Assembly (NCBI RefSeq): GCF_020804225.1
Contig: NZ_WJBI01000010.1
Location: 113,441-149,071, forward strand
Reading direction: 5' to 3'
DNA length: 35,631 nt
Origin: Methanosarcina sp. DH2
GTDB taxonomy: Archaea > Halobacteriota > Methanosarcinia > Methanosarcinales > Methanosarcinaceae
Made by a program: the position numbers and the translations under genes. Under the pieces are notes generated by a model. The model ran no database searches. It was not told where the DNA came from and worked only from the letters and a program-made list of their open reading frames with translations. This document shows, one piece after another, positions 1 through 35,631 of this stretch (its first letter is position 1; each line of letters begins with the position of its first letter).

Positions 1-887
1 TCTTTCAGACAGCTATTAGTATAATTTAAAAGGTCTTCAACTTCCTTTTCTTTCTCTTTCATCTCAGTCATATCAGTAAAGATTGTAAGACTGCCAACAA
101 TGGAACCAGTCTCATCTTTTATTGGGACAGATGAGAGCACTATAAACAGAGATTTATCTGCACCCCTGAGTTTGACGGATCCTTCAAGATTATAGACCGC
201 TTCTCCGGTTTCCAGTACTTTTTCAGCAATCGATTTAGTTTTCTCATTACCGCGTGCCAAACTACTACTTTCCACTATTTCAGAAGGCGACATCCCGACG
301 ATCTCATCCGAACTATTAAGGTTGCAAACTTCTGCAAAGTAATCATTAAGATATTTTATCTTTCGAGACGAATCTACATAATATGCAAGTGATGGCTTGG
401 GTATGCTGTTAACAATTACCCTTTGAGATTCTTCTCTCCGTATTATCTGCGGAGTTACATCCAGAAACACACCGTCAATATAATTGATGTTTCCTCCATC
501 ATCTTTCACCGGACGAGCCTGCTCCTGAATAAAGACTATACTACCGTCGGATTTTTTGATTCTGTATTCAGCCTGATAAGGAGTTTTGTTTTTCATAGAT
601 TTTTGTACAACCTTATCGACAAGAGAAAGGTCCTCTGGAAGAATAATATCAGACCACGATATATTTTGGGAAGTGAAATCCAGCTTAGAATAACCGGTCA
701 GTTTTTCCACACTTTTACTGATATAATGTATAGCCCAGGAAGATTCACTCGATACTCTGAAAACAGTTACAGGAAGGTTATCTATTAACCAGCTTATCTC
801 TTTTGCTTTTGAATCCACATTTTCAATAAATTTTTTTTCAGAGTCTTTTTGAGGTTGAAACTTCAAATCGCAATCTTTTGAAGTCAT
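1..887 (-). CDS. PAS-domain sensory protein, N-terminal part (runs off the left edge)
   Basis: Open on the minus strand from ATG at 887 to the window edge, about 295 residues without a stop. An AGGAGAT-type ribosome site (897-902) lies 9 bases upstream of the ATG. No signal peptide or membrane segment is visible, so it is probably cytoplasmic. Two PAS-like domains can be read. The first (about residues 28-135) has the WSDIILPEDL and YRIKKSDGS patterns typical of PAS plus PAC. The second (about 150-275) ends in GSLTIFTDMTEMKEKEKEVEDLL, read here across the PAC end and the following helix. Such proteins sense a ligand, redox state or light and pass the signal to a histidine kinase or chemotaxis-type output. 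The output domain lies outside the window, so I cannot say which it is. Confidence 0.75.
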   Translation of the reverse strand, partial: MTSKDCDLKFQPQKDSEKKFIENVDSKAKEISWLIDNLPVTVFRVSSESSWAIHYISKSVEKLTGYSKLDFTSQNISWSDIILPEDLSLVDKVVQKSMKNKTPYQAEYRIKKSDGSIVFIQEQARPVKDDGGNINYIDGVFLDVTPQIIRREESQRVIVNSIPKPSLAYYVDSSRKIKYLNDYFAEVCNLNSSDEIVGMSPSEIVESSSLARGNEKTKSIAEKVLETGEAVYNLEGSVKLRGADKSLFIVLSSVPIKDETGSIVGSLTIFTDMTEMKEKEKEVEDLLNYTNSCLK

Positions 888-1703
888 AAAATACCAATCT
901 CCTAAATATATAAATACAAACTATTAATATAATTATAGGCAGTATATAAGATTATAGGTGAAAATAAAACTCTTACAAACAATAAAATTTCAATTACTGC
1001 TAAGTATTTGCTTCACTCGGGCAGTGAAAAGCAAACATAACAATTCAGTTATCTAACATTGAAATGTGTAGTAATACTTACGCGGAGAAAATTTGTTGAA
1101 ATGTTAATTTTAAGAAATTTTTTAAATATGTTTCCGGGTTGTAATAGCAGTTCCAGAAGTTATTGAAAATGAAATATTCCACTTTCTAACTTTATGCCGT
1201 ATAGAACTACAAATGCTCTGTTATGAAATAAAAAAGTCTGATCTGACACCATAGTACAATAAGAAGCAAAAACGAAGAAGGAGAGGAAGAATGTTTATAG
1301 AAAAAATACTTTACCTGACTGAGAGATACCTTCATGGAAACTGTCTTACAGTAATAACTTAACAGAGCACCATGTAAAGATAGATGACCAGCTTGCGTAA
1401 GACTTATAATTTCAGCCAGATACAATTTCAAAATTGGTTCTATAATTGTCTTTAGACTTTATAAATTTATTGAGTTTAGGGAACTCAAACCTCTTAAGAG
1501 TTGAGAAGCAACTTAATGTTTTCGAACTACAATAAAGTTAATTAAATTGTGCATAAGCGTACAGATTTCACAGGCTTATGAGGGAGTTGATAAATTTATA
1601 TAAATGAAGTGAAAAAATGAGTATACCCTCGTTGTCAATGTGAAACTTTATATACATCCAGGTAATCTGTTTCAGAAATGTATTATTCAGACCTGGGGTT
1701 CTT
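888..1703. other. Gene-free spacer between divergent genes
   Basis: AT-rich spacer between the divergently transcribed PAS sensor and the DsrE-like gene. The short open frames here (for example 1207-1431 minus) have no ribosome site and an unconvincing composition. Apart from promoter-like TATA stretches near the right end I see nothing specific. Confidence 0.5.
1647..1654 (+). promoter_or_regulatory. Probable TATA box for the DsrE-like gene
   Basis: TTTATATA lies 50 bases before the ATG at 1704. An archaeal start site about 25 bases downstream would give a leader of about 25 bases carrying the GGGGT ribosome site. Confidence 0.45.
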
Positions 1704-2072
1704 ATGACAAAAGTCGAAAAGGTACTACTGCTACTCAAAAATATGGTGTATGAAAGCACCAGCCCGCAGGAAACTCTCAAGTTTGCGAAGTATTATAGGA
1801 GCAAAGGACTCGATGTGCTGGTTATTCTGTGGGGACCTATGGGAGTATTGCTTGCAAAGAAAGATAAAACGAGAGGGTCACCTAAATACGATGCCTCAGT
1901 TCAGGAATGCATTGAGATGGGAGTAGAGTTTCGATGCTGTCAGCTTGCCTCAGATATGATTGGCCTTAAGAAGGAAGAACTGATCCCGGGAATTGAGTTT
2001 ATTTGCTCAAAAGATGTAGCTGAACTATTTCTGACGTACAGAGAGGAAAACCAGCTTATTATAAATTTTTGA
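1704..2072 (+). CDS. DsrE/DsrF-like (predicted peroxiredoxin-type) protein
   Basis: A 122-residue soluble protein starting at ATG 1704 after a GGGGT ribosome site. The N-terminus, KVEKVLLLLKNMVYE, followed by a helix and a second hydrophobic strand, LDVLVILWGPMGV, fits the Rossmann-like DsrE/DsrF/TusD fold. A Cys pair in a FRCCQLASDMIGL context sits where family members carry a conserved Cys before the last strand. The closing EFICSKDVAELFL pattern is also typical. Members handle sulfur or act in thiol relay, but many archaeal single-gene members have no assigned partner. No sulfur-relay genes lie nearby. The family call comes from pattern recognition, so the biochemical role is open. Confidence 0.6.
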   Translation: MTKVEKVLLLLKNMVYESTSPQETLKFAKYYRSKGLDVLVILWGPMGVLLAKKDKTRGSPKYDASVQECIEMGVEFRCCQLASDMIGLKKEELIPGIEFICSKDVAELFLTYREENQLIINF

Positions 2073-2250
2073 ATCTAATAGCTAACTCTAAAACCAGCAG
2101 CCAATCTTAAATCAACTTTAAAGAGTATTTAAAACTCCAATAAAATCTCTTTTAAAATAATTAGTTAAAAATTATCAATTAACAACTGTTTTTTAATGAC
2201 CATTTTTTAAAGTTACCTTTCTAAAGGTACTTTTAAAAATATTTTTAAAA

Positions 2251-2290
2251 TTATTATTATTACTATTATTACTATTATTACTATTATTAT
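2251..2290. repeat. 9-bp tandem microsatellite (ATTATTACT)
   Basis: About four copies of ATTATTACT run head to tail, making a TNN triplet tract. It is non-coding and probably a slippage product. Confidence 0.8.
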
Positions 2291-2316
2291 GTTGAATAAC
2301 ATTAATTTCAATGATC

Positions 2317-2388
2317 TAATTAGAGATTGAATTAGAGATTGAATTAGAGACAGAATTAGAGACAGAATTAGAGATAGAACTAAAGATT
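2317..2388. repeat. 12-bp tandem repeat, six units (GAATTAGAGATT type)
   Basis: Six 12-bp units in register: three end in ATT (including the first and last, slightly diverged), two in ACA, one in ATA. The unit is a multiple of 3. On the plus strand it reads as an alternating Leu-Glu-(Ile/Thr)-Glu tetrapeptide. Confidence 0.85.
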
Positions 2389-2517
2389 ACAAGCTGGTTA
2401 ATTGAAGGCATATTTGCTAAACATAGGTTTGATAAAGAAAATGTTCTTAAGCTATTTTTTATAAATGCTGCTGTAAAACAGACAAAAATTTTTATTCTTT
2501 CAGACATATTCAGATAG
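2320..2517 (+). pseudogene. Possible start-less gene remnant beginning in the 12-bp repeat
   Basis: The plus frame opens right after a TAA at 2317-2319 and runs 65 codons to a TAG at 2515-2517. It starts with the Leu-Glu-Xaa-Glu repeat and continues as a plausible mixed sequence containing WLIEGIFAKHRFDKENVLKLF. No ATG, GTG or TTG with a ribosome site was seen at its start. It may be the 3' end of a decayed gene, or chance reading of AT-rich DNA. I do not recognise a family. Confidence 0.25.
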
Positions 2518-2714
2518 GCTATCTAAGAAGTATGGAAACTGTTTTTGAGGAATGAATTATATGTTAATATGCAGATATTTAGAGTAAAAATGGATCTTAA
2601 CACAAGGGTGCCATATTCAAACGAGCAAAATATTCGGATTAGCGCTTCTTACTATAGTACTATGATAAGATATCAGTTTTTAGCAAGGAGATAAAGAGAT
2701 TAATTGGTGGTTTC

Positions 2715-3971
2715 ATGTTTTTAAAAGATTATGAACTTGGTGAGGAAGAAAAGCTTCTTTTACAGAAGGTTATCGATGGGGATATAGCCTTTCGTAAGAT
2801 TGAAGAGTTTGCAGACCCGTTAACAGCCGTAAAAATCCGCAGACTTGCCATTCAGGAGTACGCAAAACTCGAATTTGAACATATACATAACTTCTCTCTG
2901 GACGTGGAAACTGTAACAAAGAAGAATATTGAAAACATGATAGGGGCAGTTCAGATCCCTCTGGGAGTTGCCGGGCTTCTGAAGGTAAATGGAGAATATG
3001 CGGGAGCTGAATACTATATTCCTCTGGCTACAACTGAAGGAGCCCTCGTTGCCAGTGTAAACCGCGGTTGCTCAGTTATCACCAGGTCTGGTGGGGCAAA
3101 TGTAAGAGTTTTTGAAGACGAAATGACCAGGGCACCGGTCTTTAAGCTTGAAAGCCTTGACAGAACCAAAAAATTTTACGACTGGGTGAAGAGTCCAGCA
3201 ATTTTTAAGCAGATGAAAGAAGTTGCCGAAAAGACAACCAGGTTCGGAAAACTGATCTCAGTAAAGCCCTTTGTGACCGGAACGTATGTCTATCTCAGGT
3301 TTTCCTATGATACAAAAGATGCAATGGGCATGAATATGGTTACCATAGCTACAGACGCAGTGATGCACCTTATAGAAGACGAGTTCGGAGCACAGCCTGT
3401 TACTCTTTCAGGAAATATGTGCACTGACAAAAAGCCTGCGTCCATAAGCACCATCCTTGGGAGAGGAAAGACTGTAGTAGCCGAAGTTACTATTCCTGGA
3501 GAGGTAGTCAAAGAAACTCTCAAATGTACCCCGGAGTCAATGTTTGAGGTAAATTACAGTAAAAATCTGCTTGGTTCGGCAAGAGCAGGAGCCATTGGAT
3601 TTAACGCTCACGCTGCAAACGTTATTGCTGCTATCTATCTCGCCTGTGGGCAGGATGCTGCTCATGTTGTTGAAGGCAGCACCGCAATTACAAGTATGGA
3701 ACTTACAAAATATGAAGAAATCCATTGTTCGGTCACACTGCCAGCCCTTCCTGTAGGTACAGTCGGAGGAGGTACTGGCCTTGGGACCCAGAGAGATTGC
3801 CTGAATATCCTTGGTGTGGCAGGAGCAGGAGACTCTCCGGGCATAAACTCGCGGAAGTTTGCAGAAATCGTAGCCTCTGCAGTACTTGCGGGAGAGATTT
3901 CTCTTATAGGAGCACAGGCTGCCGGACATCTGGCGCGCGCCCACGCACAGCTCGGCCGTGGAAAGTTTTGA
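2715..3971 (+). CDS. hmgA: Hydroxymethylglutaryl-CoA reductase (class I)
   Basis: A 418-residue enzyme reducing HMG-CoA to mevalonate with NADPH, the committed step towards the isoprenoid side chains of archaeal ether lipids. It is full length for an archaeal soluble class I enzyme, which lacks the membrane anchor of eukaryotic forms. Start ATG 2715 follows GGTGG at 2706-2710. Visible motifs are ENMIG (73-77), the catalytic Glu108 in TTEGALVAS, the DAMGMN cofactor-binding motif (202-207), catalytic Lys in TDKKPA (239/240), Asp314 in GQDAAH, the GTVGGGTGLGTQ loop (348-359), and the terminal catalytic His410 in HLARAH. All four expected catalytic positions are present, so it should be active. 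It appears monocistronic, with spacers on both sides. Confidence 0.97.
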   Translation: MFLKDYELGEEEKLLLQKVIDGDIAFRKIEEFADPLTAVKIRRLAIQEYAKLEFEHIHNFSLDVETVTKKNIENMIGAVQIPLGVAGLLKVNGEYAGAEYYIPLATTEGALVASVNRGCSVITRSGGANVRVFEDEMTRAPVFKLESLDRTKKFYDWVKSPAIFKQMKEVAEKTTRFGKLISVKPFVTGTYVYLRFSYDTKDAMGMNMVTIATDAVMHLIEDEFGAQPVTLSGNMCTDKKPASISTILGRGKTVVAEVTIPGEVVKETLKCTPESMFEVNYSKNLLGSARAGAIGFNAHAANVIAAIYLACGQDAAHVVEGSTAITSMELTKYEEIHCSVTLPALPVGTVGGGTGLGTQRDCLNILGVAGAGDSPGINSRKFAEIVASAVLAGEISLIGAQAAGHLARAHAQLGRGKF

Positions 3972-4055
3972 AGCCACGGAAAAAGATACAGGAAACTCAG
4001 TCCAATCCATCCGGTAAGAAAAACATAATCGTGACTATGCACTAAAAAAGCAAAA

Positions 4056-4087
4056 ACCCCTTCATAATGAAAGCAGCAGGGAGGGGT
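4056..4087 (+). terminator. Possible weak terminator after hmgA
   Basis: ACCCCT and AGGGGT are complementary arms around a 20-base loop, followed by a T-rich stretch. The stem is only 6 bp and the call is tentative. Confidence 0.3.
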
Positions 4088-4126
4088 ATTGTATTTTCTT
4101 CTTTATAATTTACTGCTTTAGATATC

Positions 4127-4189
4127 CAGGTTACTTCTTGAAGTATTCAGGTTACTTCTTGAGGTATTCAGGTTGCTTTTTTGTAATTA
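4127..4189. repeat. 21-bp tandem repeat, three units
   Basis: Units begin CAGGTTACTTCTTGA. The first two differ at one base; the third is diverged. A looser copy (CAGGTAAACTTTTACT) follows near 4229. It is non-coding and lies in the spacer between hmgA and a small membrane protein gene. Confidence 0.75.
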
Positions 4190-4305
4190 AGGTGATCTTA
4201 AGCAATTGAGGAAACTTTTTACGAATTCAGGTAAACTTTTACTGAGTAAGAGAACTATTTACTAATCCATGCAACGTTCAGGCACTTTAAATACTTTCTA
4301 TAAAA

Positions 4306-4385
4306 GATATTTTTGAGATATGATATTTTTGAAATCTGATATTTTTGAGATATGATATTTTTGAAATCTGATATTTTTGAGATAT
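4306..4385. repeat. 16-bp tandem repeat, five units with an alternating 32-bp pattern
   Basis: Five exact 16-bp units. Units 1, 3 and 5 read GATATTTTTGAGATAT and units 2 and 4 read GATATTTTTGAAATCT. The strict alternation means the last expansion copied a 32-bp double unit. No frame across it looks coding. Confidence 0.9.
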
Positions 4386-4469
4386 TATACTTCAGATTAA
4401 TATTAAAATTTCATTCAAAGTAGAAATGTTTATCATAATGTGAATTTCTAAATAAGAATGGAGGCAGGT

Positions 4470-4619
4470 ATGAGCAATCCTGTTGATATTCTGGCCTGTG
4501 CAGTTACTTCACTAGTTTGCTTTTTCATATTATACGCCGTACTTCAGCTGGATATACTTATACTGGGAATTGTTTTGATAGGCTGTATTCTTTTTGGGAA
4601 GATACTATATATGTTTTAA
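4470..4619 (+). CDS. Very small membrane protein (49 aa)
   Basis: A 49-residue frame from ATG 4470 to TAA 4617-4619. The ribosome site GGAGG (4460-4464) sits 5 bases before this ATG and decides it over the in-frame ATG at 4458, which would overlap the site. The sequence after MSNPVDILACAVTSL is almost wholly hydrophobic, with two stretches (about residues 9-25 and 29-45) that could form a membrane hairpin. There are no charged residues between them except one Asp, and a Lys lies near the end. The family is unknown to me. The strong ribosome site and clean hydrophobic pattern argue that it is real. Confidence 0.6.
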   Translation: MSNPVDILACAVTSLVCFFILYAVLQLDILILGIVLIGCILFGKILYMF

Positions 4620-4755
4620 AATTCCTGATTTATTTGATTTTTAATTAGTTTACTGTTATCAATTTAAATTAATTCGCATGCTTATGGTTTATACTATCCC
4701 CTATCATGTCCAGCCGCGCAATTAGTATCTGTTTGTTTTATTTTATTAATTTTGT

Positions 4756-5046
4756 TTATTTCGTTTTTTCGTTTACTTCACCCTTATCTTTGTTATCTTC
4801 ACCAGTTCCATTCTCATTAACCTTTTCTCCGGGCAATTCTCTCCCTATTATTTCGTCTTCACTTTCCTCTTCATGTTCAATAACATAATCACTCATCGTG
4901 AGAAAAAGGATCCCGAGAGTGACTGTAACCAGGCCCAGAACTTTGTGAAAAGTAAACAGAACAGCGCCCAGGAATATCAGGGGAAACCCCAGTAAGACGC
5001 CCCTACCTTTGATAAAGAAATTTTTTACGGGCTCTAGAAGTGACAT
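4756..5046 (-). CDS. Small membrane protein with acidic tail
   Basis: A 96-residue protein on the minus strand. An AAGGAGA ribosome site lies upstream of ATG 5046. The N-terminus MSLLEPVKNFFIKGRG is basic and amphipathic. Two adjacent hydrophobic segments follow (about residues 17-32 and 36-51). The C-terminal 40 residues are very rich in Glu, Asp, Asn and Lys (EHEEESEDEIIGRE onwards) and probably disordered. The layout suggests a two-helix membrane hairpin with a cytoplasmic acidic tail. I do not recognise the family. It converges with the 49-residue membrane protein gene on the plus strand, with 136 bp between them. Confidence 0.65.
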   Translation of the reverse strand: MSLLEPVKNFFIKGRGVLLGFPLIFLGAVLFTFHKVLGLVTVTLGILFLTMSDYVIEHEEESEDEIIGRELPGEKVNENGTGEDNKDKGEVNEKTK

Positions 5047-5628
5047 TTTAATGAATTCTCCTTGTAAACAGCCTTATCCGTACGTCCCTCTTTAAAGGTC
5101 GAGTCAACAGAATATTTTGATTGCAATTAAAAAGGACAGGAATCTTAGTTAAGTTCTCTGTGCGGACTATTCCTGTCAATATGTGAACTTCTTGCAGGTA
5201 TTTGAATATCGCCTTTTTATCAGCAGTTTTTTATCAGCAGTTTTTTATCAGTAATATATCACTCTTTGTTAGTATGGTTTTTTCGGTTTTACACATCAGG
5301 CACGGAGGCAAGAGTATATAAGGTTTAATTATAATACACCCTTAGGGGACTGAGAGGAGAAAAGGTAAGAAATAGCCGGTAAAATAAGTAAAGCCGAATA
5401 AATAAGCTCATTAAAATTTTCTCTTTCTTGTAAGTTATTAAAATATACAGGCTTTATTCTTATTCAAGTATCAAAAACATTTTTCAGTTGACCCTTAGAA
5501 TAATCAAAATAAAGAGCTGAATTGTTTAGATTAAAGATTTAACATATATCAATAAGGAACATTAGAGTTTCAAACAACAAATTTACCTGGACAGGTAGAA
5601 AAGTAAAAGAAAATTGGGGGTTTAGTTT
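5047..5628. other. Spacer upstream of the oxidoreductase operon
   Basis: It contains a 14-bp direct repeat (TTTTTTATCAGCAG, about 2.5 copies, 5214-5253) and an AT-rich promoter-like stretch around 5313-5335 (GTATATAAGG). The stretch is far from the gene, so a long leader or a nearer promoter is possible. Nothing coding is seen apart from a short minus frame (5539-5769) that shadows the next gene. Confidence 0.5.
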
Positions 5629-7353
5629 CTGGACTATACACTTCGGGTAGGAGGGGAAGCCGGGCAGGGGCTGCAAACAATAGGAGGAGCTCTTGCAAAA
5701 ATCTTTTCCAGAAAAGGATACTATGTATTCACGCACCAGGACTACATGTCCAGGATACGCGGCGGACACAATTTCTATCAGGTCCGTTTTTCTGACCGTA
5801 AAGTATTGGCTTCAAAGGAAATTGTTGACATTCTTCTCGCTCTTGATCTGAATACGATCGAAATTCACAAAAACAGTGTTAAAGAAGAGGGGTTTATTCT
5901 CTACGACTCTGAGAGCATGAAAAAGAAATTTGAAGGGGCTCAGTTTATAGATATCCCTTTCAGAAAAATCGCGTTTGATGTCGGAAAAAATAGTGTGATG
6001 GCAAATACCGTAGCAACAGGGTCAGTGCTCGGGCTGCTTGACCTGGGGCTTGATGTCCTGAATGATATTTTAAAGATGACTTTCCGAGGGAAAGGGGAAG
6101 AAATAATTGAAAAAAATATAGCCTGTGCAGAGGCAGGGTATAACTATGCCCATTCTAATTGTCCCCGCTGCGAAGCTTTCGGAATCCCGGAGCCGGATGG
6201 AAAAAAGCTCCTGCTCATAGACGGAGTCCAGGCAATAGGGATGGGAGCCCTTGTGTCAGGCTGCAAGTTTTATTCAGCATACCCTATGTCCCCTTCAACA
6301 GGAATTTTAAATTATCTGGCTTCCAGAGCAGAAGAATACGGGCTGGTAATTGAGCAGGCTGAAGATGAAATATCAGCAATTAATATGACAATAGGAGCCT
6401 CTTTTGCAGGCGTAAGAGCTATGACCGGCAGTTCGGGAGGAGGGTTTGCCCTTATGGTAGAAGGCCTTTCCCTTGCAGGGATTACCGAAACTCCTCTGGT
6501 GGTAGCAGAAATGCAGCGCCCGGGACCTGCTACGGGTTTGCCCACACGTACCGAACAGGGAGACCTGCTTTTTGTCCTGTATGCAGGACATGGAGAGTTC
6601 CCACGGGTAATATTTGAGCCAGGAACCCCGGAGCAGGCTTTTTATCTTACCAATAAGGCCTTCGAGCTATCAGAGAAGTACCAGATACCTGTTTTTATCC
6701 AATCTGACCAGTATTTAGGAGAGTCCGAATGGACTTTTGAAAATTTCGACTTCGAGCGCCTTGTATATAATGATTATCGAGTGAGAGAAAAAGACCTTGA
6801 AGGGGTAGAAGAGTACAAACGCTACAAATATTCGGACACGGGGGTTTCTCCTCTTGCGGTTCCCGGAGAAGCAGGGAAGCATCTGGTTGTGGCAGATAGC
6901 GATGAGCACGACGAAGAAGGGCATATCATAGAAGACTCTGAAACTCGCATAAAAATGGTCCAGAAAAGACTGCTGAAAAAACTGCCTCTGATAAAGAAAG
7001 AAATCGAAGCTCCGTTGCTATACGGGGATCCATCTCCGGAAATAGTGCTTGTAGGACATGGCTCGACCTATGGTGTGATAAAAGAGATAGTAGATATTTA
7101 TTCAAAGGATAGAAAGATCGCGATGATGCATTTCAGCCAGATCTATCCTCTTCCCGAACAGGATGGTTTCGATTATATAGAATTTCTCAAAAATGCAGGC
7201 CTTGTTATTTCTATAGAAAACAATGCCAGCGGGCAATTTGCAAAATTCATAAGAGCCGAAACAGGGTTTGAATTTACCCACCAGATCTTAAAGTACGATG
7301 GAAGACCGTTTACCATTGAAAACCTGAAGGAGGAAGTAGATGCCTACCTCTGA
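5629..7353 (+). CDS. 2-oxoacid:ferredoxin oxidoreductase, fused gamma-alpha subunit
   Basis: About 574 residues. It forms the 2-oxoacid oxidoreductase with the next gene: oxidative decarboxylation of a 2-oxoacid to acyl-CoA with ferredoxin as acceptor, or the reverse. The first ATG in frame (5746) would remove the start of the gamma domain. The reading frame upstream carries DYTLRVGGEAGQGLQTIG, the glycine-rich gamma-subunit signature, and stays open back to a TAG at 5623-5625. The only plausible start is CTG 5629, 8 bases after GGGGG (5616-5620). The alpha domain follows from about residue 190, with YPMSPSTGILNYLA and EDEISAINMTIGASFAG. It overlaps the beta gene by 14 bp, which implies coupled translation. 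Which 2-oxoacid it uses cannot be told from sequence. Confidence 0.88.
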   Translation: MDYTLRVGGEAGQGLQTIGGALAKIFSRKGYYVFTHQDYMSRIRGGHNFYQVRFSDRKVLASKEIVDILLALDLNTIEIHKNSVKEEGFILYDSESMKKKFEGAQFIDIPFRKIAFDVGKNSVMANTVATGSVLGLLDLGLDVLNDILKMTFRGKGEEIIEKNIACAEAGYNYAHSNCPRCEAFGIPEPDGKKLLLIDGVQAIGMGALVSGCKFYSAYPMSPSTGILNYLASRAEEYGLVIEQAEDEISAINMTIGASFAGVRAMTGSSGGGFALMVEGLSLAGITETPLVVAEMQRPGPATGLPTRTEQGDLLFVLYAGHGEFPRVIFEPGTPEQAFYLTNKAFELSEKYQIPVFIQSDQYLGESEWTFENFDFERLVYNDYRVREKDLEGVEEYKRYKYSDTGVSPLAVPGEAGKHLVVADSDEHDEEGHIIEDSETRIKMVQKRLLKKLPLIKKEIEAPLLYGDPSPEIVLVGHGSTYGVIKEIVDIYSKDRKIAMMHFSQIYPLPEQDGFDYIEFLKNAGLVISIENNASGQFAKFIRAETGFEFTHQILKYDGRPFTIENLKEEVDAYL

Positions 7354-8191
7354 AGATTATGAAGGCCAGGTCCCTGCCTGGTGTCCCGGATGTGGAAACT
7401 TCCAGATCCTCTCAACCATCAAACAGGCGCTTGTCGAACTTGGCATCGAGCCCTGGGAAGTCCTGCTTGTTTCGGGAATAGGACAGGCAGGAAAACTGCC
7501 CCATTACATTAAGTGCCACACCTTCAACGGGCTTCACGGAAGGACACTACCTGTTGCCACTGCTGCAAAGCTTGCCAATCACTCCCTGCACGTAATCGCA
7601 GTTGCCGGGGATGGAGACTGTTATGCCGAAGGTGGGAACCACTTTCTTCATGCGATCCGCAGGAGCCCTAATATCAGCCTTTTCGTGCATAATAACCAGA
7701 TCTACGGACTGACCAAAGGGCAGGCTTCTCCCACATCAGCCAAAGGTACGCATACACCGGCTCAACCTTTCGGGTATCTTGCACATCCGTTTAATCCGCT
7801 TTCTCTCGCAATCTCTCAGGAATGCAGTTTCGTAGCCAGGGGCTTTGCAGGAGACCAGGAGCACCTGAAGGAACTGATGAAAGCTGCCATAACACACAGA
7901 GGCTTTTCTCTGCTTGATATTCTTCAGCCCTGCGTCACTTTTAATAAAATAAATACCTTTAAGTGGTACCGGGAAAGAGTTTACAAACTTGACGATGACT
8001 ATGACCCTTATAACCAGATAAAAGCATTCGAAAAGGCTCTGGAATGGGAAGATAAAATCCCTAACGGCATATTTTACAAAAAAGATAAGGAAACCCTGGA
8101 AGAAATGGTGCCGACAATCCACGAAACACCGCTTGTGAGGAAAAAGTTCTCATTTGAGGATGTAAAGCACGAAATTGAGAAGTTTTATTGA
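7340..8191 (+). CDS. 2-oxoacid:ferredoxin oxidoreductase, beta subunit
   Basis: A 283-residue thiamine-diphosphate and Fe-S subunit, starting at ATG 7340 inside the end of the alpha gene. Cluster ligands Cys15 and Cys18 lie in WCPGCGN, and Cys198 lies in LQPC. The ThDP/Mg motif is GDGDCYAEGGNHFLHAIRR (about 90-108), followed by NNQIYGLTKGQASPTS (118-133), typical of KorB/PorB-type proteins. At the position where many relatives have the third cluster Cys (SGIGCS) this protein has SGIGQAGK, Gln49; Cys59 in YIKCH is a possible substitute. The LHGR motif (65-68) is intact. It forms a two-gene operon with the fused gamma-alpha subunit. There is no separate ferredoxin-like delta subunit nearby. Confidence 0.92.
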   Translation: MPTSEDYEGQVPAWCPGCGNFQILSTIKQALVELGIEPWEVLLVSGIGQAGKLPHYIKCHTFNGLHGRTLPVATAAKLANHSLHVIAVAGDGDCYAEGGNHFLHAIRRSPNISLFVHNNQIYGLTKGQASPTSAKGTHTPAQPFGYLAHPFNPLSLAISQECSFVARGFAGDQEHLKELMKAAITHRGFSLLDILQPCVTFNKINTFKWYRERVYKLDDDYDPYNQIKAFEKALEWEDKIPNGIFYKKDKETLEEMVPTIHETPLVRKKFSFEDVKHEIEKFY

Positions 8192-8693
8192 AAACTTCAC
8201 TTCCTTTCTATTTATTATGGGCTTACGCGGTTGAACTGAGAAATCGATAGCATTAAATCTTCAACTGCCTAAAACATTACGCCAGTAACAACGCCATATG
8301 TGCTTGATTTTGTGCTTCAAGTGCGTAAGTCCTATATTATTTAGATATTTATTACCTTCACTCGGTCCAAAATTCTAATTTTCCCCTCAAAACACTCTAC
8401 CCGAAGATCTTTGCTTTTCTAAATAACCTCAAAATTTTAAATAAACACTAATATAAAAACTTTATAATTTTTTGGCAAAAGTTAATAAGTTAGAAGATAA
8501 TAGTATCTGTTGTAAAATTAAGAGTATGTAGATAGGGGTCAATTAACTTGGAACCATAAATATCAGCTCCTGAGTAGATATCTCCTATTGCAAATTTGAA
8601 TCAAAAAAGTTGGAATGTAGGGCGCTGGGGAATGGAGCCTTTTGACTTTTCTATATACTTTCATTCAAATCTGAATAATGGAGTGAAAACAGA
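8192..8693. other. Spacer upstream of the archaellum cluster
   Basis: About 500 bp, AT-rich, with no convincing frame on either strand. The right end holds the arlB promoter and ribosome site. The rest may contain regulator sites, but I can identify none. Confidence 0.5.
8651..8658 (+). promoter_or_regulatory. Probable TATA box of arlB
   Basis: CTATATAC lies 43 bases before ATG 8694, giving a predicted transcript start near 8680. The GGAGTG ribosome site lies at about 8680-8685. Confidence 0.5.
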
Positions 8694-9284
8694 ATGAAAG
8701 GTATTTTTAGCATCTTTAGAAAAGACGAAAAAGCCTTTACGGGACTTGAATCCGCAATCGTGCTGACTGCTTTTGTGGTGGTGGCAGCCGTTTTCTCTTA
8801 TGTAATTCTCGGGGCCGGGTTTACGACCTCTGATACCGCCAAGTCAACAATTGATGAGGGTGTAAAACAGACAACTTCTTCCGTTGGGCTTGCAGGCGAC
8901 GTGATTGCAAAAAGTAACGAAAATAAAGTGAACGAGATAATACTGACTCTTCAACTAACCGCAGGTCAGTCCCCGATGGATATAGGGGTTGACAGTAGTG
9001 AAGGAATGATGGTTGTATCCTACTCCGATAGCGCTGCTTATGAAGCAAATACAACCTGGGCTCAAGAGTTCATAGGAAATAACGACGGAGATAACATATT
9101 GGAGCAGCACGAAAAAGTGCAAATTACCATTCAAGTTCCCGAAGATGCAATGCTGCAGAGAGGTAACATGACTGATGTGGTTAACAGAGAGTTCAGGCTT
9201 GAAGTAAAACCAAAAGTTGGTGCAATCGTACCTATCACCAGAGTCACACCCCCGCAGATTGATAACGTTATGAACCTGAAGTAA
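8694..9284 (+). CDS. arlB: Archaellin (major archaellum filament subunit)
   Basis: A 196-residue precursor. The leader MKGIFSIFRKDEKA is basic and short, followed by FTGLESAIVLTAFVVVAAVF. This is the class III (prepilin-type) signal with Gly at +3 and a long hydrophobic helix, so the prepilin peptidase should cut after Ala14. The helix packs in the filament core; the rest is the exposed beta domain. Two N-glycosylation sequons (NTT, NMT) fit the glycosylated archaellins of methanogens. There is one archaellin gene only in this cluster. A small hairpin (9294-9305) follows the stop, so transcription may be attenuated before arlD, as expected for a highly expressed filament gene. Older symbol: flaB. 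Confidence 0.95.
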   Translation: MKGIFSIFRKDEKAFTGLESAIVLTAFVVVAAVFSYVILGAGFTTSDTAKSTIDEGVKQTTSSVGLAGDVIAKSNENKVNEIILTLQLTAGQSPMDIGVDSSEGMMVVSYSDSAAYEANTTWAQEFIGNNDGDNILEQHEKVQITIQVPEDAMLQRGNMTDVVNREFRLEVKPKVGAIVPITRVTPPQIDNVMNLK

Positions 9285-9367
9285 TCCGCAGGGCATCAGG
9301 GATGCTTACCCCTCTTTTACTGTTATGAAAACGGGAAAAATTTCATTTTCGTTTTCAGGTGGTCAGT

Positions 9368-10075
9368 ATGGAACTGGATAAAAGAGTAAATGAAATAGAA
9401 ACCGAACTTAAAATCATTAAAGGGGAGATTAAAGAATTACTTGTGGATATAAGAGATCTGGTGAACAAAAATGAAAATCCTTTCTGCGGCATCCCGAGCG
9501 TTGAAGCAGTGAAGATTTGGGTACCGGAGAAAGAGGAATCTGCAAATAAACAGCTAGTTGTGGCTGATAATGGAGAAAACGGACTCAAGCCCACTCCAGG
9601 AATTTCGGAGCCTAGAAATCAAACTACAAAAAATAATGAAAAATCCCTGAAATTAGCCGGAGCTGGTCAGGAATATTCTGTGCAGAATGTTCATAAACAG
9701 GAAATACACAGACCTGAACCTGAGAGTTCCCGAAGAATTGACATATTCATGCTTGTCGAGCTTATGCGGTGGGTGGATTACGCTGTCAGAACAGTGGGAC
9801 ACAGCAACCTCGAAGAACTACTGAACCTTTATACTCTCATTGGACAGCTCCCTGAACACACAAAAGAGATTATTAAGAACATTGCAAACCTTTCAATAGA
9901 AGAGCCCGCGGTAGAAGAGAGGGTTAGCATGAAGGACAACATCATGGTGCTTTCGCAGTTGAGTGCAATCCTGAATCCGGAAGACATTAAAAAGAGTATT
10001 CAGCCGCTTTATGAAACCTCCCCGAGCTGGAAAGAGAAAGAAAAAGAGAAGAAAACAGGGATTGTCTTCAACTGA
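9368..10075 (+). CDS. arlD: Archaellum accessory protein of the ArlD/E (FlaD/E) family
   Basis: A 235-residue protein from ATG 9368, preceded by AGGTGGT at 9357-9363. A GTG at 9359 is in frame but lies inside that ribosome site. The N-terminal 35 residues (ELDKRVNEIETELKIIKGEIKELL) form a coiled coil. A polar linker (about 60-120) follows. Then comes the conserved FlaD/E domain with LVELMRWVDYAVRTVGHSNLEELL and GQLPEHTKEIIKNIANL. In archaella, ArlC/D/E form the cytoplasmic ring or switch complex that connects the ArlH/I motor to the chemotaxis adaptor CheF. No separate arlC or arlE gene lies in the cluster, so this one protein may serve all these roles. The exact D versus E label is uncertain. 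Confidence 0.8.
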   Translation: MELDKRVNEIETELKIIKGEIKELLVDIRDLVNKNENPFCGIPSVEAVKIWVPEKEESANKQLVVADNGENGLKPTPGISEPRNQTTKNNEKSLKLAGAGQEYSVQNVHKQEIHRPEPESSRRIDIFMLVELMRWVDYAVRTVGHSNLEELLNLYTLIGQLPEHTKEIIKNIANLSIEEPAVEERVSMKDNIMVLSQLSAILNPEDIKKSIQPLYETSPSWKEKEKEKKTGIVFN

Positions 10076-10113
10076 GTTTGAAAGCTGAGGAAAAACTAAG
10101 GTAATGAAATTAA

Positions 10114-10145
10114 CTGCTTCGGCCAAAGTCTGCTTCGGCCAAGGT
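10114..10145. repeat. 16-bp tandem duplication
   Basis: CTGCTTCGGCCAAAGT is followed directly by CTGCTTCGGCCAAGGT, one mismatch apart, 38 bp after the arlD stop. Confidence 0.85.
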
Positions 10146-10260
10146 CTAATTCGTCCAGTCTGAACTAACTTCAATCTGTTTCGTATGAAGTCAATTAACC
10201 AACCATCAATCGATTAATATCGGCTTACATTCCGATTTACGATTAATCAATATCATCTTA

Positions 10261-10332
10261 CATTAATTAATCGACTTACATTAATTAATTGACTTGAATT
10301 AATTAATCGACTTGCATTAATCGGTTCACCTT
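10261..10332. repeat. 18-bp AT-rich tandem repeat, three and a half units
   Basis: Units read CATTAATTAATCGACTTA with small changes; the fourth is diverged. Each contains the self-complementary ATTAATTAAT core, so the tract could bind a dimeric protein several times or simply be a slippage product. Confidence 0.85.
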
Positions 10333-10535
10333 ACCGAATTAATAAAACCTTCATTTAACAGTCTCATCTGAGACCCGTATCATTTGACATGAATTAATGT
10401 CGTCAGATATTAACCGGTCTATAACCAGTTTAGTTAGCCAATCCGGTTAACCAGTTTAATCGGGATCAACATCAATTTATTCGATCTGAGAATATCCGAT
10501 CTGAAAAGAAAGGAAAGTAAGGCGGGGGTCAAAAA

Positions 10536-11030
10536 TTGAGTGGGGAATCGATAAGCTCTGCAATTCTGACAATAGCATCCGTTATCTGTGCATTTGCTTT
10601 TGTTTCAACTGTGTACCCCTCGGTAATCTCTGCCGGAGACCCCATAATGAGCCGTACGGACTCTATGGGAGACCAGATCATGACAGATATAGAAATTCTG
10701 CATGAAGCAACAGGTGCTGAAGGTACTGAAATCCACGTATGGGTAAAGAATGTGGGATGCAAGGAAATATCTTCAGGCATAATTCCCGAGTCTGACCTCT
10801 TTTTCGGAGAGGCGGGGAACTTTGAACGCATCCCTTATGATGAAAACGGAATTCTGGTTCCGGGTTGGAACTACCTGATTGAACAAAATGAAGACAATAA
10901 CTGGGATAAAGGAGAGACTCTGCGCATAAAAATAAAACCTGTAGATTTACCTATTAGCGGAGAGAAATATTTCATCAAGTTCAGTACATACAATGGGGTT
11001 TCTGAAGAGGCCTATTTTACGGTGTCATAA
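10536..11030 (+). CDS. arlG: Archaellum stator-type protein ArlG (FlaG)
   Basis: A 164-residue protein starting at TTG 10536, the only in-frame start near the GGCGGGGG ribosome site (10521-10528). An N-terminal hydrophobic helix (SAILTIASVICAFAFVSTVYPSVI, about residues 7-30) is followed by a soluble beta-rich domain with the pattern EIHVWVKNVGCKEI, as in the FlaF/FlaG family. ArlF and ArlG form the stator-like complex that anchors the archaellum motor in the cell envelope, with the soluble domain outside the membrane. Its stop codon overlaps the next ATG by one base, so the two are coupled. I chose G here and F next from the N-terminal sequences and the G-F-H-I-J order known in other archaea; swapping the labels is possible. 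Confidence 0.75.
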   Translation: MSGESISSAILTIASVICAFAFVSTVYPSVISAGDPIMSRTDSMGDQIMTDIEILHEATGAEGTEIHVWVKNVGCKEISSGIIPESDLFFGEAGNFERIPYDENGILVPGWNYLIEQNEDNNWDKGETLRIKIKPVDLPISGEKYFIKFSTYNGVSEEAYFTVS

Positions 11031-11572
11031 TGGGTTTCGGGTCAATAATTGCAGCAATGGTCTCGATTGCAACTATTCTCCTGGCATCTTATGTCTGCTC
11101 GAAAGGAGGGTTCTACATGGCAGACGGTCTCTCTAATTCAGTCGTTGAGATGCAGGAAAACAGGAATGAAATATTAAAAACAGAAATAAAGGTTACAGGC
11201 GTCTCTACAGACAGGGAAGATATTCTGGTATTCCTGCAGAACACAGGCTCGATAAAAATTGGGGATTTCACTTACATGGACGTAATCATCGCCTATCAAA
11301 ATGAATCAGGCACTGTGAAGACAGTCTGGATTCCCTACCAGGAAGGCGAAGTCCTTTCTAAGAACAGGTGGACAAAATTAGATATTGCTCCTGACCTGAT
11401 GAACCCTGGAGTCTTTGACCCGGGAGAGAAAATGGAATTGCAGGTCCGGCTGGATGCCTCAGATCCACCGGGAAACTCCAGCATAAACTGGCTTCTGGTA
11501 GCTGCCCCCAATGGAGTGAAGACTTCACAGTATTTCAGTGATAATCTTTCAGAGGATGACTTAGGAATTTAG
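11030..11572 (+). CDS. arlF: Archaellum stator-type protein ArlF (FlaF)
   Basis: A 180-residue protein starting at ATG 11030, overlapping the arlG stop by one base. An N-terminal signal anchor (MGFGSIIAAMVSIATILLASYVC, residues 1-23) is followed by a short helix and an immunoglobulin-like beta domain with VFLQNTGSIKIGDFTYMDVIIAY, typical of FlaF. In characterised archaea ArlF binds the S-layer and, with ArlG, acts as the stator of the rotating filament. NTG and DPGEK loops match the family pattern. There is one sequon (NSS). It lies between arlG and arlH in the same operon. Confidence 0.78.
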   Translation: MGFGSIIAAMVSIATILLASYVCSKGGFYMADGLSNSVVEMQENRNEILKTEIKVTGVSTDREDILVFLQNTGSIKIGDFTYMDVIIAYQNESGTVKTVWIPYQEGEVLSKNRWTKLDIAPDLMNPGVFDPGEKMELQVRLDASDPPGNSSINWLLVAAPNGVKTSQYFSDNLSEDDLGI

Positions 11573-11640
11573 AGATTATTCCGTAAAACCAGCTGACAGG
11601 AAAATTAAGGGATTCTGGGTTCCAGAGAAGGGTAGAGAGA

Positions 11641-12429
11641 ATGGAAGGAAATAAGAGTGAGGGAATACTGTTTGAAAGAGAATTGGTCTATGAAGAAATA
11701 TTCAGTGACCTGCAAGAGGAAGAGAGAACATTATTGAAGTTCATATCTTCCGGAAACCTGGAAATAGACCGGAAACTGGAAGGAGGCGTCCCTGTAGGTT
11801 CACTTTGCCTTCTCGAAGGAGGAAACAATAGCGGGAAGTCCATTTTTTTGCAGCAAATAATGTGGGGAGCTCTGAACCAGGATAAAAAGGTCCTTGCTCT
11901 AACAACGGAAAAGACCTCAAAAGAACTTCTAAACCAGATGGGGAGCTTGAAGCTTGGGATTTCGGATTACTTCATAATAGGGAGATCAAAGATATTCGAA
12001 ATTAATGCAAACTATATTGAGAAAAATCCTAAATTGAGCGAGAGCCTACTGCAGATGCTTCTGGAATGCATAAAAAGGTGTGAAGAAGAACTGATCCTTA
12101 TAGATTCCCTGACGATCTTTGCAGTGAACGCTTCAGAGAATGCGGTGTTAAACTTCTTTACTGAATGCGTAAAGCTATGCGACAGGGGAAAGACTATTCT
12201 CATCAGTGTGCATGGGTACGCATTTTCTCAGGTAACGCTTTACAGGCTAAGGTCCATTTGCAGTGCCTTTTTTGAGCTCAGAATAGAACAGGTGGGGGAC
12301 CAGTGGGTAAAAACTATGGAAATCCAGAAACTAAGGGGTGCAAGAAAGACTACAGGAAATCTGTTGAGTTTTAATGTGGACAGTGAATTCGGGCTGAAAA
12401 TAATTCCTTTTTCAAAGGTTAAAGCCTGA
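11641..12429 (+). CDS. arlH: Archaellum motor regulatory ATPase ArlH (FlaH)
   Basis: A 262-residue RecA/KaiC-like P-loop protein. Walker A is GGNNSGKS (residues 60-67). Walker B is LILIDS with Asp155. ArlH binds ATP and docks on the ArlI hexamer as a ring at the base of the archaellum motor; in studied species its nucleotide state controls assembly. The canonical catalytic Glu of active ATPases is not obvious after the Walker A strand, in keeping with a switch role. Start ATG 11641 follows GGTAGAGAGA. It sits 68 bp after arlF and 61 bp before arlI. Confidence 0.93.
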   Translation: MEGNKSEGILFERELVYEEIFSDLQEEERTLLKFISSGNLEIDRKLEGGVPVGSLCLLEGGNNSGKSIFLQQIMWGALNQDKKVLALTTEKTSKELLNQMGSLKLGISDYFIIGRSKIFEINANYIEKNPKLSESLLQMLLECIKRCEEELILIDSLTIFAVNASENAVLNFFTECVKLCDRGKTILISVHGYAFSQVTLYRLRSICSAFFELRIEQVGDQWVKTMEIQKLRGARKTTGNLLSFNVDSEFGLKIIPFSKVKA

Positions 12430-12490
12430 AAAGATGAAAGAGCGTCCGGAAAGACGGCAATCGGAGAAAAAACCCGAATGAGGAGTTGAG

Positions 12491-14350
12491 ATGGAAGCTC
12501 TGCCTTTTGAACCTTTGCCTGCACCGGATAAAGGGGGACGCTCCAGAAAAGAGATGTTCTCAAGCCTCTCTTTAGAAATGCAGGAATTTATTGGCAGGGA
12601 AGAAAACCTCCATATCCTTGATTATATCTGCAGGCTCCCTACAAAAGAAATAGGATTTCCGGAATTCTATCCAAGGATTTCGAGATCCATGAAAAGCATC
12701 AAAACCCCTAACCTGATCTATCCTTCCGGAAAAGGGCTTGCAGTTCATATATATCCGGATAAGGAAGATATAAGAAATTATTATATCCCCATAGAGCCCT
12801 GCCTTTTCCAGAATCTGGATAGTACAGTAGAGACAGTGGAAAAGTTACTCATCGATGTAATACATGATCAGGACATTACTACAAAAGATCCTGAAGAAAA
12901 GAAAAAGCTCCTGGAAAAAGCCCTGGAAAAAATCTGTGAAGTAGAAGAAAATTTAAAGGAAAATACAATGGCATTGGGAGGAAAACGCAGGGGAAAGAAG
13001 AAAGATACATATAAAGGAGAAAGCTCCCTGAGAAAAAAGGGAGAAGGCTCCCTGAGAAACGAAAATAACAACGAAAAACCCGGCATTTTTGAAAACCTGA
13101 AGGAAGCTGGCAAAGCATTCCGGATGAGAAAACTGCAGAAAATTTCCGTAACGCCTGAAGAATTCAATGCAATCAAATACCTGATGATCAGGGACAAGGT
13201 GGGGATGGGAGTGCTCGAACCTTTACTTCTTGACCCAAATATAGAAGATATAAGCTGCAGTGGGCTTGGCAGGATCTTTGTTGAGCATAAGGTATTCTCA
13301 TCCCTTAAAACAACAATCTCATTTGAGGAAATTGAAGAACTCAATTCTTTTGTCATACAGATGTCCGAAAAAGTAGGAAAACCAATAACCTACAGGGACC
13401 CTATAGTCGATACTGCTCTTCCGGACGGATCAAGGATTAATATTGTTTTCGGGGAAGATGTGTCAAGGCGGGGGAGCAATTTTACCATCAGGAAATTTAT
13501 GAAAACCCCGATTTCAATCTTCGAACTTATTGAGTTCGGAACAATTGACTACACAATGGCTGCATACATGTGGATGATGCTCAGGGCAGGAATGAATTGC
13601 TTCATTTCAGGGGAAACAGCCTCAGGAAAGACCACGATGATGAATGCAGTGACTACCTTTCTTCCACCTGACTCCAAAATAGTCTCTATTGAAGACACCC
13701 CGGAACTGCAGGTTCCCCATAAGAATTGGACCCGAGAGGTTACAAGGACTACAAGGGATGACAGCGGATCTGATGTCTCTATGTTTGACCTGTTAAAAGC
13801 ATCCCTGCGCCAGCGCCCAAATGAAATTATAATAGGAGAGATCCGTGGGGTTGAAGGAAATATTGCTTTTCAGGCAATGCAAACAGGACACCCGGTAATG
13901 TCCACCTTCCATGCCGCCTCAGTTGAGAAACTTATCCAGAGGCTGACGGGTGACCCTATAAACGTCCCCAAAAGTTATGTGGATAACCTGAATGTTGTTC
14001 TTGTTCTGAGTACTGTAAACGTTCCGGGAAAAGGGCTTGGACGAAGAGTCATGAGCATTAACGAGATCATAGGCTATGATTCTGTGAATCAGGCTTTCAA
14101 TTTTATGGACATCTTCAAATGGGACCCAGGCACAGACACATTCAAGTTCACAGGAAAAAACAACTCTTACCTTCTGGAACATAAAATTGCCCCACGCCTC
14201 GGAATTTCTGAAAACCAGGTACGAAAGATATATTCTGAACTTGACAGAAGGGCAAAAATCCTGAGAAAAATTCACCAGGCAAATATCACCAATTTTTATG
14301 AGCTATTTAACACGCTGATCCAGCTAGAGGAGGCGGGGTTAGCATCATGA
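12491..14350 (+). CDS. arlI: Archaellum motor and assembly ATPase ArlI (FlaI)
   Basis: A 619-residue secretion-type (GspE/PilT-like) ATPase that hexamerises on the ArlJ platform and powers both filament assembly and rotation. Walker A is GETASGKTT (374-382). The acidic IEDTPELQ box follows. Walker B is NEIIIGEIRG with Glu450, and the His-box region is QTGHPVMSTFHA. The start is ATG 12491 after a GAGGAG ribosome site. It is longer than usual because of a highly charged, probably disordered insert between the N-terminal part and the catalytic core (about residues 135-210, rich in Lys, Glu and Asn). The insert contains an internal repeat, GESSLRKK then GEGSLRNE. The stop overlaps the arlJ start by ATGA. 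Confidence 0.95.
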   Translation: MEALPFEPLPAPDKGGRSRKEMFSSLSLEMQEFIGREENLHILDYICRLPTKEIGFPEFYPRISRSMKSIKTPNLIYPSGKGLAVHIYPDKEDIRNYYIPIEPCLFQNLDSTVETVEKLLIDVIHDQDITTKDPEEKKKLLEKALEKICEVEENLKENTMALGGKRRGKKKDTYKGESSLRKKGEGSLRNENNNEKPGIFENLKEAGKAFRMRKLQKISVTPEEFNAIKYLMIRDKVGMGVLEPLLLDPNIEDISCSGLGRIFVEHKVFSSLKTTISFEEIEELNSFVIQMSEKVGKPITYRDPIVDTALPDGSRINIVFGEDVSRRGSNFTIRKFMKTPISIFELIEFGTIDYTMAAYMWMMLRAGMNCFISGETASGKTTMMNAVTTFLPPDSKIVSIEDTPELQVPHKNWTREVTRTTRDDSGSDVSMFDLLKASLRQRPNEIIIGEIRGVEGNIAFQAMQTGHPVMSTFHAASVEKLIQRLTGDPINVPKSYVDNLNVVLVLSTVNVPGKGLGRRVMSINEIIGYDSVNQAFNFMDIFKWDPGTDTFKFTGKNNSYLLEHKIAPRLGISENQVRKIYSELDRRAKILRKIHQANITNFYELFNTLIQLEEAGLAS

Positions 14351-15909
14351 AGTGTATGCAGATGGCTCCGAGCTTAAAAATAAATGCTGCAAAATCGGGA
14401 GTTGAAGAATACATTAACTTTGCTCGAAAACAGAAGAGCACAAAAATTGCTGAAAGAGTCAACGATGATATGCTCTTCCTGTTAACATATATGGCAGCTA
14501 TCTCAACTGCGGATATTGAAAGGGACAAAATATTCGATTATGCCGGGCGCCAGAAAGAATATGAGGCTTCAAAGTATTTCAGGCAAGTACATATTCTCGC
14601 CTCAAAGTGGGGATATGAATACGCAAAGGCCTGTAAGTATATTTCCCAGAAATTAAAGGACGCCTATCTTTCAAAACTATTTGGCACGATGGCAAATATC
14701 CTTTCTTCGGGGGAGCCTGAGAAAAATTTCCTAAAACAGGAAAAAATCACAAGAGAAGAGATCTACTCTAACGAGTACGAACGAAGTATTGAATCTCTGA
14801 AAAAATGGACAGAGGGTTATACTGCCCTGATGGTATCCGTAACTCTCGTTGTTACCACAGTCCTTGTTTCGGTCATGATTTATAATACAGCAAATATAGA
14901 AACCCTTGCATCCCTGGTTGTATTGTTAACCCTTTTTATATGCGGACTTGCCGTTTACATTATATACAGGTCAGCTCCTGACGAAAAAAAAGTACATACC
15001 CTCAATCGCAAATCAAAGGAACAGGAGCAGATCAGGTTTCTGAGCCGAATTTTACTACTTCCGGGTGCAGTTTCTCTTACTGCTCTAATTTTGCTTGGGA
15101 TAAGACCGGAATTTATCCTGATTGGAGTGACCTTTTTTACTCTTCCGATAGGAGCCCTTGCTATGGTTGATGATCGAAAAATCGATGAAAGGGACAGTAG
15201 TTTTCCTGCTTTTGTAAAGACGTTGGGGACCCTTGCCGGGGCAACGGGGATCACTTTAAGGAGTGCAATGGAAAAACTTGATCGGGAAAACATAGGTTGT
15301 CTCAAGCCGGGAGTCGAAGAGCTGCACACAGGCCTTTCTATGGGGTTTAAATCCAGGCTTTGCTGGGAGAAATTCATAGGGGAAACAGGCTCCGAACTGA
15401 TCAACAGGTGTTCAAGGATCTTTACTGATGCAGTCGAACTGGGAGGTGACCCGGCTGAGATAGGGAACATAGTTTCAGCCTCAAGCCTGACAATTGTCCT
15501 CCTGAGGATGAAACGACAGCTGATCAGTTCCGGTTTTAGGGGACTTGCCATAACCCTACATACTGTAATGGTTGGGCTTCTGATTTTTGTAACAGAGATT
15601 ATTTCCAAATTCAGCGGACTCGTATCCAGGATGAGTGAATCTTACACGTCCGTGGAAGGGGGAATGAGTGGGATGTCTGAAATAGGGATGAGCATGTTCA
15701 GTGTAGCCGAAAGCATACCCATGCTATATAAATTCACTTTTTTCGTGATAATTATCCTTACGATTTCAAACACTCTCGTAGTAAAGATTGTGGAAGGTGG
15801 AGGGAATTACAAACTCTTTTTCTATGGGGGCCTGATGTCCGGAATTTCAGGACTCTGTATGATCCTTATCCCGCCGGTCGTATCAAGGGTATTCACATTC
15901 CAGATATGA
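14347..15909 (+). CDS. arlJ: Archaellum membrane platform protein ArlJ (FlaJ)
   Basis: A 520-residue polytopic membrane protein of the type II secretion F-domain family, the platform on which the ArlI motor sits. Cytoplasmic helical domains (about 1-160 and 275-400) alternate with membrane segments. These lie at about 162-212 (two helices), 235-278 (two), 393-418, 460-480 and 486-508. The second cytoplasmic domain carries the family pattern FPAFVKTLGTLAGATG and GGDPAEIGNIVS. Start ATG 14347 overlaps the arlI stop in an ATGA arrangement, so translation is coupled. Length and layout are normal for the family. Confidence 0.94.
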   Translation: MKCMQMAPSLKINAAKSGVEEYINFARKQKSTKIAERVNDDMLFLLTYMAAISTADIERDKIFDYAGRQKEYEASKYFRQVHILASKWGYEYAKACKYISQKLKDAYLSKLFGTMANILSSGEPEKNFLKQEKITREEIYSNEYERSIESLKKWTEGYTALMVSVTLVVTTVLVSVMIYNTANIETLASLVVLLTLFICGLAVYIIYRSAPDEKKVHTLNRKSKEQEQIRFLSRILLLPGAVSLTALILLGIRPEFILIGVTFFTLPIGALAMVDDRKIDERDSSFPAFVKTLGTLAGATGITLRSAMEKLDRENIGCLKPGVEELHTGLSMGFKSRLCWEKFIGETGSELINRCSRIFTDAVELGGDPAEIGNIVSASSLTIVLLRMKRQLISSGFRGLAITLHTVMVGLLIFVTEIISKFSGLVSRMSESYTSVEGGMSGMSEIGMSMFSVAESIPMLYKFTFFVIIILTISNTLVVKIVEGGGNYKLFFYGGLMSGISGLCMILIPPVVSRVFTFQI

Positions 15910-15978
15910 AAAATATTCTCATTGAGGCATAAGAACGGTCTTAGAAGAAAGTTTTGAAACAAGAGTAAATCAGACTTT

Positions 15979-16908
15979 ATGGGAGATAATGGGATGAACA
16001 GCCTGAAGAATATAAAGGTTAAAGGATTAAGAGAACTGAGGGATAACGGATTAAAGAGTCTGAAAGTGAATAGCTTAAAGGATTTAATGCTCAAACCAAA
16101 AATAGCTGAAGTAAACATCGGAAGAAATATTGAAGATATAGAGGATTTGACAAAAAGTAGAGAGCAGGTTAAGAGAAAAATAAAAAAGCTAATAAAAGAA
16201 AAAAAAGAGATTGAAACCCGCATTGATTTGATCCAGAAAGCAGTAAAAGAAAAACGCGAAGAAGTATCGGAACTCCCCTGGCGGGAAGAAATTTTTCCTC
16301 CGCTTTCCAGAAAAGTACATGTAAAAATATCAGGGTCTCTTGAAGCCAAAAATGATTCTTTGGATGCTGAAGATACCGGATTGTCAGAGGTAAAAGTAGG
16401 TGGAATGGAGATAAAGGTTAAAGGAATAGACAAAATATCTGAAGATAAAACACCTGAAGATAAAATACCTGAGGATACAATATCTGAAGGAAAAATCTCT
16501 GAAGATGTAATACCTTCCATTGGCCAGGCTATTATTGTAAATGATGCGGAAGAAGCAGACCTGAAAAGCAAAACCGGAAAAAATAATGGGGATAAGGTTT
16601 TTTCGGAGAAAGAAGAAAAAATAAAAACCGTACATCCTTTCTCATCGGGGAAAGTAAACGAAAGTAAAGTTTCCAGTGGGAATTCCAGCGAAAGTTCTAT
16701 TGAGAAGAACAAGCCTGAAAGCAAAAAGAACCTTGCTACTAGTCTTTTTGGAGATAACCTGATTGAAGATCTACTGAATAGTGAGGATCTAAACCCTGAA
16801 GAAGAGCAGGGTTTTATGAAATATCTGGACGAACAGGAAGTTGGAGAATTAATTACTGATTTAAAAAATGTGCGGGCTCTCCTGACTCGAGCAGAACAGG
16901 CAGGTTAA
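15979..16908 (+). CDS. Charged, coiled-coil and repeat-bearing protein at the end of the archaellum cluster
   Basis: 309 residues from ATG 15979 (an ATG at 15994 is also possible). I recognise no family. The N-terminus has repeated short basic motifs (SLKNIKVKGLREL, NGLKSLKVNSLKDL). Residues about 50-95 form a clear coiled coil (DLTKSREQVKRKIKKLIKEKKEIE). A middle stretch (about 153-176) is a degenerate pentapeptide repeat of the S/P-E-D-K-x type. A long disordered linker is followed by an acidic helical end (LLNSEDLNPEEEQGFMKYLDEQEVGELI). The layout of coiled coil, linker and C-terminal helical domain resembles that of ArlD/E proteins, so a cytoplasmic archaellum accessory role is a reasonable guess. 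It is 69 bp from arlJ and in the same direction. The frame continues as coding-like repeats after the stops. Confidence 0.7.
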   Translation: MGDNGMNSLKNIKVKGLRELRDNGLKSLKVNSLKDLMLKPKIAEVNIGRNIEDIEDLTKSREQVKRKIKKLIKEKKEIETRIDLIQKAVKEKREEVSELPWREEIFPPLSRKVHVKISGSLEAKNDSLDAEDTGLSEVKVGGMEIKVKGIDKISEDKTPEDKIPEDTISEGKISEDVIPSIGQAIIVNDAEEADLKSKTGKNNGDKVFSEKEEKIKTVHPFSSGKVNESKVSSGNSSESSIEKNKPESKKNLATSLFGDNLIEDLLNSEDLNPEEEQGFMKYLDEQEVGELITDLKNVRALLTRAEQAG

Positions 16909-17076
16909 AGATGATGAAAAACTAAAGGCGATGAAGAAATTAAAGGTGATGAAGAAATTAAAACTGACGAAGAAAATAGAGCTGACGAAGAAAGTAGAGC
17001 TGACGAAGAAATTAAAGTTTGTGAGAAACAGAAGCCAACGGAAAAAGACAAAATCAGAAGTAAAGAGAAAAGGTGA
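16909..17076 (+). pseudogene. Decayed or newly expanded 3' extension of the preceding gene, with 18-bp repeats
   Basis: After the TAA at 16906-16908 the same frame has AGA TGA TGA and then stays open to TGA 17074-17076. It holds five 18-bp units (16930-17019) that read as the hexapeptide (G/T/A)-D-E-E-(I/N/S)-(K/R), then a basic tail. The composition matches the preceding protein. Two readings are possible: lost C-terminal coding sequence behind new stops, or a repeat that grew outside the gene. Confidence 0.45.
16930..17019. repeat. 18-bp tandem repeat, five units
   Basis: Units start GA(T/C)GAAGAAA and end AAAGGT, AAAACT, AGAGCT, AGAGCT and AAAGTT. The period is exact, a multiple of 3. Confidence 0.9.
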
Positions 17077-17135
17077 CGGGAAAAGGCCCGGCACATAAAT
17101 AATGAAGAATTTGTTATGGCATTTAGCCATTACAG

Positions 17136-17435
17136 TTATTTATGGCTATGAAGATGGAAAAGTCCTTCTTTTGCCTTGTTAAGGCGTTTATTTGCTTCCT
17201 CGATTTTATTGGCAGCCTCAGAAATATCTTCGGAAGCTTCGAGAAAACCGTCTTTTTTGGCTTTCAGAGCCCATTCTCTAAAACTCTGTATGTGGCTCTC
17301 GTTATGCTCGATCCAGTGCTCAATCAAATGGGAAAGGTTATCGTGATTAAGTTCTTCAGTTATAGTTATTCCCTCCTGTTCAGATATATGCAATTCATCG
17401 TATAAATTCCCGCTGGATTTAAGATGGATTTTCAT
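17136..17435 (-). CDS. Small His-rich helical protein
   Basis: 99 residues from ATG 17435 on the minus strand. A longer frame up to 17534 exists, but its extra N-terminus comes from an A/G-rich simple sequence on the other strand and is probably spurious. The body contains LSHLIEHWIEHNESHIQSFREWA, a helix with regularly spaced His and Glu. A long amphipathic helix (ASEDISEAANKIEEANKRLNKAKEG) follows, and the end is His-rich (LFHLHSHK). The His/Glu spacing suggests metal binding, but this is inference. I cannot name a family. No strong ribosome site is visible. It lies between the aconitase-family gene and the archaellum cluster, converging with the latter. Confidence 0.6.
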   Translation of the reverse strand: MKIHLKSSGNLYDELHISEQEGITITEELNHDNLSHLIEHWIEHNESHIQSFREWALKAKKDGFLEASEDISEAANKIEEANKRLNKAKEGLFHLHSHK

Positions 17436-17595
17436 ACTGTTAAGTACAGAAAAAGGAAAATAAAAAGAAAAAGAAAAATAAAATAAAAAAAGAAGAAAAG
17501 AATAAATTTTCCGGATCTTTTTTATTTCAGTCATGTTTTACTTCTATTTGTAGAGGGCAGCAGTACAGACTGCCTGTTCAAACGGTCTTCGGAAT

Positions 17596-18837
17596 TCAGA
17601 TCGTCCTCGGATCAGTGATTTCGCCAGTCAGTGCAGAGGCTGCTGCGGTTGCAGGGGATGCAAGATAAATAAAGCCGTCTTTTCCCATCCTGCCTTTAAA
17701 GTTTCTGTTTGCTGTCGAAACGCAGACTTCTCCTTCTCCGAGCACGCCCTGATGAGCTCCAAGACATGGCCCGCAGCCAGGGGTCGCAAGCGTCACACCG
17801 GCTTTTAGTAGTGTTTCCATTGTCCCGTTCTCGATTGCTGAAAGAAGAGTCGAGCGGGATGCGGGGATCACGATTGTCCTGACCGCAACCTTTTTTCCTT
17901 TAAGGACTGCTGCTGCTACCTCGAGGTCCTCAAGCCTTCCGTTGGTGCACGTTCCTATAAAGACCTGGTCTATGTGAGTGCCTTCTACTTCAGTTACAGG
18001 CTTTACATTATCCACCTGATGCGGGCAGGCAACCTGAGGTTCGATATCTCCGGCATCGTATGTGAACTCTTGCAGATAAGCAGCGTCGGGATCGGCATAG
18101 ACAGGCTCATAAGGAGCAGCTGCCCTGTTTTTCAGGAAATCAAAGGTCTTTTCGTCAGGAGGGACAATCCCGGTCTTTGCTCCCATCTCAATCGCCATAT
18201 TGCAGAGTGTCATCCTGCCTGCGACTGAAAGCTCGCTGATAGCCTGCCCGTAAAACTCAACTGCTTTGTAGGTCGCACCGGCAATTCCTGTCTTTCCTAT
18301 CAGGTAAAGGGTAAGGTCCTTTGCATAAACACCTGTCTCAAGGCTGCCTTCAACCGTCATCCTGAAGCTTTCAGGCACTTTAAACCAGAGTTTTCCCGTG
18401 GCAAAGATTTCAGCCATATCGGTTGCTCCAACTCCTGTTGCAAAAGCGCCGAAAGCCCCGTAAGTACAGGAATGAGAGTCAGCCCCGACAACCAGCTTTC
18501 CGGGTAATGCAAAGCCGTTTTCCGGAAGCACCTGGTGGCAGATTCCTTCCCCGACCTCATAGAAGTTGGGTATTCCCTGCTCCCGTACCCATTCCCTTAT
18601 CTCCTTCTGAAGGGTAGCTGAAGTCTCGGTGTTCGCAGGGGCTATATGGTCAAAAGGAATCACGATTTTTGAAGGGTCCCAGACCTTTTCCAGTTTCATT
18701 TCCTTAAAAGCATTTACTGCCAGCACTGACGTGCCATCATGCGCCATTGCATAGTCCACATCTGCCAGCACAAAATCATTAGCCTTTGCCTCTTTTCCCG
18801 CTGCCCGGGAGAAGATTTTTTCGCTGATCGTTCCCAA
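17596..18837 (-). CDS. Aconitase-family large subunit (3-isopropylmalate dehydratase or homoaconitase type)
   Basis: 413 residues from TTG 18837, fixed by a strong AAAGGAGG ribosome site 7 bases upstream. It dehydrates and rehydrates a 2- or 3-hydroxy tricarboxylate-like substrate, using a 4Fe-4S cluster held by Cys297 (IGTCTNGR), Cys355 and Cys358 (TPGCGPCLG). FDHIAPANT (62-70) and [20 protein letters not shown] (118-137) are the other active-site signatures. In archaea this family covers leucine synthesis (LeuC) and the homoaconitase of the coenzyme B pathway (HacA); the two cannot be told apart safely by eye. The partner small subunit is not in the window, so it is encoded elsewhere, as is common in methanogens. 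Confidence 0.93.
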
Positions 18838-19280
18838 AAGTAAGCCTCCTTTCCTAGAATAAAGTGATACTGAATAAAATGCACGCTAAAGAATTAAGGT
18901 TTCAGAACTCACTATAACGAAATTTACCATTCAGTTTAATTAGCTTAAAATTAAATTATTTATCTAATATTTTTGATTTAATTCCTGTAAACTTTATTCT
19001 TTGGCATGAAAGTACTTGAAAGAACTTTCATATTTTTGTGCCTGTAATTCGAAGAGTTCCATGTTCGTTTTTTGTAATTTTCATATTTTGTCTTAAATCT
19101 CTTTTCGTTCCTATTTTCCCGACAAAACTCCAAGGTTTAGCATATGGTTAAGCCCTTTGGAAGCCCCCTTATCTTGCAAAAACTTTAAGAGTGTTTCCAG
19201 TAATGGTCGTGACAAAAACTATGCATTTGGATTTTGTTCTGGTAATAGATACATTCAGCTTGTTCAAACTATAAATAAAT
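18838..19280. other. Gene-free spacer upstream of the aconitase-family gene
   Basis: AT-rich. It holds an interrupted hairpin at 19008-19029 (GAAAGTACTT against AAGAACTTTC). A short plus frame (19157-19357) looks like a shadow of the decayed minus-strand module to its right. No intact immunity-type gene was found here for the orphan Rhs tip. Confidence 0.45.
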
Positions 19281-20433
19281 TCAGCTTTCAGGCTCGCAGT
19301 ATTCAGCATGACCAACTAGCTGTTCACGCTTTTCCAGCTGTTCTCCAATTTCCTTAACCTTACTACTTTCAGGCCAGTATTTCTCAGCAAATCTCAAGCA
19401 TTTTTTTTGCAGTTTCAAAATTAAATTTTTTAATGGAATATTAGCCAAGTCAATAAATTCATATGTGTATGGAGTTATCTCGACTTTGCAAAAAGTGATA
19501 AAAACATTTTCCGCCGATTCTCTATCTTTAAACTATCCGTCATAAATTTTTTTGCTTTTTTCAGCCTTAAAAACCAGCTCACAATCTTTACATATTTTTA
19601 TACCAGTCTCTCTTACAGTATTATCAACAGTTTTATCATTTTTTAACTCGTCTTTTTCTCTGCATCCACCGTCTTATCCAGCAGCTTGAATAAATCTCCA
19701 ACGTTATCTGCATGAGTAACTGTTTCCTCCAGTGCCTGAACTCCAAGCCTTCCACCTGTAACACCAGGCAAAGCCAGACATGCAACATCAGTAGTAAGAC
19801 CTATGTAAGTCCATTTATCAGCGTTACCGGTACGGATATCGTTAATATCCATTGCAAGGAAAGCTAAATCAATGGCAGTTTCAATATAATGCCCGCTCGG
19901 ATCAGTATATTTCACCGGATTATTCAGTGCATAAGCATACCTGTTCAACGCCTGCGGATTATACGGGTCAGGAAGCATCGTATCCGGCTGAACGAAAATC
20001 CTGTACTCAGGCGAATAATACCTTGCGCCGTAGTACATCAGCCCTGTATCAGCATCATTTTCCTGCCCTGTAAACCCGTATTTCTCAAGACCGCCTGACC
20101 TCACCTGACCGTATGGGAAATAATCGGTGCATTCGACCACAAGGCCGTTCTCGTCAACCATCAGGGAAGTGCTGCCGAGGTGGTCGGAGAGGTACCACTT
20201 AATGCCCTCGGATGTTTGTTTGGCTACGCGTTCATCGTCGCGGAAGAAGTAGCTGGTGGACGTGCCGTTATCGATTTCGTAGAACTTATTGATGTAGTAA
20301 GTGAATTCACCATCAGAGTTCTGTTTCTTGATTCTCTGGCCGTTTGCATCGTACCAGTACTTTTCCACAAGAGAATTGTTAGCGGAGTAATGGACCTCAC
20401 TTAACTGGTTGGCATCGTTGTAAATCGATTATC
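19281..20433 (-). pseudogene. Orphan Rhs-tip cassette: truncated Rhs core fused to a different, decayed C-terminal domain
   Basis: From 20433 down to about 19654 the minus strand repeats the Rhs core end of the large gene to its right (22140-21372) with very few changes. It begins inside the YD shell (YNDANQLSE) just after a stop, with no promoter or signal peptide. It keeps the DPSGHYIE boundary and the next 75 residues. The frame then shifts near 19648-19655, where a run of A differs by one or two bases. The sequence continues in another frame as a tip unlike the first: RETGIKICKDCELVFKAEK, a TAG at 19533-19535, then ITPYTYEFIDLANIPLKNLI, and TGA at 19281-19283. The intact core part is the 241-residue frame 19643-20368. 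This is the arrangement of bacterial rhs orphan tips. The tip fold is not recognised. Confidence 0.8.
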
Positions 20434-20472
20434 ATTAGAAAAGTAAATCGTGGTTTGAGAACCATAATTGGT

Positions 20473-20600
20473 GAGCTTATCCCAAAAGCCATTTCACTTC
20501 ATTCATTAACAAGTTCCAGATTATTTTCAAGATCAGGAACTTGATCGATTATTTGGGACATAAGATTCGAGAAGCGAATTCTGAGTTTTAGGATGAGCTC
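20473..20600. mobile_element. MITE-like element, copy 1 (128 bp)
   Basis: Bounded by inverted ends GAGCTTATCCCAAAA (left) and TTTTAGGATGAGCTC (right). It has no coding capacity. A related 130-bp element with better-conserved ends lies at 28686-28815. This copy sits between the orphan Rhs cassette and the stop of the immunity-like gene. Confidence 0.7.
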
Positions 20601-20614
20601 GAGATTTATTAAAA

Positions 20615-21004
20615 TTACTTATTTGCTTTTAGCTCCTCTAAATCAAGTTCATCTCTCAAAAAAGAAAGGAAGATTTCCACCTTTTTAGGGGTGAGTTCTT
20701 TTCCTTTTTCATCTATTTCTTCCAGCTTATCCAATATGTATCCAATTTTATCTTGGTATTTTTCACAATACCTATACCACTCAGAGAATAAAATAAAATT
20801 TGCCCAAGTAACTACATCGGCATGAGAAATCTCATTACTTTTGTACTTCTCCAATAGATTGATTATATGCTCTTTACATACCTCCACGGACCAGTAATAT
20901 TCCGGAGGAGCGAAATTATATGTAGCTTCATCCAATTTGTTAATTGTGATTTCCAAATCCCTATACATCTCAAGAATCTTCAAATCAATTGTAATAATAC
21001 TCAC
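20615..21004 (-). CDS. Putative immunity protein of the Rhs toxin
   Basis: 129 residues starting at GTG 21004, which overlaps the TGA of the Rhs gene in a GTGA arrangement; the GAAGGGGTGAG context serves as ribosome site. It is soluble, mostly helical and acidic (LDKLEEIDEKGKEL, LRDELDLEELKANK), as many immunity proteins are. It contains a Trp/Tyr-rich centre (EYYWSVEVCKEHI, ANFILFSEWYRYCEKY). I do not recognise the fold family. Its role is inferred from position: small genes directly overlapping the 3' end of an Rhs gene nearly always encode the protein that neutralises the toxin tip. The overlap suggests coupled translation so that protection accompanies the toxin. Confidence 0.7.
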   Translation of the reverse strand: MSIITIDLKILEMYRDLEITINKLDEATYNFAPPEYYWSVEVCKEHIINLLEKYKSNEISHADVVTWANFILFSEWYRYCEKYQDKIGYILDKLEEIDEKGKELTPKKVEIFLSFLRDELDLEELKANK

Positions 21005-24000
21005 CCCTTCTTGATTTTGTTGTGAACTAAATTTCCTTTGGGGTCAAAGGTTTCTTTCCAGACTTTAGTGGTAATTCCTTCGGAGGATATTTCCTTGTAG
21101 TATACTGCATAAGAACCGGGGACATTTCCTGGTTTCGTTGCAGTGACTAAATAACTTCCATCACCCCCTGATTTGATTATAAAGTTAGTATAGTCATTTT
21201 TTCCTGCTAAAAAACGATTAATGTTAGTTCTTACCTTAGGATCTAAATCCAGATTATCTAACGATTCTCGTGTTTTTTCAAGATTGTCTGCTTTTACAAA
21301 ATACTTTGACGTATCTAGTGCATCATCAACGTGATTAACAGCTTGCCCTGCATCAACCCCATTATCTACTTTCTTCTCTATACCCGCCGTCTTATCCAGC
21401 AGCTTGAATAAATCTCCAACGTTATCTGCATGAGTAACTGTTTCCTCCAGTGCCTGAACTCCAAGCCTTCCACCTGTAACACCAGGCAAAGCCAGACATG
21501 CAACATCAGTAGTAAGACCTATGTAAGTCCATTTATCAGCATTTCCAGTACGGATGTCGTTAATGTCCATTGCAAGGAACGCTACATCAATGGCACTTTC
21601 AATATAATGCCCACTTGGATCAGTATACTTAACCGGGTTGTTCAGAGCATAAGCATATCTGTTCAATGCCTGTGGATTATACGGATCAGGAAGCATCGTA
21701 TCCGGCTGAACAAAAATACTGTACTCAGGTGAATAATACCTTGCACCATAGTACATTAGCCCTGTATCGACATCATTCTCCTGACCTGTAAACCCGTATT
21801 TCTCCAGACCACCTGACCGAACCTGACCGTATGGGAAATAATCGGTGCGTTCGACGTCAAGTCCGTTCTCGTCAACCATCAGGGAAGTGCTGCCGAGGTG
21901 GTCGGAGAGGTACCACTTCATGCCCTCGGATGTTTGTTTGGCTACGCGTTCGTTGTCGCGGAAGAAGTAGCTGGTGGATGTGCCGTTGTCAATTTCGTAG
22001 AAATTGTTGATATAGTAAGTGAATTCACCATCAGAGTTCTGTTTCTTGATTCTCTGGCCGTTTGCATCGTACCAGTATTTTTCCACAAGGGAATTGTTAG
22101 TCGAGTAACGGATCTCACTTAACTGGTTGGCATCATTAAAGATGTAGATGAAATCCTCATCGTCGATAAGGTTTCCGTTTGCATCATAGTCTAGATCGTT
22201 TGTATCATAACCCAGGTTGCCTACACTATAAGTAACAGGAGCATGGAAAGGTGTTAGAGAGTATTCATAAAGTGCAGTTTCGACAATAAAAGGAACGGGT
22301 CCATATATAGCATGGTTGATCTCGATACGGCCATACTGGTCGTAAGTGAAGTCTATCATGTCGTTCGGTATGCCATTGACCGACATATCTGCGCTGACTA
22401 GCCTGTCAAGGTCGTCATATTCGTAGGTTTTTATGGAATTTTGGGTATTGTCTGCTATCTCGAGGACATTGCCGACATTATCGAAATCGTAGTTGAGGTC
22501 CTGGAGGCCTGCGGAATAGATTCTGTTAAGCAGAAGTTTTTGACTGTCGTAGGTGTAAGTTGTGACCACGCCGTTCGAATATTCCTTTCTTGTTAGCTGG
22601 TTCCTTGCGTTGTAATCAAGGTCGTCGATCACGCCGTCAACGCTTTCAAGAAGGGTCTGCGAATTGTATGTCAAGCGAACACTTTCGCCGTTCGGATAGG
22701 AAATCCCTGTAACCCTGTCCAAGTTGTCATAATCATATGACGTAGTGTAACTTGCACCGTCAATGGTTACAGTCTCGCTCTCTACCCTGTAGCGAAGGTC
22801 ATAGTCGTAACCTGACGATGCAGTTTCTTTTGATACCCTCGAAAGCGTACCGTTAAACTCAAGATCATATGTGAAACTTACATCCTCATCGTTAGGATAA
22901 TCGATTGCAGTAACTCTGTTCAGATCATCATAACTGAGGATTGTTGAAACTCCCCGTGCATCGGTCTGATTTAACAGGTTACCGTTCAGGTCATATTCAT
23001 AGGTCCAGCTTCCCATGTCAGGGTCGTTCATTGCAACTTTTCTGCCAAGGGAATCATAGGTAAAGCAAACACTTGGTGGAGCCTGAGGGTTGTTACAGCC
23101 TGGAGTAATCTCTATTAGATTATTCCGGGCATCGTAACTGTAGGATGTAATGTAAGTTTCATTCCCGTTGAACTCATAGACCTTGATAATATTCCCGAAG
23201 ACATCACTTGTCAGTGTTTTGTTAACTCCATTCTGATTGGTTATCGTGGTGTTACTAAGCTTGTAATGATACCTCAGGGTAGTGCCATCAGTATTGGTGA
23301 TGACCGTTGGTCGTCCGACCGTATCATATTCGTAGGTTATGGATAAGCCGGATTGATCTGAATAATGCGGGACTTCAGCACTTTCTACAAGACCCAGTTC
23401 ATTATATGCAGTATTCTGGATAATCCAGCTGTCTTCACCTTCATACTTTTTCTGGATTAGTTGTCCGAAGCCGTCATATGAATCAAAGGAATCAAACGTG
23501 GAATAATATAGAGATTTGGAAATTGTGTAAGTTGGTTCAGATGATGCATATTGACGGACATAAACATAATCGACATGAGAAGTTGATCTGATACCTCTAA
23601 AACCTATATAATCTTCTGTAGTATGCGCAGTGGTGTCATTGATATAATTAGTCCAGGTTCTACCATCGTCACTTCCATAAGCTTTTATGCTCATTCCTGA
23701 GAAATCCACTCTTAAGAAATGCCATGTATCATAGTTTGTTGGATTTGAAGCAGGTATATCGACATTTCCCCAATCAACATATGCATAGTCATGGTTATCC
23801 AATCTAGACAAGAAAGCAATACTATGGCTATCATCCCAATTATTACCATCACCACGAACAAAGATGCCTAATTCATCATCATATCCGTCACTTGCTATTT
23901 TAATTTTCGAAACGAGAACACCATCAACTATTCCATTTGTTGCTAATCTGTTCCAAATGTATGGTGATAAATTATGCACAGCATTTCCATCTGACACTCT

Positions 24001-25836
24001 CCAGTTGGAGTCGATTGAAACCCATTTTGAAGTATTAAATGAAGTTCCACTAAAATCATCAAAAAAGTCAAAAACTGCATTACCGTTTGATGCTGAAGGC
24101 ACACCAGAGTTCCCATAGTACATCTTGATAGTTGTACCAGATGTTCCATCTATCTCAGGAACTTTGACCCAGACTTTTGCTGAGATGGAATCCGTTTTCT
24201 CTTCAATCCAATACGGGAGAAGAAGACCATTTTCATCAATAAAGCGCAGATCATCAAAATCCGATTGCATCTCAAGTTCATAAGCAATATCAAAACTCAC
24301 CTGGTAATCAGTCAGAGTGCCATCTGCAGATGGGGAAATTGTGATAGTCTTGTAATTTTTGAATATGGAACCATTAATGATGTAATTGTTCTCTTCACTA
24401 CCATATTCCTTTGTTTTGGTTAATAGTTTTTCAGGTGCTACACCATCCTGATAGTACGTGTACACCATAGATGGAGAATCAGGCGTGTCGTCGACCTTCA
24501 GTATCTTCGATATCCTTTGCAAGTCGTCATAGATGTATTCTGTAGAAACGCCGTTGCTGTCTGTAGTTTTCGTTATCCTGCCAAAGTCATTGTATTTATA
24601 CAATTCTTTTTGACCCAGAGCGTTTTCAATGGAAACAGGGTATACATGGTTTCCATCATACTTTATGTTCTCCAAAGACCCTTTTGGATTTGTAATTTGT
24701 ACAATGTTTCCATAGTCATCATAATCGTACAAAACAGCGGGGTTATCTCCCATATTGTTCCATGACACTGTTTTTGTGAGCTGCCCTTTGCTGATGTTAC
24801 TGTTATCATTTGTTCCGTCATAATAGTACCATGATTCGCCCTTCTTTATCTGATCTGAATCTTCCAGCCATTCATGCGTTTTTTTCCCGAGGACCCACGG
24901 ACCTTCTGCATTGGCATATTCAAAATAAAGATATTTTTCATCCCCTGCAGTATTCACATCACCATAATCTGTTATGGAAAGCGGGTTCCCGTAATCATCA
25001 TAGTCGTCATATTCGGTAAGAGACGACCAGCCGGCTGAACTGGTTGGGTTCTGTACAAGCCCGTCGAACTGTGTTTTAGATTCCGAGTTCAGCAAAATTA
25101 GGTTGACATCGAGGTATATTCCCTGAGCAGTATATTCAATGTCTGAAGAACTGTAAAGGCTCCCGTCCTTGTCCCATACTTCAGTATGATTTTCGATACC
25201 CTTCAGTACATCGTCCTGATGGAAAAAGTGTTTTACTATCGAGTACTCGTTTTCAACAGTTACCTCGCCAAATCCTCTGAATTCGATTTCCTCTGGTGGA
25301 TTAAAATACTGCATTCCGTTTTTATAGGTGTAATCTGTTGTTGAAACCACGCTTCCGGTGCCTGTAATCCCATTATCTCTTATCACCCTGCTTGTGACCC
25401 ACATACTCATGGTCAAATCTGAAATGCCATCATTTCCAGTGTTATTGAAAATCGTGGAAGGTTCATATTTTATGGTCGTGCTTCCACCTGTTGGATGCTG
25501 TATTTTTTTGAGCAGACCCGGAGTTTTATAATCTTCTGTGCTATCAGCGTTAGTGTTTGTCCAAGTACCACCATAAGCCCCTTGGATAATATCTGTCAGC
25601 CCATCCCCATTCAAATCTGCAAACCGTACTCCCAAGTCTGAGCTATAGCTTGCGATCAGTGTAGGAGGATTCCATGAATTGTCCCTTTCCCAGCCACTAC
25701 CAGTGCTTATCCAGGCATCGTAAGTGTATCCTACATTGTTATAAATGCTCTTAAGAATATCTGCCAAACCATCTCCATTAACATCCACTAAGACTACACC
25801 GTATTTAATGAGTTGAGCGATACTGGGGATCCCCAT
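21001..25836 (-). CDS. Rhs/Tc-toxin-like protein, C-terminal fragment (YD repeats, Rhs core, toxin tip)
   Basis: 1611 codons, the larger part of a gene split by a frameshift at 25794-25836. Its nominal ATG 25836 has no ribosome site and lies within a VCBS repeat, so it is not a true start. Order: two VCBS repeats (VDVNGDGL, ADLNGDGL), a TcdB-like middle part, first YD repeats (about 275-470), a DUF2341 domain and lectin-like fold (about 490-770, MYYGNSGVPSASNG), many YD repeats (about 780-1290), then the Rhs core ending in TDPSGHYIE (about 1325-1410). The last 200 residues are the variable tip, with the end pattern PGSYAVYYKE and FDPKGNLVHNK, which I associate with bacterial polymorphic-toxin tips. 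YD repeats build a hollow shell that encloses the tip. Transcription is towards the immunity gene. Confidence 0.9.
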   Translation of the reverse strand: MGIPSIAQLIKYGVVLVDVNGDGLADILKSIYNNVGYTYDAWISTGSGWERDNSWNPPTLIASYSSDLGVRFADLNGDGLTDIIQGAYGGTWTNTNADSTEDYKTPGLLKKIQHPTGGSTTIKYEPSTIFNNTGNDGISDLTMSMWVTSRVIRDNGITGTGSVVSTTDYTYKNGMQYFNPPEEIEFRGFGEVTVENEYSIVKHFFHQDDVLKGIENHTEVWDKDGSLYSSSDIEYTAQGIYLDVNLILLNSESKTQFDGLVQNPTSSAGWSSLTEYDDYDDYGNPLSITDYGDVNTAGDEKYLYFEYANAEGPWVLGKKTHEWLEDSDQIKKGESWYYYDGTNDNSNISKGQLTKTVSWNNMGDNPAVLYDYDDYGNIVQITNPKGSLENIKYDGNHVYPVSIENALGQKELYKYNDFGRITKTTDSNGVSTEYIYDDLQRISKILKVDDTPDSPSMVYTYYQDGVAPEKLLTKTKEYGSEENNYIINGSIFKNYKTITISPSADGTLTDYQVSFDIAYELEMQSDFDDLRFIDENGLLLPYWIEEKTDSISAKVWVKVPEIDGTSGTTIKMYYGNSGVPSASNGNAVFDFFDDFSGTSFNTSKWVSIDSNWRVSDGNAVHNLSPYIWNRLATNGIVDGVLVSKIKIASDGYDDELGIFVRGDGNNWDDSHSIAFLSRLDNHDYAYVDWGNVDIPASNPTNYDTWHFLRVDFSGMSIKAYGSDDGRTWTNYINDTTAHTTEDYIGFRGIRSTSHVDYVYVRQYASSEPTYTISKSLYYSTFDSFDSYDGFGQLIQKKYEGEDSWIIQNTAYNELGLVESAEVPHYSDQSGLSITYEYDTVGRPTVITNTDGTTLRYHYKLSNTTITNQNGVNKTLTSDVFGNIIKVYEFNGNETYITSYSYDARNNLIEITPGCNNPQAPPSVCFTYDSLGRKVAMNDPDMGSWTYEYDLNGNLLNQTDARGVSTILSYDDLNRVTAIDYPNDEDVSFTYDLEFNGTLSRVSKETASSGYDYDLRYRVESETVTIDGASYTTSYDYDNLDRVTGISYPNGESVRLTYNSQTLLESVDGVIDDLDYNARNQLTRKEYSNGVVTTYTYDSQKLLLNRIYSAGLQDLNYDFDNVGNVLEIADNTQNSIKTYEYDDLDRLVSADMSVNGIPNDMIDFTYDQYGRIEINHAIYGPVPFIVETALYEYSLTPFHAPVTYSVGNLGYDTNDLDYDANGNLIDDEDFIYIFNDANQLSEIRYSTNNSLVEKYWYDANGQRIKKQNSDGEFTYYINNFYEIDNGTSTSYFFRDNERVAKQTSEGMKWYLSDHLGSTSLMVDENGLDVERTDYFPYGQVRSGGLEKYGFTGQENDVDTGLMYYGARYYSPEYSIFVQPDTMLPDPYNPQALNRYAYALNNPVKYTDPSGHYIESAIDVAFLAMDINDIRTGNADKWTYIGLTTDVACLALPGVTGGRLGVQALEETVTHADNVGDLFKLLDKTAGIEKKVDNGVDAGQAVNHVDDALDTSKYFVKADNLEKTRESLDNLDLDPKVRTNINRFLAGKNDYTNFIIKSGGDGSYLVTATKPGNVPGSYAVYYKEISSEGITTKVWKETFDPKGNLVHNKIKKG

Positions 25837-27647
25837 GAATTATCATGTTCCCATCCACTACCATTATTTAACCAAGCAGAGCCTTCCTTAACGAGATCAA
25901 CCAATCCATCACCATTGATGTCAGCGAGAAGTATTCCTTGATCAAACCCAGTATCTACAAAGTAAGTAGGAGGGTTCCATGAATTATCCTGTCTCCAACC
26001 CGCGCCGGTATTGATATAGGCATCATATTGTTCTGTTCCGACATATCTGTAGCCCTTAATTATGTCAACTAATCCATCTCCGTTAACATCTGCAATTCTT
26101 ACACCTTGGTCACTTGAATAACCAAAATATAGAGGAGGTGCCCACGAGTTGTTTTGTTCCCAACCGGTGCCGTTATTCAACCAAGCAGAGGAAATATCAA
26201 TACTGTGTTGGATAATATCAACCAATCCATCACCATTAACATCTGCAAGGCGTGCGCCTGCATCTTCAGTATAATCTCTGAAACATGTTGGTGTTGCCCA
26301 GGAACTATTCAGTTCCCAGCTATCTCCGGTATTTATCCAGGTCGAACATCTAACTCGATTAAGATCATCTACATAACCCTCAAGAATATCTTCCAATCCG
26401 TCGCCATTAACATCTACAAACCGTATTCCCTTGTCTCTTCCGCTCGTGGAAACTGATGTACTCCATAAACTGCTTTCTTGCCACCCTCCGGTAAGAGAGT
26501 TATATTCAAAAATAGTGGGCGGGAACTCCGTGCTGTTTAGCCCTGTCTTTGTAATAGATTTTAGATATGATTTTGACTGTTGTGATTCATACTCAAGATT
26601 GTATTTCCAAAGAACAGTTTCATCGTTACGAACAGTAATGCTGGATATTAAGCTTTTTTCGCTAATTTTGTTACCATATTCATAGCCAGTGAAAGAGCGT
26701 GGTTTTTCCGTAAACTCAAAATTAATAACTGCATGGTTATCGTTATAGGTTATGCTGTCAAGATATGTGCTTCCTATTTCTCCACTTGCCGGGTTTTCAA
26801 AATATGTGTATCTAATCTGATTACCATTGATATCCTCTATCAGATCGAGCCACCATTTACTGACATAATTTCTTGATTCAATGGAATTTCTTTGTTCAGA
26901 ATCACTATTATAACCAAAACGATATTTAGTTCCGTCCGGCATTTTAAGGATCCAGTAATCCCCAAAAGAATTGCTACCAGTTGTACTTTTTTCTATTTTC
27001 ATAAAACTTTCAATTTCGCTGTGATATGAGTTGTCACCCTCCACATAAACGAGTTTGTATGTTGAGCCATCCAAAATAAGAATAAATCTATCATCACTGA
27101 TGTTTTCAGGAGTATATCTGGTATCCCTAATGATGCAGTTCTCATTCAATGACCAACCCATCCCCAGTGAACCGTATGTTCCTCTTGAGCCCATAAAACT
27201 AGAATAGGTAAGAGAAACCTTTGGGCCTAAGCCAGTTCTTCCTCTTAAAGTTTCAATTGGATAAGAATATACGAAAGAACCAGTAAACAAACTTGTGTCA
27301 AAGTAATCGTTTTCATTCTCCAAGGTGGGATTGAGATATGCTTTTGCATTCCCTAAAGGTTCGATATCGTCTTCAGAAACTGCGCTTTCAGGTACCACAG
27401 TATCTGTAGGGATATTTTCAGAATTATCGTCCACGCTTTCGCTGTCAATAACAGAAACTATTTCGCTCGTTTTTTCCTCATCTATTATGTTTTCATTATT
27501 TTCTTCATATGAATCAGAATCCGCTTGTAAGCTCTCAGAACTTCCATCCGGACTTGTTTCTACGTTTTCAAGACAATATGCATTCGGTGTAAGCAATATG
27601 ATTAGCATCAAAATAGAAATCAGTCTTTTATTATATATTGGAGACAT
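25794..27647 (-). CDS. Rhs/Tc-toxin-like protein, N-terminal fragment (signal peptide, SpvB-like domain, VCBS repeats)
   Basis: About 617 residues from ATG 27647, preceded by GGTGG at about 27662-27666; a TTG at 27668 is in frame but lies before that site. The signal peptide (SPIYNKRLISILMLIILLTPNAYC) implies export. A Ser/Glu/Asp-rich linker (about 26-95) follows. Then comes an SpvB/TcB-like domain (about 100-400) with FTGSFVYSYPIETLRGRTGLGPKVSLTYSS, read across its first strands. Four VCBS/FG-GAP repeats (ADVNGDGLVDI type, each with DNSW) lie at about 405-617. It ends prematurely at TAG 25794-25796, while the next repeat continues in the -1 frame as the C-terminal fragment. Repaired, the two parts make a single protein of about 2,215 residues. 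Confidence 0.88.
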   Translation of the reverse strand: MSPIYNKRLISILMLIILLTPNAYCLENVETSPDGSSESLQADSDSYEENNENIIDEEKTSEIVSVIDSESVDDNSENIPTDTVVPESAVSEDDIEPLGNAKAYLNPTLENENDYFDTSLFTGSFVYSYPIETLRGRTGLGPKVSLTYSSFMGSRGTYGSLGMGWSLNENCIIRDTRYTPENISDDRFILILDGSTYKLVYVEGDNSYHSEIESFMKIEKSTTGSNSFGDYWILKMPDGTKYRFGYNSDSEQRNSIESRNYVSKWWLDLIEDINGNQIRYTYFENPASGEIGSTYLDSITYNDNHAVINFEFTEKPRSFTGYEYGNKISEKSLISSITVRNDETVLWKYNLEYESQQSKSYLKSITKTGLNSTEFPPTIFEYNSLTGGWQESSLWSTSVSTSGRDKGIRFVDVNGDGLEDILEGYVDDLNRVRCSTWINTGDSWELNSSWATPTCFRDYTEDAGARLADVNGDGLVDIIQHSIDISSAWLNNGTGWEQNNSWAPPLYFGYSSDQGVRIADVNGDGLVDIIKGYRYVGTEQYDAYINTGAGWRQDNSWNPPTYFVDTGFDQGILLADINGDGLVDLVKEGSAWLNNGSGWEHDNSWGSPVSLNSLNTV

Positions 27648-28347
27648 TTTTATAATAGTGACCACCAATTAATTCATTTATATATCTGGAGTTATTGTAC
27701 AAATTTTATATAGTATATTGTATAGTTTTGAAATTTTTAACGATATTTGATTATTTTAAAAAATATATTACTATTAAAAAAGGCATACATATATAAAAAA
27801 TTAAGGTCTATAAAGAAACACTGTTAAAATAAATTAAGTATGTTGATCCTGCATTTTCCTTCCTTTTGATTGTAAAAGGATAAATCACACTATATCTCGC
27901 ATTTAAAAAGCTATATAAATGAATTTTTGTTCATTTGTATTCGGTTAAGGATCTTGAGCTGCGGATCTCGATTTCGACGGAAAAACTCAAACCCAAATGT
28001 TTAGTGTTTAAATTGAAATCGATATCAGATTCCAGTTTTGCATTTGATGAATAATTTAACAAATTTTATGAAAATCAATGCAAGTGATAATGATTTTTCC
28101 TTAACCGATGACCAATGAATTTTTGTTATAAGTCGTAAAAATATTTTTTAATAAGTAAGATGCTTTTGAAGAGAAGGACAGACTTGCAGGTGTAATGTAG
28201 AGATTTTGAGTGACTGGTACCTTCACAGACGAGAAGATTGTTCAAAATGTTTTGCAGAGGCTGGAAGAGTCATTTATACTGGACTAATTAGATTCTTACC
28301 GGGATTCTGAAGTAAAACTAGTGCATCGATTCCATATATCCTCAATA

Positions 28348-28404
28348 AACCACGGATAAACACAGATGATTTCAACTCGTGCTTATCCGTGTCCATCTGT
28401 GGTT
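28348..28404. repeat. 57-bp palindromic repeat (hairpin)
   Basis: AACCACGGATAAACACAGAT pairs imperfectly with the right arm (TTATCCGTGTCCATCTGTGGTT, 28383-28404). It resembles the CCACAGATG/CACGGAT palindromes scattered through many bacterial and archaeal genomes. It is non-coding. Confidence 0.7.
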
Positions 28405-28461
28405 CTTTTATGGAAAACCCATTGACCTGTGTTAATTTTAAAGTCCAATTTTATTCCCATA

Positions 28462-28623
28462 ATTTGGAATCGAAGCACTAGGGAATACTACAAAAATTAC
28501 TGACATCACAAGACATGACCACTTCGCAAAAGGCATTAACATAGAAGAGCAATTCAGAGACAACATCATACAGGAAAAGCAAATAAAAGAGAAAACAAAA
28601 AATAAGAAATTATCACTAGAATA
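28462..28623 (+). pseudogene. Possible 3' remnant of an unknown gene
   Basis: A plus frame reads GIEALGNTTKITDITRHDHF, then about 34 more residues rich in Lys, Gln and Glu, ending at TAG. It follows a TAA with no start codon. The composition is protein-like. The flanking palindrome and MITE suggest the rest was lost by rearrangement. The family is unknown to me. Confidence 0.35.
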
Positions 28624-28685
28624 GAGCAAAAGATATTGAAAATTTGAAAAATAATTTTACAGTGGTTTAGTCGAAGATTATAAAG

Positions 28686-28815
28686 GAGCTCATCCCAAAA
28701 CCGATTTTATTTTCACATCAACAAGAATTTCAGAATTATTTTCCTAATCAGAAGATCGATTGATTATTCCAGATTCGAGATTTAGGGACTTAATCCTGAG
28801 TTTTGGGATCAGCTC
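28686..28815. mobile_element. MITE-like element, copy 2 (130 bp)
   Basis: Ends GAGCTCATCCCAAAAC (left) and GTTTTGGGATCAGCTC (with one mismatch) form a terminal inverted repeat of about 16 bp. The interior shares scattered words with the copy at 20473-20600 (ATTATTTTC, GATCGATT, ATTCGAGA). It encodes no protein and would need a transposase from elsewhere. Confidence 0.72.
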
Positions 28816-29309
28816 AAGAAGAAATAAACAAATGGGTAAGAATGAGTTAAAATTTTAGTGTCAGGGTGCAATTCGAACGCACGAATTCATATTTTTTCAT
28901 TATGTTAAAAAAATATTTTTTTCAACAATAAATATATTACCTTTTAACCTAAAATAACGAAATATAAATACTTAATGGATTTGTGAGATAAATAGCCGCT
29001 TTTGAAAAGATTATGCCTCCCTTGAAAGCGATAAAATCCCAAAATGAGGAAAAACAGTAATGGTTGATCCTGAAGTAGAACGAGGATACCGATGAAATAA
29101 ATTACAGACTCATTAATATCTTTTCTGGTTATACGAAATAATCGTTCATTATTAAAGAAAGCGCTGGAAAAATTTTACATATATTAAATATCATCCCCCA
29201 CCTTATAAAATTAATTTATTAAATATTAATTGTTATATACCACCGGACCAATAATTAAACGGATAATGCTACCAAAGTGTTATCAAAATATTAATGTGAG
29301 GGGAGAATT
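28816..29309. other. Spacer upstream of the propeller protein gene
   Basis: AT-rich, with no convincing frame apart from the tRNA-like fragment. The right end carries the GGGGAG ribosome site (about 29300-29305) for GTG 29310. Confidence 0.4.
28858..28888 (-). other. tRNA 3'-end-like fragment (T-arm)
   Basis: The minus strand reads GTGCG-TTCGAAT-TGCAC, a five-pair stem with a canonical seven-base T-loop (28866-28882), then CCTGACA as a possible acceptor strand. No matching rest of a tRNA is next to it. It could be a scar from integration at a tRNA gene, or chance. Confidence 0.3.
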
Positions 29310-30581
29310 GTGAAAATCAAGGGTTTTTTGTTTATTTATTGTTTTTTAGCCCTGCTTTTGATTGTAGGGAGTACATCATCAGCTGGTGCGATACCAGCAG
29401 AGCAGTGGAACAGAACTTTCGGAAACATAGAATTTGACTGTGGATATTCTGCATGGCAGACTCAGGATGGAGGATATGTAGTGGCAGGAGAAACCATGGT
29501 TAATTACGATGAAGCTAATGCTGATGCCCTCTTGATGAAACTGGACTCAAACGGAACTGAAGAATGGAACAGGACTTTTGGAGGCTTGGCATATGATTGT
29601 GCATACTCCGTCCAGGAAGCTGAAGACGGAGGCTATGTACTTGCAGGTTATCTTGAAGAGGGAGAAAAAATCGAAGAAAGAGACTCTGACGCCTGGTTGA
29701 TCAAAACTGATTCTAACGGAACTGAAGAATGGAATAAAACATTTGGCGGTGAAAAAACAGACCGTGCATATTCTATCCAGAATACCGGAGACGGAGGATA
29801 CTTACTAGCAGGATATACAGAATCTTTCGGGGCAGGAGCATCTGATGCCTGGCTAATTAAAACTGACTCTAACGGAACCGAAGAATGGAATAAAACCTTC
29901 GGAGGAGTAAATGAGGACTATGCATCCTCTGTCAATCAGAGCAAAGATGGAGGATACGTAATAGCAGGATACACCAATTCTTCAGCCGGGAAAGATGAAG
30001 CATGGTTAATAAAAATTGACTCCAACGGAACCGAACAGTGGAATCAGACTTTTGGTGGGGAAGGTTATGATTATGCATACTCCGTCCAGGGACTCGATGA
30101 CGGAGGATACATACTGGCAGGAACTACAGAATCTTTCGGGGCTGGCGGAACTGATGGCTGGCTGATAAAAACTGACTCCAACGGAACCGAAGAATGGAAT
30201 AAAACCTTTGGCGGCACCTATGAAGACTATTTCTATTCAATTCAGAAAACCGCAGATGGAAGTTTTTTGCTTGCCGGCAGCACCCAGCCGAGCAGCAATT
30301 ATGACAATATCCAAGCCTGGCTAATTAAAACGGATTCTGACGGGAACAGAACGTTGAATATGAGTTTTGGCGGAGAAGATAATGACGCCATAATGTTTGC
30401 TCAGGAAACTCTTGATGGAGGACATATACTGGTAGGACGTACCTCCTCATATGGCACGGTTTCTGACATCTGGCTTATCAAAGTTGGCTCTGAGAAAGAT
30501 ATGATGGCCGAGATTGATAATAACATTACAACGGAGCTTGAAAATCTCACATCTGAGTTTGAAGATCTGATGTATGCATAA
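29310..30581 (+). CDS. Secreted seven-repeat (propeller-like) surface protein
   Basis: 423 residues from GTG 29310, set by GGGGAG just upstream. A signal peptide (KGFLFIYCFLALLLIVGSTSSAGA, about 4-27) is followed by seven repeats of about 50-58 residues. Each repeat runs: D-Y-A-Y-S-V-Q, DGGYVLAGYTES, DAWLIKTDSNGTEEWNKTFGG. The number and length fit a seven-bladed beta-propeller. The sixth and seventh repeats are more diverged. Nearly every repeat carries an NGT sequon at the same place, so the exported protein may be regularly glycosylated. A short acidic helix ends the protein; there is no membrane anchor or PGF-type sorting signal. The function is unknown, with a binding or surface role likely. 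It is monocistronic and followed by a strong terminator. Confidence 0.85.
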   Translation: MKIKGFLFIYCFLALLLIVGSTSSAGAIPAEQWNRTFGNIEFDCGYSAWQTQDGGYVVAGETMVNYDEANADALLMKLDSNGTEEWNRTFGGLAYDCAYSVQEAEDGGYVLAGYLEEGEKIEERDSDAWLIKTDSNGTEEWNKTFGGEKTDRAYSIQNTGDGGYLLAGYTESFGAGASDAWLIKTDSNGTEEWNKTFGGVNEDYASSVNQSKDGGYVIAGYTNSSAGKDEAWLIKIDSNGTEQWNQTFGGEGYDYAYSVQGLDDGGYILAGTTESFGAGGTDGWLIKTDSNGTEEWNKTFGGTYEDYFYSIQKTADGSFLLAGSTQPSSNYDNIQAWLIKTDSDGNRTLNMSFGGEDNDAIMFAQETLDGGHILVGRTSSYGTVSDIWLIKVGSEKDMMAEIDNNITTELENLTSEFEDLMYA

Positions 30582-30707
30582 GTACTATAAGTATTCTGGA
30601 ATTGTAAAGAGTAGTACTGAAACTACCCTTAACGTACACTGGAAAAATAATTCTACTTAAAAAAGGAATGTAAAATCATTAAAAAAATTATTAAATTAAA
30701 GTAAACT

Positions 30708-30738
30708 GCCATGGGGCCAAAAACCCCGTGGCTTTTTT
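30708..30738 (+). terminator. Hairpin plus T-tract terminator
   Basis: GCCATGGGG pairs with CCCCGTGGC (9 bp, one G-T pair) around a short A-rich loop, followed by TTTTTT. It lies 127 bp after the propeller gene. Confidence 0.8.
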
Positions 30739-30744
30739 ATCTTA

Positions 30745-30811
30745 TTCTTCCTTTCCTCCTTCCCCTGGACTCGGGTATAAGTTTTTAAAGCCTTAGTCAT
30801 AGCGAGGCCGC
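30745..30811. repeat. Direct repeat block, copy 1 (see 31673-31738)
   Basis: It shares TTCTTCCTTTCCTCCTT and TAAGTTTTTAAAGCCTTAG with the block 930 bp further on, about 80% alike by eye. On the minus strand it reads as a TATA-like TTTAAAAACTTA followed by AAGGAGGAAAGG, like a promoter plus ribosome site. Confidence 0.65.
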
Positions 30812-31092
30812 CGCAATAGATCAATGATTGGACACTAAGGATTCTATGCTGGTCGTCTATCCATAAGGAAAAAGAATTACTATTAATTTCTTTTTTGTTA
30901 ATTCAGCCATAAAATGTCACTAAGATGAGTTATAAATTGTTACTAAAATAACGAAATACCTTAATTTTTAACATGATTGTATAGAAACATGTTAACATTT
31001 AAATAGTAGATGATCATTGATATTAATGCTAACAAAAGTTAGGCTTCCTTCAGAGAGCTTTAACAGGCATCTATTTTCCTGCAAAAAAGAAG
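30812..31092. other. Spacer, no gene seen
   Basis: AT-rich, with no supported frame. A stretch near 30950-31025 (multiple TTAA and AACATG words) may hold the promoter of the DUF2795-like region. Confidence 0.35.
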
Positions 31093-31210
31093 ATGCTGTT
31101 AAGCGCGAAGGGTGAGAATGCTATGGACGACATTCTGCGGAATATAAATAATCCCGGAAAAGGAGTATACAAACGCTGCAGATGTCGCCAGGGAACTTAA
31201 AGGAGAATAA
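31093..31210 (+). pseudogene. Decayed DUF2795-like gene copy
   Basis: One frame gives LLSAKGENAMDDILRNI (31096-31146). After a frame change at 31147-31154 another frame gives PEKEYTNAADVARELKGE and TAA at 31208-31210. Together these match the intact neighbour at 31233-31466 in order (A-x-G-A-x-x-D-I-L-R, then L/I-P-D/E-x-x-Y, then V-A-x-E-L). It has therefore lost its start region and reading frame. The intact gene begins 22 bp after it ends. Confidence 0.7.
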
Positions 31211-31232
31211 ACAAAAGTAAAAGGGGAATATC

Positions 31233-31466
31233 ATGGAAACTGAGAGTAAAAGCGGATTTATTACAGAACTTCCGATGGAAACTCAGGAGATATTAAAAAA
31301 TATAGCTTATCCTGTAAAAAGGAACGACATTATTGGGCAAGCAAGAAAGAGTGGAGCAATCCCGGACATACTGCGGGAACTTGGCATGCTTCCGGACAGG
31401 CAATACAATAGTGTTGAGAATGTCGCCGAGGAACTTCATATAATTTACATGGGGATCCCCGCCTAA
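31233..31466 (+). CDS. DUF2795-like small protein
   Basis: 77 residues from ATG 31233, with AAAGGGGAA upstream as ribosome site. The centre reads YPVKRNDIIGQARKSGAIPDILRELGMLPDRQYNSV, read across the domain. It fits the helical DUF2795 pattern: a Y-P start, A-x-x-x-G-A turn, L-P-D-x-x-Y, then a V-A-E-E-L helix. The domain has no assigned function; it is small and may bind another protein or nucleic acid. It sits right after a frameshifted copy of itself, so the pair arose by tandem duplication with loss of one copy. The family call rests on recalled patterns. Confidence 0.65.
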   Translation: METESKSGFITELPMETQEILKNIAYPVKRNDIIGQARKSGAIPDILRELGMLPDRQYNSVENVAEELHIIYMGIPA

Positions 31467-31511
31467 AAAGCGTAACTTACTTTTTTCATTTTTTAGTAAT
31501 CGATGATCAAT

Positions 31512-31622
31512 TCAATCCTTTTCTATTTCTTTTTTAAACTTACCCTGTGGAAGCTGGAAACGGATTCTTTTCATTCCGAGCCGGTCAAGAAGAAGCTCGA
31601 AAACCTTCCGCTCTTTGTCCAA
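31512..31622 (-). CDS. Possible tiny protein (36 aa) behind a repeated promoter-like block
   Basis: The minus frame from TTG 31622 to TGA 31512 gives a plausible small protein ending RLGMKRIRFQLPQGKFKKE and six more residues. The frame is open back to a TAA at 31689-31691. Upstream lies the promoter-like direct repeat block with AAAGGAGG, but the block is too far from the TTG to serve as its ribosome site. It could be the 3' part of a decayed gene. The opposite-strand frame 31503-31709 looks less protein-like. Confidence 0.25.
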   Translation of the reverse strand: MDKERKVFELLLDRLGMKRIRFQLPQGKFKKEIEKD

Positions 31623-31672
31623 TTTATCCCTTTTCGTCTCTTCTCTTCTCTTTTCCCAACCACTACCTCCTT

Positions 31673-31738
31673 TTCTTCCTTTCCTCCTTTACCGGAACCT
31701 CGGCTTTAAGTTTTTAAAGCCTTAGACATAACAAGCCG
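31673..31738. repeat. Direct repeat block, copy 2 (see 30745-30811)
   Basis: Second copy of the block containing TAAGTTTTTAAAGCCTTAG. On the minus strand it reads as a TATA-like box followed by an AAAGGAGG ribosome-site word. Confidence 0.65.
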
Positions 31739-31985
31739 CTACTGTGGATCATTAAGTTAAAGATTTCTTGCCCAGTCATTTGCCACCAGGATTCCAAATG
31801 GAGTGAAAGCGAAAAACACTTCTCACCCATCAAGCGAAGTTTTAAAAATACCCACGACTCATATTTATCGCAGCTTGCAGATGTAATAAAGCTCTTTTCC
31901 GGGCAGTATTTTCGGATCAAGCGGCCTGCTCATTCAATTTATCAGGGGAAGAGCGAGAAAATAAGTTTGTGACAGGGGATTTAAT

Positions 31986-32405
31986 ATGACGTCAAAATTG
32001 ATGGACTACTTTAACAAGCAACCGAGAATTGGGGTTCTCAGCACATCGAGTAAAGACGGAAAGGTAGATTCGGCTGTTTACGGTTCACCTCAGATGACCG
32101 ATGAAAAGACCGTTGTAATAGCAACGGGTAACAACCGTACTTTTTCAAATATCCAGGAGAACCCTTATGCGATGTTCCTGATAATGGAGCCAGGAACAGA
32201 TATTATGAGCTGGAAAGGGATCAGGGTTTATCTGAAAATGAAGGAATCTGCAACTTCCGGCGAGATGCTTGATATGATTAAAAGCCAGATCTCAAAAATA
32301 GCTGGCGAGGAAGCGGGAAAGATGATATATGCAACTGTCACTTTCGAGATTATTGAGCTGAGGCCTCTTGTTGATATGGGACAGGGCTGGGAGAAATCGA
32401 TCTGA
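31986..32405 (+). CDS. Pyridoxamine 5'-phosphate oxidase-like flavin-binding protein, paralogue A
   Basis: 139 residues from ATG 31986. It has a split-barrel fold pattern: KQPRIGVLSTSSKDGKVDSAVYGSP (first strands and turn), DEKTVVIATGNNRTFSNIQENPYAMFLIM (nucleotide/FMN-contact strands), then KGIRVYLKMKESATSGEM. The end, VTFEIIELRPLVDMGQGWEKSI, is shared exactly with the paralogue at 33495-33905. Members bind FMN or F420 or heme, and many small archaeal ones have unknown substrates. The two copies are about 80% identical and their upstream 80 bp are also alike. They flank a GNAT gene on the opposite strand. The C-terminal 20 residues are perfectly conserved, which suggests recent duplication or gene conversion. 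Confidence 0.82.
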   Translation: MTSKLMDYFNKQPRIGVLSTSSKDGKVDSAVYGSPQMTDEKTVVIATGNNRTFSNIQENPYAMFLIMEPGTDIMSWKGIRVYLKMKESATSGEMLDMIKSQISKIAGEEAGKMIYATVTFEIIELRPLVDMGQGWEKSI

Positions 32406-32454
32406 ATTTTCGGAAGTTATAGAGATAAAAATAACAAATCAAAATCAAAGTTGT

Positions 32455-32494
32455 GGTGACGCGCCCGGCTGCAAGTAGCGGGTATCGCGCCACC
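32455..32494. terminator. GC-rich hairpin between convergent genes
   Basis: GGTGACGCG pairs with CGCGCCACC (one mismatch), with an inner CCCG/CGGG stem. It lies between the stop of the flavin-binding protein and the stop of the converging GNAT gene, so it may end transcription from both sides. It is much richer in GC than its surroundings. Confidence 0.5.
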
Positions 32495-32520
32495 GCTCCG
32501 GTTGTAGTGGCTGTTAAAAA

Positions 32521-33021
32521 TCAAGAATTTTTATATCCGATATTTTTCTTTTTTCCAATCACTATCTTTTCCAAATATACAAGTTCAACTTTGCTGCCCA
32601 GCGGCTCCCGCCGGAACTCCTGATACCCCAGTTTATGATAGAGGTGAAGATTTCTGATGCTATTCGATCCGGTGAAAAGTTCAAATCGAGCTACATCCCG
32701 ATACATGAGTTCAACCTCTGTCATCAAACGAGTGCCTATCCCCAGATTCTGCCATTTAGGATGTACAATCAGCCTGCCTATATGACAAGTATTTTCTATT
32801 ATGTGAGATCGTAAAGATCCTATAATCGAGTGCTCGCTAACGGCTTTGAGGAACACACTGGTACTGAACTCATCTCTGATCTCTTCGACAGTTTGAAGCA
32901 GAGGGAGGATGGACCAGTCATCATAGATCTGAGCTTCACTCTGGTATGCCAGTTTCTGGAGAGCTAAGATTTCAATCGCATCTTCAAGGCTGGCCCGAAA
33001 AATATCTACCTGTTCTGCCAT
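32521..33021 (-). CDS. GNAT-family N-acetyltransferase
   Basis: 166 residues from ATG 33021, chosen because AGGA lies 7 bases upstream; ATG 33030 and TTG 33042 are also in frame. It transfers an acetyl group from acetyl-CoA to an amine; the substrate is not evident. Motif A reads HIGRLIVHPKWQNLGIGTRLM, with the Q-x-x-G-x-G pyrophosphate-binding loop (about residues 93-113). Motif B reads RFELFTGSNSIRNLHLYHKLGYQEFRRE, with the Tyr of the LYHKLGY helix as the usual general acid. Length is normal. It lies between two copies of a flavin-binding protein, on the opposite strand. Confidence 0.9.
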   Translation of the reverse strand: MAEQVDIFRASLEDAIEILALQKLAYQSEAQIYDDWSILPLLQTVEEIRDEFSTSVFLKAVSEHSIIGSLRSHIIENTCHIGRLIVHPKWQNLGIGTRLMTEVELMYRDVARFELFTGSNSIRNLHLYHKLGYQEFRREPLGSKVELVYLEKIVIGKKKNIGYKNS

Positions 33022-33494
33022 ATCTCTCATTCCTAACTTCAAAAGTTAACAAGTTAGTGCAGATTTCAATAGAGTATAGACTTGAGAATGGTACGCTGAG
33101 AAACCTGCAAGCTACTTTTTGCCCGAAAAGACTCGTTTTGTATTCAATACCTTTCATTCTTACTCCTGTAACATTTGCTTTTAACAACTGAAACCACGAT
33201 AAACATAAAAGAAATATATTCTTTTCTTCCATATATGTAAATTTGTTTCGATTGAATACCTTTAGCTTATTCTTCATGGATTTTGGACATATTTTCATCC
33301 ATAGAGTCTCGAAGGTCTCTCGAGTATACAGATTATCAGAGTAAAAAGTTTTAAGCATACTTAAGACGATTATTATTGCAGCCTGAAGATTAATTATAGT
33401 TCTTTTCATGACAGTATTTTGTGACCAAGCAGCTTCGCAAACTCAACTCTTAAAGGAAAGAGCGCTAAAACAGGCTATTAGAAGAGGTTTAGAT
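33022..33494. other. Spacer between the GNAT gene and the second flavin-binding paralogue
   Basis: It contains a long minus frame (32984-33409) without a ribosome site or family resemblance, which I take as spurious. The right end (from 33412) repeats the upstream DNA of the first paralogue, including a CAGTATTTT word and a GGAAAGAGCGC / GGAAGAGCGA word. Confidence 0.5.
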
Positions 33495-33905
33495 ATGACG
33501 TCAAAACTGATGGACTACTTTAACAAGCAACCGAGAATTGGGATTCTCAGCACAGCGAGTAAAGATGGAAAGGTAGATTCAGCTATTTTCGGCTCACCCA
33601 ATATGATCGATGAAAAAACAGTCGTAGTTGCAACAGGGAAGAACCGCACGTTTGCAAACCTTCAGGAAAACCCTTACGCGATATACCTGATAATGGAACC
33701 AGATCCGGAATGGAAAGGGATCAGGGTTTATATGAAGATGAAGGAATCTGCAACTTCCGGGGAAATGCTTGATACGATTAAAAGCCAGATCACAAAAATG
33801 GCCGGAGAGGATTTTGCGCAGATGATGAATGCAACGGTTACCTTTGAGATTATTGAGCTGAGGCCTCTCGTTGATATGGGACAGGGCTGGGAGAAATCGA
33901 TCTGA
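33495..33905 (+). CDS. Pyridoxamine 5'-phosphate oxidase-like flavin-binding protein, paralogue B
   Basis: 136 residues from ATG 33495, preceded by GAGGTTT; the longer frame from 33408 adds an N-terminus that the paralogue lacks. It has the same fold pattern as the copy at 31986-32405: KQPRIGILSTASKDGKVDSA, DEKTVVVATGKNRTF, ENPYAIYLIMEP, then a conserved end. It differs by a 3-residue deletion after IMEP and by changes mostly at surface positions such as DFAQMMN for EAGKMIY. Both copies keep an intact frame, so both are probably used. No electron-transfer partner lies nearby. Confidence 0.82.
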   Translation: MTSKLMDYFNKQPRIGILSTASKDGKVDSAIFGSPNMIDEKTVVVATGKNRTFANLQENPYAIYLIMEPDPEWKGIRVYMKMKESATSGEMLDTIKSQITKMAGEDFAQMMNATVTFEIIELRPLVDMGQGWEKSI

Positions 33906-34006
33906 GTTTTCAGAAGTGATGTGAATCAAAATAAAAGATTAAAAAATCGGAATAAAAAGATCAAAAGAAAAAAAATAACCGGCTTAAATTTTAGAATGGG
34001 GATTAA

Positions 34007-34345
34007 TCAGGATTTTATTATGCCGGCCTTTTCAAGAAAACCTTCCAGAGGCACGGAGTGAGTCTGGAAACCGCAAACTTTGTAGGGGTCTGCTCCCATT
34101 GAAAGAGCTACTAACTGGGCAATATTCATGTGCACCATGTCATACTCTACCCCATACTCTTTTTCAATTACAGGCTGGTAGCGGTCGTACTGGATATGGC
34201 AGTTCGGGCACATATGGATCATTAACTCCACTCCGGCTCTCTGAAGGCTGTCAAGTTTGGTTTTGGTTACCTGGAGAGAGGTGTTTTTGTTAAGGTGGAG
34301 CTGGGAAAAGCCCATTCCGCAGGCAAGGTTACGGGCGGTATTTTG
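34007..34345 (-). pseudogene. hdrB: Heterodisulfide reductase subunit B, C-terminal remnant
   Basis: About 112 codons in frame from 34345, immediately after a TGA (34346-34348), to the stop at 34007-34009. They read NTARNLACGMGFSQLHLNKN, then MIHMCPNCHIQYDRYQPVIE, then MNIAQLVALSMGADPYKVCGF. This is the end of an HdrB-type CCG domain, with the CxxC pair of the last cysteine motif. The family protein is about 300 residues, so roughly the N-terminal two thirds are missing and no start with a ribosome site is present. HdrB carries the active-site iron-sulfur cluster that reduces CoM-S-S-CoB. Partners hdrA and hdrC are not in the window. Confidence 0.8.
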
Positions 34346-34377
34346 TCAGAATTTGTCTAAAAAGAGAGGATTTAATT

Positions 34378-34493
34378 TATGGAGAGACTTGTCAAAAATT
34401 AGACTATTCACATGCCCCACATGCCCGTATTGGATACAAACAATGATTTTTTGCAATAAAACGGCGAGGTTTTATAAATATCACGATATGTGA
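34378..34493 (+). pseudogene. Glutaredoxin/thioredoxin-like remnant
   Basis: ATG 34378 starts MERLVKN, then hits TAG. One base over, the frame continues as KIRLFTCPTCPYWIQTM and ends at TGA 34491-34493. LFTCPTCPY is the redox-active start of glutaredoxin-like proteins, but the usual second Cys after PY is replaced by Trp, and the rest of the fold is missing. So it is a frameshifted, truncated remnant. It starts 33 bp from the broken end of the hdrB remnant. Confidence 0.5.
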
Positions 34494-34845
34494 GTATAAA
34501 TTTTGCTCTAGGCGTTTATATATAAGTTTTTGAATATATTGTGAGGCAATATGTTTATATATATAATTTCTGGCCAAATCATCAAACTATCAAAGGTCAA
34601 GGAATTATTACAGACTATTACAGACTCAAAATCAGTTCGAAAATCGAATTGTTTGAGAATTTACACAGAAAACTTATAAGGAGTTAGATAAGAGGGATTT
34701 ATGGAGTTCAGAAGTGCTTTCCAGGTACCGCCCGAACTCCACAAAACACGCCTTGAAGGCATGAGTTATGTTAGCTGTGTCTGTATTTAAGGCTTAGCTT
34801 GCCTGATTCTGCCTCCTGGGTATAAGATACACAGGAGATTAAAGT
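34494..34845 (+). promoter_or_regulatory. Promoter region and structured leader of the terminal secreted-protein gene
   Basis: TATA-like runs at about 34516-34526 (TTATATATAAG) and 34553-34566 (TTTATATATATAAT) are followed by about 265 bases to the ATG. The leader includes the inverted repeat GGAGTTC / GAACTCC (34703-34709, 34734-34740) and a GCCTTGAAGGC hairpin near 34751-34761. Last comes a GGAGATT ribosome site. Either a long regulatory leader or a nearer promoter is possible. Confidence 0.4.
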
Positions 34846-35631
34846 ATGAACCATAATAAAATTGGAGTAAGTATACTTGTTTTAGCAACACTGCTGGTTG
34901 GTATGGTGTTAATACCGGCAGTAAGTGCACAGGAAGAAAAAGATTATTCTGTAACTGCTGATGAAGCTTTTAAACATGCTAATGCACACATGATAAGTTT
35001 TATAGCAACTAACACATCAGGATTTGAAAACTGGACAGGAGCATCTATTGATTCCAAACCACTGGAGCTCTACGATCCAACTGGTCAAAAGTTGTATTAT
35101 CAATTTTCTGTATTAAAAAATAAAACCCTGATAGGTATAATCGACATTGCTGCAGATAAAAGGCTTGGGCAAACAGTCCAACTTGTTTTATTTGAGCCAA
35201 AGCCTTTTGATGCCACTACAGTTATGAATAAATCAATAGAAATCGCCAAAAATGAATACCCAGATGGAAAAATCAAATCAACCCAGATGGTTGTATACGA
35301 TTATCCTCTCGTAGGAGCAATGACTATTGTAAAGGACAAAATTACAGGAGATGAACATCGGATATTTGTGGATGCTTATACCCTTGATGTGGTACCAGAT
35401 AAACCTGCAACTGAAACCGAACCTGGAATATGGTCAATATATGAGCAGAGATTAAAGAATGGGATAGAAAATAATATAAAACACTGGCAAAAAAGTGATG
35501 AACTTGTTAAATCTATAGAACAAGCAGCAGCTACTAAGGGAGTTAGTATTAATGCGGCAGTCACTGAAGAAAATATTAAAAAACTCAGTGCCGATATAAC
35601 AAAATCGAGAACCGATGTTGAAGTAGATCTC
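34846..35631 (+). CDS. Secreted protein, N-terminal 262 residues (runs off the right edge)
   Basis: Open from ATG 34846 to the window end, with GGAGATT 5 bases upstream. A signal peptide (KIGVSILVLATLLVGMVLIPAVSA, about residues 5-28) is followed by QEEKDYSVTADEAFKHANAHM. The mature part has a domain (about 35-175) of alternating strands and helices with GQKLYYQFSVLKNKTLIGII and STQMVVYDYPLVGAMTIV. A helical region with NNIKHWQKSDELVKSIEQAA follows, read in two parts. The layout is like the propeptide region of secreted Methanosarcina proteases of the C39 type, but no catalytic domain is visible within the window, so this is only a guess. Residues past 262 are not available. Confidence 0.7.
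   Translation, partial: MNHNKIGVSILVLATLLVGMVLIPAVSAQEEKDYSVTADEAFKHANAHMISFIATNTSGFENWTGASIDSKPLELYDPTGQKLYYQFSVLKNKTLIGIIDIAADKRLGQTVQLVLFEPKPFDATTVMNKSIEIAKNEYPDGKIKSTQMVVYDYPLVGAMTIVKDKITGDEHRIFVDAYTLDVVPDKPATETEPGIWSIYEQRLKNGIENNIKHWQKSDELVKSIEQAAATKGVSINAAVTEENIKKLSADITKSRTDVEVDL

Follow-up and report, generated by a model that had tools for sequence, protein, structure and literature searches.

A likely cassette scar beside an rhs gene of Methanosarcina sp. DH2, and signs of recombination through the Rhs core in the Methanosarcinaceae

Results

The rhs locus and its island

The window, by which we mean the whole stretch of 35,631 nucleotides analysed here (contig NZ_WJBI01000010.1 of Methanosarcina sp. 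DH2), contains an rhs locus whose features are collected in Table 1; genomes and loci are cited below by their G and L numbers. The main gene carries RHS/YD repeats and an Rhs-associated core (PF05593, TIGR01643 and TIGR03696). In this assembly it consists of two overlapping frames (overlap at 25794-25836) rather than one intact frame with an export signal, while 12 matches in other genomes of the family are single frames of 2121-2880 codons, the G001 counterpart being one of 2217 aa. The split may mean that the rhs locus is inactive here, or it may be a wrong base call.

Table 1 Features of the rhs locus and its surroundings, with window coordinates
Feature	Position	Strand	Evidence and remarks
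Main rhs gene, first frame, 624 aa	25794..27668	-	SpvB and FG-GAP domains; signal-peptide-like start by eye
Main rhs gene, second frame, 1611 aa	21001..25836	-	TcdB_toxin_midN, DUF2341, RHS repeats, Rhs core, tip
C-terminal tip of the main gene, predicted toxin	21001..21336	-	51% identity with the tip of a silent G011 cassette; without Pfam family
Next gene, likely the immunity partner of the tip, 129 aa	20615..21004	-	Overlap with the stop codon of the toxin frame
MITE-like repeat, dispersed, lying between the 129-aa gene and the scar	20473..20604	-	Inverted ends of ~16 nt
Core scar, 258 residues of Rhs core end and linker, tip absent behind	19652..20425	-	tblastn 94% over 258 residues; blastn 709/767; TIGR03696
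Identical tract of 154 nt, equal to main gene 21387-21540, stops at tip boundary	19669..19822	-	Permutation p 0.0003
Remnant of PP2C-phosphatase-type gene (inter-domain region), out-of-frame join	19287..19658	-	tblastn E 4e-30 to G014 protein
Island with rhs locus, ~10 kb	18927..28953	.	Relatives lack it between these flanks
Aconitase-family gene (leuC-type by eye), island flank	17596..18837	-	PF00330 E 2e-108

The predicted tip is formed by the last 111 residues of the main gene, and a profile search found no known (Pfam) family in it. It occurs in 2 of the 111 genomes of the family and the gene that follows it in 7, five of which belong to the Methanolobus group and gave no match to the tip. 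Together, tip and next gene make up a silent cassette in G011 (Methanosarcina sp. 2.H.T.1A.6), whose next gene is 51% identical to that of the window. Both parts differ between loci and match together. Judging from its sequence and position, the gene at 20615-21004 is likely to be the immunity gene of the main tip; export, toxicity and immunity of the main rhs system are all predicted functions.

The locus forms an island at the leuC site of this genome, since the two island flanks lie side by side in relatives (6 of the 11 leuC loci examined, with a flank overlap of 11-13 nt in 5 of these 6). The match to the far flank is merely 30-39 nt long in relatives, and in G011 the gene beyond that flank (29339-30520) is present as well. 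By eye, the 10-nt word ATTTCGTTAT stands at both island ends in the printed flanks.

Several repeats are scattered over the window. The MITE-like repeat at 20473-20604 has eight matches in its own genome, itself included, and lies within the ~190 bp that separate the 129-aa gene from the core copy. A second MITE-like copy (28686-28819; ~135 bp, inverted ends) is 71% like the first, and the two bracket the rhs gene. A dispersed repeat of ~80 nt at 18993-19081 recurs in at least 19 of 30 Methanosarcina genomes, and a repeated gene pair (31934-32444 and 33443-33944) is 80-85% alike in DNA.

The duplicated core carries a tract identical to the main gene

Downstream of the main gene, the end of its Rhs core is present a second time. 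The copy (19653-20419, minus strand) aligns with the main gene without gaps at 709 of 767 bases (92%) in blastn and at 94% over 258 residues in tblastn, and its open frame of 261 codons contains TIGR03696 (Rhs_assc_core, E 2e-21), a duplication far beyond chance. This bears out the original prediction, in which some 250 residues were near-identical and the shared part extended about 75 residues beyond DPSGHYIE; the alignment proposed there as a check gave high identity, and homology breaks off sharply at both ends, on one side at the tip boundary. The copy had also been described as devoid of promoter, signal peptide and shell, of which the absence of the delivery part stands.

Identity between the two cores is uneven. 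In steps of 75 nt it ranges from 85 to 95% down to position 19823, then reaches 100% over 154 nt, and divergence sets in at the tip boundary right after this tract. Only 0.03% of 20,000 permutations gave a run as long, and the result held when third positions alone were used (p 0.00075). We compared region A (20419-19823) and region B (the identical tract, 19822-19669) separately. In region A the scar and the main gene are 91.1% identical; copies elsewhere are 77-91% identical to the main gene (at most 90% over at least 140 nt), 16 Methanosarcina copies are 83-92% identical to the scar, and one G011 cassette reaches 91.0% to the scar over 333 nt, so that a copy in another species is about as close to the scar as the main gene is. 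In region B the window pair is 100% identical, against 77-91% in 12 other copies. The divergence of region A combined with the identity of region B suggests that the two cores have long been separate and that only their tip-side end was equalised recently, which we consider likely on these alignments. We infer that the tract arose by gene conversion or crossing-over.

Strong constraint, or a recent plain duplication, would produce an identical tract with no recombination between the copies, and the tract does encode the conserved linker adjoining the tip. Constraint is however at odds with the third positions and with the differences of 9-23% that the other 12 copies show over this very stretch, while a recent duplication should have left the whole copy identical, yet the rest is at 91%. 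We consider this explanation improbable. The uneven identity with its 154-nt tract, like the gene at 20615-21004 and the split of the main gene, had no part in the original prediction.

The supposed tip is a remnant of an unrelated gene

The original prediction took the core copy for a silent cassette, with a frameshifted toxin tip that could replace the main tip through the shared core. The copy's position behind a full-length gene does recall bacterial loci, and such cassettes exist in relatives (see below). However, the ~370 bp behind the core (19658-19287) align to residues 349-515 of a 796-aa protein of G014, ahead of the PP2C_2 domain at 555-756; at the DNA level the two are 77-80% identical in two blocks, between which 108 nt of the G014 gene are absent. 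Short DNA blocks also match G003, G025, G027 and G029, and the G014 domain matches the same four genomes in frames of 412-936 codons, of which those of G029 and G027 look J-like at the start and PKD-like in their repeats; in one relative the neighbour gene is von Willebrand-like in look. Since the piece is thus part of large unrelated genes in five other Methanosarcina genomes, the very finding that had been named as fatal to a tip, we read it as an internal gene remnant.

The distribution of the piece agrees with this. When 77 aa of the supposed tip were searched in the 111 family genomes (E 0.001), only the window genome and G014 gave a match (57% in the latter, inside the 796-codon frame); G014 has no Rhs core match, and none of the 111 genomes shows the piece in an Rhs setting anywhere else. 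The frameshift and the TAG, which the original prediction took as signs of decay or of a need for repair, do not represent damage to a toxin tip: the core frame stops at 19643 because the remnant reads in another frame from the junction onward, and the remnant has one in-frame stop of its own.

The copy is therefore a core fragment of the same clade that lacks both a delivery part and a toxin tip of its own. No immunity gene was found behind it, and between the remnant frame (which ends at 19281) and the leuC frame there is no minus-strand frame of at least 60 codons; in the relatives' loci compared, this stretch matched only a dispersed repeat. No trace of a lost tip or immunity gene was detected behind the scar. 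That the copy is a silent cassette able to replace the main tip is consequently very unlikely.

Even less credible is an assembly or contig artefact: the assembly is a draft of 37 contigs, but the two cores differ at 54 of 752 sites and so are not one copy assembled twice, and the flanks agree with those of an island between two sites that adjoin each other in relatives. Least probable of all is that the PP2C-type piece is a genuine alternative tip, a non-toxin domain acquired by the Rhs protein, for although it begins within a few bases of the shared linker end, it is out of frame, interrupted by a stop, shortened relative to G014 and, among the 111 family genomes, confined to this one Rhs context.

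Tipless core scars are common in the family

An Rhs core was found in 11 of 30 genomes of the genus and in 33 of 111 of the family. The copies were counted in 27 loci from 18 of these 33 genomes, mostly those with the stronger matches (G005, G021, G026 and 12 further core-positive genomes stand outside the count), and core matches below 50% identity were dropped except in L040. Copies in a frame of more than 1000 codons were classed as full-length, shorter ones with at least 75 residues past the core as carrying a tip, and those with fewer as tipless. This mechanical count gave 55 copies, namely 10 full-length, 18 with a tip (a class to be read as mechanical, the L124 entry of G086 looking doubtful) and 27 without. 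Two of the 27 are void, one L038 copy having been counted twice and the last L037 copy being cut by the contig end, which leaves 25 tipless scars among 53 copies in 18 genomes. The tipless core scar is thus a common form.

The arrangement of the copies is regular. Full-length genes stand first in their stretch in all 10 cases, and in all mixed arrays, 9 of 9, the scars lie at the far end (8 of 8 if L037 is left out). The full-length gene is directly followed by a scar in 6 of 10 cases, as in the window, by a cassette in 2 and by neither in 2. Cassettes of core, tip and immunity gene follow full-length rhs genes in G001, a Methanosarcina, and in G089 of the Methanolobus group; in G001 the 2217-aa gene precedes three tip cassettes with their next genes and one scar. 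Some of the pairs resemble known toxins and their partners: in G001 the main tip has a Colicin D match and the gene after it an Imm64 match, and a G011 cassette matches Ribonuclease and its next gene Barstar.

Further core fragments were seen at other sites. The window's own genome (G000, contig C9) contains two more decayed ones, L039 (6520-6928) and L040 (7589-7979), and the small gene behind L040 has relatives next to core fragments in G007, G024 and G026. In Methanolobus psychrotolerans, transposase-like frames (by eye) follow a broken core fragment in L048 (4321-5360), and L118 represents the same place. Two scars, L035 (6993-7879) and L036 (8790-9236), lie at the same place in two genomes, each behind a gene that by eye resembles ribose-phosphate pyrophosphokinase, suggesting that scars may be inherited for long.

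Signs of tip exchange and core recombination within the family

Comparing tips with tips gave 14 matching pairs, one of them over merely 21 residues, and the next gene also matched in 13 of the 14, the exception being the 21-residue pair. Four tip families, which account for 4 of the 10 full-length genes, occur joined to a full-length gene in one genome and as silent cassettes elsewhere: that of the window (silent in G011), that of G091 (silent in G001), that of G090 (silent in G001 and G011) and that of G089 (silent in G074 and G090). The next gene alone brings in a fifth (G079 against G089 and G073), and a sixth is the Colicin D tip of G001, to which a broken remnant in G079 shows 70% identity over 61 residues.

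Recombination between cores was assessed in the 43 of 55 copies with at least 250 aligned positions, which form 725 pairs. Identical runs of at least 90 nt occur in 8 of 44 pairs from the same genome versus 1 of 681 between genomes, the latter being a G079 core piece 96.6% identical to M. psychrotolerans L048. Runs with p<0.005 over all sites (1000 permutations) number 10 of 44 within versus 16 of 681 between genomes, and those reaching this level over all sites and at third positions 7 of 44 versus 4 of 681; since the pairs share members and are not independent, Fisher values overstate this within-genome excess. A main gene and its first downstream copy could be compared for 4 of the 10 full-length genes, and three of these four pairs contain tracts (154, 276 and 174 nt) pointing to recombination between the main and downstream cores, the fourth having a run of 49 nt (p 0.009). 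We regard the long identical tracts within genomes as a sign of recombination through the core.

Discussion

The window holds a copy of the Rhs core end, 258 residues long, which runs out of frame into the decayed remains of a PP2C-type gene. The explanation we favour, with a probability of roughly three in four, is that this element is a scar left by a toxin-immunity cassette that was displaced and has lost its own tip. Incoming DNA carrying core, tip and immunity gene would recombine through the shared core, so that the incoming tip becomes the attached one and the old tip is pushed downstream; displaced copies would then decay from the tip side, while their cores keep exchanging with the main gene by homologous recombination. 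The window copy would have lost its tip and immunity gene through a deletion or an insertion that put the PP2C remains at the linker, and would now be usable solely as a substrate for recombination. Since the scar has left no trace of either lost part, we infer its former tip from the family alone. It could also derive from a bare core duplicate. A further point against our reading is that over the longer stretches of region A the scar (91.1%) is slightly closer to the main gene than are most copies from other species.

Displacement of this kind has been described in bacteria. Dissociated rhs tips and C-terminal displacement are reported in Enterobacteriaceae (Jackson 2009, PMC2935791), in loci where, as here, a full-length gene is followed by start-less core fragments of variable length, some degenerate. 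Unlike those described in the available text of that study, from which the word archaea is absent, the window copy keeps no tip and its host is an archaeon. In Salmonella, an orphan pair of rhs-CT and immunity gene is described as having been switched in over 522 bp of 95% identity (PMC3967940), a shared core comparable to the 767 nt at 92% seen here; the Salmonella orphan, however, has an active toxin and an immunity gene, neither of which was found in the window copy. This bacterial model of displacement and orphan switching accounts well for the family in Methanosarcinaceae.

Among archaea, polymorphic toxin cassettes of Methanosarcina acetivorans are already in print (Zhang 2012, PMC3482391), and these too are RHS-repeat toxins of the same genus. 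The parts of that paper available to us concern another genome than that of the window and contain neither an analysis of core recombination nor scars for archaea. The VARTIG modules of Thermococcales likewise involve a large archaeal gene whose C-terminal region is varied by recombination (PMC8416519), but unlike the window they are described with immunoglobulin domains and with exchange between species, none having been detected within loci. What is new here, then, is a tipless scar with a probable recent exchange tract, and evidence of recombination in archaea.

The original prediction had proposed tip switching in an archaeon on the strength of the window element, and this idea fares differently at the two levels: the element itself does not support it, but the gene family does, through its cassettes, its attached and silent tips and its tracts. 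On balance we think it somewhat probable that methanogenic archaea swap the tips of secreted Rhs proteins by homologous recombination through the core, and that silent cassettes are stored by age and worn down to distal scars, the window showing a fresh exchange tract that ends where the tip starts.

These results carry a caution: an Rhs core repeated next to an rhs gene does not have to be a toxin in reserve. They also offer sequence evidence in Archaea for a recombination step known from bacterial rhs loci, and they point to culturable methanogens, the Methanosarcina of G001 and Methanolobus, as places in which archaeal toxin switching could be tested.
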